From: Pseudomonas antarctica
Lineage (GTDB): Bacteria > Pseudomonadota > Gammaproteobacteria > Pseudomonadales > Pseudomonadaceae
Direction: 5' to 3'
DNA: 64,000 nucleotides
Assembly: GCF_001647715.1 (NCBI RefSeq)
Contig: NZ_CP015600.1
Location: forward strand, 4,092,001 to 4,156,000
Shown: positions 1-64,000 of the stretch, in pieces
Position numbering within the stretch: position 1 is the first letter of the stretch
How the letters are laid out: every line of letters begins with the position of its first letter
Notes under the pieces: generated by a model
Database searches by the model: none
Told to the model about the DNA's origin: nothing
Seen by the model: the letters and a program-made list of their open reading frames with translations, nothing else
Made by a program: the position numbers and the translations under genes

Positions 1-632
1 TCAGTGAAGCGGTCGAAACGCTGCTGACTCAGCATGTAAAAGTCATCGCAATGAGCAACAATTTCATCAACGTTGTGTGATGAAACCAACACCGCAACCC
101 CTTCCGCCGCCGCGCCCTCCAGACATCTCCAGATGTGGTAGCGAAATTCAGGATCCACGCCTGCAGTAGGCTCATCAAGAATCACAAAGTCCGCGTTGGC
201 ACAAAGCAGGGAAAGGGTGAAAAAACAACGTTTTTCCCCGTAGCTGCAAAGAGAGGACTTTTTGTTCCAGATTTCGCAGTATCGTTCTGCGATACCAGGG
301 CTCCATTTTTCGATTTTATCGAGCGCATGTTGTTGGGTGACCTTTTTGTCGGAGCAAAAAAGCATGGTCATTTTGAAGATATCGAACATGCGAAATACGG
401 GCGGTGTGCTGACGATTTGCGACAGGTAAAGCAGCTTGGAGAAGGAGCTGTTTATCTCACCGCCATTTATTTTCTTGAGACCACAAATCACATCAAAAAA
501 GGTGGTTTTGCCAGAGCCGTTAGGACCCAGCAAACCCGAGATCATACCGGCTTCAACTCCCAACGAAGCGCTTTGGAACACGACATGACTGGCATACCTG
601 ACATGAAGTGAGCTTACGATAAGTCGCGCCAT
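1..632 (-). CDS. ABC transporter ATP-binding protein, McbF-like (3'-truncated by window edge)
   Basis: This is the ATPase of the presumed export/self-protection ABC transporter of the azole-peptide cluster; it would power the membrane protein encoded just upstream. Reading the minus strand from ATG at 632 gives 210 codons without a stop, running off the window. Visible motifs: Walker A GPNGSGKT (residues 36-43), Q-loop Gln72, Walker B FVILDEP (149-155) and H-loop His186. The signature motif is degenerate (CSYGEKR near 129-135 instead of LSGGQ). Its ATG shares the A of the preceding stop (TGATG), so the two are probably translationally coupled. Position and order match mcbF of the microcin B17 operon, but the sequence alone only proves an ABC ATPase. 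A pentapeptide immunity gene (mcbG) could lie beyond the left edge. Confidence 0.85.
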   Translation of the reverse strand, partial: MARLIVSSLHVRYASHVVFQSASLGVEAGMISGLLGPNGSGKTTFFDVICGLKKINGGEINSSFSKLLYLSQIVSTPPVFRMFDIFKMTMLFCSDKKVTQQHALDKIEKWSPGIAERYCEIWNKKSSLCSYGEKRCFFTLSLLCANADFVILDEPTAGVDPEFRYHIWRCLEGAAAEGVAVLVSSHNVDEIVAHCDDFYMLSQQRFDRFT

Positions 633-1384
633 CAATAACGACTCCACACTGGATTAATTATTAAAAATCGAACCATCACCACAAATAAAAACACCAATAA
701 AACGAAAACCACCAAAACAACAAGCCAGTATTCCGCGACCCCAGCCAACATCACCCTATTTGCCCACCACATAGGGTTAATAAACTTGACGTAAGCAAGC
801 ATTGGACTGGAGGAATTGAGACTGACTATTCCCAACGCCAACATCGCCAGAGACAACATGGAAAAAACAGTACTCGCATTCTGAAACCCTAGAGGGACCA
901 ATGTCAGCAACAATGAGGGTATAGAGAACATCAGGAAACAGACATAAAATCGCCCAATAACGACTAGATACTCCGCAACCCCAGCACTACCGGCAACACC
1001 AGAGGCATTGCGTGTCAGCACGTAGAAAACAGAGCAGTACACTATCGAAACAACCGAATAGGCAAGGAACTGCCCAACAAGAAAGATAATTTTCGTGCGA
1101 CCTGTATAAACGAAAGACCGCAGAAAACCACTTTCTCTTCGGCCCACTATATAAAACGCCAAACCAAACAATGCAACGCTTGAAGACACAAAAGCATAAA
1201 ACCATGAGGTGCTGGAAAAGTAATCGCTTGGCGCCTTACTCACTGGCGCCCTCGTGTACATGATCAGATAGTAGGTCACCACGGGAGAGATCACTGTCCA
1301 AAACAATGCCACAGGCTCTTTTAATTGCTCCTTCACAAATAGCGCAGCCAGCCTAACGGGCTTGAACAAGGAATACGGACTCAT
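632..1384 (-). CDS. McbE-like ABC transporter membrane protein
   Basis: A 250-residue hydrophobic protein with about six predicted membrane segments (for example around residues 28-43, 62-82, 100-123, 140-165, 172-192 and 222-245). It probably forms the membrane channel that exports or extrudes the modified peptide together with the ATPase encoded immediately downstream. It starts 8 nt after the YcaO gene and its stop overlaps the ATPase start (TGATG). Length and place fit McbE of microcin B17 (about 240 residues). Assignment to the peptide system is by operon context; the sequence itself shows only an ABC-2-like integral membrane protein. Confidence 0.8.
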   Translation of the reverse strand: MSPYSLFKPVRLAALFVKEQLKEPVALFWTVISPVVTYYLIMYTRAPVSKAPSDYFSSTSWFYAFVSSSVALFGLAFYIVGRRESGFLRSFVYTGRTKIIFLVGQFLAYSVVSIVYCSVFYVLTRNASGVAGSAGVAEYLVVIGRFYVCFLMFSIPSLLLTLVPLGFQNASTVFSMLSLAMLALGIVSLNSSSPMLAYVKFINPMWWANRVMLAGVAEYWLVVLVVFVLLVFLFVVMVRFLIINPVWSRY

Positions 1385-1392
1385 TATTCACC

Positions 1393-2586
1393 TCACGGAA
1401 ACGGGACCATCTTTTCCAACCGGGAGCGCAGTATCGAGGACTTGAACCCTCTCGAATATTTATTCTTTAAATTGAAATTTTTCGAATTATTCATATGAAG
1501 GAACACGTCAGGAGAGACAAACTTAACAAAAACACAACCTACTCCATTGACCTTCTCGAACCTTGAATAAAAATAACCCAAAATATCCAACTGTTTGAGT
1601 ATCGACAAGAATCCGGGAAGGGTAAATGGGTGCTGAGACGCCACACCTCCGCACTCTAGAACGTCGGTAATCTCCTGATAGGTTTTATACGTATTGCAAC
1701 TCAGGAAATAACGAATATAGGAGTCTTCAAGCATCGCCTCTTCCGAATCAGTCGCCTTGAACAAGTCCATAAACCGAAACGTTTGCCATAGTTCAAGCAA
1801 CGCCTTCTCCAAGGCGACAGGCAGGTCCGACGAATAGGACATCCCGGCACAATATTTTACGTGACGCTGAGTTTGTTTCTGCCCATAAACAACCAGTATA
1901 CAAACGCCAGGAAACCTGGCATCGGATATATCAAAAAAGCTTATTTCTCCTGAAGCAGCCAGAGCACTACATAAGTACTGAACACTTCTCCCCACTAGCA
2001 TTTCACTCACGTGAGCAAGAGAAACTCGAGAGCGGCATTTCTTCGTCAGCCAGAACCTGATAAGCATTTGGCGTTCAAAGTATTCCTTAATTGCTCCCAA
2101 GAAGGCGACATCTGAATGCCAGTGAAAGCTACACCCACATGTATCTCGCAGGGGATAAAGCACGCTATCCTCATCTGCACCATACGACGAGAGCGAAATA
2201 CAAGCGGTAGGAATAAAACACTTAGTAAAGTCCGACGCCCTAACCACTTCAGTCAAAGCAAAGTTATACTCTTCAATTTCCCCGATTGAAAATTTCCTGG
2301 ACGCCGTCTGAATAAATGCTTCTGCAAAACGACACACCTCAGGCTCTGTTAAAAATTCACCAAGACAACCTCGTCGTCTTGGAAGAACTTCTCTGTAAAA
2401 ATGACGACGCTCAAAATACTCACCCAAACCTGTTTTAATTGAATTCGAACCATCCCCCACACCAGACCCGTTCGCGGACAGGGCATCTGACACTTCTACA
2501 GTATTAGGTAAGGAGCGCACGCACGCAGGCTGAAATAATAGTATTCCGGGGAGATCTGGCTTCTGCATTGCATTAATAAGTCTCAT
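1393..2586 (-). CDS. YcaO-domain cyclodehydratase subunit, McbD-like
   Basis: Likely the ATP-dependent YcaO cyclodehydratase that phosphorylates backbone amides so that Cys and Ser side chains of the precursor close into azolines. The 397-residue length matches McbD (about 396). YcaO-type stretches are visible: GLGEYFERR near the N-terminus (nucleotide-binding ExxxER type), AIKEYFERQ in the middle, and ALEKALLELWQ resembling the third ATP/Mg-binding helix. The protein ends in MVPFP; proline-rich C-termini are known to reach the active site in azoline-forming YcaO proteins. The start overlaps the McbC-like gene by 14 nt. An alternative ATG lies six codons downstream at 2568 but has no better ribosome site. 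Sequence is AT-rich relative to the chromosome around it. Confidence 0.82.
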   Translation of the reverse strand: MRLINAMQKPDLPGILLFQPACVRSLPNTVEVSDALSANGSGVGDGSNSIKTGLGEYFERRHFYREVLPRRRGCLGEFLTEPEVCRFAEAFIQTASRKFSIGEIEEYNFALTEVVRASDFTKCFIPTACISLSSYGADEDSVLYPLRDTCGCSFHWHSDVAFLGAIKEYFERQMLIRFWLTKKCRSRVSLAHVSEMLVGRSVQYLCSALAASGEISFFDISDARFPGVCILVVYGQKQTQRHVKYCAGMSYSSDLPVALEKALLELWQTFRFMDLFKATDSEEAMLEDSYIRYFLSCNTYKTYQEITDVLECGGVASQHPFTLPGFLSILKQLDILGYFYSRFEKVNGVGCVFVKFVSPDVFLHMNNSKNFNLKNKYSRGFKSSILRSRLEKMVPFP

Positions 2587-3379
2587 GCTGTTTACCTATA
2601 AAATGAACGCACATTGGAAAGAACAAAGCAGGGTTAATCCCGAGAACCTTACAAAGCATCGAGTCTGTATACGCAGACCACAGCCGACACGCCAGCCCCA
2701 GCTTTTTAGCTTGCAGTTCCACAAGCATATAAATTGAGCCAACTTCCATAAGTGCCATCCGGTACCCACGGTACCGATACTTGAACAAATTTTTCGGCAT
2801 ATAGCTTACGTAAATGAGCGCAAGGCTGGGTGTTCCGATGTCATGGGGAGAAGACAGCAGGGCCGCTTTTAGCGCTTCGATGTCCGTGTCAATCTGCATC
2901 ACTTCAAATTTTCGGGATCTCGGGAGTAAATGCAAAATTTTCCCAGCGCAGGGCCAGTTAGAATTCTCCTCAGTCAGTGAACAGAGAAAAACTTCGGCAG
3001 GGTAAAGTGCACCGCCTCTTGGATATCCTCTTTTGTGTGAATCATTCCTCCTTGAAAGCAATGGACACATCAATTTTTCAACATCCGTAAAATCTAAAGG
3101 CAGAGGTAAAAACCGTTCACACGATTCATTTCTGTACAACGATTTAACTCTTTCTTCCTGAGGCAAGGTGAACGTCACTGTCAAATCCAAGTCTGGATAA
3201 AAAGCCAATTCATTCCCTGTTAGTTGCCCGAGGTGCTTTTCATCCAACCGATGCAGACAGGTGCGATCCTTGATCGCCTTATGAAACGTAAAATTGCCTT
3301 TGCAATGAAATTCAAGCACTTCATCATACACTGCGGATTCTATGAATCTTAAATAGTAGTCATGAGGAATATTTTTCAC
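2573..3379 (-). CDS. McbC/SagB-type FMN-dependent azoline dehydrogenase
   Basis: Predicted flavoenzyme that oxidises azolines in the precursor to aromatic thiazoles/oxazoles. I place the start at GTG 3379: it overlaps the upstream stop as GTGA and follows a strong AGGGGAG ribosome site, giving 268 residues (McbC has 272). A TTG at 3397 is a longer but less likely start. The nitroreductase-fold signature RGGALYPAEV (121-130) resembles the SagB family motif, and Lys200-Tyr201 in NLFKYRYRGYR matches the catalytic Lys-Tyr pair of McbC. The C-terminal part (MALMEVGSIYMLVELQAKKL) is typical of the family. It sits between the McbB-like and YcaO genes, as in microcin B17. Confidence 0.87.
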   Translation of the reverse strand: MKNIPHDYYLRFIESAVYDEVLEFHCKGNFTFHKAIKDRTCLHRLDEKHLGQLTGNELAFYPDLDLTVTFTLPQEERVKSLYRNESCERFLPLPLDFTDVEKLMCPLLSRRNDSHKRGYPRGGALYPAEVFLCSLTEENSNWPCAGKILHLLPRSRKFEVMQIDTDIEALKAALLSSPHDIGTPSLALIYVSYMPKNLFKYRYRGYRMALMEVGSIYMLVELQAKKLGLACRLWSAYTDSMLCKVLGINPALFFPMCVHFIGKQHETY

Positions 3380-4233
3380 TTTTCTCCCCTCAAGCAATCA
3401 CACATGTACCAGTGCGAATTAGGCTCTTCGAAAATCTGGCCATCGGTTAATTGAAGGTATGCGCCATGCAGAATATTGTCCTGGTATTTACAACCGTCAC
3501 TGTATTGAGTGAAAAATTTTATCATTCTGATAACCGCACCGACAACGATCATCTCTTGATAAAGGCTAAGTGACTTGGCAGGGACACCCACATGCTTTTT
3601 CCTACAAAAAGCCAGAACACTCGCCCAACTATTTTTGCCCGGCATCATCGACTCATTATTATTAAGCCTGTCGACGGTACAGAAATGACAAGGATTTCCT
3701 ATCTCTGCAATATAGGGCTGCCCCATACAAAAAAAGTTACCCATTTGCCAGCACACGCTAATGGCGCTTTCGGGCGATGCGTACGCGAGTTCGAAATATA
3801 AACTTTTAACACTTTCATATTCATAGGAATGACACAACAAAACAATGAAGCATCTCTTACCCCGGACCCGCTCAACCATGCCACTTGAAAACGACTTAAA
3901 TTCCAGACTGCCAGAAACATCTTTCTTAATCAACGCTTCAACATCAACCTGACCTTGCCAGTCATGGACAACTATCGTCTCTTCAAAATACACTTCCTCC
4001 ACAAACTTAAAAGGAATAATTCTTTCTAGAAACTCAAACGCCTTATTTTTACTCAGGCCGTTTTCCGTTAGTACCTCATCAAACTCTACTCTCGTCATCA
4101 CCTTCGACAGCTTTAGTTTACGTAATGCTTTCAGCAACGGCTGCGAGTGGACTTTCGACATTCCAAGCTCAGAAATGACTAGGCTTTCCGTTTCAAAATT
4201 TAGGATCTCATAATTGGGTATGATTATATTCAT
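3376..4233 (-). CDS. McbB-like cyclodehydratase partner / leader-peptide recognition protein
   Basis: In microcin B17 synthetase, McbB (E1-like fold with a winged-helix recognition element) binds the leader peptide and activates the YcaO partner. This 285-residue protein has the same length class, the same gene position, and a Cys-x-x-Cys plus Cys-x-Cys set (Cys182, Cys185, Cys278, Cys280) suited to a structural zinc. The N-terminal 90 residues (EFDEVLTENGLSKNKAFEFL) look like a winged helix, as expected of a peptide-recognition element. ATG 4233 is preceded by AGGAG (4242-4246) with good spacing. A strong hairpin lies just upstream. Primary sequence conservation in this family is low, so the call leans on the Cys pattern, length and neighbours. 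Confidence 0.8.
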   Translation of the reverse strand: MNIIIPNYEILNFETESLVISELGMSKVHSQPLLKALRKLKLSKVMTRVEFDEVLTENGLSKNKAFEFLERIIPFKFVEEVYFEETIVVHDWQGQVDVEALIKKDVSGSLEFKSFSSGMVERVRGKRCFIVLLCHSYEYESVKSLYFELAYASPESAISVCWQMGNFFCMGQPYIAEIGNPCHFCTVDRLNNNESMMPGKNSWASVLAFCRKKHVGVPAKSLSLYQEMIVVGAVIRMIKFFTQYSDGCKYQDNILHGAYLQLTDGQIFEEPNSHWYMCDCLRGEK

Positions 4234-4248
4234 AGCACGATCTCCTGT

Positions 4249-4280
4249 AGAGGTTTTCTGTAGTACGCCAGAAAACCTCT
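4249..4280 (-). promoter_or_regulatory. Perfect 12-bp hairpin between precursor and mcbB-like gene
   Basis: Arms 4249-4260 and 4269-4280 are exact reverse complements (AGAGGTTTTCTG / CAGAAAACCTCT) around an 8-nt loop. It lies in the 68-nt gap after the precursor stop and ends just before the ribosome site of the McbB-like gene. No U-run follows on the minus strand, so it is more likely an RNA-stability element or a partial attenuator that keeps precursor transcripts in excess over enzyme transcripts than a full terminator. Confidence 0.7.
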
Positions 4281-4301
4281 TTAGGTGAGTGATTACTGAA
4301 T

Positions 4302-4502
4302 CTACTCAGCCGCTGTTGGATGCTCCGTTATCGAATTATGACACCCACCACTTCCTCCGTTACATCCACCGCCGCCGCCACACCCTCCGCTACCACCGCA
4401 GCCTCCTTGACTGCCAGACGCACCGGCATTACCTGCATACGGGTTAAAACCATACTCCGCATCAAAACTAAAAATAAACTCTCCAAACTCTTCATTGGCC
4501 AT
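4302..4502 (-). CDS. Gly/Cys-rich precursor peptide of a microcin B-like azole peptide (McbA-like)
   Basis: 66-residue peptide, start chosen at ATG 4502 because a GGAGAG ribosome site lies 6-7 nt upstream; the in-frame GTG at 4544 has none. The N-terminal half is a leader: EFGEFIFSFDA (residues 5-15) resembles the SEFGVVLSVDA leader of E. coli McbA, the stretch read by the synthetase. The C-terminal half is the core, with runs of Gly, four Cys (35, 41, 47, 54), each in a Gly-Gly-Cys context, and Ser at 29, 31, 38, 51 and 57. Gly-preceded Cys and Ser are the sites microcin B17 synthetase converts to thiazole and oxazole. Unlike microcin B17 there is no adjacent Cys-Ser pair, and an acidic tail (ITEHPTAAE) follows the last Cys. 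It is the first gene of the operon. Modification and activity are inferred. Confidence 0.85.
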   Translation of the reverse strand: MANEEFGEFIFSFDAEYGFNPYAGNAGASGSQGGCGGSGGCGGGGGCNGGSGGCHNSITEHPTAAE

Positions 4503-4672
4503 TTCAACTCTCCAACTTCCGTACCTGCGTTGATCGTGAGCCACTTATTAACAAGCGACAAAAACACTCTAGCCCTACCTAAAAAAATGGCAACACTTTC
4601 AAAAACCTCATCTAGGAAGCCTGACTATCAACAACAGGAAGTTTCACTCAAAAAAATCGGACGCTTAATGGT

Positions 4673-4700
4673 TGTATAAAACACTAAAACCGCATTTCAA
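4673..4700 (-). promoter_or_regulatory. Candidate sigma-70 promoter of the azole-peptide operon
   Basis: On the minus strand TTGAAA (4700-4695) and TATACA (4678-4673) are separated by 16 nt in an AT-rich stretch, pointing to the precursor gene and leaving a leader RNA of roughly 165 nt. This is pattern matching only. Confidence 0.45.
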
Positions 4701-5551
4701 CTTAGATGACAACATCAAAACTTTATAAAATTAATACGTTACGCATTGTCGACCTATAAAAACAAACAAGTTCTATCGCAAACGTTTTTTGTAGGAAGAA
4801 GATCACATTCACAAAAATCAGGAAATAATCCGACAAATGGTTCAACTCAACCTGACCTTCCGAACAAAGATGCACCCCTAATTGGAATCCACTTCGTCAC
4901 TAAGCAATCAATTCATCTTGTTGATGTGCACCGCCACCTGTCCTTTACCGCCCGACCGACACTCCGTCCCGTTACGAATAACCCCGAACCGAGTAAACCG
5001 CTCCGGAAGCGACACCGGCAAGGTCTTGTCGTGGGTTACTACAGGGTACTTGGCTACGTCCCCCACAGGATCTGGGCTGCCAGGCAAACACCAGGGGCAG
5101 CACCAGCGACTGTCTATCAGCCGGGCCCAGACGCTCAAACGGTTGTTGCAGCGGCAGGCATGGCGCTTGTAGATGCCCCTTGAATTCCGCTGGTTGATGC
5201 CCCTAGGCACACCCGATTGGGGAGCGCGGCCAGAGCAATGGATTCAGTTAGCCCAGGCGGGTGAATGCGCCAGGCTCGATGATCTGTGGATTCCGGCAAC
5301 TGCGTTGTGCTCGCCATACCCCGCGGGTCCAGTTGTCGGTGAGCGTGCCGCCGGAAGTGATGTTGCCGACGACGCTGGCGCCCCTCCCTCTGCAGAGCTT
5401 GCAATCGATCAGCAGCCATCGTGTGCAGTTGCACCTGCCGAACAGCAAGCGCACCGCATTTGGCGAATTGAAGTGCGCCCCATGTACAAACTGAACCACC
5501 GCAATCGGAAGCAAGCCCCCTCTCACGATTAATTGTATTTCAACTCAATCT
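4701..5551. other. Gap without a recognisable gene between the azole-peptide operon and the NRPS
   Basis: About 850 bases in which several short overlapping frames are open on both strands, but none has a good ribosome site, a recognisable domain or clear Pseudomonas codon bias. 4701-4900 is AT-rich like the peptide operon; 4950-5551 is GC-rich. The minus-strand frame 5526-5248 and the plus-strand frame 5173-5532 are the longest in the GC-rich half; neither was recognised. It may hold remains of genes displaced when the peptide operon arrived. Confidence 0.4.
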
Positions 5552-8500
5552 TCAGATTCGGCGGCGGCGGTTGAGTTGGGGGATCGCGGTTTGAGGGGCC
5601 TCTACGCGTGACACCTGCGCCACCGTGCACGCGGCCAACTGCGCCAGTGTCGGCTGACTGAATAAGGTTCGCGCATCCACCGCCAGCCCTGCCTTGCGCA
5701 GGCGCGCCACCAGGTTTACCGCCAGCAAGGAATGCCCGCCCAGTTCGAAGAAGTGGTCGTGGCGCCCTACCCGCTCCAGCTTCAAGACGTCGGCCCAGAT
5801 ACCCGCCATCAACGTTTCCACTTCGCCTACCGGTGCTTCATAAGCACGACTCACCACCGACTCCAATCCGGGCTCCGGCAGCGCCTTGCGGTCGAGTTTG
5901 CCGGCGGGGTTGAGGGGTAATGCGTCAAGCTGGACAAAGGCCGCCGGCACCATGTATTCGGGTAATTGCTCCAGCACATGGGCGCGCAAGGTTTCCAGGG
6001 TCGGCGCCTGGCCGCGCAAGGTGAAATACGCCACCAAACGCTCATCGCGAATCAACACCGCCACCTCTCGCAACGCCGGGTGCGCCGCGAGGCGTGACTC
6101 GATTTCGCCCAGCTCCAGGCGCACGCCGCGCAATTTCACTTGAAAGTCATTGCGCCCCAGGAATTCCAGGTTGCCATCCGGCAAGTAACGCACCAGGTCG
6201 CCGGTGCGATACAGACGGTCGCCGACCACGAAGGGGCTGTCGATAAAACGCTCGGCAGTCATCTGAGCCAGCCCCAGGTAGCCGCGGGCAACGCCGACAC
6301 CGCCGATATGCAACTGGCCGCTGACGCCCATTGGTACCGGTGCATCGTATTCATCCAGCACGTACAGGCGGGTATTGTTGATCGCCCGCCCGATCGGCAA
6401 TTGCCGGGTGGGCACCGGCGCATCCGGCTCCAGAGTCCAGGCGCAGCTGTCCACGGTTGCTTCGGTGGGGCCGTAGACGTTGTGCAATCGCACCTTGGGC
6501 AAGCGCGCCTGCACGCCACGGGCCAACGCTTCGGAGAGTTCACCGCCGCCGCACAAAACGTCAGTGAGGCTGGTGCAGAGGGCCGACTCCTCCAGTTCGA
6601 GAAACTGCTGCAACATCGCCGGCACAAACTGAATCACGGTGATGTGCTGCTCGCGAATCACCTGTGCCAGGTAGGCCGGGTCGCGATGACCATCGGGCCG
6701 AGCCAGTACCAGGCGCATGCCATTGGTCAACGGCCAGAACAGCTCCCACACCGAACCGTCGAAGCTGAACGGCGCCCTTTGCAGCAACGCACCGCCCTCG
6801 GCGTTCGGGCACAGCAGGGAAGCCCAATGCATCAGGTTGCCCAGGCCGCGATGCTCAACCATCACGCCCTTGGGTGTGCCTGTGGAGCCTGAGGTGTACA
6901 TCACATAGGCCAGGCTGGCGACGGTCAAGCCTGGCACCAATGGGTTACCGGTTGGCGCCTGGCTCCAGGCACAACGGTCGAAGTCGAGAACCGGGATCGA
7001 CACTTCGCCCGGCAGATCGCGGGTAGCGGCCTGCACCAGCAGCACCACGGGGCGACTGTCTTCGAGCATGTAAAGGAGGCGCTCGCGCGGGTAGCCCGGG
7101 TCCAGTGGCACATAGGCCCCGCCCGCCTTGAGGATCGCCAGCAATCCCACCACCAGATCCAGGCCGCGCTCGACACACAGCGCCACCCGTGAATCGGGCT
7201 GCACCCCGCGCTCGCGCAGGTGGAAGGCCAACTGATTAGCGCGCTCGTTGAGCTCGCGGTAGGTCAATTGCCGTCTACCGGCTTGCACAGCGATGGCATG
7301 CGGAATGTGGCGCGCGTGGGCTTCGAACAATGCGTGTACGGTGAGGTTTTCGGGGTAGTCGGTTTCGGTCGTATTGAAGTCCACCAATAACCTGCGCAAC
7401 TCACTGGCGGGTAACACCTGCACCTCGCGCAAGGGCGCTTTCGGCGTGTGTTCAAGCGCGTCCACGAGCCCGTTGAGCACGGTATCGAGATAGCCCCAGA
7501 GTCGTTCGGCGCCGACCTTGCAGGGCGCCATGACCTTGAGATCAAAGCCGCTTGCGACATCAATCACCGTGACCATCAGCGGATAGCTGAGGATATCTTC
7601 ACTGCCGAGCAAAGCGACGCCTGGCACCAGCTTGAAATCCATGTCGGCACTGGCGTGTCGGTAGTTGAGCAAGCTGTTGAACAGCGGCGACGCGCTGCTG
7701 CAACGCTGGGCGAGCGCAAGGGACGCCTGTTCATGCGCCAACAAAGCGCTCAGCTGCGCGTGAGTGTCACTCAGCGCGTCGACCACGGTTTGCCCGGCCA
7801 GCCGCACACGCAACGGTAAGGTGTTGATGAACATGCCGAGGGCACGGTCGGCGCCCTCGCCCGCTTGCAAACGGCCCAGCAGCACGGTGCCGAACACCAC
7901 GTCGTCGCGCCCTGACACCTGCCTGAGTACCTGGGCCCAAGCCAGGTGAAACAGGCTGGCGGCGCTGACCCCAAGAGCACGCGCCTGGCCGCGCAGGCGT
8001 TGGCTGAGGGCGTCGTTTATCGGGCATTCAAAGGCTTCGATCTCAGCACGATCGACCTGGTGCTCCTGCATACCGAAGGCCAGGGTCGGCTCGTCGACAG
8101 TCGCCAATTGCTCTCGAAAGAACGCCTCGTGAGCGGCCTGTCGCTCAGTGCAGCGGCTCTGCGCCACGACATTGCGATACGGCACCGACGCGGGAAGCTG
8201 CGCCTGTTGACCCAGCATATGCGCGCGAATTTCGTCCGCCAGTACCGTCATTGAAGTGGCGTCATTGACCAGGTGGTGGAAGCGCAACTTGGCGATCCAG
8301 CGCTGGTTGTGCGGGTCTTCGGCATAGTCCAGCGCCATCAGCGGGGCCTGGCGCAAGTCCAGCGGCGCATGCTGTTCGCTGAGCGGTCCGAGCGGCAAGC
8401 GAGCTTCGCGCCACACCACTTGCATCGGCTGCTCAAGAGCGTCCCACACCAGGCTGGTGCGCAGGATATCGTGGCGGTTGATCACTTGCTGCAAGGCCTG

Positions 8501-11500
8501 AGCAAACGCGTCCAACTGCTCGCGACGCGCAAAGCTGAACATCGCATGTTGCTGGTAGAGGTCGCGCTCGTCGGTGATGTGATGGTAGAGCAAGCCTTCC
8601 TGCAACGGCGCCAGCGGGTAGATTTCCTGCACATTCGCCGCGCCACCGGGGATACCGGCGACAATGCGCTCAAGGCTGTCCGGGTCGAGTTCAGCCAGTG
8701 CGAGCATGTCTGCCGTGATATGGGTACAACCTGACGGAATCCGATTGGCAGGCACGTGCACGTCGCTGCCACCCGTGACCGCTGCCAGCGCGGCGAGCGT
8801 CGGCTGGCCGAACAGCACCTGCACATCGGCATGCAACCCTGCCTGACGCATGCGTTGTACCAACTGCACCGCCAACAGCGAGTGCCCGCCCAGCTCAAAG
8901 AAATGGTCATGCCGCCCGATCTGCCGCACTTGCAGTAGCTCGGCCCAGATCTGCGCCAGTCGGGTTTCCACACCCTCGCGCGGCGCCTCGAACAAGCGCG
9001 TGACAAACGCCGCCTGCGTGGGTGCAGGCAGCGCCTTGCGGTCGAGTTTGCCGTTGGCGGTCAGGGGCAGCACATCCAGCTTCACATAGGCCGCCGGCAG
9101 CATGTAGTCCGGTAGCGAGGCTTGCAGATGGGCCCGTAGCCCTTCGATGGCGACGCTGTGCTGCGCAATAAACCAGGCCAGCAGTTGACCTTCGCGATAC
9201 TGCACCACCGCTTCCTTGACGGCAGGATGGCTGGCCAGCGCGGACTCGATTTCCCCCAACTCGATACGCACACCACGGATTTTCACCTGGTCATCATTGC
9301 GCCCCAGGTATTCAAGATTGCCATCGGGCATCCAGCGCGCGAGATCGCCGGTGCGGTACATCCGGCCTTGACTGAAAGGGTCGTGCAGAAAGCGCTCGGC
9401 GCTCAGCTCGGGACGGTTCAGATAACCGCGCGCCACGCCCTTGCCGCCGACGTACAACTCCCCCGCCACACCGATGGGCACCGGCCGTTGCTGTTGATCC
9501 AGTAAATAGACCGTGGCATTGGCGATTGGCCCGCCGATATGCAGCGGCCGGCCGCCCTCGACACGCCCGGACGTGGCGACCACGGTGGCTTCGGTGGGGC
9601 CGTAGTTATTGATCACATCGAAGGTCTGCGCCCGCGTGAAGGTGCGCAAGCGGTCGCCGCCGATCAGCAAGGTGCGCAGGGTCGGATGCTCCAGGCGCTG
9701 GCTGAAGGCGTACTCGGCCACCGGTGTCGGCAGAAAGCACACGTACAACGGCTGCGCGCGCCACCAGTCGAGCAGCGCGTCAATGTCTTCGGCGCCGTCG
9801 TGCGCCGGCGCCAGGTGCAGCGTCGCCCCCACGCACAGCGCCGGCCAGACCTCCCAGGCCATCGCATCAAAGCCGAACCCGGCCACGCTGGCGGTGTGGC
9901 TGCCCGCGTGCAGGTTGAACGCCCGGCAGTGCCAGTCCACCAGGTTCGACACTGTGTGGTGCTCGACCATCACACCTTTGGGCAACCCCGTAGAACCTGA
10001 GGTGTAGATCACATAGGCAAGGTTTGATGGTGTGACCACCACACGCGGGCTGTCACTGAGGGCGCAGGTTTGCTGATCCAGCCGGATCACCGGCACGTCC
10101 AGCATGGGCAGGCGCGGCAGCACGTCATGCTGGGTCAACACCGCCACGGGTGAACTGTCGTGCAGCAGGTAGTTCAGGCGCTCGGCGGGATGGGCCGGGT
10201 CCACCGGCACATAACAGGCGCCGGACTTGAGAATCGCCAACAGCCCGACCAGGGTGTCCAGCCCGCGTCGGGCCACGATCGCCACGCGATCATCCGGCTG
10301 TACGCCGTGTTCCAGCAGTTGATGAGCCAGCGCATTGGCCTGCTGATCAAGTTGGGCATAGGTCAGTTGCCGCCCCTGGTACACCGCCGCGATAGCCTCC
10401 GGAGCGCGCGCAGCTTGCGCTTCAATGCGCCGGTGCAGGGTTTGCGGTGTGGCATTGGGCTGTGCAGTGGCATTCCACTGCTGCAGCTGGGCCTGTTCGG
10501 CGGGTGTCACCAGGGAAAACTCGGCGACCGTCAACGCGGTGTTCTGCAACCCCTGCTCCAGCAGACTGGTGAAGCGCTGCGCCAACGCCTGTACCTCGTC
10601 ATGCCTGAAATACGCCTCGTTGTACACGCAATGCAGGCACGCGGTGTCCTGGTAACGGTTGCTGCGCAGGTGGATGGCAATCGGCAGCGGCTCATGGTGG
10701 TTGGACACCTTGATCGCACGAGCCTGGACCTGACCATAACGCAGGTCATGGTCGTCTTGCTCGAAGGACACCGACAGATCAAACAGCTGGCCGCGATCGG
10801 ATCGTCGCAGGCCCAGTTCACGGTTCATCTCGCTCAAAGGGAAACGCTGGTGGCGAAAGTCCTGCTTGAGCTGGTCACGCACGCCACGCACGAGTGCGCT
10901 GAAAGGTAGTTGCTGATCGAACTGAAACCGCACCGCACTGACTTGGGCAAACAACCCTACTGTGGAGCGAAACCGCGCGTTGGAACGGTTAAGAATCGGC
11001 AACCCCACCACCCACTCATCGCGCTGGCTGGTGCGGGTGAAATACACGTACATCGCGGCCAGCAGCACATGGAATGCCGAGGCCTGGTAACGGTTGGCCA
11101 CTTGTTCCATCCGGTTGAGCAGTGCCACCGGAAACGGTTCTACCAGAGTGTTACTTGGCGCCTGGGCGTTGTGCCGAGGTGCCAACAATGGCTCGGGTAA
11201 TGCCTTGTATTTATCCAGCCAGTAGGCACGGTCGCGGGCATAACGGGCGGACTGGAGGTAGCGCTGGTCGGTGTCGATAAAGTCGATATAGGACGGCGCA
11301 TGCGGCTCCGGTGGCCGACCCTGCTTCAGGTCGGTATAGAGACGAGCCAGGGATTGCAGCATCTGGCCGAAGCCCCAGCCGTCGAGGATCAGGTGATGGG
11401 CCTGGGTGCCGAGGCGGTAATGGTCGTCGTCGAGCTTGACCAGGAAAAAGCGAAACAGCGGTTCACCGGCCATGGCATAGGGCCGCGCCATTTGCGCTTG

Positions 11501-11821
11501 CATCAAGGCCTGGGCGGCCGTCTGCGGATCGGGCAATGCGCAGAAATCGTGGTGTGGCACCTCCACCTTCAACGTGGCGGCGAAGGTTTGCCGGGGCAAG
11601 CCGTTGGCGTCGCTGTGCAGTTGGGTACGCAAGGCATCGTGCTTGGCTACCAGCAGCTCGACGGCACGCTGGATCAGGTCCGGCACGATCGGGCCGGCGA
11701 AGTCGACATACCCACCAATGTTGTACAGCGGCGAGTTGCCCACGCGCAGTTGGTCGAGCCAGATGTCCTGTTGGGCGGCAGTGAGGGGGAAGCTGGGCGG
11801 CAGGCTGGTGGAATGCTTCAT
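5552..11821 (-). CDS. Bimodular lipopeptide NRPS (C-A-T-C-A-T), ViscA/MassA-like
   Basis: About 2089 residues from ATG 11821 (AGAAGGA ribosome site; the GTG at 11848 lacks one). Module 1: condensation domain with HHLILDGWG (~137), adenylation core YTSGSTGLPKG (~604) and carrier motif LGGHSL (~975). Module 2: condensation domain with HHLVNDA (~1181), adenylation core YTSGSTGTPKG (~1640), carrier LGGHSL (~2024). No thioesterase follows. My alignment to the PheA pocket gives DAWFLGNVVK for module 1, a known Leu code, and DGWQLGVVDK for module 2, closest in type to Gln/Glu codes. The first C domain would be an acyl-loading starter; the second has dual condensation/epimerisation character (YPLAPLQEGLLYHHI). 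Divergent luxR-nodT and a Leu-Glu bimodule match viscA/massA, whose partner synthetases are encoded elsewhere in the genome. Confidence 0.9.
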   Translation of the reverse strand: MKHSTSLPPSFPLTAAQQDIWLDQLRVGNSPLYNIGGYVDFAGPIVPDLIQRAVELLVAKHDALRTQLHSDANGLPRQTFAATLKVEVPHHDFCALPDPQTAAQALMQAQMARPYAMAGEPLFRFFLVKLDDDHYRLGTQAHHLILDGWGFGQMLQSLARLYTDLKQGRPPEPHAPSYIDFIDTDQRYLQSARYARDRAYWLDKYKALPEPLLAPRHNAQAPSNTLVEPFPVALLNRMEQVANRYQASAFHVLLAAMYVYFTRTSQRDEWVVGLPILNRSNARFRSTVGLFAQVSAVRFQFDQQLPFSALVRGVRDQLKQDFRHQRFPLSEMNRELGLRRSDRGQLFDLSVSFEQDDHDLRYGQVQARAIKVSNHHEPLPIAIHLRSNRYQDTACLHCVYNEAYFRHDEVQALAQRFTSLLEQGLQNTALTVAEFSLVTPAEQAQLQQWNATAQPNATPQTLHRRIEAQAARAPEAIAAVYQGRQLTYAQLDQQANALAHQLLEHGVQPDDRVAIVARRGLDTLVGLLAILKSGACYVPVDPAHPAERLNYLLHDSSPVAVLTQHDVLPRLPMLDVPVIRLDQQTCALSDSPRVVVTPSNLAYVIYTSGSTGLPKGVMVEHHTVSNLVDWHCRAFNLHAGSHTASVAGFGFDAMAWEVWPALCVGATLHLAPAHDGAEDIDALLDWWRAQPLYVCFLPTPVAEYAFSQRLEHPTLRTLLIGGDRLRTFTRAQTFDVINNYGPTEATVVATSGRVEGGRPLHIGGPIANATVYLLDQQQRPVPIGVAGELYVGGKGVARGYLNRPELSAERFLHDPFSQGRMYRTGDLARWMPDGNLEYLGRNDDQVKIRGVRIELGEIESALASHPAVKEAVVQYREGQLLAWFIAQHSVAIEGLRAHLQASLPDYMLPAAYVKLDVLPLTANGKLDRKALPAPTQAAFVTRLFEAPREGVETRLAQIWAELLQVRQIGRHDHFFELGGHSLLAVQLVQRMRQAGLHADVQVLFGQPTLAALAAVTGGSDVHVPANRIPSGCTHITADMLALAELDPDSLERIVAGIPGGAANVQEIYPLAPLQEGLLYHHITDERDLYQQHAMFSFARREQLDAFAQALQQVINRHDILRTSLVWDALEQPMQVVWREARLPLGPLSEQHAPLDLRQAPLMALDYAEDPHNQRWIAKLRFHHLVNDATSMTVLADEIRAHMLGQQAQLPASVPYRNVVAQSRCTERQAAHEAFFREQLATVDEPTLAFGMQEHQVDRAEIEAFECPINDALSQRLRGQARALGVSAASLFHLAWAQVLRQVSGRDDVVFGTVLLGRLQAGEGADRALGMFINTLPLRVRLAGQTVVDALSDTHAQLSALLAHEQASLALAQRCSSASPLFNSLLNYRHASADMDFKLVPGVALLGSEDILSYPLMVTVIDVASGFDLKVMAPCKVGAERLWGYLDTVLNGLVDALEHTPKAPLREVQVLPASELRRLLVDFNTTETDYPENLTVHALFEAHARHIPHAIAVQAGRRQLTYRELNERANQLAFHLRERGVQPDSRVALCVERGLDLVVGLLAILKAGGAYVPLDPGYPRERLLYMLEDSRPVVLLVQAATRDLPGEVSIPVLDFDRCAWSQAPTGNPLVPGLTVASLAYVMYTSGSTGTPKGVMVEHRGLGNLMHWASLLCPNAEGGALLQRAPFSFDGSVWELFWPLTNGMRLVLARPDGHRDPAYLAQVIREQHITVIQFVPAMLQQFLELEESALCTSLTDVLCGGGELSEALARGVQARLPKVRLHNVYGPTEATVDSCAWTLEPDAPVPTRQLPIGRAINNTRLYVLDEYDAPVPMGVSGQLHIGGVGVARGYLGLAQMTAERFIDSPFVVGDRLYRTGDLVRYLPDGNLEFLGRNDFQVKLRGVRLELGEIESRLAAHPALREVAVLIRDERLVAYFTLRGQAPTLETLRAHVLEQLPEYMVPAAFVQLDALPLNPAGKLDRKALPEPGLESVVSRAYEAPVGEVETLMAGIWADVLKLERVGRHDHFFELGGHSLLAVNLVARLRKAGLAVDARTLFSQPTLAQLAACTVAQVSRVEAPQTAIPQLNRRRRI

Positions 11822-12302
11822 AAGATCCTTCTCATGGGGGTCAGGCACTGGCCGCGCAGGGGCCCATTACGCCGAAATTGCCGGATTTGAGCATGGGGGT
11901 CGGGGCCTGTCTGTCACCCTAAACCCGGACATCCGAGGGGACAGAACCGGGTCTGGCTGATGGTTCATTGCTGGATCGATTAAAGCGTTGTAGGAGATTG
12001 GCTATATCTGGCCGCTGTGGTTTTCTCCAGCGTGTTTAGCTGAAATTATTTTTCGTTAAATATCATATGGTTAAATAATCCTAAAATTCGTTTGTGGCTT
12101 TTCGTGGGTGGCATCCGCCGTCAGAAACGTCGAATTAATGACGTGGACTTTATGGCAGGTTGTGTCCCTCGTTTCCGCTACATACGTAGGACAAATCGCT
12201 ATGGCTAAATAAAATCTCGAACGCCGAGTTACGTTCAAGGAGTACGGATAGCCCCACACAGACCCAGGGCGTCCGTTGACGGTTTTCGACATCAAGGATG
12301 AG
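11822..12302. promoter_or_regulatory. Divergent control region between NRPS and luxR-type gene
   Basis: About 480 bases with no supported gene. The middle part (about 12045-12110) is strongly AT-rich and probably carries the promoters for both the NRPS (leftward) and the regulator (rightward). I could not pick a convincing lux box or a unique -35/-10 pair. Confidence 0.45.
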
Positions 12303-13103
12303 ATGGCTATGAGTCTGACCCGCAGTATTGGCGACACGCACAGCCCGCATTTCTATGCAGAAATGGGCGAGTTGATTTCTAACAGCGGCCAGGAAAACTT
12401 CGCCGCCAACATGCTGCATCTGGTGGATAAATGGGTACCGATTCACTTGGTCGACCTGAGTGAATGGACCCTGGACGAACTGCGCGACAGCGTGCTCGAC
12501 ATCAAGCTGCTCGGCAGCGCCGGGCTGCAAAATGACTGGTCTGCCCCGCAGACCGTGCATGCGCTGAATGACCATCCGCTGTTGCGGGAAATGCTGCGCA
12601 TGCAAGACCCACTGCTGATCCAGATGAAGGCCAAAGCCAACAGCGCGCATCCGCGTGGCAGCTCGCACCAGTGCAATCTGGTATCGCGTCAGGGCAATCG
12701 GCGCTGCGTGATTTCGTTCTACCGCTCGCCCACCCAGCAGGGCTTTTCCCTGGCGCAGTTGTCGTTTCTCAAATGCTTGTCGGAGACCTTGTTGCCCTTG
12801 CTGGAGCGGCATGCGCACCTTCTGCGTCTGACGCCGCACGCCGAGTCCGAGCCGGCCCAGAACCTGCTGGAACAATCGCAGTTGCAGCGCGAGTTCTACA
12901 AGCGCTTGTCCCTCAGCGATATCACCCTGTCGGCGCGCGAGCAGGAAGTTTGCCTCGGCCTGCTGACCGGCGGCACCGTGCCGCAGATGGCGGAAAAACT
13001 CAGCGTGAAAAACAGCTCGATCGAAACCTACCTCAAGCGCGCCGCCGCCAAATTGGGCGTGAGTGGGCGGCATGGATTGGCCAAATGGATGGTTGGCGCC
13101 TGA
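12303..13103 (+). CDS. LuxR-family transcriptional regulator of lipopeptide synthesis (ViscAR-like)
   Basis: 266 residues from ATG 12303, or 264 from ATG 12309; AAGGA at 12294-12298 serves either, while the upstream TTG at 12276 has no ribosome site. The last 65 residues are a GerE/LuxR helix-turn-helix ([16 protein letters not shown]... [15 protein letters not shown]). The N-terminal 190 residues show no autoinducer-binding signature that I recognise, as in the other lipopeptide-associated LuxR regulators of Pseudomonas. It is divergent from the NRPS and its stop overlaps the nodT start (TGATG), so it is probably co-expressed with the exporter. Likely role: activator of lipopeptide genes. 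Confidence 0.8.
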
Positions 13104-14572
13104 TGAACAAATGGACACTCACCAGCGTAGGCGTGGCCTGGATGCTCGGCGGTTGTTCGCTGATCCCCGAGTACCAACGGCCTGCAGCGCCGACACCTGC
13201 GCAGTACCCCCAAGGCGGCGTCTACAGCCTGGCGCAGGCCGACACCGTGGCGGTAAAGCCGGACTGGCAGCAACTGTTTCACGACCCGGCCTTGCAACAG
13301 CTGATTGGCACCGCGCTGGTCAACAACCGTGACCTCAGGGTTGCCGCGCTGAATGTGGAAGCGTTCCAGGCCCAGTACCGCATCCAGCGTGCGGACCTGT
13401 TCCCGGCGGTGTCCGCAACAGGCGCCGGCAAACGCCAGAAGTTGCCGGCCGATGTAACCGGCACCGGCAAGTCGGCGATCACGTCCAACTATTCGGCCAC
13501 GTTAGGGCTCAGCGCCTATGAGCTGGATTTGTTCGGCCGCGTGCGCAGCCTCAGCGAGCAGGCGATGCTCACTTACCTGGGCACCGAGGAAGCCCGGCGC
13601 AGCACACAACTGAGCCTGGTCGCCAACGTCGCCAATGCCTACCTGACCTGGCGCGCCGACCAGGAACTGCTGGCCCTGGCGCAGCAAACCCTGAAGGCCA
13701 ACGACCACAGCTGGCAACTGACCAGCCGCAGCAAAAGTGCGGGCAAGGCTTCGGCGCTGGAGGTGGTACAAGCCCGCACAGCCGTCGAAAGTACCCGCGC
13801 CAGCGTGGCCCGTTATGAGCGCCAGGTCGCCCAGGACCTCAACAACCTTGCCCTGCTGGTCGGCGGCCCGGTGGATGAGCACCTGCCGTCGCGGCCACTG
13901 GCCGATGATCTGGTGGCGCGCGTGCCCGCAGGCTTGCCCTCCGACCTGCTGCAACGGCGCCCGGATATCCTCCAGGCCGAGTACCAGTTGCAAGCGGCCA
14001 ACGCGAATATCGGCGCGGCCCGCGCAGCGTTTTTTCCTTCGGTCACCCTCACGGCCAACGCCGGCAGCACCAGCACCGAACTGTCAGGGTTGTTCAAGGG
14101 TGGCACGGGCACCTGGACCTTCCAACCGCAAATCAACCTGCCGATCTTCAACGCCGGCAGCCTGCGCGCCAGCCTCGACTACGCCAAATTGCAGAAAGAC
14201 ATTACGGTGGCCCAGTACGAAAAATCCATCCAGACCGCGTTCCAGGAAGTCGCCGACGGCCTCGCCGCCCGTCAGACGTTCAACGACCAACTGCAGGCGC
14301 AACGGGATTTCGTCGCGGCCAACCAGGCCTATTACGACCTGGCCCAACACCGCTACCGCAGCGGTGTCGACAGCAACCTGACGTTCCTTGATGCGCAGCG
14401 CTCGCTGTTCAGTTCACAGCAGGCGCTGATCGTCGATCGGTTGGCCCAATTGGTCGCGGAGGTGAACCTGTATACGGCGCTGGGTGGCGCGTGGAACGTC
14501 AACTCAACCCCGACTGCCGCAGCCGGTACTCCCCCGGCGTCACCTGTGCGTAACGAAGGAAAAACCGGCTGA
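13103..14572 (+). CDS. NodT-family outer-membrane efflux lipoprotein
   Basis: TolC/OprM-like outer-membrane channel component, here probably serving lipopeptide export. I take ATG 13103, which overlaps the luxR stop, because the resulting 489-residue protein begins with a lipoprotein signal (lipobox LGGC at residues 16-19); the longer open frame back to 12671 is only the shadow of luxR. Two outer-membrane-efflux repeats are visible, including [16 protein letters not shown] and the later [12 protein letters not shown]...AN motif usual in the NodT/OprM family. No MacA/MacB-type partner lies next to it; in viscosin-type producers these are near viscBC. The 3' end overlaps the convergent hpaA end by 74 nt. 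Confidence 0.87.
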
Positions 14573-15359
14573 AATACGCCGGGTCTTTGAACCCCAGCTG
14601 GTAGCAGATTTCATTCGCCGAGCTGCCGGTAAACAGCAGCAGGCGCTTGGCTTCCTGCATGACCCGTTCCAGGATCAGGCGCTTGGACGGCAGGTCGGCC
14701 ATGCGCCGGCAGACTTCATTGAGCCGCGCGACGGTGACACCGACCTCCCCGGCGTAACGTGCCAGCGGCCAATGCTCCAGGTAATGCGCTTCGATCAGTT
14801 CGTTGAAACGATGGAAGATACGCAGGTCTTCATGCCGCGTCGGGCGCGCCGGCAGCGAGTTGGCACACAGGCGCAGCAGGCGAATCATGATCAGGCGCGT
14901 CAGGCTTTCCAGTGCAGCGGCGCGCCCTGCCCACTGGGCGTTGATCTCGCTGCTTAACGCTTCGAACAGTTGATCCAATCCTTGGGCATCTGCCTTCAGC
15001 GCCACACACGCGGCCCCGGAGGCAAGGCTCGGGTCGGCGTCAATCAAGGCCCACACCCATTGCTGACGCACCGTCAGCACATGCCCGTCCGCATCCGGTT
15101 CAGTCACAAACGCATGGGGCACCGTGGGCGGTGTGAGAAAAAACATCGGCCCTGATTCAACGTACTGGCGATCATCCAGATACACCCGCACCGCGCCGCT
15201 CTTCACGTAATGCACCTGGAAAAATCGGTCATGCCGATGCACGGGCATATTGCGCCCGAAAAATCCTGCCAGGTTGGCGAGCTTGTCGTAATGCACCTCG
15301 GCATCGCTGTAACGCTGGTCGTAGACCTGCCCGATGTTGATGTTGGGAATCGGCTTCAC
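14499..15359 (-). CDS. hpaA: AraC-family activator of 4-hydroxyphenylacetate catabolism (HpaA)
   Basis: 286 residues from GTG 15359. The N-terminal half is a cupin-like sensor ([21 protein letters not shown]), followed by the AraC double helix-turn-helix at the C-terminus ([19 protein letters not shown] near the end). The sequence style ([36 protein letters not shown]) is that of HpaA, the activator for hydroxyphenylacetate hydroxylase genes. It is transcribed divergently from hpaG1, separated by a region with two palindromic operators. In E. coli HpaA responds to 4-hydroxyphenylacetate and controls hpaBC; no hpaBC of that type lies in this window, so its target here may be the acyl-CoA-dehydrogenase-like monooxygenase at 32788-33957. 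Confidence 0.85.
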
Positions 15360-15404
15360 AGTGCACTCTTCTTGTTGTTCGGATGCTGCTGGATTTTGCC
15401 ATGC

Positions 15405-15447
15405 TTGACGGTAGTTAACATATTAATTATAACGTTAATACATTAAC
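15405..15447 (+). promoter_or_regulatory. hpaG promoter with two palindromic (probable HpaR) operators
   Basis: TTGACG (15405-15410), 17-nt spacer, TATAAC (15428-15433): a near-consensus sigma-70 promoter facing hpaG1. The palindromic 14-mer GTTAACATATTAAT (15414-15427) fills the spacer, and a second one, GTTAATACATTAAC (15434-15447), starts right after the -10 box and covers the expected start point. A repressor bound at either would block polymerase. The same 14-mer type recurs at 23253 and 28551. Confidence 0.75.
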
Positions 15448-15487
15448 GAACTGCCTATGCAGCAGTCGCCACCGCCAGGAGAAACGC

Positions 15488-16153
15488 ATGAGCCGTACCC
15501 TGCATGATGTTGCCAGCGGCACCTTGTTCGGCGTTGCGCTGAACTACCAGGGCTTGCTGGACCAGCATCTCGCCGCCTTCCAGCAGGCGCCCTATCAGCA
15601 GCCGCCGAGCAAACCGGTGCTGTTTATCAAGACCCCGAATACGCGCAATGAGCACGACGGTGTGGTGGTGTTTCCTCAGGGTGAACGCCTGCAACCAGGG
15701 CCGGCCCTGGGTGTGGTGATCGGCCAGCGTGCCAGCCGCGTCAGCCTGGAAAACGCCATGGCGCATGTGGCCGGTTATGTGGTGGTGAATGAATTCAGCC
15801 TGCCGGAAGACAGTTACTACCGCCCCGCCGTGAAAGCCAAATGCCGCGATGGTTTTTGTGCCTTCGGGCCGGATTGGGTCGCGCGGGATCAGGTGACCAA
15901 CCCCAATCAACTGAGCCTCAGACTCTTCGTCAACGGCGAACTGCGCCAGCAAAACTCCACCGCCAATTGGGTACGGGATATTGCGCAATTGATCGCCGAA
16001 ATCAGCGAGTTCATGACCCTGCACCCTGGCGACGTGCTGATTACCGGCACCCCGGAAGGTCGCGTGGATGTGCAGCCTGGAGACAGGGTTGAAGTTGAAA
16101 TCAGCGGTGTCGGTCGCTTGGCCAACACCGTGCAGGCGGAGGCAGCGCGATGA
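15488..16153 (+). CDS. hpaG1: HpaG1: 4-hydroxyphenylacetate pathway isomerase/decarboxylase, N-terminal unit
   Basis: Fumarylacetoacetate-hydrolase-fold subunit of the enzyme acting on 5-oxo-pent-3-ene-1,2,5-tricarboxylate (OPET decarboxylase) and its isomer in the homoprotocatechuate meta pathway. 221 residues with the family core GVALNYQGLLDQH, NELSLPE-type segment (NEFSLPEDSYYRP) and LITGTPEGR near the C-terminus. ATG 15488 lies about 8 nt after CAGGAGAA. In E. coli the two halves are one fused protein; here they are separate genes joined by an ATGA overlap. First gene of the hpa operon. Confidence 0.92.
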   Translation: MSRTLHDVASGTLFGVALNYQGLLDQHLAAFQQAPYQQPPSKPVLFIKTPNTRNEHDGVVVFPQGERLQPGPALGVVIGQRASRVSLENAMAHVAGYVVVNEFSLPEDSYYRPAVKAKCRDGFCAFGPDWVARDQVTNPNQLSLRLFVNGELRQQNSTANWVRDIAQLIAEISEFMTLHPGDVLITGTPEGRVDVQPGDRVEVEISGVGRLANTVQAEAAR

Positions 16154-16920
16154 AACACGCCCGTATTCGTTTTGAAGGCGCGATCCATGCCGTGCACGTG
16201 GAGGCGGATTACAGCGTGCGCCTGAGCGATGGCCGGTTGCTCGCCGAAGAACACGTGGAGTGGCTGCCGCCCGCCACCGGCACGATGTTCGCCCTGGGCC
16301 TGAACTACGCCGACCACGCCGCCGAGTTGGCATTCAAACCGCCCACCGAGCCCCTAGCATTCATCAAGTCCGTCGGCACCTACACCGGCCACCGGCAGGT
16401 TACCTGGCGCCCGGACAACGTCGCCTACATGCACTACGAGTGCGAGCTGGTGGCGGTAATCGGCAAGACTGCGCGCAACGTCAAGCGCGCCGACGCCCTG
16501 GATTACCTGGCCGGTTACACGGTGTGCAACGACTACGCGATCCGCGACTACCTGGAAAACTACTACCGCCCCAACCTGCGCGTTAAAAACCGCGACGCCA
16601 CCACCCCGGTCGGCCCGTGGATCGTCGATGTGGCGGATGTGCCCGACCCGAGCAACCTGACCCTGCGCACCTGGATCAACGGTGAGCTGCGCCAGGAAGG
16701 CAGCACCCGCGACATGATTTTCGACATTCCCTACCTCATCGAATACCTGTCCAGCTTCATGACCCTGCAACCCGGCGACATGATCGCCACCGGCACGCCC
16801 GAAGGCCTGGCCGATGTGGTGCCGGGTGACGAAGTGGTGGTGGAAGTCGAAGGCGTGGGCCGCCTGGTCAACCGAATTGTCAGCGAGGCGGAATTCTTTT
16901 CCGCCCGGAAAGAGGCTTGA
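16150..16920 (+). CDS. hpaG2: HpaG2: 4-hydroxyphenylacetate pathway isomerase/decarboxylase, C-terminal unit
   Basis: 256-residue paralogue of HpaG1 and its partner in the decarboxylation/isomerisation of the ring-cleavage product after dehydrogenation. The FAA-hydrolase motifs are clear: FALGLNYADHAAEL, MHYECELVAVIGK, VCNDYAIRDYLENYYRPN and MIATGTPEGLADV. The metal-binding Glu/Asp set lies in YECELV and the downstream NDYAIRD region. Its ATG overlaps the hpaG1 stop (ATGA), which argues for coupled translation in equal amounts. Confidence 0.93.
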   Translation: MKHARIRFEGAIHAVHVEADYSVRLSDGRLLAEEHVEWLPPATGTMFALGLNYADHAAELAFKPPTEPLAFIKSVGTYTGHRQVTWRPDNVAYMHYECELVAVIGKTARNVKRADALDYLAGYTVCNDYAIRDYLENYYRPNLRVKNRDATTPVGPWIVDVADVPDPSNLTLRTWINGELRQEGSTRDMIFDIPYLIEYLSSFMTLQPGDMIATGTPEGLADVVPGDEVVVEVEGVGRLVNRIVSEAEFFSARKEA

Positions 16921-16925
16921 GCACC

Positions 16926-18386
16926 ATGATCAAACACTGGATCAACGGCCGTGAGGTCGAAAGCAAAGACACCTTCATGAACTACAACCCGGCCACCGGC
17001 GATGCCATCGGCGAAGTCGCCAGCGGTGGGCCTGAAGAAGTCGCGCGGGCTGTCGCGGCCGCTAAAGAAGCGTTTCCCAAATGGGCCAACACCCCGGCCA
17101 GGGAGCGCGCACGCTTGATGCGCAAGCTCGGTGAGTTGATCGAGCAGAACGTACCGCGCCTGGCCGAACTGGAAACCCTCGACACCGGCCTGCCGATCCA
17201 CCAGACCAAAAATGTGCTGATCCCGCGGGCCTCACACAACTTCGATTTTTTCGCCGAAGTGTGCACACGCATGGACGGCCACAGCTACCCGGTGGACGAT
17301 CAGATGCTCAACTACACCCTCTACCAGCCGGTGGGTGTGTGCGGGTTAGTGTCGCCGTGGAATGTGCCGTTCATGACCGCCACCTGGAAAACCGCGCCGT
17401 GCCTGGCGCTGGGCAATACGGCGGTGTTGAAGATGTCGGAACTGTCGCCACTGACCGCCAACGAACTGGGGCGCCTGGCGGTGGAAGCCGGGATTCCCAA
17501 CGGCGTGCTCAATGTGATTCAAGGCTACGGCGCCACCGCCGGTGATGCGCTGGTACGCCACCCGGATGTACGCGCCATTTCGTTCACCGGCGGCACCGCC
17601 ACCGGCAAGAAAATCATGCAGACCGCCGGCCTGAAAAAGTACTCGATGGAGCTCGGCGGCAAGTCGCCGGTGCTGATCTTTGAAGATGCCGACCTTGAGC
17701 GCGCGCTCGACGCCGCGCTGTTCACCATCTTTTCGCTGAATGGCGAACGCTGCACCGCCGGCAGCCGGGTCTTTATCCAGGAAAGTGTCTACCCGCAGTT
17801 TGTCGCTGAGTTTGCCGCGCGGGCCAAGCGGCTGATTGTGGGCGACCCTCAAGACCCCAAGACCCAGGTCGGTTCGATGATCACCCAGGCGCACTACGAC
17901 AAGGTCACCGGCTATATCAAAATCGGCCTCGAAGAAGGTGCCACTCTGCTCGCCGGCGGCCTGGAACGCCCGGCCAATTTACCGGCGCACCTGAGCAAAG
18001 GTCAGTTTATCCAGCCCACGGTGTTTGCCGATGTGAACAACAAGATGCGCATCGCCCAGGAAGAAATCTTCGGCCCGGTGGTGTGCCTGATTCCGTTCAA
18101 GGACGAAGCCGAGGCGCTGCAATTGGCCAACGATACCGAGTACGGCCTGGCGTCGTATATCTGGACGCAGGACATCGGCAAGGCCCATCGCCTGGCGCGC
18201 GGGATTGAAGCCGGCATGGTATTTATCAACAGCCAGAATGTGCGTGACCTGCGCCAGCCCTTCGGCGGCGTAAAAGGTTCCGGCACCGGGCGCGAAGGCG
18301 GCCAGTACAGTTTTGAAGTGTTTGCCGAGATCAAGAACGTGTGCATTTCCATGGGCAGCCATCACATCCCGCGTTGGGGCGTGTAA
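16926..18386 (+). CDS. hpaE: 5-carboxymethyl-2-hydroxymuconate semialdehyde dehydrogenase
   Basis: NAD-dependent aldehyde dehydrogenase that oxidises the product of HpaD ring cleavage to 5-carboxymethyl-2-hydroxymuconate. 486 residues from ATG 16926; AAAGAGG within the end of hpaG2 serves as ribosome site, while the TTG at 16917 is not needed. ALDH signatures in order: SPWNVPFM, FTGGTATG, MELGGKSP (catalytic Glu) and NGERCTAGSR (catalytic Cys). The C-terminal FGGVKGSGTGREGG is typical of the HpaE group. Lies between hpaG2 and hpaD. Confidence 0.95.
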   Translation: MIKHWINGREVESKDTFMNYNPATGDAIGEVASGGPEEVARAVAAAKEAFPKWANTPARERARLMRKLGELIEQNVPRLAELETLDTGLPIHQTKNVLIPRASHNFDFFAEVCTRMDGHSYPVDDQMLNYTLYQPVGVCGLVSPWNVPFMTATWKTAPCLALGNTAVLKMSELSPLTANELGRLAVEAGIPNGVLNVIQGYGATAGDALVRHPDVRAISFTGGTATGKKIMQTAGLKKYSMELGGKSPVLIFEDADLERALDAALFTIFSLNGERCTAGSRVFIQESVYPQFVAEFAARAKRLIVGDPQDPKTQVGSMITQAHYDKVTGYIKIGLEEGATLLAGGLERPANLPAHLSKGQFIQPTVFADVNNKMRIAQEEIFGPVVCLIPFKDEAEALQLANDTEYGLASYIWTQDIGKAHRLARGIEAGMVFINSQNVRDLRQPFGGVKGSGTGREGGQYSFEVFAEIKNVCISMGSHHIPRWGV

Positions 18387-18432
18387 CCCTCACATTGCAC
18401 TCCAACAAGAATAAATACTCAGGAGAATGATC

Positions 18433-19290
18433 ATGGGCGAAGTGGTCCTGGCGGCGAAGATCTGCCACGTACCGTCGATGTACCTGTCGGAACTGCCCGG
18501 CAAACATCATGGCTGTCGCGAAGCGGCGATTGCCGGCCACACGGAAATCGGCCGCCGCGCCCGAGAATTGGGGGCGGACACAGCCGTGGTGTTTGACGTG
18601 CACTGGCTGGTCAACAGCGGCTATCACGTCAACTGCGGTGAGCATTTCCAGGGCACCTACACCAGTAACGAGCTGCCGCACTTCATCAAGAACATGGAAT
18701 ACGCCTACCCCGGTTGCCCCGAGCTGGGCGCGTTGATCGCCGCCGAGGCCAACCTGGCCGGTGTGCGCACCATGGCCCATAACATCCCGAGCCTGGAGCT
18801 GGAATACGGCACGTTGGTGCCCATGCGCTACATGCACATGGGCGTGCCGGAGGATGAAAAGCTCAAGGTCATTTCCATCGCCGCGTGGTGCGCCTGGCAT
18901 CGCCTGGAAGACAGCTTTGCGTTTGGTGCCGCCGTGCGCCGGGCTATCGAAAAGAGTGACCGCAAGGTGCTGGTGCTGGCCTCCGGCTCACTCTCCCACC
19001 GTTTTTCGGACGACCGTGAAGCCGAGGCGAACATCCATAACTGGACCCGTGAATTCGATAAGCAGATGGACCTGCACGTGGTGCAAATGTGGCAGCAAGG
19101 CCGCTTCAAGGAGTTCTGCGCGATGCTGCCGGACTACGCCGAACACTGTTTTGGCGAAGGCAAGATGCACGACACCGCCATGCTGCTGGGCCTGCTCGGC
19201 GGGCCGGACTATGCCAAACCGGCCGAGATCATTACGGCGCCGTTCGGCAGTTCGGGCACCGGTCAGGTCAACGCGATCTTTCCCCTGTAA
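18433..19290 (+). CDS. hpaD: 3,4-dihydroxyphenylacetate 2,3-dioxygenase
   Basis: LigB-type (class III) extradiol dioxygenase that opens the ring of homoprotocatechuate. The start is set at ATG 18433 because AGGAG at 18421-18425 is 7 nt upstream of it, whereas the ATG at 18427 touches the ribosome site. 285 residues; AKICHVPSMYLSELPG at the N-terminus, DVHWLVNSGYHVN and GSLSHRFSDD are characteristic, with the His residues expected to bind the metal. Follows hpaE by 46 nt. Confidence 0.95.
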   Translation: MGEVVLAAKICHVPSMYLSELPGKHHGCREAAIAGHTEIGRRARELGADTAVVFDVHWLVNSGYHVNCGEHFQGTYTSNELPHFIKNMEYAYPGCPELGALIAAEANLAGVRTMAHNIPSLELEYGTLVPMRYMHMGVPEDEKLKVISIAAWCAWHRLEDSFAFGAAVRRAIEKSDRKVLVLASGSLSHRFSDDREAEANIHNWTREFDKQMDLHVVQMWQQGRFKEFCAMLPDYAEHCFGEGKMHDTAMLLGLLGGPDYAKPAEIITAPFGSSGTGQVNAIFPL

Positions 19291-19305
19291 CCCTGGGAGG
19301 CAACC

Positions 19306-19698
19306 ATGCCGCACTTTATCGCCGAGTACACCGACAACATCGAACCACAGGCCGACCTGCCCGGCCTGTTTGAAAAGATCCACCGCGTGCTGGGGGACAG
19401 TGGCGTGTTTCCCCTTGGCGGCATCCGCAGCCGTGGCGTGCGCCTGGACACCTGGCGCATGGCCGATGGCAAGCACGACTACGCCTTTGTGCACATGACC
19501 CTCAAGGTGGGTCATGGCCGCGACCTGCCCACGCGACAGGCGGTGGCCGAGGCCGTGTTCGCGACGATCAGCGCGCACTTTGCCGAGCTGCAGGCGCAAC
19601 GCTTGCTGGCGCTGTCATTCGAGATGGTCGAACTGCACCCGCAGCTCAACTTCAAGCAGAACAACGTGCATGCATTTCTGAACAACCCGGCGGGCTGA
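19306..19698 (+). CDS. hpaF: 5-carboxymethyl-2-hydroxymuconate delta-isomerase
   Basis: Tautomerase-superfamily enzyme that shifts the double bond of 5-carboxymethyl-2-hydroxymuconate. 130 residues; Pro is the second codon, so after Met removal it provides the N-terminal catalytic proline of the superfamily (PHFIAEYTDNI). The segment FPLGGIRSRGVR is diagnostic of the CHMI family. GGGAGG ribosome site upstream; 15 nt after hpaD. Confidence 0.94.
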   Translation: MPHFIAEYTDNIEPQADLPGLFEKIHRVLGDSGVFPLGGIRSRGVRLDTWRMADGKHDYAFVHMTLKVGHGRDLPTRQAVAEAVFATISAHFAELQAQRLLALSFEMVELHPQLNFKQNNVHAFLNNPAG

Positions 19699-19743
19699 GT
19701 CCCGCCCTCCCCTCACGGCCACTCAGACAAAAAGTACAACACC

Positions 19744-21048
19744 ATGAGCACAGCCAATTCCACTGCCAGCCTCGTGCTGGCCGAGCACGACCGCACCCAT
19801 CGTTTAGTCACCTGGCGCCTGATGCCCCTGTTGTTGGTCTGTTACCTGTTCGCCCATCTGGACCGCATCAACATTGGTTTCGCGAAGATGCAGATGAGCA
19901 GTGACCTGCACTTCAGCGACACGGTCTACGGCTTTGGCGCCGGGCTGTTTTTTATCGCCTACGCGCTGTTCGGCGTACCCAGCAATATGGCACTTGACCG
20001 GGTCGGGCCACGGCGCTGGATCGCCAGCCTGATGGTGGTGTGGGGCCTGTTGTCCACCGGCATGTTGTGGGTCGAGAGTGCCCGTGATTTCTATGTGCTG
20101 CGCTTTTTGCTGGGGGTGGCCGAGGCCGGGTTTTTCCCGGGCATCCTGGTGTTTCTCAACCGCTGGTACCCGGCACGCCGGCGTGCCCAGGTCACCGCGC
20201 TGTTCGCCATTGCAGTGCCGATGGCCGGCGTGTTGGGCGGACCACTCTCCGGGGCGATTCTGGAGAACTTCCACGACGTGGGCAGCCTGCGCGGCTGGCA
20301 GTGGATGTTTCTGATCGAAGGCGCGCCGGTGGTGCTGCTGGGGCTGGTGGTGCTCAAGTGCTTGCCGGACGGTTTCGACTCGGTGAACTGGCTGACGGCC
20401 GAGCAAAAACAGCAACTGCACGCCCAACTGAGCAGCGAAGAACAGCGCAAGACCATCACCTCGTTCAGCGGCATCCTGCGTGACCCGCAGGTGTGGCTGT
20501 TGGTGGCGGTGTACTTTGCGGTGATGCTGGCGGTAAACACCCTGGCGTTCTGGATGCCGACCCTGATCCACGGCGCTGGCATCGGCCGCGACAGCCAGGT
20601 TGGCCTGCTCAGCGCCGTGCCGTATCTGGCCGGGTGCTTCTTCATGATCGGCTGCGGACGCTCGTCCGACCGACACCGCGAACGTCGCTGGCACCTGTGT
20701 GTGCCATTGCTGATGGCCGCCGTCGGTATCGCCGTGACCGGCCTGGCGCCAGGCAATCCGCTGCTGGTGATGAGCGGGCTGGTGGTCGCCGGCATGGGCG
20801 CCAGTGCCGCCCTGCCGATGTTCTGGCAACTGCCGCCAGCGTTTCTCTCCAACACCACCCAGGCCGCCGGCATCGCCATGATCAGCTCGTTCGGCAGCGT
20901 CGCCGCGTTCCTCGCGCCGTACCTGATCGGCTGGATGCGCGACGCCACCCAGAGCGCCAGCCTCGCGCTTTACGTACTCGCCCTGTTTATCGCCCTCGGC
21001 GGCCTGCTGGTGCTGCGCACCCACGCCGCCATCGTCAACCCACACTAG
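19744..21048 (+). CDS. hpaX: MFS transporter, probable 4-hydroxyphenylacetate permease
   Basis: 434-residue major-facilitator protein with about 12 membrane segments, of the anion:cation symporter group: [13 protein letters not shown] near the N-terminus and [20 protein letters not shown] (helix 4-5 region) are typical. The position between hpaF and hpaH supports uptake of 4-hydroxyphenylacetate or 3,4-dihydroxyphenylacetate into the cytoplasm. The substrate is inferred from the operon; other ACS members carry unrelated acids. Confidence 0.82.
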
Positions 21049-21059
21049 AGACCGTTGCC

Positions 21060-21863
21060 ATGCTCGACTCACAGCACATCCATGAGGCCGCTACCCGTCT
21101 GGACCGCGCCGAACGCAGCCGCGAACAGGTGCGCCAGTTCTCCCTCGACTACCCTGGCATCACGATTGAAGACGCCTACGCCATCCAGCGCGCCTGGGTC
21201 GCGCAGAAGATCAAGGACGGCCGTACCTTGAAGGGTCACAAAATCGGCCTGACTTCACGGGCCATGCAAGTGTCATCGAACATCACCGAACCCGACTATG
21301 GCGCGCTGCTCGATGACATGTTTTTCGACGAAGGCAGTGATATTCCCTTCGAGCGTTTCATTGTCCCTCGGGTGGAAGTGGAACTGGCCTTCATCCTCGG
21401 CAAACCGCTCAAGGGCCCGAACTGCACGGTGTTCGACGTCCTCGACGCCACTGAGTGGGTGATCCCGGCGCTGGAGATCATCGACGCGCGCATCCAACAG
21501 GTCGACCCACAGACCCACGCGACCCGCAAGGTCTTCGACACGATCTCCGACAACGCCGCGAATGCGGGAGTGGTGATGGGCGGCCGCGCCGTGCGGCCCA
21601 CCGACATCGACCTGCGCAAAGTGCCGGCGGTGCTGTACCGCAATGGCGTGATCGAGGAGTCCGGGGTGTCGGCTGCGGTGCTTAACCACCCGGCCAAGGG
21701 CGTGGCGTGGCTGGCCAACAAGCTGGCGGCGTATGACGTCACGCTGCTGCCCGGGCAAATCATCCTCGGTGGCTCGTTTACACGCCCGGTGGCGGCACGC
21801 CCCGGCGATACCTTCCATGTCGACTACGACACGCTCGGGTCGATCGCCTGCCGTTTCGTCTGA
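21060..21863 (+). CDS. hpaH: 2-oxo-hept-4-ene-1,7-dioate hydratase
   Basis: Adds water to 2-oxo-hept-4-ene-1,7-dioate before the aldolase step. 267 residues from ATG 21060, 11 nt after the transporter stop; the longer open frame reaching back to 20493 is a shadow of the MFS gene. Characteristic stretches: [35 protein letters not shown] and [10 protein letters not shown], as in MhpD/HpaH hydratases. In the operon it directly precedes the aldolase. Confidence 0.93.
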
Positions 21864-21878
21864 CCACTGGAGATTGTC

Positions 21879-22679
21879 ATGGACATGCCTGTCAACCGCT
21901 TCAAACAACGCCTGAACAAGGGCGACGTACAGATCGGCCTGTGGCTCGGCCTGGCGAATGCCTACTGTGCCGAGCTGGCCGCCAACGCAGGTTTCGATTG
22001 GTTGCTGATCGATGGCGAACACGCGCCCAACGCTCTGCCAGGCATGCTTGGCCAATTGCAGGCCATCGCGCCCTATCCCAGCCAGGCGCTGATTCGCCCG
22101 GTGATCGGCGACAGCGCGCTGATCAAGCAACTGCTGGATATCGGCGCTCAGACATTACTGGTGCCAATGGTTGAAAGCGCCGCGCAGGCCCGCGAACTGG
22201 TGCGTGCCATGCGCTACCCGCCCCAGGGCATTCGTGGCGTCGGCAGTGCTTTGGCCCGCGCTTCGCGCTGGAACAGCATCCCCGGTTACCTCGACCAGGC
22301 CGATGAGCAGATGTGCCTCCTGGTGCAGATTGAAAGCGCTGAAGGCCTGGCCAATCTGGACGCCATCGCCGCAGTCGAAGGCGTGGACGGTGTGTTTATC
22401 GGCCCGGCGGATTTAAGTGCGTCCATGGGGCATCGCGGTAACCCGGGGCACGTTGCGGTGCAGGCGGCAATTGAACAGGCAATCACGCGCATCGTACACG
22501 CGGGCAAGGCGGCGGGAATTCTCAGTGCGGATGAAACGCTGGCGCGGCGCTACATCGAACTGGGTGCGACGTTTGTGGCGGTGGGTGTGGATACCACGGT
22601 GTTGATGCGTGGCTTGCAGAGTTTGGCGGGGAGATTCAAGGGCGCTCCCGAAGCCTCACACACCGGTGGTGTCTACTGA
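21879..22679 (+). CDS. hpaI: 4-hydroxy-2-oxo-heptane-1,7-dioate aldolase
   Basis: Class II pyruvate aldolase that splits the hydrated product into pyruvate and succinate semialdehyde, the last step of the pathway. 266 residues; motifs of the HpcH/HpaI family: [60 protein letters not shown] (metal Glu) and [14 protein letters not shown] (metal Asp). CTGGAG ribosome site upstream. Last gene of the operon, followed by a REP doublet that may end the transcript. Confidence 0.95.
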
Positions 22680-22686
22680 GATCTCA

Positions 22687-22775
22687 TGTGGGAGCTGGCT
22701 TGCCTGCGATGGCGGTGGGCCAATGGGGTTAGTTGTCACAGGTACACCGCTATCGCAGGCAAGCCAGCTCCCACA
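22687..22775. repeat. REP doublet (REPIN-like inverted pair)
   Basis: TGTGGGAGCTGGCTTGC at the left end is matched by its reverse complement at the right end, with the conserved GCGAT/ATCGC segments inside: a head-to-head pair of Pseudomonas REP sequences in the hpaI/hpaR convergent gap. It can fold into a long hairpin and may act as a terminator or mRNA stabiliser. A related but diverged pair is at 45258-45347. Confidence 0.85.
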
Positions 22776-22804
22776 CTTTGATGTGTGGCGTTTGAGCAAT
22801 TGTT

Positions 22805-23227
22805 TCAGCGCTTGATGTTCTTCAAGTCATCCAGCAGGCCCAACAGGGCCTCGAACTTCTCCGTACCGAATTGATCCTGCAAGCGCTGGTAGTTGGCTTC
22901 CATGCAATGGCTCATGGACTCGAAACTCGCCTTGCCCTTGTCGGCCAGGGTCACCAGCACACGGCGCTGGTCCTGCTCGGCCTTGCGCCGGTGCACCATG
23001 CCGGCGGTCTCCATGCGCACCAGCACGCCGGTCATGCTCGGTTTGAGGATGCAGGCCAGTTCCGCCAGTTGGTAAATCTCCAGCTCACCGTGTTGCTCAA
23101 GGATGCGGATGATCCGCCATTGCTGTTCGGTCAGGCCGTGTTCATTCAGGGAGGGCCGGAAAAAACTCATGGCAGCTTCGCGGGCTTGCAGCAGGGCCAA
23201 TGTCAGGGATTGTCGAGGTTTAAGCAT
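22805..23227 (-). CDS. hpaR: MarR-family repressor of homoprotocatechuate degradation
   Basis: 140 residues from ATG 23227 (GTG 23242 is an alternative; neither has a clear ribosome site). It reads as HpaR: SLTLALLQAREAAMSFFRPSL, LTEQQWRIIRIL and CILKPSMTGVLVRME match the E. coli W repressor closely in style, with the MarR wing in KAEQDQRRVLVTL. It should repress hpaG-I and be released by pathway aromatics. A 14-bp palindrome (23253-23266) upstream suggests autoregulation and control of the divergent amine operon. Confidence 0.92.
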   Translation of the reverse strand: MLKPRQSLTLALLQAREAAMSFFRPSLNEHGLTEQQWRIIRILEQHGELEIYQLAELACILKPSMTGVLVRMETAGMVHRRKAEQDQRRVLVTLADKGKASFESMSHCMEANYQRLQDQFGTEKFEALLGLLDDLKNIKR

Positions 23228-23252
23228 AGGGATCAGGGTCACGGGTTATTTA

Positions 23253-23266
23253 GTTAATAATTTAAC
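23253..23266. promoter_or_regulatory. Probable HpaR operator
   Basis: GTTAATAATTTAAC, a near-perfect palindrome 26 nt upstream of the hpaR start, in the gap between hpaR and the divergent FAD oxidoreductase operon. It fits the pattern GTTAAYANNTTAWY shared with the two sites at the hpaG promoter and one at 28551. Confidence 0.65.
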
Positions 23267-23435
23267 GAAACTCTAGCATTCCCGGCCAGTGAGCGCGCTA
23301 TAACTTGTTTGCCGCACCTGTCCATGGCGCGCTGAATCAAAAGCCTGGGCACGCAGGGTCAAGACATCCGTCCCGCCAGGGCCCCTAATGGAGGCATCCG
23401 CTTTAGCGCCTTCCTTCACCTTTTCAGGCTGCGCC

Positions 23436-24734
23436 ATGATCAACATCGAAACCCCCACGTATTACACCGCCACCAAGAAATACAACCTCAGCTTCCCCAC
23501 GCTGGAGCAGGACATCGACGCCGATGTCGTGGTGATTGGCGGCGGTTTCTCCGGTATCAACACTGCCCTGGAACTGGCGGAAAAAGGCATCACCAATGTT
23601 GTGGTGCTCGAAGCGCGCTACCTGGGCTTTGGCGGCACCGGGCGCAACGGCGGGCAGATCATGGCGGGCATCGGCCATGACCTGGAGAAGATCAAAAAGG
23701 ATGTGGGCGAAGACGGCCTGCGCCAGATATTCGAGATCAGCGACCTGGGCGCCGACATCATCAAGAACCGCATCGCCAAGTACAACATCGACGCGGATTT
23801 CTGCCACGGCTATGGCTACATGGGCTTCAACGCCCGCCAGGAAAAAACCCTGCGCGCCTGGGAAAAGGACTTCAAGTCGATCAACAGCCAGCATGAGATC
23901 CGCTTTCTCGGCGGCGCCGACGTGCAGCAGATCATCGGCTCCACAGCCTATACCAGCGCCCTGCTGCACATGGGCGGCGGGCATGTGCACTCGCTCAACC
24001 TGCTATTGGGCGAAGCCACCGCCCTGGCCAGCCATGGCGTAAAGATTTTCGAGAACAGCCCGGCCCTGGACGTCAGTTATGGCGAGCGCATCACCGTGCG
24101 CACCGGCCGCGGCTCGGTCCGCGCCAGCAAGTTGCTGTGGGCCTGCGACAGTTTCCTCAACAAGCTGGAACCGGAGCTGCACCGTTCGACCATCAACACC
24201 TACGCGTTCCAGATGATGACCGAGCCGTTGTCCGAGGAGCTGATCCAACGCATCAGCCCGATTCGCGGGGCCTACAGCGACATTCGCCCGGTGATCGACT
24301 ACTACCGCGTAACCAATGAAAACCGCTTGCTGTTCGGTGCCGCGACGCCACTGGTGGAGCATATTCCCGGCGACCTGAAGGCCTGGAACCGCAACCTGAT
24401 GCTGAAGATTTTCCCCTACCTCAAGGACGTGAAAATCGACCTGGCGTGGGGCGGGCCGATGGCGTGCAGCCCTAATCTGTTTCCGCAGATCGGCACTTTG
24501 CCAGGGCGCAGCAACGCGTTTTTCGTGCAGGGCTATTCAGGTTTTGGCGTCACCCCCAGCCACATCATCTGCAAGGTCCTGGCCGAAGGCATGAGCGAAG
24601 GCTCGGCGCGGTATGACCTGGTCAGCTCGATTCATCGCCCGACCATCATCGGCAAGGACGCGATCCGCCCCTTGCTGCTGACGGCAGGCAAATCCTGGCA
24701 CCAACTTTCCGGCTACTGGAACGGGCGCCGCTAA
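23436..24734 (+). CDS. FAD-dependent amine oxidase/dehydrogenase (DAO fold), tyramine-type
   Basis: 432-residue flavoprotein of the DadA/PuuB (D-amino-acid oxidase-like) fold, probably oxidising a primary amine such as tyramine or dopamine to the arylacetaldehyde. The FAD-binding dinucleotide motif is DVVVIGGGFSGINTALELAEKG, followed by GFGGTGRNGGQIM, and the C-terminal GYSGFGVTPSHI closes the FAD site, as in gamma-glutamylputrescine oxidase. ATG 23436 begins the recognisable protein; the open frame extends to 23388 without a better start. First gene of a five-gene operon (FAD enzyme, cupin, MoaF-like, two SDRs) that resembles the tyn genes of P. putida U as I remember them. The substrate is inferred from hpa and the aldehyde dehydrogenase nearby. 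Confidence 0.75.
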   Translation: MINIETPTYYTATKKYNLSFPTLEQDIDADVVVIGGGFSGINTALELAEKGITNVVVLEARYLGFGGTGRNGGQIMAGIGHDLEKIKKDVGEDGLRQIFEISDLGADIIKNRIAKYNIDADFCHGYGYMGFNARQEKTLRAWEKDFKSINSQHEIRFLGGADVQQIIGSTAYTSALLHMGGGHVHSLNLLLGEATALASHGVKIFENSPALDVSYGERITVRTGRGSVRASKLLWACDSFLNKLEPELHRSTINTYAFQMMTEPLSEELIQRISPIRGAYSDIRPVIDYYRVTNENRLLFGAATPLVEHIPGDLKAWNRNLMLKIFPYLKDVKIDLAWGGPMACSPNLFPQIGTLPGRSNAFFVQGYSGFGVTPSHIICKVLAEGMSEGSARYDLVSSIHRPTIIGKDAIRPLLLTAGKSWHQLSGYWNGRR

Positions 24735-24763
24735 TTTTCATTTCCTTATCAGGAGCAACTGCC

Positions 24764-25129
24764 ATGACCCTTACCACCCTCAAGCACAACGTCCAGCTGT
24801 CGGAACTCGACGCCTGGGGTACCGTGGCCGATCTCGGCTCAGAGATCCTCGAAGGCGAGGTGCGTGCCTTCGGCAAGATGACCTTCGGCGCGCCTACCGA
24901 TCCGGTCAGCAGTGCTTACTTCGGCACCACACAGGGCAAGTTCCGCATGGTCTACCCGTTCGCTGAGCAGGCCACAGTGGTGACCGGCGAAGTGGTCCTG
25001 ACCGACGAATCCACCGGCCAATCCGCGCGCTACAAGGCCGGCGACAGCTGGTTCGTGACCAAGGGCACACCCGTGCTGTGGGAAGTGGTCAGCGAGAGTT
25101 TCGTCAAACACTACTTCGCCGTTGCCTAA
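24764..25129 (+). CDS. Small cupin-domain protein
   Basis: 121 residues forming one cupin barrel: FRMVYPFAEQATVVTGEVVLTDESTG and RYKAGDSWFVTKGTPVLWEV correspond to the two cupin motifs, but with few of the usual metal-binding His, as in the DUF861/ethanolamine-utilisation-like cupins. AGGAG precedes the ATG. Such cupins often accompany DAO-fold oxidases; its reaction is unknown. Confidence 0.75.
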   Translation: MTLTTLKHNVQLSELDAWGTVADLGSEILEGEVRAFGKMTFGAPTDPVSSAYFGTTQGKFRMVYPFAEQATVVTGEVVLTDESTGQSARYKAGDSWFVTKGTPVLWEVVSESFVKHYFAVA

Positions 25130-25141
25130 GGGAGCGTTGCC

Positions 25142-25963
25142 ATGACGAGTTCCCCAGACTGGATCACCGTGGGCGCCCTGGCCGACGGGTTTGCCCCGCA
25201 AGCGTTTATCCTGCCCAACCTCGCCGAACTGGCCGGCAAGACGTTTACCCTGCACTTCGCCAATGGCTGGCAGATCGAGCACCGTTTCGAGCAGGACCGC
25301 CTGGCCTGGCAGGCCGCCGACGGGCACTCCAGCGGCAGCGCGCCCTACCGCGCCACCTCGATTCGCCCGGGGTTGTACCTGGTGGACTTCATCAAGCATG
25401 AGGCCGGGCAAAGCTGGTCGATCAGCCTGGTGCTGGATACACCGGGCGAGTCGTTTACGGCGGTGATCGGCCGCCTGCCCGAACAATCGGAAACCCACGA
25501 AGGCCTTTACCACCGAGCCCTGGCCGGTAAACCGCTGAGCTCGGTGCAGGTCGACTTCCTGCACGGCAGCCTCGACCGCCCGTGGCAAGACGGCCACTGC
25601 CTGCATGCGCCAACCGACGAACTGCTGGGCCTGCGCAATCAATATCGCTACAGCCCCAGCGAAATCTATGAGCACATCTACCTCAACCCACGCTTCTATG
25701 CCTGGCAATGTTTGAAGGGCGTGGAGCAAGGCTTGTGCGACACCGACCGCTGCCACTACTACAAGATCGCCGAACAGCTGTACCTGTTTGTGTGGCAAGA
25801 AAAAATCGTACCCACCCTCGGCCTGGTGCTGATCGACCTGCAACAGCACCGCAGCGACGGCAAAATTTTTGGCTACGCCGGGGCGTCATTCGATGCGCTG
25901 TCGAACTTCCCCATCAGCTCCTATTGCCAGGTGCTTAACCGCACGGAGTACCCTCGTGACTGA
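25142..25963 (+). CDS. MoaF-like protein of an aromatic amine operon
   Basis: 273 residues, in two similar beta-rich halves. Motifs such as GKTFTLHFANGWQIEHRF and IRPGLYLVDFIKHE in the first half and YHYYKIAEQLYLFVW-type (CHYYKIAEQLYLFVWQEK) in the second are those of the MoaF family, first described in the monoamine (tyramine oxidase) regulon of Klebsiella. Despite the database name, a role in molybdenum cofactor synthesis is doubtful; the context says amine catabolism. GGGAG ribosome site; its end overlaps the next gene by 8 nt. Confidence 0.8.
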   Translation: MTSSPDWITVGALADGFAPQAFILPNLAELAGKTFTLHFANGWQIEHRFEQDRLAWQAADGHSSGSAPYRATSIRPGLYLVDFIKHEAGQSWSISLVLDTPGESFTAVIGRLPEQSETHEGLYHRALAGKPLSSVQVDFLHGSLDRPWQDGHCLHAPTDELLGLRNQYRYSPSEIYEHIYLNPRFYAWQCLKGVEQGLCDTDRCHYYKIAEQLYLFVWQEKIVPTLGLVLIDLQQHRSDGKIFGYAGASFDALSNFPISSYCQVLNRTEYPRD

Positions 25964-26759
25964 GCCGCGCACGGTCGTCATCACGGGTGCCGGCACCGGT
26001 ATCGGCGCTGCGTGTGCGCGGTTGTATGCTGAGGACGGCGCGCGGTTGGTGCTGATCGGCAGGCGCCGTGAGCCGCTGGAACAGGTGGCCCGACAAACCG
26101 GCGGACTGATCCTGGTGGGCGACGCCGCCTGCCCGGACACCTGGGACGGGTTTATCCGGCAGATCCGCGAACACTACGGGCGCCTGGATGTGCTGCTGGC
26201 TTGCGCGGGTGGCCATGGCGTGGGCAGCGCGACCCAGACCAGCCCGGCCACTTGGGAAAGTGCACTGCGCAGCAACCTCGACAGCGCGTTCTACAGCGCC
26301 CGCGCCTGCCTGCCGATGTTGCAGGAAAGCGCGGGCAATATTGTGCTGATCGGCTCCATCGCCTCGTTGGCGGCAGGGCCCGACGTGTGCGGCTACACCA
26401 CGGCCAAGCATGCGCTCCTCGGGCTTAACCGCTCGCTCGCGCGGGATTATGGGCCCCACGGCGTGCGGGTGAACACGGTATGCCCGGGCTGGGTGCACAC
26501 CCCCATGGCTGATGCGGAAATGCAGCCGCTGATGAATGCCTATGGCGATACGCTGCAACAGGCTTATGAACGGGTGTGCGCCGATGTGCCGCTGCGCCGG
26601 GCCGCACGCGCCGAGGAAATCGCCAAAGCCTGTCGCTTCCTGGCGTCCAGTGATGCATCGATCATCACCGGGGCGACGTTGGTCGCCGACGGCGGTTCGA
26701 GCATTGTCGATGTGCCCACATTGGCCTTCACGCGACTGGAGCCCAGCCATGGTGAATGA
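25956..26759 (+). CDS. Short-chain dehydrogenase/reductase 1 of the amine operon
   Basis: 267 residues from GTG 25956, which overlaps the MoaF stop (GTGACTGA) and has ACGGAG upstream; open frame further 5' is shadow. Rossmann NAD(P) motif TGAGTGIGAA, NNAG replaced by ACAGG, catalytic Ser in IGSIAS and the YxxxK pair in YTTAKHA. The C-terminus ITGATLVADGGSS is typical of classical SDRs. Might oxidise a benzylic hydroxyl in beta-hydroxylated amines (octopamine-like) or act on aldehyde/alcohol side products; not determinable from sequence. Confidence 0.82.
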   Translation: MTEPRTVVITGAGTGIGAACARLYAEDGARLVLIGRRREPLEQVARQTGGLILVGDAACPDTWDGFIRQIREHYGRLDVLLACAGGHGVGSATQTSPATWESALRSNLDSAFYSARACLPMLQESAGNIVLIGSIASLAAGPDVCGYTTAKHALLGLNRSLARDYGPHGVRVNTVCPGWVHTPMADAEMQPLMNAYGDTLQQAYERVCADVPLRRAARAEEIAKACRFLASSDASIITGATLVADGGSSIVDVPTLAFTRLEPSHGE

Positions 26760-27504
26760 CCTGGATTTCAGCGGACGTGTGGTGTTGGTCACCGGCGGCG
26801 CGCAAGGCATTGGGCTCGGTATCGTCGAAGCGTTTGCCCGTCGCGGCGCGCAGGTCGTGATTGCCGACCGCCTGCTCGCGCAAGCCCAGGAGGTTGCCGC
26901 CGCACTCTGCGTGCAGGGTTACCGCGTCGAAGCCGTGGGCGTCGACCTGGCGGAGTCAGAGGCGGTGTTCGCCTGTGTCCAAGGGTTGGCGCGACTGGAT
27001 GTCCTGGTGCACAACGCCGGGTATTTTCCGCTGACGGCGTTTGCTGACATCACCCCGGCCATCCTGCAACGGACCTTGGCGGTCAACCTGTCAGCATTGT
27101 TCTGGCTGACCCAGGCGGCCTTGCCGGCGTTTCGCGCGCAGGGTCGTGGTTGCGTGCTGGTGACGTCTTCGGTCACCGGCAATCGGGTCGGCTATCCAGG
27201 GCTCAGTCATTACGCGGCGTCCAAGGCCGGGGTCAACGGCTTTATTCGCAACGCGGCGCTGGAATTGGCGTCGCTGAAGGTGCGGGTGAATGGTGTGGAG
27301 CCGGGCATGATCGCCACCCCGGCGATGGGCAACCTGGGCGACGCCGCGCTGAATGCCAGCATCGCCAGCCGCGTGCCGCTCGGGCGCCTGGGCTCGGCGG
27401 CGGATATCGCCGGCGCCATGCTGTTTCTGGCCTCCGATCTGGCTGGCTATATCACCGGCCAAACCCTGGTGGTGGACGGCGGGTCGACCTTGCCGGAAGT
27501 CTGA
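26749..27504 (+). CDS. Short-chain dehydrogenase/reductase 2 of the amine operon
   Basis: 251 residues from ATG 26749, overlapping the first SDR by 11 nt with GGAG as ribosome site. Motifs: TGGAQGIGLG (cofactor), VHNAGYFPL (NNAG variant), TSSVTG (Ser) and YAASKAG (Tyr/Lys), and ITGQTLVVDGGSTLPEV at the end. Paralogous to the preceding gene but clearly diverged. Last gene of the operon, converging on the AraC gene. Confidence 0.82.
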   Translation: MVNDLDFSGRVVLVTGGAQGIGLGIVEAFARRGAQVVIADRLLAQAQEVAAALCVQGYRVEAVGVDLAESEAVFACVQGLARLDVLVHNAGYFPLTAFADITPAILQRTLAVNLSALFWLTQAALPAFRAQGRGCVLVTSSVTGNRVGYPGLSHYAASKAGVNGFIRNAALELASLKVRVNGVEPGMIATPAMGNLGDAALNASIASRVPLGRLGSAADIAGAMLFLASDLAGYITGQTLVVDGGSTLPEV

Positions 27505-27520
27505 AACCCGGCTCGGTTCC

Positions 27521-27548
27521 AATGTGGGAGCAAGCCCCGCCCCACATT
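27521..27548. terminator. Hairpin between convergent SDR and AraC genes
   Basis: AATGTGGG (27521-27528) and CCCACATT (27541-27548) form a perfect 8-bp stem with a 12-nt loop in the 61-bp convergent gap. The stem sequence resembles the tip of a REP element. It may work as a bidirectional terminator, although no long T-run follows. Confidence 0.5.
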
Positions 27549-27565
27549 AGCGTTGAAGACCCGGG

Positions 27566-28507
27566 TTATGCTCCCGCTGCCTGCAACCGGCTGGACCGGA
27601 AATCCTTGGGCGACACCTCGAATTGCTTCTTGAACGACCGGCTGAAATGCGCCGAGTCAGTAAAGCCCCACTTGTAGGCAATCGAGGTGATCGACTCACT
27701 CCTGAGGAACGGGTTGGTCAAATCATCCGCGCTGCGTTTGAGCCGCGCCCGCTGGATATAGCGACAGACGCTGTCGTCTTGCTCCTCAAACAACCGGTAC
27801 AGGTGTCGCACCGAAATATTCAGCCGATTGGCCAACCCGATCGGGCTGAGGCCGGGCTGGCTGAGCGACTCATCAATCACCTTCTGCACATAACTGCGCA
27901 GGTTATTCCCCTGCAACGCCGCCAAGCCTTCACGGCACTCATCGCCCTGCTCCAGGGCCGAACCCAGCAGCGAGACGAACGCGGTTTGCAGCGCCTCGAC
28001 TTCACCCGCACCATCCGCCGTGTCGTCCTTGCACAACTGGTCCATCAGCACATGCAGCATGCGCCCACAGGCTTTGGTCGAAGAGATCTTGCCGAAGGCA
28101 TGGGCATCGCCGCCCAGGTGCTTGCACACATCAGGGCGCGACAGCGACAACGAGGCATGCTCAATGAGGCCGAAGGGGGTGATTTCGATAGAGCCCACAG
28201 AGTCCATCAACAGCATCTCGCCGGGCGCCAGTTGCAGGGTCTGGCCGTTCTGCACGATCTGCGAGTAACCACTGCGCTGGCTGACGAGGAAACAATCCTG
28301 GTCATTATCGTGGTCGGCGTGGTGCGCCGGGCGCTTGATCAGCCCGGCATTGGTGCGCAGGATCGCCAGGCCACGCGGCAAGTTGTTGATCTCGCCGATA
28401 AACAGCGAGCGGTTGAACGCCAGTTCAGTGTCGAAATGACCGCACGCGGCGCGCAGCTCGTGGTTCCAGCTGTCCAGCCCGTCGTGTGCATGCTGTGGGA
28501 TGCTCAT
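27566..28507 (-). CDS. AraC-family regulator, FeaR/TynR-like
   Basis: 313 residues from ATG 28507, chosen because GGAGG lies 6 nt upstream; the open frame up to 28573 has no ribosome site. An N-terminal AraC-binding-like domain (about 1-190) is followed by two helix-turn-helix motifs (SPIGLANRLNISVRHLYRLFEEQ and ITSIAYKWGFTDSAHFSRSFKKQF). FeaR-type proteins activate aromatic amine/aldehyde genes in enteric bacteria. It lies between the amine operon and the permease, so it probably activates the amine genes; a 14-bp palindrome upstream suggests that HpaR also controls it. Confidence 0.8.
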   Translation of the reverse strand: MSIPQHAHDGLDSWNHELRAACGHFDTELAFNRSLFIGEINNLPRGLAILRTNAGLIKRPAHHADHDNDQDCFLVSQRSGYSQIVQNGQTLQLAPGEMLLMDSVGSIEITPFGLIEHASLSLSRPDVCKHLGGDAHAFGKISSTKACGRMLHVLMDQLCKDDTADGAGEVEALQTAFVSLLGSALEQGDECREGLAALQGNNLRSYVQKVIDESLSQPGLSPIGLANRLNISVRHLYRLFEEQDDSVCRYIQRARLKRSADDLTNPFLRSESITSIAYKWGFTDSAHFSRSFKKQFEVSPKDFRSSRLQAAGA

Positions 28508-28550
28508 GGGGTGCCTCCGCAATGGTTTTTTTTGTTGTTCTGCTGCAATA

Positions 28551-28564
28551 GTTAACATGTTATC
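28551..28564. promoter_or_regulatory. Probable HpaR operator upstream of the FeaR-like gene
   Basis: GTTAACATGTTATC, palindromic in 6 of 7 positions, 44-57 nt upstream of the regulator start. It shares its first eight bases with the site at 15414-15427 and fits the common pattern GTTAAYANNTTAWY. Confidence 0.55.
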
Positions 28565-28618
28565 TATATGCACGCAACAACTACCTGTTTGCCATTACGA
28601 AAGCACTATTGATGCCAA

Positions 28619-29215
28619 TCAGAGGTTCGACAACACCCGCTGCAAGCCGGCCATCGTCGCAAGTAAATGCCCGCGCTGCACCGGGCTCAGCGCGATGTAA
28701 CGCCGAAACGCCGGCAGCCGATTGACCACCTCGCTGCCGCCCATATGCTCCAGGCGCAGGCACCATTGCTGGTCGTGCAGTTCGATACGCAGGCGCTTGA
28801 AATCCAGCGGCATCAGCGCCTGGAATAATGCGTCGTCGGCCAGCAAGCACGCCTGTAACTCACGGGCCAGCGCCGGGTTGCCGGAGCGGCGGCGCACGCA
28901 AACGCCCCGGCGTCGAATCGCGCCGCCATGGTGCACCTCGAAGCTCGCCGTGCCCGCTGTCGACGCGGGCACGCGCAGTACAAATTCGGTCATCACCATG
29001 TGCATCAACAACTGCGATTCGGCGCGCTCGACAATCTCCAGCGTCACCTCATCCACACACACTTTTACCTGTGTAGCGGACAGCCGCTCGACGTTCGCCA
29101 GCCCCAAATTACGCCGCAGATGCTCCAGGGTCACGCCCGGCCGGTACCCCGCCGGAGCGCGATCAGCGCGAAACAGCTCAAACAGTTTTTGCCGCAAAGT
29201 CGCCATAACCATCAT
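28619..29215 (-). CDS. Hypothetical protein (possibly DUF3156) linked to the permease
   Basis: 198 residues from ATG 29215 (ATGs at 29212 and 29206 are alternatives); the open frame further upstream is shadow of the permease. No enzymatic motif was recognised. The protein is soluble, rich in Arg and Leu, and looks like a DUF3156 member from general style. It overlaps the permease gene by 38 nt, so the two are co-transcribed and it may assist transport or breakdown of the imported amine. Confidence 0.6.
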   Translation of the reverse strand: MMVMATLRQKLFELFRADRAPAGYRPGVTLEHLRRNLGLANVERLSATQVKVCVDEVTLEIVERAESQLLMHMVMTEFVLRVPASTAGTASFEVHHGGAIRRRGVCVRRRSGNPALARELQACLLADDALFQALMPLDFKRLRIELHDQQWCLRLEHMGGSEVVNRLPAFRRYIALSPVQRGHLLATMAGLQRVLSNL

Positions 29216-30677
29216 CTGGGAGCCCCGGTTCGTTGCTGAATTCCTTGGCCAGCACCTCCTCCACGGAGGCCGGCTTGAAGGGGTTGACCTTCTGCACCAC
29301 CAGGGTCCAGAACAACGCATACGCTGCGGTGATGGCGAGCATCACGCCAAATGGCACGTAGATATCGGCCGGGTTCATGCCCGGTGGCGTGATGAACCAC
29401 ATGCCTAAAAGGATGCCGATACTCGACACGATCTGCGGCAGCGGGAACCACGGCGAACGGTAGGCCCGTGGCAAATCCGGCCGGCGAATACGCAGGATCA
29501 ACACCGACACCGTCACCAGCAAATAGGCAAAGCTCCACGCACACACCGCCGCCAGCACCAGGTGCATGATGTTGTCGGTGTTGCCGCCCAGGTACAACGC
29601 GTGCAGGCAGGGAATCAGCATTGCCACCAGGATGCACAGCAGCGGCGTCTTGAAGCGCGGGTGCAGGTAGGTGAAGACCTTGGGCAACGCGCCGTCCACC
29701 GCCATGCCATAGAGAATGCGTGGCACGCCTGCCATCAGGGTGTTGATGGTTGCGGCTCCGGCAAACAGAAAACCGATGCCCAGCCACATCGGGCCGATCT
29801 GCCCCATCACCTGCTCGGCGAACTTGGGGATCGCCATGGGCGTGTCCAGCAAGTGCACGCCGGAAGCGGCGTCCAACACGACGTTTTCCACCTGGCGCTT
29901 CATCGCCGCGCCATAGATGAACATGCACGTGGCCACGCCCACCAGCCCGAGCATCATCGCGCGCGGCATGACCTTGGCCGACTGGCGCAGGTCCGGCGCC
30001 AGCGGCGTGACGAACTCACAGCCGACAAACATGAACATCGCCATGCCCACCAGCGACAGCACGGTAATCAGGTCGGTGCCCACCAGTGATGCACCGAACC
30101 AGCCGTCCAGTTGCACCGCCGGCGCGGCAATCAGGCCCAGCACGCCAAACACCATCAGCGTGGTCCACATGCCGAAGGTGAGGATGATTTCCGCCCGGCC
30201 AAACGCGCTGACGCCAAAGGCATTCAGCACACCGAAGACAATCACAAAGCCCACGCCAAGCAGCCACGAACCGCCGGCCGACTCAGCCAGGGTATTGAGG
30301 TGTTCGAAGTTCACCAGGGCCATCACCCCGGCCAGGATGGTCTCGGCGGTGCCGGCAAACACATGCACGATCAGGTAGGCCGACAAGGTGCCGGTGATCG
30401 CAAAAAACCGGCCCATGCCGCAGTTGATGTAGTCGTACACCGAACCGGTGGTGGGCAGGATAGAAGCGGCTTCGGCGAACGTGGTGGCCTGGGCCAGCAT
30501 CATCACCACGGCGATCAGCATCGCCAGGGCAAATGCGCTGCCGCCGATGCCAAACCCCATGGTGGCGGTGAGTATCACCGGGCTGGCCATGATCAGGCCA
30601 ATGGTGCTGGCCAACGCGGTGGGGAAACCTACCGTGCCCCGGTTGAGGTGCGCGGTGAGTCGGTCGTTGATCGACAT
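29178..30677 (-). CDS. APC-superfamily amine/amino-acid permease
   Basis: 499 residues with about 12 membrane segments; GTVGFPTALASTIGLIMASP near the N-terminus corresponds to the first APC helix and its unwound substrate region. GAGGA ribosome site 7 nt before ATG 30677. In the P. putida tyn catabolon a permease of this type imports tyramine; the same role is inferred here from the neighbours. Divergent from the porin gene, with a shared 218-bp control region. Confidence 0.8.
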   Translation of the reverse strand: MSINDRLTAHLNRGTVGFPTALASTIGLIMASPVILTATMGFGIGGSAFALAMLIAVVMMLAQATTFAEAASILPTTGSVYDYINCGMGRFFAITGTLSAYLIVHVFAGTAETILAGVMALVNFEHLNTLAESAGGSWLLGVGFVIVFGVLNAFGVSAFGRAEIILTFGMWTTLMVFGVLGLIAAPAVQLDGWFGASLVGTDLITVLSLVGMAMFMFVGCEFVTPLAPDLRQSAKVMPRAMMLGLVGVATCMFIYGAAMKRQVENVVLDAASGVHLLDTPMAIPKFAEQVMGQIGPMWLGIGFLFAGAATINTLMAGVPRILYGMAVDGALPKVFTYLHPRFKTPLLCILVAMLIPCLHALYLGGNTDNIMHLVLAAVCAWSFAYLLVTVSVLILRIRRPDLPRAYRSPWFPLPQIVSSIGILLGMWFITPPGMNPADIYVPFGVMLAITAAYALFWTLVVQKVNPFKPASVEEVLAKEFSNEPGLPDDGYGDFAAKTV

Positions 30678-30895
30678 GGTGGGGTCCTCGAAAGCGGTTT
30701 TTTTTAATGTGTCGGCACTGTGCGCCCCACCCGAGTTGATCGTCTTGCCCCTGTCTGCCGCCGGTTTTGTTGCTCCCTGCCACGGCGAACCGCCTGGCGG
30801 CCAGGGTCAATTCCCTGGCACGCAAATGAAAGACTTGGGCGCCCACCGCTCGCCCTAATGCGCCCTCACTCTTAACCAAGATGGGGACAATAACA

Positions 30896-32757
<1,862 letters not shown>

Positions 32758-32787
32758 TCACCCTGATGGTTATTGTGGAAGAACCCG

Positions 32788-33957
32788 TCACACCATGCTC
32801 GGGTCAGGTTCAAGGCCCATCAGCTCACGGCCGAGGATCTGCGCGCAGACATCGTAGTCGGTGTAGGCATGGGCACCGGTCATATGGGAATCGCGGAACA
32901 GGCGCTGCATCTCGTTGTGTTCGAACCAGGCATTGCCACCTGCGGCAGCGAACAGGCGATCCACGGCTTCGATGCACATTTTGGTCGCGTAGGCCTGGTT
33001 AGTGCGCCAGAACGCCAGCGTCTCGCGGCTCGGGTAACGGTGCGCGGCGCTGTGCTCGGCGTGCTCCTGCCAGGTTTTTTCGAGGAATGCGCGGGCGGCC
33101 GCCACCTGGTGGGTGGACTCGGCCAGGCGCATCAGCGCAGGGGTAGCCGCGCCCACAGCGGCGCCGGTGTAGGCGCGCACGCGGGTTTTGGTTTTTTCGC
33201 GAAACACCTCCAGCATGCGTTCGGCCACGCCCAGGCTCACGGTCGAGAAGCCGCTGGCGAAATACGGCCGGTACGGTGCGTAAAAGATCTTGCTGTCGGG
33301 ATAGAGACCAAAGCCTGCGGACTTGCCTTCCATCATGTCCTTGGCCTTCTGGATCCGGTGTTCGGGCACCCAGGCGTTGTCGATGATCAAGGTCTTGGTG
33401 CCACTGCCTTTCATGCCGGCGGCGTACCAGTCGTCACGGATCTGGTAGTCACTGCGCGGCAACACGGCAAAGCAATAATCCTGGGTGCCTTCGGTGTTCT
33501 GCCGACGACAGCCGACAATCGCCCACTCGCCATGGTCGCAGCCGCTGCTCCAACCCATTTCACCGCTTAAATGCACACCGCCATCGCCCTCCACCACTCG
33601 CCCGAACGGCGCAATACTGCTGCTGGCCGTGGCATCCGGGTTGGCGCCCCAGATTTCCTGCTGCAAGGTTGCCGAGAACAACGCCAACTGGTGACTGTGG
33701 GTGCACAACAAGCTCATGGCCCAGGCGGTGCTGGCGCAACTGCCGGCGAGCAAGGCAATGCAGTCGGCGAACTCCGGCAGCGACAGCTCCAGGCCACCAA
33801 AGGCCTTGGGTTGAAAGGCACGGTGCAGGCCAATGCTTTTGAGCCAGGCGATGTTTTCATCCGGTACCTGGCGCTGCTGTTCGGCGCGCGCGGCATTCGC
33901 GGCGATGGCGGGCAGGAGGGGCTTGAGGTCTTCGAGGAGCGGGTTTGGCTTTTTCAT
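32788..33957 (-). CDS. Flavin-dependent aromatic monooxygenase, acyl-CoA dehydrogenase fold (4-HPA 3-hydroxylase candidate)
   Basis: 389 residues of the HsaA / Acinetobacter HPAH-C2 type: an acyl-CoA-dehydrogenase fold used with reduced flavin and O2 to hydroxylate phenols ortho to the hydroxyl. Visible: GGLELSLPEFADCIALLAGSC and GMKGSGTKTLIIDNAWVPEH, and a C-terminal FRDSHMTGAHAYTDYD segment that in the family covers the active site (His-Ser region). With the flavin reductase it would convert 4-hydroxyphenylacetate to the 3,4-dihydroxy acid needed by HpaD, filling the step otherwise missing here because no HpaB is encoded in the window. Other phenolic substrates cannot be excluded. Confidence 0.78.
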   Translation of the reverse strand: MKKPNPLLEDLKPLLPAIAANAARAEQQRQVPDENIAWLKSIGLHRAFQPKAFGGLELSLPEFADCIALLAGSCASTAWAMSLLCTHSHQLALFSATLQQEIWGANPDATASSSIAPFGRVVEGDGGVHLSGEMGWSSGCDHGEWAIVGCRRQNTEGTQDYCFAVLPRSDYQIRDDWYAAGMKGSGTKTLIIDNAWVPEHRIQKAKDMMEGKSAGFGLYPDSKIFYAPYRPYFASGFSTVSLGVAERMLEVFREKTKTRVRAYTGAAVGAATPALMRLAESTHQVAAARAFLEKTWQEHAEHSAAHRYPSRETLAFWRTNQAYATKMCIEAVDRLFAAAGGNAWFEHNEMQRLFRDSHMTGAHAYTDYDVCAQILGRELMGLEPDPSMV

Positions 33958-34193
33958 GGACGGCCCTGCTTATTATTGGAGGTCCGGCAGGTGCGCCACG
34001 TACAGGCACGGCGCCGGATGCAGGGCCAGTATCGAACGCATTGCACGGGCGCAAAATGCACATTCGGCAGGCAAGGTTGTACTTTTCATAGACGTGGCAG
34101 GCACAGACATAAGGCGCGGCAGGCACAGTCAAGCGCTGCCTTCGCGCGTTGGCTACCCTCGGGTTTTCCTTTGTGAACTGCCAGGAACCTGCC

Positions 34194-35681
34194 ATGAGCG
34201 ATATCCCGCTGCTGCCCCAAGTCGAAGCCTTTTTGCGTCGCCAGCATGGGCTGTTTATTGACGGCGCCACCGTGCACAGCCATGCCAGCCAGACGTTGAC
34301 AGTGACCAACCCTGCGACCGGCCAGGTGATCGCCGAGTTCGCCGATGCGGACCTTGCGGATATCGATGCAGCCGTGGCCTCCGCCAACCGAGGGTTCCAA
34401 CGATGGTCCCAGGCCGCACCGGCCACACGCGGCAACGTGCTGCTGAAACTCGCTGACCTGCTGGAACACAATCGCGAAGAACTGGCGCAGATCGAAACCT
34501 GCCAGTCGGGCAAAATCATCCAGATTTCCCGCGCGTTCGAGGTCGACCAGGCCGCGCACTTCCTGCGTTATTACGCTGGCTGGGCCACCAAGATCAGCGG
34601 CCAGACCCTCACACCGTCGTTGCCCTCCTTCAACGGCGAGCGCTACACCGCATTTACCCTGCGCGAGCCGGTGGGCGTGGTGGTCGGTATCGTGCCGTGG
34701 AATTTCTCGACCATGATCGCCATCTGGAAACTCGCTTCTGCGCTGGTGACCGGTTGCAGCATCATCATCAAACCCAGCGAATTCACCCCGTTGACCATCC
34801 TGCGCATCGCCGAACTGGCCATTGACGCCGGGCTACCGGCGGGTGTGCTCAATGTGCTGACCGGCGGCGGGCACGTCGGCAAAGGCCTGGTGGAACACCC
34901 CGGTACCCACAAAGTGTCGTTCACAGGTTCCGTACCCACCGGTATCGCCGTGGGCCGCAGCGCCATGGGCGCCGGCCTGACCCGCGCGACCCTGGAACTG
35001 GGCGGCAAAAACGCCGCCGGTTTCTTGCGTGACATGGAAGCGGACAAGGCGGTGGACGGGATTATCGAGGCAGGCTTTTTGCACTCCGGGCAAATCTGCG
35101 CGGCGGCCGAACGCTTCTTCGTGCACCGCTCGCAGATGGACGCCGTGTTGGAGAAGCTCAGCCAGCGCCTCAGCCGACTGACGATTGGCTCGCCCCTGGA
35201 CGAACGCACCGAATTCGGCCCGGTAACCCACCAGCAACACCAGCAGAAACTGCTCGGCTACTTCCAGCAGGCGCGCGCCGAAAACAACACGATCATTCAC
35301 GGCGGCAAGCTCATCGACCGGCCCGGCTGCTACGTCGAGCCCACCGTGATCCTGGCTAACAGCGTCAACGACACCCTGCTCAACGAAGAAACCTTCGGCC
35401 CCATCGCCACCTTCCTGCCCTACGACAGCGAAGACGAACTGCTCGCGCTGATGAACAACAGCCCCTACGGCTTGAGTGCCAGCCTGTGGACCCACGACCT
35501 CGGCAAGGCATTGCGCATGATACCGGCCATTAACGCGGGCACCGTGTGGGTGAATATGCACACCCTGCTCGACCCGGCCGTGCCGTTCGGGGGCAATCGT
35601 TCTTCGGGGGTTGGACGGGAGTTCGGCAGCGCGTTTATCGAGGATTACACCGAACTTAAGTCAGTGATGATTCGGTATTGA
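34194..35681 (+). CDS. Arylacetaldehyde dehydrogenase (FeaB/TynD-like)
   Basis: 495-residue NAD-dependent aldehyde dehydrogenase, probably oxidising (4-hydroxy)phenylacetaldehyde from the amine oxidase to the acid. ATG 34194 has AGGA 7 nt upstream; open frame to 34149 is not needed. Motifs in order: VPWNFSTM, FTGSVPTG, LELGGKNA (Glu) and SGQICAAAERF (Cys), then FGGNRSSGVGREFG. Divergent from the monooxygenase genes across a 236-bp control region. Its substrate is inferred from the pathway. Confidence 0.82.
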   Translation: MSDIPLLPQVEAFLRRQHGLFIDGATVHSHASQTLTVTNPATGQVIAEFADADLADIDAAVASANRGFQRWSQAAPATRGNVLLKLADLLEHNREELAQIETCQSGKIIQISRAFEVDQAAHFLRYYAGWATKISGQTLTPSLPSFNGERYTAFTLREPVGVVVGIVPWNFSTMIAIWKLASALVTGCSIIIKPSEFTPLTILRIAELAIDAGLPAGVLNVLTGGGHVGKGLVEHPGTHKVSFTGSVPTGIAVGRSAMGAGLTRATLELGGKNAAGFLRDMEADKAVDGIIEAGFLHSGQICAAAERFFVHRSQMDAVLEKLSQRLSRLTIGSPLDERTEFGPVTHQQHQQKLLGYFQQARAENNTIIHGGKLIDRPGCYVEPTVILANSVNDTLLNEETFGPIATFLPYDSEDELLALMNNSPYGLSASLWTHDLGKALRMIPAINAGTVWVNMHTLLDPAVPFGGNRSSGVGREFGSAFIEDYTELKSVMIRY

Positions 35682-36066
35682 GGCTGCTTGGCATCGCCAC
35701 CTGCGCCTCAATATCGATCAACCACTCCGACGCCGACAACCGATTGACGATAATCCACGAAGACGGCGGCGGGTTGCGTGGGAAACGCTGGCACGGGGCT
35801 TGCGCTATCGGCTCCTGCCGATCGCGAGCGTGCTAGGCGATATACAGCCGCAGCATGATCATATGGGCAAGCTCGCCGCCGACCGCGGCCAACACCTTTT
35901 CGCCATTGTCCAACGCGATGGCGGTTTGCTCAGCGATGCCAGGCCCGACGGTTCGCACATCGGCGACGTATTACGACACGATGCCTGCCCAACGTTTTTC
36001 GGCCCACTGCTTGCCGAGGGCCAGCATGGCGTACTCGTCCTCGACTGTGCCGCTGACAAGCACTGA
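35656..36066 (-). pseudogene. Decayed RidA/YjgF-family gene
   Basis: The minus-strand frame across this gap reads like one RidA protein of about 120 residues: LVSGTVEDEYAML, then AEQTAIALDNGEKVLAAVGGELAHMI, then FPRNPPPSSWIIV and WLIDIEAQVAM, in the order and spacing of the family. It contains in-frame TAA (about 35970) and TAG (about 35840) codons and lacks a proper start; the beginning may also be frameshifted near 36055. The residual 3' end runs into the aldehyde dehydrogenase end. It is a non-functional remnant. Confidence 0.7.
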
Positions 36067-36126
36067 TCAACGTGCGCCGTCAGGGGTAAATGAGGCATTA
36101 CATCGGGTGTGTTCGCTAGGCTGGAG

Positions 36127-37056
36127 TTAATGCCCCATCGCCAGGTTATAGGGCGAAAACCCCGCAAAATTCCACCTCAACGCCAATGCCGCCGGGCGGC
36201 GCACCACCTGCTCCACGGTCACCGTCCACAACCGCTGCGCCCCCTCAAACGCCGCCACTTCGGGGCCGCCGAGAATCAGCGAAGTGCGCCCGGCCACCTG
36301 CATCACGTCGCCCGATTCGAAATCGATAAACAACAACCCTGCCACCGGGTTCGCCAAAAGGTTGCCCAAGGTATTGAAGAATAGATTGCCGGCGAAGTCA
36401 GGGATGGTCAGCACGTTGCCGTCGACACGCACAAAACCGGTATTGCCGCCGCGATGGGAGACGTCCACCGAACGTTGGCCTTCCACGTCCACAAAGCTTG
36501 CGACGAAGAAGGTGTCGGCGTTGCGGATCATGGCCCGCGCCGTATCGTCCAGACTGTTGGAGCACTCGGCCAGGGTGCCGGGTTTGCGCGCAATCGCATC
36601 GATCGGGCGCAGTTGGATGTACTTGGGGCAGTTTCCGAACGTGTGCACGACGTCGACCGAGAAACCCTCCCGATCGAGGCGGCCGATGCAGCCATTTATA
36701 CGGTTGCGACGCCGGGTGTTGAGGTCAATGCCCAGCAGGCCCACCGACGCGCCACTGAGTATTGCAGGCAACGCCGGGTCACCCTTGGACGGCATGCTGT
36801 CGACCTGTAACGCCTGCGGATTCGGTGAATGGGCAAACCCCGGCGCGCCTTCCAGCAGTGTCGCCCACGGGATGCCCTGTTCGTCCACCACACCGAGCAC
36901 CAGATAAGGCAGCAACGGATAAAAATCCCGATGCTGCTCCGGCAAATGATCACGGATCACCTTGGGCCCGACCACTGCCATGCGCTCGGCAACGCCGGCA
37001 CTTTCCTGCATCTGCCGTTCGCCGGCATGCCAGGGGGACTGTTCGATCAGGTTCAT
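36127..37056 (-). CDS. Pyridoxamine-phosphate-oxidase-like flavin-binding protein
   Basis: 309 residues from ATG 37056 (GAGG 8 nt upstream; GTG 37065 less likely). The split-barrel of the PNPOx-like family is visible in FYPLLPYLVLGVVDEQGIPWATLL and again in MIRNADTFFVASF... VDVSHRGGNTGFVRVDGNVLTIPDFAGN, where SHRGG is typical of FMN/F420-binding family members. Exact function unknown; the neighbours are regulators and a GST, suggesting detoxification. Confidence 0.78.
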   Translation of the reverse strand: MNLIEQSPWHAGERQMQESAGVAERMAVVGPKVIRDHLPEQHRDFYPLLPYLVLGVVDEQGIPWATLLEGAPGFAHSPNPQALQVDSMPSKGDPALPAILSGASVGLLGIDLNTRRRNRINGCIGRLDREGFSVDVVHTFGNCPKYIQLRPIDAIARKPGTLAECSNSLDDTARAMIRNADTFFVASFVDVEGQRSVDVSHRGGNTGFVRVDGNVLTIPDFAGNLFFNTLGNLLANPVAGLLFIDFESGDVMQVAGRTSLILGGPEVAAFEGAQRLWTVTVEQVVRRPAALALRWNFAGFSPYNLAMGH

Positions 37057-37135
37057 CGCGATCACCTCATAGTCGATGTGCAGAGGCTAAGCCCAGCCAC
37101 CCATCGAGAGAATACCCACGCCAGGCAATCCACTA

Positions 37136-38020
37136 TTACGCCAACTGAAATGCCGGATGTTCACGCAGCGCTTCCACGCAGTGGTCGACAAAACTGCGCA
37201 CGCGCATCGGCGCATTGCGGCCCTCGCGGTAGACCACGTGCACCGGCAACGGCGGCCCTTCAAAAGCTGGCAACACGCGGCGCAATTGGCCGCTCACCAG
37301 ATGTTCATGAACCGAGTAGCTCAGGCAGCGTATCAATCCTGCACCGTGCACGGCCGCATTGATCGCCCCTTGTACTGTGGCGCAACTCAAGCGCGCGTGC
37401 GCCTTGAGTGAATAACCTTGAAAGGCCCAGTGCACCCAATCAGCGTTGGCGATCAGGTGGTGGCGATTGAAGTCATTGGGGTGCATCGGCTCACCATTAG
37501 TGGCGAGGTAGCCGGGGCTGGCGCAGAGGATAGGCCGCACCCGCCCCACCAACCGGGCGATCAGCGACGAACTGGGCAGCTCGCCCACCAGCACCGCCAC
37601 GTCCAGCCCCTCTTCGTGCAGGTTGGGGTAATAGTCGTGATAGTGGGCGACGAGGCGCACGCCAGGGTAACGGTCCATGTAAGCCGCCAACACCGGCGCC
37701 ATCACATAGTGGCTGAACAGCAACGGCAAAAATACCTGCAGATTACCCTGGGGCTGCACATGCAAGCCTTTGGCCGAGGCCTCGGCGGCGTCCACGGCGG
37801 CCAGTAGGCGCACGCAGTCGGTCATGTAGGCGTTGCCCGCATCGGTCAGGCTCACACCCCGCGTAGTGCGCAGCAGCAGCGGCACGTGCAGGCGGGCTTC
37901 CAGGCGGGCAATGGCGCGTATCAAGGTTGGAGCGGAGACTTGCGCATAACGCGCCGCCGAAGCCAGGCTGGGTTGCCCGGCCAGCGCCGCAAACAGTTGC
38001 ATGTCGCGATACCGTTCCAT
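37136..38020 (-). CDS. LysR-family regulator (1 of a tandem pair)
   Basis: 294 residues: an N-terminal winged helix (MQLFAALAGQPSLASAARYAQVSAPTLIRAIARLE) and a substrate-binding domain. Its ATG overlaps the stop of the next LysR gene (TGATG at 38020), so both are in one operon. The two proteins share overall plan (both begin M-x-R-(F/Y)-x-(D/E)-MQ) and look like old duplicates. Targets are unknown; the PNPOx-like gene downstream is one candidate. Confidence 0.88.
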   Translation of the reverse strand: MERYRDMQLFAALAGQPSLASAARYAQVSAPTLIRAIARLEARLHVPLLLRTTRGVSLTDAGNAYMTDCVRLLAAVDAAEASAKGLHVQPQGNLQVFLPLLFSHYVMAPVLAAYMDRYPGVRLVAHYHDYYPNLHEEGLDVAVLVGELPSSSLIARLVGRVRPILCASPGYLATNGEPMHPNDFNRHHLIANADWVHWAFQGYSLKAHARLSCATVQGAINAAVHGAGLIRCLSYSVHEHLVSGQLRRVLPAFEGPPLPVHVVYREGRNAPMRVRSFVDHCVEALREHPAFQLA

Positions 38021-38940
38021 CAGCCGCGCCGCTTCATCGCCGGGTTCAGGGCCGTGTCCTGCCCGAGGCGTTGGGTGAGGAAGTCGACAAAGGTGTGGAT
38101 CTTGGCCGGTACGCGGCCGCTCTTGTGAAACACCACCTGGATCGGCAGCGGCGCCGGTTCAAAATCCGCCAACACTATCTCCAGCTCCCCCGCCGCCACC
38201 GAAGCCGCGACCTGGTAGGACAGCACCCGCGTCACGCCCCAGCCCAGCCGCGCCAGGTTAATCGCGGCATTGTTCGCCGTGACCACCAAACGCGGTTCGA
38301 TCGGCACTGTCAGCGGGTGACCCGCGTCGACAAACCGCCACTCACTCACCAACTGGCTGGAGGACGAGGTGACGACCTTCGCTTCGCGCAGTTGCTCAGG
38401 CCGCGACGGGCGCCCGTGCTGGTCGAGATAACCGGGCGCGGCGCACACCACTCGGCGCACTTCGCCGACCTTGATCGCCTGCTGCCCCGATTCCTGCAAA
38501 TGGCCGATGCGTACGGCCACGTCGACGCCTTCATCGGTCATGTTGACCACGCGGTCGACCAGCAAGGCGTTGATATTCACCTGGGGAAAGCGGTCCAGGT
38601 AATCGCCAAGCACCGGTGCCACATACAGCTCACCGAATAGCACCGGCGCGGTCACCGTCAAGTGCCCACAGGGGATGGAATAACTGCCCGCCGCGGCTTC
38701 TTCAGCTTCATCCAATTCGGCGAGGATACGCCTGCAATCTTCCAGGTAACGCTGGCCGGCCTCGGTCAAGTGCAGGCTGCGGGTAGTGCGTGCCAGCAGT
38801 TGGGTGCCGATGCGTTGTTCCATGGCGGCGATGGCCCGGGTCACGCTCGGCGGCGAGGTGTTCAAGCGGCGCGCAGCAGCGGCGAAGCCCTCCTCCTCGG
38901 CCACCGCGAGAAACACCTGCATTTCATGAAATCGGTCCAT
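38020..38940 (-). CDS. LysR-family regulator (2 of a tandem pair)
   Basis: 306 residues; winged helix MQVFLAVAEEEGFAAAARRLNTSPPSVTRAIAAMEQRIG followed by the periplasmic-binding-like effector domain (LTVTAPVLFGELYVAPVL). It belongs to the LysR subgroup that often controls glutathione-S-transferase or quinone-reductase genes, and a GST gene lies 34 nt upstream on the same strand, so these genes may form one GST-LysR-LysR unit. Confidence 0.88.
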   Translation of the reverse strand: MDRFHEMQVFLAVAEEEGFAAAARRLNTSPPSVTRAIAAMEQRIGTQLLARTTRSLHLTEAGQRYLEDCRRILAELDEAEEAAAGSYSIPCGHLTVTAPVLFGELYVAPVLGDYLDRFPQVNINALLVDRVVNMTDEGVDVAVRIGHLQESGQQAIKVGEVRRVVCAAPGYLDQHGRPSRPEQLREAKVVTSSSSQLVSEWRFVDAGHPLTVPIEPRLVVTANNAAINLARLGWGVTRVLSYQVAASVAAGELEIVLADFEPAPLPIQVVFHKSGRVPAKIHTFVDFLTQRLGQDTALNPAMKRRG

Positions 38941-38974
38941 CGGCGTTCACTCTAATAGGCACAGGGTGTTCACA

Positions 38975-39607
38975 TTACTGTGATTGCAGGCCAACGGCCG
39001 TGCGCGGCATGCCCACAAAGCCCGGCAATGCTTCAATGCTGGCAAGCCAAGCGCGCACTTGAGGGTAGTCGGCCAGTGACACATTGCCTTCCGGCGCATG
39101 GGCCACGTAAGTGTAAAAGGCGATATCGGCAATGCTCGGTTGTTCGCTGGCCAGGAAGCGACTTTGGCTCAGTTGCTGCTCCACCAACTTCAACAGGGCG
39201 TGAGAGCGGTTGATCGCGGTGACGGTATCAACATCGGCGCCAAACACCACGGCCAGTCGCGCCGCAGCCGGCCCGGCGTGAAGTTGCCCGGCGGCGGCCG
39301 ACAGCCAACGCTGCACGCATGCTTGGTCGACAGGATCGGTCGGCAGCCACTGGCCGTTGCCATAGGTGTTCGCCAGGTAGATCAGGATCGCATTCGAATC
39401 GGCCAATACCGTGCCATTGTCGTCAATCACAGGCACTTGGCCAAAGCTGTTGAGGGTGGCGATAAAGTCTGGGGATTTTTGGGCGCCCTGCTTGAGGTCC
39501 ACCAGGATAAATTCCGTGGGCAGGCCCAACAGCGACAACATCAGCTCAACCCGATGAGAGTGGCCGGACATCGGAAAACCATAAAGTTTGATCGCAGACT
39601 GGGACAT
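38975..39607 (-). CDS. Glutathione S-transferase family protein
   Basis: 210 residues from ATG 39607 (GGAG 6 nt upstream); the open frame to 39712 has no start signal. N-terminal thioredoxin-like domain IKLYGFPMSGHSHRVELMLSLLG, with the glutathione-binding VPVIDDNGTVLADSNAILIYLA (Val-Pro and Asp-Ser pair), and an all-helical C-terminal domain with PSIADIAFYTYV. Likely cytoplasmic detoxification; no substrate evident. Confidence 0.9.
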   Translation of the reverse strand: MSQSAIKLYGFPMSGHSHRVELMLSLLGLPTEFILVDLKQGAQKSPDFIATLNSFGQVPVIDDNGTVLADSNAILIYLANTYGNGQWLPTDPVDQACVQRWLSAAAGQLHAGPAAARLAVVFGADVDTVTAINRSHALLKLVEQQLSQSRFLASEQPSIADIAFYTYVAHAPEGNVSLADYPQVRAWLASIEALPGFVGMPRTAVGLQSQ

Positions 39608-39712
39608 GCAAGACTCCAAAGGTGGGGGTGTCGGTGCCAGGGATGGTCTACCGCTGCCCCGAACAATGGAATCACCAGGATTTACAATCCAGTATTTCAC
39701 CGAATGAAACAA

Positions 39713-40585
39713 TCATTCGCCGAACAATTCCACGATCAGATCGAACACCGTGGTCTTCACTGCACTGTCCAGCTCGGTCCAGGCCAACCCTGTACTGGCC
39801 TGGAAGCCGCCCAGCTGCAGATGCCGCGACACGCAATTGGCGGGCAACGCCCGCGCCGCCTGCTGCGGCAACACCCCAATGCCCAACCCGGCGGACACCA
39901 GCGCGAGCATGGTGGTGAACTCACCCAGTTCGCTGGCGATAGCCAGCGTGATGCCCAGGGCCTGGATAAACTCGTCATAGAACCCCGGCGCGTAACGTCG
40001 CGCCAGAATGTAAACCGGCAGCTTGAGCAGGTCGCCAGGCCGGATGAAATCCTGGGCCGCCAGTGGGTGATCGATTGGCAACGCCACGCAAAAATGCTCA
40101 TGCAACACCGCGCGGGTCTGCACGCCGGGGTGGGCGGCCGGCAAGCGCATCAGGCCGAAATCCAGCTGGCCGTTCTTCAAGGCAGCCGCTTGATCAGGGC
40201 CGGCCATGTCCTTGAGCTCCAGTTCGATACGCGGGTAGCGCTGGTGTACTGCGCGGATCAACTCGGGCAATAACTGTGGCAACACCGACGACACAAATCC
40301 CAAGCGCACCCGCCCGATTTCACCACGGTTGGACGCCCGTGCCGTATCGGCCGCCCGAGCGGCCTGGTGCAAGGTGGCCTGGGCTTCCGGCAGAAACACC
40401 CGGCCGGCGTCGGTCAGCGTCACCGAGTGGCGGTTGCGATCCAGCAGGCGTACGCCGAGACCGCTTTCCAGTAGCTTTATTTGCATGCTCAGCGCTGGCT
40501 GCACGATCGACAACTGTGCCGCCGCCCGCCCGAAATGCAGCTCCTGGGCCAGCACCACAAACGCGCGCAAGTGCTTGAGCTCCAT
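39713..40585 (-). CDS. LysR-family regulator, divergent from idonate/gluconate dehydrogenase genes
   Basis: 290 residues from ATG 40585 (GGGGGG ribosome site; upstream extension to 40636 unlikely). N-terminal winged helix MELKHLRAFVVLAQELHFGRAAAQLSIVQPALSMQIKLLE, as in the BenM/CatM-like LysR subgroup. Divergent from idnO-like and idnD-like genes with a 135-bp gap, so it probably controls them. Confidence 0.88.
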   Translation of the reverse strand: MELKHLRAFVVLAQELHFGRAAAQLSIVQPALSMQIKLLESGLGVRLLDRNRHSVTLTDAGRVFLPEAQATLHQAARAADTARASNRGEIGRVRLGFVSSVLPQLLPELIRAVHQRYPRIELELKDMAGPDQAAALKNGQLDFGLMRLPAAHPGVQTRAVLHEHFCVALPIDHPLAAQDFIRPGDLLKLPVYILARRYAPGFYDEFIQALGITLAIASELGEFTTMLALVSAGLGIGVLPQQAARALPANCVSRHLQLGGFQASTGLAWTELDSAVKTTVFDLIVELFGE

Positions 40586-40720
40586 CCGCCCCCCTTGGTT
40601 ATCACCAATGTTGATCAGCCGATCATAAATGAACATTGGACCTACACCCTACACTGGGATGAAGTAAGCGCCATTGGACTCAACGCTTATCACCATACGC
40701 ACGCCAGGAGAGACAACCCC

Positions 40721-41494
40721 ATGCAAAACGTTTTGGAAACGTTCCGCCTCGACGGTCGACTCGCTCTGATCACCGGTTCCAGTGCCGGTATCGGCCTGGC
40801 CATCGCTCGCGGCCTGGCCCAGGCCGGGGCGCGAGTGGTGCTCAATGGGCGCAACCGCAGCACTTTGCGCGATGCGGCCGCAATGCTGACGCTGGAAGGC
40901 CTGGAGGTGCACACCCAGGCGTTTGATGTGACCGACAGCGCGGCCATCCAGGCCGCCGTCGCCGATATCGAAGAGCGCCTTGGCCCGCTGGACATCCTCG
41001 TGAACAACGCCGGCATGCAACGCCGTGGGCCGCTGGAAGACTACAGCGAGCAACACTGGCGCGAGCTGATCAGCACCAACCTCGACAGCGCTTTCCTGGT
41101 GGGCCAGGCCGTGGCACGGGCGATGATCCCGCGCAAACGTGGGCGCATCATTAATATCTGCTCGGTGCAAAGTGAACTGGGCCGTCCGGGCATCGCACCG
41201 TATGCGGCGAGCAAAGGCGCACTGAAAATGCTGACCAAGGGCATGGCCATCGATTGGGGCCCCCATGGGTTGACGGTCAACGGCATTGGCCCCGGCTATT
41301 TCAAGACCGAGCTGAATGCAAACCTGGTGGCCAACCCCGAATTCAGCGACTGGCTGGTGCAGCGCACGCCGAGCCGCCGCTGGGGAGACGTGGCCGAACT
41401 GGCCGGCGCCGCCGTCTTCCTCGCCAGTGACGCGGCCAGCTTCGTCAATGGCCACATCCTGTATGTCGACGGTGGCATCACCGCCTCGCTGTAA
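40721..41494 (+). CDS. idnO: Gluconate 5-dehydrogenase-like SDR
   Basis: 257 residues from ATG 40721 (AGGAGA upstream). Classical SDR: TGSSAGIGLAIARGLAQAGA, NNAGMQRR, the active-site region ICSVQSE and YAASKGA, and HILYVDGG at the end. The N-terminal FRLDGRLALITGSSAGIG and NNAGMQRRGPLEDY resemble IdnO, which interconverts 5-ketogluconate and gluconate. The next gene encodes an IdnD-like enzyme, which supports the call. Confidence 0.8.
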   Translation: MQNVLETFRLDGRLALITGSSAGIGLAIARGLAQAGARVVLNGRNRSTLRDAAAMLTLEGLEVHTQAFDVTDSAAIQAAVADIEERLGPLDILVNNAGMQRRGPLEDYSEQHWRELISTNLDSAFLVGQAVARAMIPRKRGRIINICSVQSELGRPGIAPYAASKGALKMLTKGMAIDWGPHGLTVNGIGPGYFKTELNANLVANPEFSDWLVQRTPSRRWGDVAELAGAAVFLASDAASFVNGHILYVDGGITASL

Positions 41495-41507
41495 ACCGGA
41501 GAACCTT

Positions 41508-42560
41508 ATGCACGCTATCGTCTGTCACGCCTCGAAAGACCTGCGGGTCGATCCCCAGGATGAACCGCAAGCCCTCGCGCCCGATCAACTGCGCGTACGC
41601 ATAGCCCGTGGCGGTATCTGCGGTTCGGATTTGCATTATTACCAGCACGGCGGCTTCGGCAGCGTGCGCCTGCGCGAGCCGATGGTGCTCGGCCATGAAG
41701 TGTCGGCGGTGATCGACGCGGTGGGCAGTGACGTCGGTTCGTTCAAGGTCGGTCAACGCATTGCCGTTTCACCATCGCGCCCTTGCGGCGGTTGCCGGTA
41801 TTGCCATCAAGGCCTGCCCAACCATTGCCTGAACATGCGCTTCTACGGCAGCGCCATGCCCTTCCCGCATATCCAGGGCGCGTTTCGCCAAAGCCTGGTG
41901 ATCGAGACGCATCAGGCCCATCACCTGGCCGACCACGTCAGCCTCGCCGAAGGTGCGTTGGCCGAGCCGTTGTCCGTGGGTTTGCATGCGATCCAACGCG
42001 CCGGCACGGTGTTCGGCAAACGCATACTGGTGACCGGCTGTGGCCCGATCGGCAACCTGCTGATCGGCAGCCTGCGCGCCGCCGGTGCCGCTGAGATCGT
42101 CGCCGTGGACCTGTCCGCCAGCGCCCTCGTCTGCGCCGAAAAAATGGGCGCCACGCGCCTGCACAACCTGGCCGACAGCACCGATGCACTCAAGCGCTAC
42201 ACCGCTGAAAAAGGTTACTTCGACGTGATGTTCGAAGTCTCCGGCAGTGCCCAGGCCCTGCGCAATGGCCTGGAATGCATCGCCCCGCGCGGTGTGCTGG
42301 TGACGGTCGGGCTGGGTGGCGATGTGTCGCTGCCGCTGAATGTGCTGGTCAGTCGCGAGATTGAATTGCGCGGCACCTTCCGCTTCCACAGCGAATTCGT
42401 CCAGGCGGTGGACTTGCTCAACCGCCACATCGTGGATGTGCGCCCGGTGATCTCCCACACCGTGCCGTTTGGCGACGCGGTGCAGGCATTTGAGTTGGCG
42501 GCGGATAAGACCCAGGCGATGAAAGTGGTGCTGGACTTTGGTGTGCCGGACTTGGGCTGA
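41508..42560 (+). CDS. idnD: L-idonate 5-dehydrogenase-like zinc alcohol dehydrogenase
   Basis: 350-residue medium-chain dehydrogenase. Catalytic zinc site: GGICGSDLHYYQHGG and GHEVS; structural zinc site CGGCRYCHQGLPNHC; Rossmann motif GCGPIGNL. The combination with an IdnO-like SDR suggests the idonate-to-gluconate route via 5-ketogluconate. No transporter or gluconate kinase is adjacent, so the route would depend on genes elsewhere. Starts 13 nt after idnO with CCGGAG as ribosome site. Confidence 0.83.
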   Translation: MHAIVCHASKDLRVDPQDEPQALAPDQLRVRIARGGICGSDLHYYQHGGFGSVRLREPMVLGHEVSAVIDAVGSDVGSFKVGQRIAVSPSRPCGGCRYCHQGLPNHCLNMRFYGSAMPFPHIQGAFRQSLVIETHQAHHLADHVSLAEGALAEPLSVGLHAIQRAGTVFGKRILVTGCGPIGNLLIGSLRAAGAAEIVAVDLSASALVCAEKMGATRLHNLADSTDALKRYTAEKGYFDVMFEVSGSAQALRNGLECIAPRGVLVTVGLGGDVSLPLNVLVSREIELRGTFRFHSEFVQAVDLLNRHIVDVRPVISHTVPFGDAVQAFELAADKTQAMKVVLDFGVPDLG

Positions 42561-42563
42561 CCG

Positions 42564-43355
42564 TCAGCGTTCTTCCAATCGGTCGCGCAAAAACCGGTGG
42601 CTCCTGGAGAACAGCCGCCGGTAGGTGAGCAGTACCGCACCGACCGTGCCCAGCGCCGACGACGCGGCGATCAAGAACATGATGACGATCTGGTAGCGCA
42701 CCGCATCCACCGGGCTCTCCCCCGCCAGCACCTGGCCAGTCATCATGCCCGGCAAGCTGACGATGCCCACCACGGTCATCTGGTTCAGCGTCGGGATCAT
42801 CCCGGCGCGCACCGCCTGGCGGATGGCTTCCTGCGCCGCTTCCCAACGCGAACCGCCCAGGGCCAGGATCATCTCGATGGTGTTGCGCCCCGAGGTCAGC
42901 TCCTGAGTCATGCGCTCGATCCCCAAGGACACACCGGTCAGGGTATTGCCGAGGATCATCCCCAAAATCGGGATCGCATATTGCGGCTCGTACCACGGGT
43001 GGATCCGGATCACCGCAAACAAACCCACCGCCGTCACCAGCCAGGAACTGCCCCACACCGAGAGGATGCTGTCGACCCGCTGCCCGCGATAGGTCCTGCG
43101 CCCACGCCCCGCCGCCGACAGCCCGGCAATCAAGGTCATCGCACACATCAGTGGCAGCACCACATACCAGTACGCGAACTCGAATACCCAACCCAGCAAG
43201 TAACCGATGGCCAACAGTTGCACCACCGTGCGCACCGCCGCCCAGAGCAATTGGCGACCGAGGCCCAGGCGCAACAGCAATGACAGCGCGCCGTTAATCA
43301 GAATCAGCGAGGCGGCGATGCCCATGTCCAGCGCGGTGAGGTTTTGATAGTTCAT
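42564..43355 (-). CDS. fetB: FetB/UPF0014-family ABC transporter permease
   Basis: 263 residues with about seven membrane segments. GRQLLWAAVRTVVQLLAIGYLLGWVF, LGNTLTGVSLGIERM and LALGGSRWEAAQEAIRQAVRAGMIPTLNQM are strongly conserved stretches of the family; E. coli FetAB is a putative iron exporter that protects against peroxide. The start overlaps the ATPase stop (ATGA). Ends only 3 nt from convergent idnD. Confidence 0.88.
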   Translation of the reverse strand: MNYQNLTALDMGIAASLILINGALSLLLRLGLGRQLLWAAVRTVVQLLAIGYLLGWVFEFAYWYVVLPLMCAMTLIAGLSAAGRGRRTYRGQRVDSILSVWGSSWLVTAVGLFAVIRIHPWYEPQYAIPILGMILGNTLTGVSLGIERMTQELTSGRNTIEMILALGGSRWEAAQEAIRQAVRAGMIPTLNQMTVVGIVSLPGMMTGQVLAGESPVDAVRYQIVIMFLIAASSALGTVGAVLLTYRRLFSRSHRFLRDRLEER

Positions 43356-44029
43356 GGTTGGGCCGCTCCACTCAGGGCACCGGCATTCATGTGCAGGTGG
43401 ATGGCGCTCATGCGTTGGGCCTGGTCCAGGTCGTGGGACACCCAGATATAGGCGCGGGCGTTATCGGCGGCATACCAGGCGGTGATCAGCGCTTCGACAT
43501 CACGCGAGGATGTCGGGTCGAGTGCGGCAGTCGGTTCGTCCAGCAACAGCACTTCGGGGTTCAGTTGCAAGGTCCGAATCAGTGAGACCACCTGGGACTC
43601 ACCGCCTGACAAGTCACCGGCAATCTTGGCCAGGAAGTCCGGTGTTTTACCGGCGTGCCCCAGCAGTGTGGTGACCGCCGCCAGATCAAAGCTGCGCTTG
43701 CGCAACGTCTTGAGGCTGAAGGGGAAACGCAGGTTGTCTTCCACCGTGCCCTCGATCAGCGCGGGGCGTTGTGAGAGGTAGCTGATGTGGCTGCGATAGT
43801 GGGGAATCTGCGCGTCGGCGATGGGCTGGCCGTTCCACAGGACCTGCCCGCGGGTCGGCGCATCCAGCAATGCCAGCGCACGCAGGAACACGCTTTTACC
43901 GGAACCCGAGGAGCCGGTGATGGACACGCGGTCGGCGCGGTTCAAGCAGAAGTCCGTCGGTTGCAGCAACGCCACTTGGCGGCGCTCGTCCCTGCGCGTA
44001 AGGCCGCGGGTTTCTATCAGTGCGCTCAT
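43352..44029 (-). CDS. fetA: FetA-like ABC transporter ATPase
   Basis: 225 residues from ATG 44029, with AGAGGA about 11 nt upstream (TTG 44065 is an unlikely start). Walker A GSSGSGKS, Q-loop YLSQRP, signature LSGGE, Walker B VLLLDEPTAALD and H-loop SHD are all intact. Forms a two-gene operon with the FetB-like permease. Metal export is the likely role by homology. Confidence 0.87.
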   Translation of the reverse strand: MSALIETRGLTRRDERRQVALLQPTDFCLNRADRVSITGSSGSGKSVFLRALALLDAPTRGQVLWNGQPIADAQIPHYRSHISYLSQRPALIEGTVEDNLRFPFSLKTLRKRSFDLAAVTTLLGHAGKTPDFLAKIAGDLSGGESQVVSLIRTLQLNPEVLLLDEPTAALDPTSSRDVEALITAWYAADNARAYIWVSHDLDQAQRMSAIHLHMNAGALSGAAQP

Positions 44030-44161
44030 GAACGCGGGGTTCCTCTTAAACCGTGTTGGGTGCAATGGTGAGGCACGCGCAGGAAGATTTCATGAAAAAA
44101 TTCAAACTATCGCCACCCCTGTCGTTCACACGTTCACGTGCAACGTAAAACAGGAGGCGAC

Positions 44162-45238
44162 ATGCAATACCGTCAACTGGGCCATTCGGGCCTGCTGGTA
44201 TCCGAAATCATCCTCGGCACCGTACCGTTTGGGGGGCGCGCCGAGTTTGCAAAATGCGGCGCGGTGGACGTGCCCCAGGCCAAGCGCATGTTCGACATCG
44301 CGTTTGACGCCGGGGTGAATATGGTCGACACCGCCGACCTGTATTCCCACGGGCTGGCCGAGGAAGTCGTCGGTAAAGCCTTGGGTGACAAACGTCACGA
44401 CATCCTGCTGGCCACCAAGGGCCGCAGCCCCGTGGACAAAAACCCGAACAACTCCGGCTCATCACGTTACCACCTGATCCGCGCCTGCGAAGCCAGTCTG
44501 AAGCGGCTGGGCACCGATCATATCGACCTCTACCAGCTGCATAACTGGGACGGCGTGACGCCCATCGAGGAAACCCTCGAAGCACTGCGCCTGTTAGTGG
44601 GCTCCGGGAAAATCCGCTACTTCGGCACCAGCAACTTCACCGCCTGGCAGATGATGAAAACCCTGGGCAAAGCCGAGCTGCACGGCATGCTCAAACCCAT
44701 TACCCAGCAGATCTACTACACACCGGAATCTCGCGAAGCCGAGTACGAATTGCTGCCGATGGCGCTGGACCAGTCCATCGGCACCCTGGTGTGGGGCCCG
44801 ATGGGCGAAGGCCTGCTGACCGGCTCGACCCGGCGCGGGCACAAGCCGCCGGCCAACACCCGGCAGGGCAGCGACTGGCCGGAACCCTATGTGCATGACC
44901 CGGAGCGTGCGCTGGATATCATCGAGACCCTTGCTGCCGTGGGCGATGAGCTGGGTGTGTCGGTGGCGCGCACTTGCCTGGCCTGGCTCAAGGATCGCCC
45001 GGGGATCACCTCGCTGATCGTCGGCGCCCGCACCGAAGCGCACCTGCGCGACAACCTGGCGGCGACCGAACTGAAACTTACCGAGGCACAAACTTCGCGC
45101 ATCGAGGCGGTCACGCGCCGACAGCCGTTGTATCCGTACTGGCATCGATTCACCGCCGGGATTGATCGCTTTGATCCAGCGGAGCAGCCCTTCCTGGCGG
45201 AACATCAAAAGACCATGGATGCCAGAAAAGATAAGTAA
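44162..45238 (+). CDS. Aldo/keto reductase
   Basis: 358 residues from ATG 44162 (AGGAGG ribosome site). AKR TIM barrel with the catalytic set: Asp-Tyr in MVDTADLYSHG, Lys in LLATKGRS and His in DLYQLHNWD; NADPH-binding segment IVGARTEAHLRDNL near the C-terminus. Single gene, substrate unknown, probably a carbonyl detoxification enzyme. Confidence 0.88.
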   Translation: MQYRQLGHSGLLVSEIILGTVPFGGRAEFAKCGAVDVPQAKRMFDIAFDAGVNMVDTADLYSHGLAEEVVGKALGDKRHDILLATKGRSPVDKNPNNSGSSRYHLIRACEASLKRLGTDHIDLYQLHNWDGVTPIEETLEALRLLVGSGKIRYFGTSNFTAWQMMKTLGKAELHGMLKPITQQIYYTPESREAEYELLPMALDQSIGTLVWGPMGEGLLTGSTRRGHKPPANTRQGSDWPEPYVHDPERALDIIETLAAVGDELGVSVARTCLAWLKDRPGITSLIVGARTEAHLRDNLAATELKLTEAQTSRIEAVTRRQPLYPYWHRFTAGIDRFDPAEQPFLAEHQKTMDARKDK

Positions 45239-45257
45239 AAGGTCACGCAAATCCCAA

Positions 45258-45347
45258 TGTGGGAGCGCGCTTGCCCGCGATAGCGGTGGATCAGCTAGTG
45301 AATCTGGTGACTGACACTGCGCAATCGCGGGCAAGCCCGCTCCCACA
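45258..45347. repeat. REP doublet (REPIN-like inverted pair)
   Basis: TGTGGGAGCGCGCTTGCCCG at the left is mirrored by CGGGCAAGCCCGCTCCCACA at the right (one internal mismatch pair). It is the second such element, with different inner bases from the one at 22687, and lies just after the aldo/keto reductase stop. Confidence 0.85.
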
Positions 45348-45505
45348 GTTTTGAATTGCACTGAACAGCAATCCTGCCTATATTTCCCGCCTGGCGCTCT
45401 CTACGCCACCTTCCGCGGAAAGGGCTGCGCCCAAGATACTCAAGCACTACCTCATTTCTACGACTCCCAACCTTAAAGCGGAAAAGGTTTGTACAAGGAG
45501 ATCGT

Positions 45506-46711
45506 ATGTCGCCACGCCCCGCATCCTCGACCCATCACGGCCGTATCAACCTTGAGCAGCAGCGCAAGCGCGCCAAGGAGCTATTGGCGCAGCTGAAAAG
45601 CCAGGACCCCAGTGCCACCTTGTCGCAAGCCCAATGGCAGGTTGCCAGACAGCTCGGTTTCAGCAGCTGGCCCAAGCTCAAGGCCCATGTCGACGCCCTC
45701 GATTTCGCCGCCCGCCACCCAACGTTCGATGCCTGCGATGAAGCCCGCACCACCCACTGGCGCTGTGGCAGTGACATTGCCCACAGCCTGCAACTGGCGG
45801 GGTTCAAAGGGCAGTTCCGGATGCTCACCGATCCGTTGTGCATGGGGCCGGTTCGCGACCTGCCCAGCGAAGATTTCCGCGCCCTGCGCAGTGCCTTTAT
45901 CAGCCAGGCCTTTGCGCTGGACTGCGTTGATGTCGCGCGCCGCGTTGACGATGAATATAACCAACTGGACACCTTGGCCAGCGCCGACCACAGCGTGCTG
46001 TGGTGCGAGGCGGATGCCTACGATCAGCTGTTTCTGATCCGCGCGCTGGCTGGTCTTGAACAGGCACCGCCCAGGCTGGAGCTGATTGAGGTCGACCGTA
46101 TTCCCGGGGTCGAGCGCTTTATCGGCATCGGCCAGTTGGCACCCGATGTCCTGGCGTGGCTATGGCCGCAGCGACGGGTGATCTATGATGCAGCAGTCCA
46201 GTTGGCCCAACAGGCCTGGGCGGCTTACTGCGACAGTTCACCGGTCAAGCTCGCGGAACTGGCGCACAACACGCATGCGTCGCTGCCCTTTCTCGCGCCA
46301 GCGCTACTGCGCCAGTTACAGGAGTTGCCAGGTATTCTGGATGGCCTGTCACTCACCGAGCGCCTGTCGCTAAGGTACATCGCCGAGGTTGGACCGGTGC
46401 CCTTCGGCAGGGTATTCGCCGAGCTGATGGCCAAACGCGAGCCGCTGCCGTTCCTGGGCGACATGATGTTCCATGCCCTGCTGCGGCCATTAATCGATGG
46501 GCCGAACCCCTTGCTGATCGAAACCGAAACCGACCGCGAATGGCCACGCCGCGAGCTGGTGTTGACGCCTTTGGGCGCTCGGGTTCTGGACGGTGATGCC
46601 TATTGGCTGGACCACGCCAGCCATGAGCGTTGGGTCGGTGGTGTGTGCCTCAAGCCCGGCCAACCGCATTGGACTTTGGGCAGCGATTGCCACCCCGTCT
46701 GGCGTGACTGA
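45506..46711 (+). CDS. DUF1835-domain protein
   Basis: 401 residues; AAGGAG 5 nt before the ATG. Residues 1-70 contain a short helical SWPKLKAHVDAL segment often found before stress or repeat domains. Residues 80-200 are the DUF1835 domain: WRCGSDIAHSLQLAGFKG, DPLCMGPVRDLP and VLWCEADAYDQLFLIRAL. The rest (DUF3658-like region) is unassigned. No biochemical function is known to me for the family. Confidence 0.75.
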   Translation: MSPRPASSTHHGRINLEQQRKRAKELLAQLKSQDPSATLSQAQWQVARQLGFSSWPKLKAHVDALDFAARHPTFDACDEARTTHWRCGSDIAHSLQLAGFKGQFRMLTDPLCMGPVRDLPSEDFRALRSAFISQAFALDCVDVARRVDDEYNQLDTLASADHSVLWCEADAYDQLFLIRALAGLEQAPPRLELIEVDRIPGVERFIGIGQLAPDVLAWLWPQRRVIYDAAVQLAQQAWAAYCDSSPVKLAELAHNTHASLPFLAPALLRQLQELPGILDGLSLTERLSLRYIAEVGPVPFGRVFAELMAKREPLPFLGDMMFHALLRPLIDGPNPLLIETETDREWPRRELVLTPLGARVLDGDAYWLDHASHERWVGGVCLKPGQPHWTLGSDCHPVWRD

Positions 46712-46718
46712 CCCCAGT

Positions 46719-47240
46719 TTACCGCTTGGGCGATAACCCGACGGCGCACGCCACCACCGCCGGGTCGCCCAAAGGGATCGCCCGCGGTGCCACCGAGGGT
46801 GGCTGCGTCCGGCTGTCGACGGCGCGCAGTATCGGGCGCTCAACGGTCGGCAGGCTATGGTCGGGGTCGACAATCTCCATGCAACGGCGCAGCGAGTTGA
46901 AGTCCGGCGACTGCGACAGCGACAGGTGCAACGTCTGGCTCACCGATACCGACACCACCGAACTCTGTGCGCATTGCCCGTCATAGATCAGCGTGTGGCG
47001 AATCAGCGGATTGTCATGGCAATACTTCAACAGGTTGACTTGCCTGGATCGCACCAGCGCTGTGTTGATGATCAACAAGTCGAACGCCACGCAACCTGAG
47101 CGCGTCAACGCCTGCAACTCCTCGAACGAACTCAAGGGGGCGATACGGTGATAGCCCAGCTGGTTGAGCATTTTCTCGATCTTGATCCGTTGCAACAAGT
47201 CTGCATCAGCAATCAGAAGGCGTAACGCTTTATTGGACAT
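46719..47240 (-). CDS. Receiver-like regulator lacking the phospho-acceptor Asp
   Basis: 173 residues from ATG 47240. The first 120 residues fold like a CheY receiver (LRLLIADADLLQRIKIEKMLNQLGY, then FDLLIINTALV), with the acidic pair at Asp12/Asp14, but the position of the phosphorylated Asp is Asn59. The C-terminal 50 residues are Pro-rich and unassigned; no output domain. Divergent from the fimbrial chaperone gene across a region with two RcsB-box-like sites, so it is probably part of the fimbrial regulon. It may sequester a partner protein instead of being phosphorylated. Confidence 0.65.
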   Translation of the reverse strand: MSNKALRLLIADADLLQRIKIEKMLNQLGYHRIAPLSSFEELQALTRSGCVAFDLLIINTALVRSRQVNLLKYCHDNPLIRHTLIYDGQCAQSSVVSVSVSQTLHLSLSQSPDFNSLRRCMEIVDPDHSLPTVERPILRAVDSRTQPPSVAPRAIPLGDPAVVACAVGLSPKR

Positions 47241-47318
47241 AGGGTAAACCTGACAGTTGGGCATCAGCGTCGATCATTCAACGCTGAACACGGTAACCGT
47301 CAGCGGGAAACCTGACTT

Positions 47319-47375
47319 TAAGGCGATTCTGAAACGGTCACCGGGTGCACCGGCCAACTTTTAAGAATCGCCTGA
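47319..47375. promoter_or_regulatory. Pair of RcsB-box-like sites upstream of the fimbrial chaperone gene
   Basis: TAAGGCGATTCTGA (47319-47332) and TAAGAATCGCCTGA (47362-47375) are inverted versions of one element with the common core AGAATCGCCT. The same element type, TAAGAATCGTCTTA, lies before the pilin gene, and TAAGGATCGTCTTA before the kinase gene. They resemble the RcsB recognition box (TAAGAATATTCCTA in enterics). The two copies could also pair as an RNA hairpin. Confidence 0.6.
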
Positions 47376-47446
47376 AAGCCCTCGCATCACCTCGCCCCTA
47401 CCATGGCCTGCGTCCTCTTACGCTTCCATGGAATTCGTCTGTGCTC

Positions 47447-48133
47447 ATGTTTTTACTCAGAATGGTGCTGATTGCCTGCGGGCTGCTGGTACTCGCGCCG
47501 CCGCCTGCCAGCGCGGCACTGAAGATCGAAGGCACGCGCTTGATCTATTTCGGCCAGGACAAGGCTGCCAGCATCAACGTGGTCAACCAGGCGTCGCGCG
47601 AGGTGGTGGTGCAAACCTGGATCACCGGCGATGACGACTCAACCGGCGGCGCGGTGCCGTTTGCCGCCACCGAGCCGCTGGTGCAACTGGGCGCAGGGGA
47701 GCATCACCCACTGCGCATCCTGTATGCCGGCGAAGGCTTGCCCACCGATCGCGAATCGCTGTTCTGGCTCAACATCATGGAGATTCCGCTCAAGCCGGAA
47801 GACCCCAACAGCGTGCAGTTCGCAATTCGCCAACGGCTCAAGCTGTTCTATCGGCCGCCCACGCTCAAGGGCGGCTCGGCCGAGGCGGTGCAGCAGTTGG
47901 TCTGGAGCAGCAAGGACGGGCACACCATAACGGTCCGCAACCCCAGCGCGTTTCACCTGTCGCTGGTGAACGTACAGACCGACAGCGTGACGCTCAGTGA
48001 CTACCTGCTGCTCAAGCCTCAAGAGAGCAAAACCCTGACCGCACCGAGCGCCTTGCCCAAGGGCACCACCCTCCATTTCACCGAAATCACCGATATCGGC
48101 TTGCAGGCCCGCCATAGCGCGGCGCTCAAGTGA
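47447..48133 (+). CDS. Periplasmic fimbrial chaperone (PapD-like), first copy
   Basis: 228 residues from ATG 47447, after which a signal peptide of about 24 residues ends ASA. Immunoglobulin-like pilus chaperone: GTRLIYFGQDKAASINVVNQ (first strands), RESLFWLNIMEIP (the conserved donor-strand region with RExLFWxNVxxIP) and IRQRLKLFYRPP. It probably carries the adhesin encoded 23 nt downstream to the usher. Separated by about 8 kb from the main pilin-chaperone-usher operon. Confidence 0.88.
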   Translation: MFLLRMVLIACGLLVLAPPPASAALKIEGTRLIYFGQDKAASINVVNQASREVVVQTWITGDDDSTGGAVPFAATEPLVQLGAGEHHPLRILYAGEGLPTDRESLFWLNIMEIPLKPEDPNSVQFAIRQRLKLFYRPPTLKGGSAEAVQQLVWSSKDGHTITVRNPSAFHLSLVNVQTDSVTLSDYLLLKPQESKTLTAPSALPKGTTLHFTEITDIGLQARHSAALK

Positions 48134-48156
48134 TAGATCGCGGGGTATTTACACCT

Positions 48157-49137
48157 ATGTCACTCACCAAACGCTGCTTACCAATACTGCTGTGGGTCTG
48201 CGCGGCCCTGCCCGCCACCAGCCATGCGCTGGCTTGCCGTGAGGACGGCACCGGCTCGATCATCACCCAGGAAGCGCTGGGCACCGCACTGGCCGTCGCC
48301 GCCGATGCCCCCAACGGCAGTATTATCTGGGAGTCGGGCCCACGCTCGACCAATGTGATCTGCAAGGACGACTACAGCGTCGGCCGCGAAGAGGTGTATT
48401 TCTATGTCAACCCGGCCGGTGTGAGTATCGGCACGGGCATTCGTGTTGGCATTCGCTATAACAATCAGCCGATTACCCAAAGCACTGGCAAGGTCGGCAC
48501 CGGGTTCTTTTCCGACCGGGGCTGCACCTCCAACTGCGTCGGTTGGGACAAGGCGCGCTTTACCCTCAACTTCAGTGTCTTCATCGAGAAGTACGACCCC
48601 ACGCCACCGAGTGGCCAAGCCAGTACATTGACCTCCTACCGCGTATTCCAACTGGACGGCGTGCGCGGGCTCAACTCAAGGCCCAACAGCAACTTCAACT
48701 ACGTGGTCACCGGCATGAACGGCATCCGCTTCGTGCCTTGCACCCCCGAACTGACCATCACCCCCAACGTGGTCAAATTCCCCACACCGTCGCGCAAGGC
48801 GTCGATCGGTGAAGTCGCCAGCAGCGCGAACTTCAGTTTGAACCTGCGCAAGGGCTGCGACACGCCCTACACCGTCAGCGCACGCTTCGCCAGCACATCG
48901 GGGGGCGGCAGCGTGATCAACGGTTTGCTGGTGCCGGATAACAACAATTCGGTGGGCATCTCGTTGTCCCGCGCCGAGAGCGAGCAGCCATTGCCGTTCA
49001 ACGATTGGTTCACCCTGCAGCAACTGATGGGGCTGGGCCAGAGCCACGATGAATTCCGCGCCGACCTGAAATGGCGCACCCTGCCAAAACCCGGCGCGTT
49101 CGACGCCGCCGTGGTGGTGGATATGTATTACAAGTAG
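48157..49137 (+). CDS. Fimbrial tip adhesin / minor fimbrial subunit
   Basis: 326 residues with a cleavable signal (ends SHALA before CRE). The N-terminal part (about 27-190), with Cys pairs and no known ligand motif, would be the lectin/receptor domain; the C-terminal part (about 200-326, ITPNVVKFPTPS... AAVVVDMYYK) resembles a pilin domain that ends with the penultimate Tyr used in chaperone binding. Encoded directly after its chaperone, as in CupB/CupD-type loci. Receptor unknown. Confidence 0.75.
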   Translation: MSLTKRCLPILLWVCAALPATSHALACREDGTGSIITQEALGTALAVAADAPNGSIIWESGPRSTNVICKDDYSVGREEVYFYVNPAGVSIGTGIRVGIRYNNQPITQSTGKVGTGFFSDRGCTSNCVGWDKARFTLNFSVFIEKYDPTPPSGQASTLTSYRVFQLDGVRGLNSRPNSNFNYVVTGMNGIRFVPCTPELTITPNVVKFPTPSRKASIGEVASSANFSLNLRKGCDTPYTVSARFASTSGGGSVINGLLVPDNNNSVGISLSRAESEQPLPFNDWFTLQQLMGLGQSHDEFRADLKWRTLPKPGAFDAAVVVDMYYK

Positions 49138-49145
49138 ATGATTTT

Positions 49146-49159
49146 TAAGGATCGTCTTA
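49146..49159 (+). promoter_or_regulatory. RcsB-box-like site upstream of the hybrid kinase gene
   Basis: TAAGGATCGTCTTA, a near-perfect palindrome 35 nt upstream of the kinase ATG and only 8 nt after the adhesin stop. It differs in one base from the site at 57202-57215. Confidence 0.6.
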
Positions 49160-49194
49160 TGCCACGCGCAACGGCCCGCGCTTAAAGTCTGCCG

Positions 49195-51993
49195 ATGCGA
49201 TTGAAAAGTTATCTGCTCCAGATCAACCCCGTCCTCTCCCGACCCGAAGCAGCCAGAAGGCTGCTTCGTATTTTTGCGACCGTGTTGCTCGTCGGCATCC
49301 TGAGCGGGGTCTATACCTTTCTGCTGTCCACCTTCAACAACGACATTTCCCAGCGCCGCGGCTACATGAGCAGCGCCATCGCCGAAGCCCATACCTTTTT
49401 CACCAACCGCCAGGCCTTGCTTGAAAGCCTGAGCCTGTCGGCGGTGCGCAAGCAGTCCAGGCTTTACCCTTCCTCGCAGGAAGAACAACACCTGGAGCTG
49501 GGCAATACGCCCGGCAACCAGTGGAGTATCTGGCTGACCGCGCGCATGCGCGACTACCTCAAAGCCAAGCAACTCAACCTGCTCTATGTGAGCCCCGACC
49601 CCATCCCGCAGGTGACGCGGCTGTACGACGCGACCGCACAGGTATTGCCGATTTCCAAGTGCATGCTCAACCGCCTCAAGGCCCTGCAACACAGCGACCC
49701 GGCCACGCTCAACGAGCTGTGGCTGAGCGACAACACCGAACACCACTCGCACCTGTACATCTTCATCCGCCTGGACGACCGCGATGCCAATTCCGGCTGG
49801 CTCGGCCTTGAGATGGAGAGCCGCGAGGTGTCCTCGACCCTCAGCGACCAGAGCGCCGGGGAGTTCATGATGCTCAACTCCCAAGGCATGCTGGTCTTTA
49901 CCAACAGCCCTGATACCCCACTGAGCCGGCAACACCTCAAGCCCGACGAAGAGAGCTTCTTCGGTTTCGTCGGCAGCGGGCTCTTGCCCGACCACCTGGT
50001 AATTCGCAAGCACTTGAAGTCTTCGGAGTGGCAACTGATGTACTCCATCGACCTGCGCGCGGTGGTCACCGGCTTATGGAAACAGCTGCTCGGTTCGCTG
50101 TTGTTCTGTCTGTTCAGCCTGATGCTGATCGGGTTGGTGATGCGCCGTGTCGACCAGCGTTTTATCATTCCCTCGATCCATCGCATCCAGGCGCTGATCG
50201 AAAGCGAGGCATTCGGCCGTGATGTGATCCAGACCGCGCCCGTCGCCCTCTGCGTACTGCGCCGCACCGACGGCCAGGTGGTGCTGGAAAACACCCTGGC
50301 CCAGCAGTGGCTGGGCAACGGCCCGGAGCGCGAAGCATTGCGCGCCGGCTGGATCGAACAAGCCTTTGCCAACGGCCCGTCCGAACGCAGTGACTACTTT
50401 GAAACCATCGACGGCCGCCACCTGTACCTGAGCAGTGCGCCGACCCGCTATAAAGGCGAGGACGTGCTGTTTTGCGCGTTCAGCGATATCAGCGCGCGCA
50501 AGCAAGTTGAGGCGGCGCTTGAAGAAGCGCGGCATTCGGCAGATGCCGCCAACGCCGCAAAGACGTTATTCCTGGCGACCATGAGCCATGAAATCCGCAC
50601 GCCGCTGTATGGCGTACTGGGCACCTTGGAACTGCTGGCGCGCACCCAACTCGACAGCCAACAGAAAGACTACCTGCATGCCATCGAAGGCTCGTCCTCG
50701 ACCTTGCTGCAATTGATCTGCGATGTGCTGGATGTGTCGAAGATCGAGGCCGGGCAACTGGCACTGGAGTTGAGCGAATTTTCACCGCTGGACCTGGTGC
50801 ACGAAATCATCCAGGGCTATGCCGCAGCCGCCCAAGGCAAGGGCCTGCAACTGTATGCCTGCTTCGACCCGAAGTTGCCGGAACGGCTGATCGGCGACGT
50901 GACGCGCATCCGCCAGATTCTCAACAACCTGCTCAACAATGCAGTGAAATTCACCGACTACGGGCGCGTGGTGCTGCGGGTCAAAGTGCTTGGCCGCGAC
51001 GGCGAACGCTCCAGCCTGCTGTGGCAAGTCTCGGACACCGGCAAAGGCATCGCCCAGGAAGACCAGGCGATGATTTTCGAGCCGTTTTACCAGAGTGAAG
51101 GCAACACCAACGTGGTCGCCGGCACCGGCCTGGGCCTGCCGATCTGCCAGCGCCTTACGGAATTGATGAACGGCAATATCCGTATGGTCAGCGAACTCGG
51201 CCTGGGCAGCAGTTTCAGCCTGATCCTGCCGCTGGAAGAAGCGCCCACCACGCCGATGACCCCGTTGCTGGCCGAGACCATTTACGTGGCCTCGCCGATC
51301 CCGGAGTTGGCGAATTCCGTCAGCGGCTGGTTGCGCCGCTGGGGCGCGCGGGCCCAGACCGGCCTGCCGACGCTGCCGGACAACCATCTGCTGCTGCAAG
51401 TGCATCCCGGCAGTGTCGACCCGTTGCTGGTGCCCGAGTGGCCGGGGCCGGTGATTCACGTGAGCAGCAACACCTGTACCGCCGTGGAAGCCGAAGCCGG
51501 CGCCTGGCACGTCAACCTCAACCATCTGGGTGCGATTCATCAGGCGGTGAGCCAGGCGCAGGGGTTGTGGGTGGCCCGTGCCGATGAACAAACGCGCCAG
51601 CGCGACCTGAATAAACTCAACCTGCACCTGCTGGTGGCTGAAGACAACATCATCAACCAGTTGATATTGCGTGACCAACTCGAAGAACTCGGCTGCACCG
51701 TGGAGCTGGCGGCCGATGGTCAGGAAGCGTTGCAGCTGTACACCGCCGGCAACTTCGACGTGGTGTTGACAGATGTGAACATGCCCCACATCAACGGCTA
51801 TGAACTGGCGCGCGAACTGCGCCGCCTGGGCTCACCGTTGCCGATTATCGGGGCCACCGCCAACGCCATGCGCGGCGAGGCCGACCTGTGCCTGGCCGCC
51901 GGCATGAACCACTGCCTGGTCAAACCCTTTGCGTTGCGGGCTCTATTCAACTCCCTGGCGCCTTATGCACGGAACACTCATGAAGCCTCTTAG
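49195..51993 (+). CDS. Hybrid sensor histidine kinase (PvrS/RocS-like)
   Basis: 932 residues. Membrane segments around 26-45 and 298-316 enclose a periplasmic sensor of about 250 residues; then a PAS-like region (340-440), a phospho-accepting His465 in [11 protein letters not shown], an ATPase domain (N-box [15 protein letters not shown]-boxes DTGKGI and GTGLGLP) and a C-terminal receiver with Asp860 (LTDVNMP). It has no HPt domain, so it may pass phosphate to the HPt of the second kinase or act on the EAL regulator encoded 14 nt inside its end. Part of the four-gene regulator module within the fimbrial locus. The input signal is unknown. Confidence 0.88.
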
Positions 51994-53173
51994 TATTTTG
52001 ATTGTTGAGGACCATCCCCTGCAGCACATCTATCTGCAGCACTTGCTCAGTGAGTTGGGGGATTTCATGCTCGAAACCGCCGAAGACGGCAAAGAAGCGC
52101 TGGAGCGACTGCGCCAGCGCGATTTCGACCTGGTTCTGACCGACCTGCTGATGCCCGGCATGGACGGCGTGCAGTTTATTCAGTGCCTGGCCAGCCTGCG
52201 CTGCAAACCGGCGCTGGCGATCATGAGTGCGGCGTCGCGGCGCATGTTGATGGCGGCAAGCCTGGTGGCGAAAAACCTCGACGTAGAAGTAATCGGGCTG
52301 ATCTCCAAACCGGTCGCTGCCGATGCCTTGCGCAGCCTGGTGGAACAGCTCAGGAACAAGGTGCGCAAGCCCTCCCCCGAATTGCCCGAACACATGGACA
52401 TCGACCGTCACACGCTGGTGCAGGCCATGAGCAGCGGCCAGTTCCAGGCCTGGTTCCAACCGAAAAAATCCTTGGCCAACGGCCGAATCGTCGCCGCCGA
52501 AGCCCTGGTGCGCTGGATGCATCCGGAGCAAGGCGTGATGCTGCCTGCTGCGTTCCTGCCGGCGATCAAGGCATTTGAACTGGAGGAACGCCTGTTGTGG
52601 CTAGTGCTCAAACAGGCCATCCACGCCCAAGAGCATTGGCGCCAGCGCGGCTATGAAATCCCGGTATCCATCAACCTGCCCACCCACCTGCTCAACAGTC
52701 ACGACCTGGCTGACCGTTTACTGGAGTTCGTGCTGCACCACGATGGCATCCCGGGAATGATCTGTTTCGAATTGATGGAGTGCTCGGTGCCGCAGGACAT
52801 CAGTAATTTCTATGCCGGTGCATGCCGCCTGCGCATCAAGGGCTTCGGCCTGTCCCAGGATGATTTCGGCAAGGGCTACAGCTCGTACCTGAACCTGGTG
52901 TCCACGCCGTTTACCGAGCTCAAGATCGACCAGGCGCTGGTCCAGGGCAGTCACGACAACGAAGGCATCGCCCAGGCATTGGCGAGCATCATCGCGCTGG
53001 GCCGCAAACTCGGCCTGACCGTGGTCGCCGAAGGCGTGGAGACACCCCAGCAATTAGCCCTGCTGCGCAAAATCGACTGCAACCAGGTACAGGGTTTCCT
53101 GATTTCCCATGCGGTCTCTTCGGACCAATTTCAGCAATTACTGAACAATGATGGCCCCGCGACATCTCACTAG
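51980..53173 (+). CDS. EAL-domain response regulator (c-di-GMP phosphodiesterase, PvrR/RocR-like)
   Basis: 397 residues from ATG 51980, overlapping the kinase end by 14 nt. Receiver domain with Asp55 ([10 protein letters not shown]), then an EAL domain. The catalytic set appears complete: Glu174 in EALVRW, Asn in INLP, Glu in [13 protein letters not shown], Lys in LKID, Glu in AEGVET and Gln in QGFLIS. DDFGTG is changed to DDFGKG, which need not abolish activity. It would lower c-di-GMP in response to kinase signalling, opposing fimbriation and biofilm formation, as PvrR and RocR do. Confidence 0.88.
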
Positions 53174-53256
53174 CTGGTGGCCACGGATTATCTGTTCCAT
53201 AGTAAGGAGTAAGCTCCATCCAGTGCCGATTTATCCTGCGCCTGCGGAAACCCCTG

Positions 53257-56200
53257 ATGAAGCACAACAACGCGATCCTCGAAGCCTTTACCCGCAGCTC
53301 ATTGCGCCTGAACAAAGGCTTGATGGTGCTGATTGGGATCGCGTTGCTGCTGGTCCTCACCAATTACTGGTCACTGCAACGGGGGATCGAAACGCGCTAC
53401 GGCGCTACGCGTTTTCACTTCGCGCGGCTGATGGAAAACCTGCAGGAGCAAGAGTCGTACCTCAGGAGCCTGACGCATCCGGGGATCCAGGCCGAACTGC
53501 TGCGTGCCACCAACGTTCAGGTCAGCCTGAAAAGCCGCATGGTCGACAACCGCCGTACGCTCTATGAAGGCCAGAAGTATTCGTTTTCAGTGCCGTTCAG
53601 CGTCAAGTTCGATGAGCAGCAAGTCAGCGCCGCCGCCAGGCCGCAGATCTTTGCCCTGGGCGCGCACCTGACCAGCTACTACAGCGCCTTCTGGTCCTCG
53701 TCACCGTACGAGGCGCCGCAGACCTTTTTGCTCAATCGGCAGACGAACTACACCATCACCATTCCGTCCGTGGGTTACCAGCGGCGGGAAAGTACCGAGG
53801 AAACCGGCAACCTGGTGGCGGTGGTCAACGCGGTGCAAAACACCCTGGAGCAAACGCCGCAACCGTTGGAGCAGGATCGCGTGTATTGGCAGGCAGGTCC
53901 TGAACCCGAACACTTGCTGGCGTACATCGGCCTGCCACTCGATGGCCAGAGCCAGGTGGTGATCGGTACCTTGCTCGACCTGGCCCTGGCCGACGATGTG
54001 CAGCGTGCCCTCGACCACTCGGCGTTTGATCGCTTCACGCTGATTGCCCCCGACGGCACGCGGTTGATCGGGCCAGAAACCGGAGCGCCACTCAGCGATG
54101 GTATGCACATCACCGCGAATGGCTTCGAATTCAAGATAACCCAAGCAGGTGACCAGCCCTGGAGCGCGGTCTATGGCCTGAACTACTCGCACTTCTTCCA
54201 CTCCGCGTTGTGGCCGCTGAGCACCCTGGCCCTGCTCTTTGCCAGCCTGATTGGCCTGGGCTGGGCCGGCAGCCGCTGGTATCGGCGCCAAGTCATCACC
54301 CCGGCGCGCCTGGCCCACGAACACATTGCCGAAAGCGTGGCGTTCAGCCGCGTGATCATCGACACCGCGCCCACCGGCTTATGCGTGGTGCGACGCAGCG
54401 ACGGCAAAGTGTTGATCGAAAACCAGCGTGCCCAACAATGGCCGGGCACCGCACGCCTGGTGGCAGCCATGGCCGGTGCCCACGACAGCGCCGAAAGTGG
54501 CGAGACGCACCTGGAAATCGAAGGCCGGCACCTGCAAATCGGCTTTGTGTCGACCCGCTATCAGGCCGAGAACGTACGCCTGTATGCGTTCAACGACATC
54601 ACCCGACATATCGAAGATGCCCAGGCGCTGGAAGAAGCGCGCCACGCCGCCGATGCGGCCAACAAGGCCAAGACACTGTTCCTGGCGACCATGAGCCATG
54701 AAATCCGCACCCCCCTGTATGGCGTGCTCGGCACCCTGGAATTGCTCGGCCTCACCGACTTGGACGTGCACCAGAAAACCTACCTGCACACCATCCAGCG
54801 TTCGTCCGGCACGCTGTTTCAACTGATCAGCGATGTGCTGGATGTGTCGAAAATCGAGTCCGGGCAAATGGCGATAGAAGCCGTGGATTTCTGCCCGCTG
54901 GACCTGCTCGAAGACACCCTTCACACCTACGCGGCCTCCGCCCAGCGCAAGGGTTTGCAACTGTACAGTTGCATCGACCCGCAGTTGCCGGACTGCGTCA
55001 TGGGCGACCCGATGCGCATCCGCCAGATCCTCAATAACCTGGTGAGCAACGCCATCAAGTTCACGGATGTCGGGCGCGTGGTGATCCGCGCCAGGGTCAT
55101 GGAGTTTGATGCCGACAACGTTGACCTGGAATGGCAAGTCACCGACTCCGGCGTCGGCATTCCCGAGGTGCAGCAAGCCAAGCTGTTCGATCTTTTCTAC
55201 CAGGCACCGGACACCGCGAGCGAAGGCGGCGCCGGGCTGGGCCTGCCGATTTGCCGGTGGCTGGCGCAAATGATGGACGGCGAAATCCGCGTGGTCAGCG
55301 AGCCAGGCCTGGGCAGCAGCTTTACCCTGAAAATGCGCCTGCCACGGTGTTGCGGCACGCTGACCAACCTGCCGCAGATCGACCCGAGCCCGACGCCGGT
55401 GTATGTGCAGGCACCGGTGCGCGAATTGGCGCAGTCGATGAGTGACTGGCTGAACCGCCTGGGCATTGCGGCCGCTCTGGCAGCGACCAGTCATGAAAAG
55501 GACAGCCGCCAGGCGGTGCTGGTGGACCTGTTGCCCAACGAGTCCGCCAAACCATGGGCCGGTCAACGTGTGCTCTGCCTGCCGGGCGCGCACAGCCCGC
55601 CGCTGCACACGGCGCAAGGCTGGGTGGTGGATCTGCACGACATACGCAGCATCGCCGCCACCGTATCACTGGCGCAGCACGGCAAGCATGAGCAACCTGC
55701 GGCAGCACGCCCCCAAAGCGCCGGGCAGTTGGGGCTGCGCATCCTGGTGGCCGAGGACAACCCGGTCAACCAGGCAATCATCAAGGAACAGCTGGAAGCG
55801 CTCGGTTGCTCGGTGAGCCTGGCCGCCAATGGCGAACAGGCGCTGCAACTGTGGCAACCGCAGGCCTTCGACCTGGTGCTGACCGACGTGAATATGCCGC
55901 TGATGAATGGCTATGAACTGGCCAGGACCTTGCGCGAGCATGACCCGCAATTGCCGATTATCGGCGTGACCGCCAATGCGATGCGCGAGGAAGGCGTGCG
56001 TTGCCTGGCAGTGGGTATGAACGCCTGGATCGTCAAACCCTTGAGCCTGCAAACCCTGCGCGGCCAGTTGGTCAAGCTGTGCAAGGTCAAGCCGCCGATC
56101 GAGCCCGTCGCGGCGGTATTCGACGACAGCGTGCAGCTGTCGGACAAGATGCGCCCGCTGTTCATCAGCAGCGTGCAGCATGACTTGCAGCGCATCGGCG

Positions 56201-56430
56201 TGGCGCTGGCGCAGCGTGATGCCCACGGCCTCGGCCAATTGCTGCATTCGACCGCGGGCGCCCTGGGCGCAGTGCAGGCGCTGAGCCTGGCCCAGGCCTG
56301 CATCGAATTGGAAAGCGCGCTTAACCGCGGCAGCCTCGACACTACGCTTGAGCTCAAGGTGAAGGCTGTGATGCAGCGTCTGTCGGCCGTTCTGGAGACT
56401 CTCCAGCCCGGGCACTCTTCACTTACTTGA
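53257..56430 (+). CDS. Hybrid sensor kinase with receiver and HPt domains (RcsC/RocS1-like)
   Basis: 1057 residues. Membrane segments about 20-40 and 316-338 flank a periplasmic domain of about 275 residues; PAS-like region 360-450; His481 in [11 protein letters not shown]; ATPase domain with GGAGLGLP; receiver with Asp877; C-terminal HPt with His997 in LLHSTAGALGAV. The kinase core is very similar to that of the first kinase (same [25 protein letters not shown] linker), so the two are duplicates with different sensors. The HPt should phosphorylate the RcsB-like regulator encoded 23 nt downstream. Confidence 0.9.
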   Translation: MKHNNAILEAFTRSSLRLNKGLMVLIGIALLLVLTNYWSLQRGIETRYGATRFHFARLMENLQEQESYLRSLTHPGIQAELLRATNVQVSLKSRMVDNRRTLYEGQKYSFSVPFSVKFDEQQVSAAARPQIFALGAHLTSYYSAFWSSSPYEAPQTFLLNRQTNYTITIPSVGYQRRESTEETGNLVAVVNAVQNTLEQTPQPLEQDRVYWQAGPEPEHLLAYIGLPLDGQSQVVIGTLLDLALADDVQRALDHSAFDRFTLIAPDGTRLIGPETGAPLSDGMHITANGFEFKITQAGDQPWSAVYGLNYSHFFHSALWPLSTLALLFASLIGLGWAGSRWYRRQVITPARLAHEHIAESVAFSRVIIDTAPTGLCVVRRSDGKVLIENQRAQQWPGTARLVAAMAGAHDSAESGETHLEIEGRHLQIGFVSTRYQAENVRLYAFNDITRHIEDAQALEEARHAADAANKAKTLFLATMSHEIRTPLYGVLGTLELLGLTDLDVHQKTYLHTIQRSSGTLFQLISDVLDVSKIESGQMAIEAVDFCPLDLLEDTLHTYAASAQRKGLQLYSCIDPQLPDCVMGDPMRIRQILNNLVSNAIKFTDVGRVVIRARVMEFDADNVDLEWQVTDSGVGIPEVQQAKLFDLFYQAPDTASEGGAGLGLPICRWLAQMMDGEIRVVSEPGLGSSFTLKMRLPRCCGTLTNLPQIDPSPTPVYVQAPVRELAQSMSDWLNRLGIAAALAATSHEKDSRQAVLVDLLPNESAKPWAGQRVLCLPGAHSPPLHTAQGWVVDLHDIRSIAATVSLAQHGKHEQPAAARPQSAGQLGLRILVAEDNPVNQAIIKEQLEALGCSVSLAANGEQALQLWQPQAFDLVLTDVNMPLMNGYELARTLREHDPQLPIIGVTANAMREEGVRCLAVGMNAWIVKPLSLQTLRGQLVKLCKVKPPIEPVAAVFDDSVQLSDKMRPLFISSVQHDLQRIGVALAQRDAHGLGQLLHSTAGALGAVQALSLAQACIELESALNRGSLDTTLELKVKAVMQRLSAVLETLQPGHSSLT

Positions 56431-56453
56431 ACTGGCACTACGGACGGCCCTTT

Positions 56454-57101
56454 ATGAAAAAATTCAACGTAGTAATCGCGGACGATCACCCGATCGTGTT
56501 GCTTGGCGTTCGCGAACTGGTGGAGCGCGACACGCGCTTTCAAGTCGTCGGCGAGGCCGTGTGTTCGGCCGGCCTGATCGAGCTGTTGCAGCGCCAGGGC
56601 GCCGACATTGTGATCACCGATTACAACATGCCGGGCGACTCGCCATACGGCGATGGCCTGAAGCTGGTGGAATACCTCAAACGGCATTTCCCGCAGGTAC
56701 AGATCCTGATCCTGACGATGATTTCCAACCACCTGATCCTCACTCGCCTGCAGGAGCTGGGTGTGGTCGGCATCATCCAGAAAAGCCAGTTGCACACCGA
56801 GATTCAATTGGCGCTCAAGGCGATTGCGCAGCAGAGCGCCTATCGCAGCCTGGAACCGCCCAAGACCTCAGTGATCGAGACCCTGACGGCCATCGACGAG
56901 CGCTTCACCAGCTTGTCGCCCAAAGAGTTCGAGATCCTGCGCTTATTTATTTCCGGCATGAGCGTGAGTGATATTGCGCGCAGTCAGAACCGAAGTTCCA
57001 AGACCATCAGTGCGCAAAAAATATCGGCCATGCGCAAACTTGAAGTGAGCAGCGACCAGGACCTTCTTGCCTATTGCCTGGCGCGTAACATTTTCAACTA
57101 A
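56454..57101 (+). CDS. RcsB/RocA1-like response regulator
   Basis: 215 residues from ATG 56454. Receiver VVIADDHPIVLLGVRELVE with phospho-acceptor Asp56 (same number as in E. coli RcsB) and LTM... KS (Lys about 107); C-terminal LuxR-type helix-turn-helix LSPKEFEILRLFISGMSVSDIA... RSSKTISAQKISAMRKLEV. The helix region is nearly that of RcsB, so its DNA target is probably RcsB-box-like; four such boxes lie at 47319, 47362, 49146 and 57202. Expected output: activation of the fimbrial genes. Confidence 0.9.
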   Translation: MKKFNVVIADDHPIVLLGVRELVERDTRFQVVGEAVCSAGLIELLQRQGADIVITDYNMPGDSPYGDGLKLVEYLKRHFPQVQILILTMISNHLILTRLQELGVVGIIQKSQLHTEIQLALKAIAQQSAYRSLEPPKTSVIETLTAIDERFTSLSPKEFEILRLFISGMSVSDIARSQNRSSKTISAQKISAMRKLEVSSDQDLLAYCLARNIFN

Positions 57102-57201
57102 CCACTCACTTGCAAGCCATTCCTGGACAATGGCTTCGCCCTTTATTTGCTGGCCTCCCGCCCCTTCAAAAGCGCAACTAACCTACCCGCCTCCGCGCTT
57201 A

Positions 57202-57215
57202 TAAGAATCGTCTTA
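57202..57215 (+). promoter_or_regulatory. RcsB-box-like site upstream of the pilin gene
   Basis: TAAGAATCGTCTTA, a palindrome with arms TAAGA/TCTTA around ATCG, about 80 nt upstream of the major pilin start. It is the copy closest to the enteric RcsB box in this window. Confidence 0.65.
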
Positions 57216-57296
57216 TTCGCTCCCGCCGCCTCGCCGCTTACTCTTTCCTCGCAGTTCAACAACCGCATTTTCCAACTAACACTAACGGACATCATC

Positions 57297-57899
57297 ATGA
57301 AGAAGTTTTCCCTGGCTGTTATCGCCTCGGCCATTATCGCCGCTTCCGGCAGTGCCTTTGCCGATGATCCTGCACCGACGCCAACCCTGGGCGGCAGCGG
57401 TAAAATCACCTTCACCGGCGTGATCAACAACGACGCGTGCTCGGTCGACGGCGCCAACTCCGACCGCACCATTTCGGTGGACATGGGCAACGTGTCGATC
57501 AAAGACATGGGCACCGCGGAAAACCCAACTGCCGGTCGCGTCACTGCCAAAGACTTCAACCTGAACGTCAACTGCAACCAGGGCACCAAAGTCGCGATGA
57601 TCTTTGACGCCAACAACGGCGGTTCGGGCCTGGTCACCGGCAAAAAAGTTCTGGCCCTGAACCCAGGTTCGGCTACCGCGCAAAACGTGGGTATCGCCCT
57701 GCTCGACAGCAATGGCGGCCTGATCGACCTCAGCTCGCCAAGCACCGCGCGCATTGAAAGCACCATGCACGGCGCCGGCACCGCAGGCGGCGACGCCACC
57801 CTGAGCTTCGCAGCCGCCTACGTCACTACCGCTGCAGCCAATGCATCCACCGCCGGTCGCGGTGACGCGACCCTGCCGTTCATCCTGCAATACGAATAA
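57297..57899 (+). CDS. Major fimbrial subunit (type 1-like pilin)
   Basis: 200 residues from ATG 57297 (AAG AAG follows; open frame to 57147 is leader). Signal peptide MKKFSLAVIAS... SAFA, disulphide pair Cys48 (NNDACSVDG) and Cys93 (LNVNCNQG), and a C-terminus ending in ATLPFILQYE with the penultimate Tyr needed for chaperone contact. Preceded by the RcsB-box-like site and followed by a hairpin that probably keeps pilin mRNA in excess over chaperone and usher. Confidence 0.92.
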   Translation: MKKFSLAVIASAIIAASGSAFADDPAPTPTLGGSGKITFTGVINNDACSVDGANSDRTISVDMGNVSIKDMGTAENPTAGRVTAKDFNLNVNCNQGTKVAMIFDANNGGSGLVTGKKVLALNPGSATAQNVGIALLDSNGGLIDLSSPSTARIESTMHGAGTAGGDATLSFAAAYVTTAAANASTAGRGDATLPFILQYE

Positions 57900-57923
57900 C
57901 TCGGCGCCCCGAGCACCGAACGT

Positions 57924-57954
57924 GCGAGGCCATACGGCCTCGCCATTCTTCTTT
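57924..57954 (+). terminator. Hairpin after the pilin gene (partial terminator)
   Basis: GCGAGGCC (57924-57931), loop ATAC, GGCCTCGC (57936-57943): a perfect 8-bp GC-rich stem followed by a pyrimidine-rich CATTCTTCTTT stretch. As the downstream chaperone and usher belong to the same unit, partial read-through is expected. Confidence 0.7.
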
Positions 57955-57974
57955 GACTACACCGGATAACCCTC

Positions 57975-58706
57975 ATGCTGCCTCGTTCTATCGCCGCATG
58001 CCTGGGGCTGCTGGGCATGCTTATGGCTACCCAGGCCGCCGCCAGCATTTCACTGAATGCCACCCGTATCGTATTCGATGGCGACCACAAGGAAGCCAAC
58101 ATCACCGTGCGCAACGGTAACCAGGATGTGTTGATTCAATCCTGGGTCGACATGAACGATTCCAGCGGCAGCCGTGCACCATTTGCCGTCACCCCGCCAC
58201 TGGCGCGGGTATTCGCCAAGGAACAACAACTGCTGCGCATTCTGTACGAAGGCACCGGCATGCCCACGAACCGTGAGTCGGTGGTGTGGCTTAACGTGCA
58301 GGAAATCCCCAAGGCCAGCGAAACCGAGAACACCTTGCAGTTGGCCATCCGCCAACGCATCAAGATTTTTTACCGCCCTGCCGGCCTCACCGGCAGCGCG
58401 CTGCAAGCGCCTGCACAGCTTGAATGGACGCTGGCCAAACACGGCAGCCAAACGCTGTTGCAGGTGAAAAACCCGACGCTGTACCACGTGTCCATGGCCG
58501 ACATCAAAGTGCAGGCGCAACTGGCCAGCGACTCCACCATGATTGCGCCCGGCGAGGAAAAACAGTTCCCGCTCAGCGCGCCAATCGCCAGCGGCCCAGT
58601 GCAGTTGTCGTTTTCCAGCATCAATGACTACGGCGCGCAGAACCACTACACCGCCGCTTTGTCAGGCGTCGCTTCGCACGCTACTGAAGCGCGCCTCAAA
58701 CCCTAA
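57975..58706 (+). CDS. Periplasmic fimbrial chaperone (PapD-like), second copy
   Basis: 243 residues with a signal peptide ending AAA/S. Conserved chaperone strands: NATRIVFDGDHKEANITVRN, RESVVWLNVQEIPK and IRQRIKIFYRPAGL. It would hold the major pilin for delivery to the usher encoded next. It is clearly homologous to the chaperone at 47447 but diverged, so each probably serves its own subunit. Confidence 0.9.
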   Translation: MLPRSIAACLGLLGMLMATQAAASISLNATRIVFDGDHKEANITVRNGNQDVLIQSWVDMNDSSGSRAPFAVTPPLARVFAKEQQLLRILYEGTGMPTNRESVVWLNVQEIPKASETENTLQLAIRQRIKIFYRPAGLTGSALQAPAQLEWTLAKHGSQTLLQVKNPTLYHVSMADIKVQAQLASDSTMIAPGEEKQFPLSAPIASGPVQLSFSSINDYGAQNHYTAALSGVASHATEARLKP

Positions 58707-58791
58707 GCCTTTTCTCTAACCCACAGGCTCACTTCGCGTGCGTGTTTGCGTGCCCGGCTGTTCGCCAATCAGGGATGTCACAGGTCTTCGC

Positions 58792-61302
58792 ATGTCTTTT
58801 CTTTCCAGCAACAGGCCCGCACGGGGCGCACTGAAGTTGAAGACGCTGTCGCTTGCGATCGCCGCCAGCCTGCCCGTGTGGGTCATGGCCGATGAGGCTG
58901 CGGAAACCTTCAACACCACCTTCCTGCAAGGCTCGCAGTCGCCGGTCGACTTGCAGCAATTGCTCTCGGCCAACAGCGTACTGCCGGGTAATTACCGGGT
59001 GGATCTGTACAGCAACGAGGTACTGGTGGGCCGGCGCGATATCGATTTCAAGCGCAACCCGAAAAACGGTCGCGTCGAGGCCTGTCTCACCCTCGACCTG
59101 CTCAAGCAGTTGGGTATCGACATGACCCGTTTGCAGGCCGAAGGCAAACTCGACCCGCAGCAGCCACAGGAATGCTACGCCCTCGCCGAGATGATTGAAG
59201 ACGCCAGTGTGCGCTACGACAGCAGCCGCCTGCGCCTGCTCGCAAGCATTCCGCAAGTGGCCATGCAGCGCGGCCTGCGCGGTTATGTTGACCCGCAGTT
59301 GTGGGACGACGGCGTACCCGCTGCGTTCATCAACTACCAGCTCAACAGCAGCCGCACGGCCGGTGACTATAAAACCCGCATCGCCAATAACCTCGGCCTG
59401 CGCAACGGCATCAACCTGGGTGCCTGGCGCTTGCGCAACGAATCGAACATGAGTAACGGCACCGGGCGCTCGAACACCTTCACCAGCAACCGCACCTACT
59501 TGCAGCATGACGTGACCGCGATCAAGGGCCAGTTCAGCGCCGGTGAGATCTTCTCCGACACCGACTTGTTCGACAGCGTGCGTTATCGCGGCCTGAAACT
59601 CGCCTCCGATGACGGCATGCGGGCCGACAGCGAACGCGGCTACGCGCCGGTAATTCGTGGTGTGGCGCAGACCAATGCCACCGTAGAGATCCGCCAGAAC
59701 GACTACATCCTCTACACCGCCAACGTTGCGCCCGGCCCGTTCGAGATCAACGACATCTACCCCAGCGGCTCTAACGGCGACCTGCAAATCACCGTCATCG
59801 AAGCCGACGGCAGCCGTCGCGTGACGATGCAGGCATTTTCCAGCCTGCCGATCATGGTCCGTGAAGGCCAGGTCAAATACAGCGTCTCGGCGGGCACCTT
59901 CAAAAGCAACGCCGATGGCCTGGCGAGCCCGCAATTTATCAGCAGCACCCTGGCGTACGGCTTGACCAGCAACCTCAGCGGCATTGTCGGACTGCAAGCC
60001 AGTGACGACTACAGCGCCCTGTCGATCGGCGCCGGCAAGAACACCTCGTTCGGCGCCTTCTCCCTGGATACCACCCATTCGTCCAGCAAGGCGCGAGGGC
60101 AAACCACCCAGGGCAGCAGCGTGCGTGCCTTGTACGCCAAGACCTTTGCCGGCACGGACACCAACTTCACCCTGGCCGCCTACCGCTACTCCACCGAGGG
60201 CTACCGCACGCTCACCGACCATGTGGAAGACAGGAGCGAAGACGTGCGCGTGCGCACCGGGCATTCGAAAACCCGCACCGACCTGACCATCAACCAGAGC
60301 CTGGGGCGCAACAATGCGCTCGGCAGCCTGTATGTGAATGCCAGCGACCAGCGTTACTGGAACCGCGGCGGGTCGCAGAGTCTATCCGCCGGCTACACCG
60401 GCAACTGGGGCGACCTGAGCTACAACGTTGGCGTGACGCGCACCAAGCAAATCGTCACCTGGGGCGAGCCCAGCAGTGACACGCAGGTGAACCTGTCCAT
60501 CTCGTTCCCGCTGGGCAGCCAGGCCCGCGCCCCCCGGGCGTTTGTCACCACCAGCCATCAGCATGGCGACACCACGACGCAAGCGGGTATCAACGGCTAC
60601 GTCGCCGATGCCAGCGACACGTTCTATTCGGTGCAGGCGGGCCATAGCGACACCAGCGGTGATTCCGGTTCGGTGAATATCAACAGCCGCACCTCAGTGG
60701 CGGATGTCAGCGTTGGCTACAGCCAGGGCCAGGGCTACAACTCGCAGAACCTCAACCTTGCCGGTTCCGTGGTGGCCCATGCGGGCGGCGTCAACCTGGG
60801 ACAAACCGTCAGTGAGACCTTCGCTCTGGCCGAGGTGCCGGGCATCGCCGGGGCGAAGATCAGCAGCTACAGCGGCGTCGAAACCGGCTACAACGGCTAT
60901 GCAGTGATCCCAACGGCCCAACCTTACCGGGTGAACTGGATCAGCCTGGACACCCGCGACCTGGGCGGCGATGTGGAAATTACCAACGCCACCCAGCAAC
61001 TGGTACCGCGCCGCGGCGCCGTCGTGGTGGCGCATTACAGTGGCAGCACTGGACGGCGGGTGCTGTTTGAGTTGTTTGATGCACAGCATAAGCCGCTGTC
61101 GTTTGGGGCTTCGCTGGAGGACGCCAATGGCAAGCAACTGGCGATTGCTGATCCGAATGGGAATGCGCTGGCGTTGGTGGAACAGGATCAGGGCACGTTG
61201 ATCATCAAGTGGGGCGAGCAACAATGCAACGCAACCTATGCGCTGCCGCCGCAGAACAAAGCGCTGAACTATGAGCGTCAGGCGCTGGTATGCGCGCCTT
61301 GA
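58792..61302 (+). CDS. Outer-membrane fimbrial usher
   Basis: 836 residues from ATG 58792 (GTG-started extension to 58738 not needed). Signal peptide, N-terminal chaperone-binding domain (FNTTFLQGSQSPVDLQQLLSANSVLPG), then the long beta-barrel with the plug (GVAQTNATVEIRQNDYILYTANVAPGPFEINDIYPSGSNGDLQITV contains the well-conserved usher signature), and C-terminal domains ending in Cys-containing QCNATYALP. Complete family length. It assembles and secretes the fimbria. Confidence 0.93.
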   Translation: MSFLSSNRPARGALKLKTLSLAIAASLPVWVMADEAAETFNTTFLQGSQSPVDLQQLLSANSVLPGNYRVDLYSNEVLVGRRDIDFKRNPKNGRVEACLTLDLLKQLGIDMTRLQAEGKLDPQQPQECYALAEMIEDASVRYDSSRLRLLASIPQVAMQRGLRGYVDPQLWDDGVPAAFINYQLNSSRTAGDYKTRIANNLGLRNGINLGAWRLRNESNMSNGTGRSNTFTSNRTYLQHDVTAIKGQFSAGEIFSDTDLFDSVRYRGLKLASDDGMRADSERGYAPVIRGVAQTNATVEIRQNDYILYTANVAPGPFEINDIYPSGSNGDLQITVIEADGSRRVTMQAFSSLPIMVREGQVKYSVSAGTFKSNADGLASPQFISSTLAYGLTSNLSGIVGLQASDDYSALSIGAGKNTSFGAFSLDTTHSSSKARGQTTQGSSVRALYAKTFAGTDTNFTLAAYRYSTEGYRTLTDHVEDRSEDVRVRTGHSKTRTDLTINQSLGRNNALGSLYVNASDQRYWNRGGSQSLSAGYTGNWGDLSYNVGVTRTKQIVTWGEPSSDTQVNLSISFPLGSQARAPRAFVTTSHQHGDTTTQAGINGYVADASDTFYSVQAGHSDTSGDSGSVNINSRTSVADVSVGYSQGQGYNSQNLNLAGSVVAHAGGVNLGQTVSETFALAEVPGIAGAKISSYSGVETGYNGYAVIPTAQPYRVNWISLDTRDLGGDVEITNATQQLVPRRGAVVVAHYSGSTGRRVLFELFDAQHKPLSFGASLEDANGKQLAIADPNGNALALVEQDQGTLIIKWGEQQCNATYALPPQNKALNYERQALVCAP

Positions 61303-61333
61303 TTGTGGGGGCGATTAGGCTAAGGTGCTGCCA

Positions 61334-62197
61334 ATGCGCCTTCCTCTTCGAGACTTGCCCATGCGTAAGCTGTTATTCGCCAGTGTCTGCCTGCTGACCA
61401 CTGCCCTGTCGGGCTGCCAGCAGACCCCACCGGCCAACGACCAACTCGACGCCGTGCTCTGGACCCAAACCTCCATTGAGCACGAGCTGATCTACCGTCA
61501 ACTGTTTGCCAACGCCACCCGCCAGCTCGATGTGGCCCTGGCCGACCCAACCTGGGATGCCCTGCCCTTCCCGCCACGCAATTTGAACGGGCTACCTGCG
61601 GCCGTGGTGGTCGATATCGACGAAACGCTGCTGGACAACGTGCCGCTCAATGCACGTGACATCATCCATAACCAAGTGTATTCCTACGACCGATGGAACA
61701 CCTGGGTCGACCAGGCCAGTGCCCAGGCATTGCCGGGAGCGGTGGCGTTCCTGCAAGCCGCCCAGCAAAAAGGCATCAAGGTTTACTACCTCACTAATCG
61801 CGAACACAGCCAGGTCGCAGCCACCGTCGCCAACCTGCGCCTGCGCGGCTTTCCAGTAAGCAGCGACGAACAAGTCCTGGCCGCCAGCACACCCACCGGT
61901 CATTGCGAAAGCGCCGGTTACGGCAAGACTTGCCGCCGCCAGTGGGTCGCCAGCCATGCCCGTGTATTGCTGATGGCAGGTGACTCGCTGGGGGATTTCG
62001 TGCAAGCCGAACACAACACCCTCGCCGCCCAACGCAAGGCGGTGGAGCCCTATGTGAGCTGGCTGGGGCAACGCTGGTTTTTGCTGCCGAATCCGAGTTA
62101 TGGCAACTGGTACAGCGCGCCGTATGGGGATAATGAAAAGTTGCCGTTTGAGCAGAAGCGCAAGCTCAAGCAGCAGGCGTTGCAGCTGGAGGAGTAA
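61334..62197 (+). CDS. HAD-type acid phosphatase lipoprotein (class B/C, e(P4)-like)
   Basis: 287 residues from ATG 61334 (AAGG about 8 nt upstream) or 278 from ATG 61361. Lipobox LSGC shortly after a hydrophobic stretch; HAD motif VVDIDETLLDN with the nucleophile Asp and general acid Asp, then LTNRE (motif II) and AGDSLGDF (motif IV). Members hydrolyse nucleoside monophosphates in the periplasm or outer membrane. Stand-alone gene after the fimbrial usher. Confidence 0.88.
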   Translation: MRLPLRDLPMRKLLFASVCLLTTALSGCQQTPPANDQLDAVLWTQTSIEHELIYRQLFANATRQLDVALADPTWDALPFPPRNLNGLPAAVVVDIDETLLDNVPLNARDIIHNQVYSYDRWNTWVDQASAQALPGAVAFLQAAQQKGIKVYYLTNREHSQVAATVANLRLRGFPVSSDEQVLAASTPTGHCESAGYGKTCRRQWVASHARVLLMAGDSLGDFVQAEHNTLAAQRKAVEPYVSWLGQRWFLLPNPSYGNWYSAPYGDNEKLPFEQKRKLKQQALQLEE

Positions 62198-62214
62198 GGG
62201 GTTGGCTGGGACTC

Positions 62215-62310
62215 AGGCTTTGATGTTCTGCCGGATGTTCCAGCCAAACTTTACCGGCCCACCGTCCTTGCCACCGTCGGCCTTCTGCGGCTGGTAGCTC
62301 CGGCGCAGCG
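62215..62310 (-). pseudogene. 3' remnant of an hcp (type VI secretion tube protein) gene
   Basis: In the 287-bp gap the minus strand reads SYQPQKADGGKDGG, then PVKFGWNIRQNIKA and a stop (62215-62217). This is the C-terminal end of an Hcp/EvpC-family protein. Upstream the frame meets a stop and no further Hcp-like sequence is seen. Either the rest was deleted or this is an orphan end left by recombination. No other T6SS gene is in the window. Confidence 0.65.
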
Positions 62311-62484
62311 CATTATCAAGTCAGGGCTCGATTTACCCGGCGGTTTTTCAAGTTATGTAGGCCTCTTATAGTTATCAGAACTATTGATCATCCAAAACGC
62401 TGTATTCAACGTTTGCATACCCCTTAAGCCCAAGTCACTGACACAACCCTTGCTTAACACCACTGCTGCGATGCAGCCGGGCAG

Positions 62485-63411
62485 TTATCGACAATGACCG
62501 TTTTTTTGCCCAACAGGCGCGAAGCCATACAAAGCCTCGGGGTTGCTCACTAGAATCGCCTGGCGTGTGGCCTGGTCCGGTGCCCAGCCAGCCAGCAGAT
62601 CAAGCAAGTGGCCATCGTTTGGCATCGCCCCCCGAATATGGGGGTGTGGCCAGTCCGACCCCCAAACCAAGCGCTGCGGGTTGGCTTGCACCAGCGCTTC
62701 GGCCAACGGCTGAACATCGGAGTACGGCGGATGATTCTGACGGGTAAGGCGATAGGCACCGGACAACTTGACCCAGGCCCGACCCGTGTCGAGCAGACGC
62801 AGGAGGTTTTGGAAGCTCGGATGAGCGGCGCCCTTCTCGGCATTAAAATGGCCCATGTGATCGATCACTACCGGAACCGCCAGGTTACCCAAGCGATGGG
62901 TAAGCCGAGGAAATGTAGAGATGTCGATCAAGCATTGCAGATGCCAGTTGCGCTCGGCCAGGCGCGACGCCAGATGCACGACATCGGCCCAGGCGATCCC
63001 CCCCTCGAACAGCAAGTTCAGGCGCACACCGCAGAACCCAATGCGCCCCAACCGGTCGAGTTCGACATCCGTCACATTCCCCCTCACTACGGCAACGCCC
63101 CTGTAATCAAGCCCTTTTCCGCGCAAGGACACCAGTGCGTTTGCCTGGGCGCTGTTGTCATCACCGTAGACACTCGGCTGCACCAATACGCCACGGGCAA
63201 TGCCGAGAGTGCGATGCATGGCGCAATAGGCTTCCAGCAAGGCGGGTGGTGGGGTGTAGCTGCGCGGCTGATGAAAAGGGAAAGCGCGCGGGTCAAGAAA
63301 GACGTGCGCATGGCAGTCCACGGCCCCGGCGGGCAAGGTAAACGTTGGAGGGCGCGGTGTCGGATCGGCAGGCGCGCACGTGCTGGGTTCGTCAGGTGGG
63401 GCTTTCATCAC
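62485..63411 (-). CDS. Amidohydrolase-2 family hydrolase (lactonase-like)
   Basis: 308 residues, TIM-barrel metal-dependent hydrolase of the amidohydrolase-2 (COG3618) family, which includes 2-pyrone-4,6-dicarboxylate and other lactone hydrolases. Signature VDCHAHVF near the N-terminus (metal His pair), IDHMGHF in the middle, and LVWGSDWPHPH near the C-terminus (catalytic Asp). ATG 63411 or the next Met starts the protein. Substrate not determinable; the neighbouring alpha/beta hydrolase may belong to the same unit. Confidence 0.85.
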   Translation of the reverse strand: MMKAPPDEPSTCAPADPTPRPPTFTLPAGAVDCHAHVFLDPRAFPFHQPRSYTPPPALLEAYCAMHRTLGIARGVLVQPSVYGDDNSAQANALVSLRGKGLDYRGVAVVRGNVTDVELDRLGRIGFCGVRLNLLFEGGIAWADVVHLASRLAERNWHLQCLIDISTFPRLTHRLGNLAVPVVIDHMGHFNAEKGAAHPSFQNLLRLLDTGRAWVKLSGAYRLTRQNHPPYSDVQPLAEALVQANPQRLVWGSDWPHPHIRGAMPNDGHLLDLLAGWAPDQATRQAILVSNPEALYGFAPVGQKNGHCR

Positions 63412-63482
63412 TCGCCTCTCGTTCGGCCACGGTTGCAGGTAAAAATACGGCCCGAAGCTTGAGCCCCGGGCCTATTCCCGAC

Positions 63483-64000
63483 TCAGGCGAAATGCTCGTC
63501 CAACCACTGGGCAATGCGAGCGGAAAACACCTGGAACTTAGGATCTTCATCCAACATCCATTCGGTGTGACCGGCATCAGGTAGCAGGAACAGGGACTTC
63601 GGACCTGGGTAGCGCGCAAACAGCGAGCGTGCCTCTTCGACTGGGTGCAGATTGTTCTCGGCACCGTGAGCGATCAGCAACGGTGTGCCGGCAAAACGTT
63701 CGTCGATATGCGCTTCAGGGGTGAAAGCAATCAGTGAATCAGCAAATTCAAAATCCGAAGTCACCCCATAGTCCGGGTTCTTGCGTAATACAGTGTCGAC
63801 ATAGACACGGGACTTTTCATCCAGTGGATAAATAGCGAACGGGTCGATGCCTTTAGCGTCGCCACCCTTGGCCAGCCGCAGGCGCTCGGCGTTCATGAAG
63901 TCACGGAATGCTTTCCAGCCTTCGCCGCCGCGCAGGGCTTTTTGTACCCGTACGGCGTCGAAGAAACCATTCATCGCGATCAGACCGTCGATCAAACCCT
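63483..64000 (-). CDS. Alpha/beta-hydrolase fold protein (5'-truncated by window edge)
   Basis: At least 170 C-terminal residues; the frame remains open to the window end, so the start and the nucleophile elbow lie outside. Visible: the acid segment TPLLIAHGAENNLHPVEEARSLF and the late catalytic His region LPDAGHTEWML, both as in DLH/X-Pro-like alpha/beta hydrolases. A cap region with helices lies between. Function unknown. Confidence 0.75.
   Translation of the reverse strand, partial: GLIDGLIAMNGFFDAVRVQKALRGGEGWKAFRDFMNAERLRLAKGGDAKGIDPFAIYPLDEKSRVYVDTVLRKNPDYGVTSDFEFADSLIAFTPEAHIDERFAGTPLLIAHGAENNLHPVEEARSLFARYPGPKSLFLLPDAGHTEWMLDEDPKFQVFSARIAQWLDEHFA

Follow-up and report, generated by a model that had tools for sequence, protein, structure and literature searches.

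A chromosomal microcin B-type operon without mcbG in Pseudomonas antarctica, and exporter-only relatives in the genus

Results and Discussion

Gene content and layout

Does the chromosome of Pseudomonas antarctica carry a complete operon for an azole-containing peptide, and if so, what would the peptide act on and how would its producer be protected? We analyzed a window of 64,000 nucleotides (NZ_CP015600.1, positions 4,092,001 to 4,156,000), at the left end of which an initial annotation had placed a microcin B17-like operon. The mcb operon on this chromosome is real. Reading frames over the whole locus place mcbA, mcbB, mcbC, mcbD, mcbE and mcbF on the minus strand in the same order as in Escherichia coli, and the six genes first proposed are all present; profile and PDB matches of the synthetase proteins support the microcin B17-like reading. 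We put the probability that this chromosomal operon specifies a linear peptide antibiotic of the microcin B type, with azole rings, at nearly nine in ten. The operon belongs to a class already published: mcbG-less microcin B-like clusters have been described from pseudomonads (PMC7136475, PMC8719888), and such a cluster has been reported from P. antarctica PAMC 27494 (PMC6100412). As described there, group 2 of PMC7136475 and the "microcin B17-like" clusters of PMC8719888 have the same six genes and lack mcbG; in gene content, no difference from the present operon was established. The type strain of P. antarctica is among the closest loci (McbB 76%, McbD 72% identity).

Judged by sequence, the three synthetase proteins are those of the microcin B17 system. 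The E1-like partner McbB (positions 3376 to 4233) scored 232.2 bits against TIGR04424 (cut-off 65) and matched McbB in the solved structure of the microcin B17 synthetase from E. coli (PDB 6gos) at E 3.7e-13, and no Pfam family was found above its cut-off; the four cysteines noted at first are present as a CxxC (Cys182/185) and a CxC (Cys278/280). McbC (2573 to 3379, GTG start), the azoline dehydrogenase, matched its 6gos counterpart at E 2.5e-41, with FKYRYRGYRMALME aligned identically, and has the Lys200-Tyr201 previously pointed out. It scored 24.3 bits with the Pfam nitroreductase family (cut-off 23.5) and 63.5 with NCBIfam SagB, below the cut-off of 78.4. The YcaO cyclodehydratase McbD (1393 to 2586) matched Pfam YcaO at E 5.7e-17 and, over residues 13-397, McbD of 6gos at E 8e-58, so that it and McbB belong to the families originally assigned to them; with NCBIfam SagD, another subfamily, it scored 25.8, far under the cut-off of 219.25. 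The MVPFP at its C-terminal end is invariant in 11 aligned McbD sequences. Identity to the E. coli proteins is only 22% for McbB and 34-35% for McbC and McbD.

The remaining two genes, at first described as encoding a membrane protein and an ABC ATPase, correspond to the McbEF exporter. McbE (632 to 1384) is 29% identical to E. coli McbE (198 aa, E 2.6e-26) and has no match in Pfam or NCBIfam. McbF (1 to 632, continuing to a stop 82 bases left of window base 1, position 11919 of the extended locus) matched Pfam ABC_tran at E 5.1e-14 and is 34% identical to E. coli McbF (E 8e-37). Left of it lies a convergent glycosyltransferase gene; on the other side, Pfam returned no match for five frames that lie between mcbA and the NRPS.

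The initial annotation regarded the genes as a single unit joined by overlaps. The overlaps at mcbB/mcbC (GTGA), mcbC/mcbD (14 nt) and mcbE/mcbF (TGATG) hold; however, 68 nt lie between mcbA and mcbB and 8 nt between mcbD and mcbE, and thus the array is operon-like as one unit without overlapping throughout. The gap between mcbA and mcbB contains a perfect 12-bp hairpin (4249 to 4280, minus strand) with no T-run after it. Helices of at least 10 bp occur in 38 of 52 distinct intergenic regions at this place, compared with 7 of 520 mononucleotide shuffles. The gene order from mcbA to mcbF, the overlapping joints, the synthetase proteins and the hairpin after mcbA are all shared with E. coli mcbABCDEFG.

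One possible objection is that the operon is intact in sequence yet silent or decaying in this strain. Decay is frequent in relatives, two of which have a broken mcbD, and some other loci are wrecks. However, none of the six frames here is interrupted, each has the usual length, and a Shine-Dalgarno-like sequence precedes mcbA; we consider silence or decay improbable.

The precursor and the predicted pathway

The gene mcbA (4302 to 4502; 66 aa), which has homologues of 44 distinct sequences at 61 Pseudomonas loci, lies directly upstream of the synthetase genes and encodes a leader followed by a core rich in Gly, Cys and Ser, in agreement with the Gly/Cys precursor first suggested. The leader probably runs to about Gly24-Asn25-Ala26, the putative cut site, and the core contains Cys35, 41, 47 and 54 and Ser29, 31, 38 and 51. 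With E. coli McbA it shares an E-F-G near the leader start and the Gly/Cys/Ser core, in which three of the four core cysteines compared (E. coli C41, C48 and C55) align with cysteines here. Unlike E. coli McbA, it has a C-terminal tail, beyond HNSI58. The E. coli operon also has mcbG and adjacent Cys/Ser pairs in the precursor; the present operon has neither. Since no adjacent Cys/Ser pair occurs anywhere in the core of this strain, a bis-heterocycle is not possible. The calculated monoisotopic mass of unmodified residues 25-66 is 3533.34 and falls by 20.026 with each ring (3453.24 with four, 3413.19 with six); for unmodified residues 25-58, the form that loss of the tail would give, it is 2696.98.

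By analogy with the microcin B17 pathway, McbB would bind the leader of McbA, McbD would use ATP to convert Cys residues of the core, and those Ser that adjoin Gly, to azolines, and McbC would oxidize these to thiazoles and oxazoles. The leader might then be trimmed by a chromosomal TldD/E protease; TldD/PmbA-family genes are present in the genome. McbEF would export the presumably antibacterial peptide and provide immunity, and many relatives unable to produce keep the pump alone.

Absence of mcbG and the possible target

Extension of the sequence left of base 1, where an McbG-like pentapeptide gene had been thought worth seeking, revealed none beyond mcbF, and the convergent glycosyltransferase gene found there rules out an mcbG just past the window edge. 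A search for a clear orthologue elsewhere in the genome returned only generic pentapeptide-repeat proteins, the best McbG match (E 8.5e-5, 24.5 bits) lying in such other frames; a functional stand-in may still exist. Within the locus itself, no immunity other than McbEF was found. More widely, none of 67 Pseudomonas loci showed an mcbG (five of them stop no more than about 510 bases past mcbF and so may still have it), and it was present in six of six enterobacterial loci. With McbG as the query, a large protein set yielded 27 proteins with E of at most 1e-20; all names shown were enterobacterial, and many matches were nameless.

Is the missing bis-heterocycle related to the missing mcbG? All six enterobacterial precursors combine a Cys-Ser pair with mcbG. 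Among the 44 distinct cores from mcbG-less Pseudomonas loci, the residue after the corresponding Cys is Ser in 20, Asn in 18 (as in the present core), Lys in 5 and unclear in 1. The mcbG-less cores are therefore mixed, no clean link with mcbG emerges, and a missing bis-heterocycle does not go hand in hand with a missing mcbG. Nor does the absence of mcbG imply a different target, because McbEF is described in PMC6795089 as also contributing to immunity against microcin B17.

We lean slightly towards a target that differs from the E. coli-type contact with gyrase. Bis-heterocycles are described as particularly essential in microcin B17 (PMC7680869), and for mcbG-less pseudomonad clusters a non-gyrase target has already been argued in PMC7136475. 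The same source attributes the same set of cluster proteins to klebsazolicin and phazolicin, azole peptides that target the ribosome; by its description, phazolicin has a positively charged ribosome-binding pattern, whereas in the present precursor Lys and Arg are both absent beyond residue 24. We also considered changes at Trp751 or Lys447 in the GyrB of the producer, but both residues are kept (residues counted by eye on the alignment).

Alternatively, the product may poison gyrase in the ordinary way, as microcin B17 and the peptides of P. syringae do, with export strong enough to make mcbG dispensable. In PMC7680869, microcin B17 is given as targeting gyrase, as are, by citation, the similar P. 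syringae peptides, and microcin J25 exemplifies immunity by an exporter alone; the three aligned core cysteines fit this explanation as well. It is at odds with the lack of an adjacent Cys/Ser pair, with the distribution of mcbG between the 67 Pseudomonas and six enterobacterial loci, and with the opinion in print (PMC7136475). By description, P. syringae clusters carry mcbG (PMC8719888), and the present operon does not. We regard an ordinary gyrase poison as a serious possibility, at somewhat less than even odds. In a wider precursor search, one protein among the best 120 of 127 matches was named P. syringae. Metelev is said to have described, in 2013, a P. syringae microcin B from the same genus and cluster type.

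Orphan mcbEF genes in Pseudomonas

Among 398 Pseudomonas genomes, 56 have mcbE and 27 have an mcbD match, 26 of the latter being among the 397 genomes other than the present one. Each of the 27 also has mcbE, and 29 further genomes have mcbE without mcbD, in every case adjoined by mcbF. In two genomes, mcbB is represented by a fragment or a weak match, and mcbE is unmatched. We found no report of orphan mcbEF in Pseudomonas in the literature searched, which extended to few subscription papers.

One possible explanation is that the orphan pairs are housekeeping exporters that have no relation to mcb operons and never belonged to one, and several orphan McbE share only 33-36% identity with the query. 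However, scars of the mcbD end occur 5' of mcbE: a first pattern matched 9 of the 29 orphan loci and 20 of 2792 control stretches, and a stricter one, defined after the scars had been inspected, matched 10 of 29 and none of 2792. The strict scar is missing at the other 19 loci, as would be expected of unrelated exporters (one orphan locus offers only 1.5 kb before mcbE). At one scarred locus (L148), an mcbA-core remnant precedes the scar, and four of the 29 share both flanks with the present locus over at least 1.7 kb. Orphans and full operons are intermingled in the McbEF tree, 14 of whose 55 inner branches have weak support; by parsimony, the 56 require at least 19 state changes (a count without a shuffled control). 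Housekeeping exporters of separate origin are thus very improbable.

McbEF instead looks like immunity outliving production. The dN/dS ratio was low, at 0.05-0.24, in 9 orphan pairs once saturated comparisons had been set aside; the 18 pairs were hand-picked, and some of the divergence may predate the losses. Either mcbE or mcbF is damaged in 3 of the 29 orphan pairs. Tentatively, and with less confidence than we give to the gyrase poison, the mcbG-less pseudomonad microcins B may form a family with a target or site unlike that of microcin B17, in which immunity consists entirely of a two-gene pump, production has repeatedly been lost with the pump kept under selection, and immune non-producers are about as numerous in the genus as producers.

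Conclusions

To the published class, the present analysis adds a precursor that has no adjacent Cys/Ser pair and has a C-terminal tail, a producer GyrB that keeps Trp751 and Lys447, and a survey of orphan mcbEF. The operon offers a test case of whether a microcin B-type peptide without bis-heterocycles and without McbG poisons gyrase, a question that PMC7136475 leaves open. The genomes with mcbEF only are natural variants for asking if the exporter alone gives enough immunity, and they suggest a pattern of producers, immune strains and sensitive strains among soil pseudomonads.

Structure of the operon and its flanks

The six minus-strand genes running from position 4502 to 1 of the window are arranged as in the E. 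coli mcb operon, and the consecutive mcb order proposed in the initial annotation was borne out. The mcbB product (3376-4233, minus strand) matched NCBIfam TIGR04424 with 232.2 bits (cut-off 65), and the cysteines previously regarded as McbB-like (CHFC and CxC) aligned with those of PDB McbB. The products of mcbC (2573-3379, minus strand; E 2.5e-41, with the stretch FKYRYRGYRMALME identical in the alignment) and mcbD (1393-2586, minus strand; residues 13-397, E 8e-58) matched PDB McbC and McbD. McbE and McbF are 29% and 34% identical to their E. coli counterparts, and mcbF ends 82 bases outside the window. The joints of GTGA, 14 nt and TGATG described earlier are present, but overlap does not extend throughout, as mcbA and mcbB are separated by 68 nt containing a hairpin and mcbD and mcbE by 8 nt. 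We classify the array, with high confidence, as a microcin B17-like mcb operon.

The next gene beyond mcbF is convergent and encodes a PMT_2-family glycosyltransferase, related to ArnT and scoring under the ArnT model cut-off; arnT proper (760 bits, cut-off 567) stands beyond it. The proposed look left of base 1 for a McbG-like gene revealed none. Immediately upstream of the operon is a two-module NRPS gene (5552-11866, minus strand) with two condensation, two adenylation and two carrier domains, and no thioesterase was matched; several relatives have the same neighbour. Five frames in the spacer of about 1 kb that separates mcbA from the NRPS gene (4560-5551) gave no Pfam family match.

The hairpin (4249-4280) lies directly 3' of mcbA, and a T-run following it is absent in the window. 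A helix of at least 10 bp forms in 38 of 52 distinct mcbA-mcbB spacers of Pseudomonas and enterobacteria, compared with 7 of 520 mononucleotide shuffles, and energy z-scores ranged from -1.9 to -9.3 (40 shuffles each). The form is kept across both groups, and the sequence varies with lineage. As a guess, the hairpin may lift the level of mcbA above that of mcbBCD.

Precursor, mcbG and target

McbA has 66 residues, with E-F-G near the leader start as in E. coli McbA, a core containing Cys35, 41, 47 and 54 and Ser29, 31, 38 and 51 without Lys or Arg, and a tail beginning after HNSI58. Precursors were recovered from 61 of 67 Pseudomonas loci (that of the window, 40 from named genomes and 26 others, some genomes being present twice); 44 were distinct, and GGCGGSGGCGGGGGC is exact in 41 of these, leaders and tails being variable. 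Directly after the Cys of GGGGGC stands Ser in 20 precursors, Asn in 18 (including McbA of the window) and Lys in 5, with one unclear case. Ser in this place would permit the thiazole-oxazole pairing known from microcin B17, whereas Asn or Lys would not; the Cys-Ser pair is kept in all six enterobacterial precursors. Four precursors from other collections (P0097, P0103, P0111 and P0121) are seemingly shortened inside the Gly-rich repeats.

Using tblastn of two McbG proteins together with a repeat count, we found mcbG in 6 of 6 enterobacterial loci and in none of the 67 from Pseudomonas, of which five end too near mcbF to judge. The only tblastn matches in the latter (E 0.21 in L103, E 1.1 in L110) are distant from the operon, the repeat-count signals in L075, L077 and L079 were false alarms on mcbE, and McbG matches elsewhere in the P. 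antarctica genome are weak, generic pentapeptide repeats. PMC7136475 describes pseudomonad microcin B17-like clusters, the majority without mcbG, and argues that these probably have a non-gyrase target; PMC8719888 reports P. fluorescens strains with the same six genes and no mcbG, PMC6100412 assigns the transporter role in a P. antarctica cluster to McbEF, and PMC4603692 put the number of clusters known from E. coli and Pseudomonas in 2015 at 30. Since mcbG-less pseudomonad clusters are already published, the operon of the window adds to a known class; it is an ordinary find and a useful test case. GyrB Trp751 and Lys447, named for resistance in PMC7680869, are retained in the alignment with E. 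coli GyrB, and the genome has TldD/PmbA-family and SbmA/BacA-family genes. With evidence on both sides, we slightly disfavour a gyrase contact of the E. coli type.

Export genes without the biosynthetic genes

A scan of named genomes, for which 11 McbD proteins were aligned, yielded 44 loci, 40 in Pseudomonas and the others in Tenebrionibacter, Erwinia, Kosakonia and Mixta. Among 398 Pseudomonas genomes, McbD matches occurred in 27 (at least two with a broken mcbD) and McbE matches in 56, that is, in these 27 and in 29 without McbD. McbB was matched in 28, near full length in 25, all McbD-positive; the other three (G175, G245 and G317) are fragments or weak. Because G245 and G317 have this McbB remnant or weak match and no McbE match, remnants without the pump exist too. 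Wrecked operons in which mcbE and mcbF persist were also seen in L055, where mcbD is almost whole, and in L066, L109, L110 and L111, where no more than a piece of its 3' side remains.

In all 29 mcbE-only loci (L142-L170), mcbF follows mcbE. McbB, McbC or McbD remnants were found in four (L142, L150, L151 and L161), and mcbE or mcbF is damaged in three (L151, L153 and L156). An mcbD end lies no more than 130 nt ahead of mcbE in 9 of 29 loci by our first pattern, versus 20 of 2792 control stretches taken from the same loci, and in 10 of 29 versus 0 of 2792 by a stricter pattern, which was defined after such scars were seen. In L148, a piece of the mcbA core precedes the scar. Four loci (L149, L151, L165 and L166) share both flanks with the window locus over at least 1.7 kb, these flanks being the NRPS end and the glycosyltransferase; L153 shares the left flank, with a brief match to the right one. 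A quick McbEF tree of the 56 genomes, made without a shuffled control, requires at least 19 switches between presence and absence of mcbD. In nine chosen orphan pairs, dN/dS of mcbE and mcbF was 0.05-0.24, two mcbE comparisons being saturated; it was 0.06-0.15 in four full-operon pairs and 0.06-0.14 in five mixed pairs. Orphan mcbEF pairs of this kind were not found in the literature searched, and may nonetheless be published. The simplest reading is that mcbABCD was lost repeatedly while a useful pump was retained, and the use of the retained McbEF may be immunity without production.
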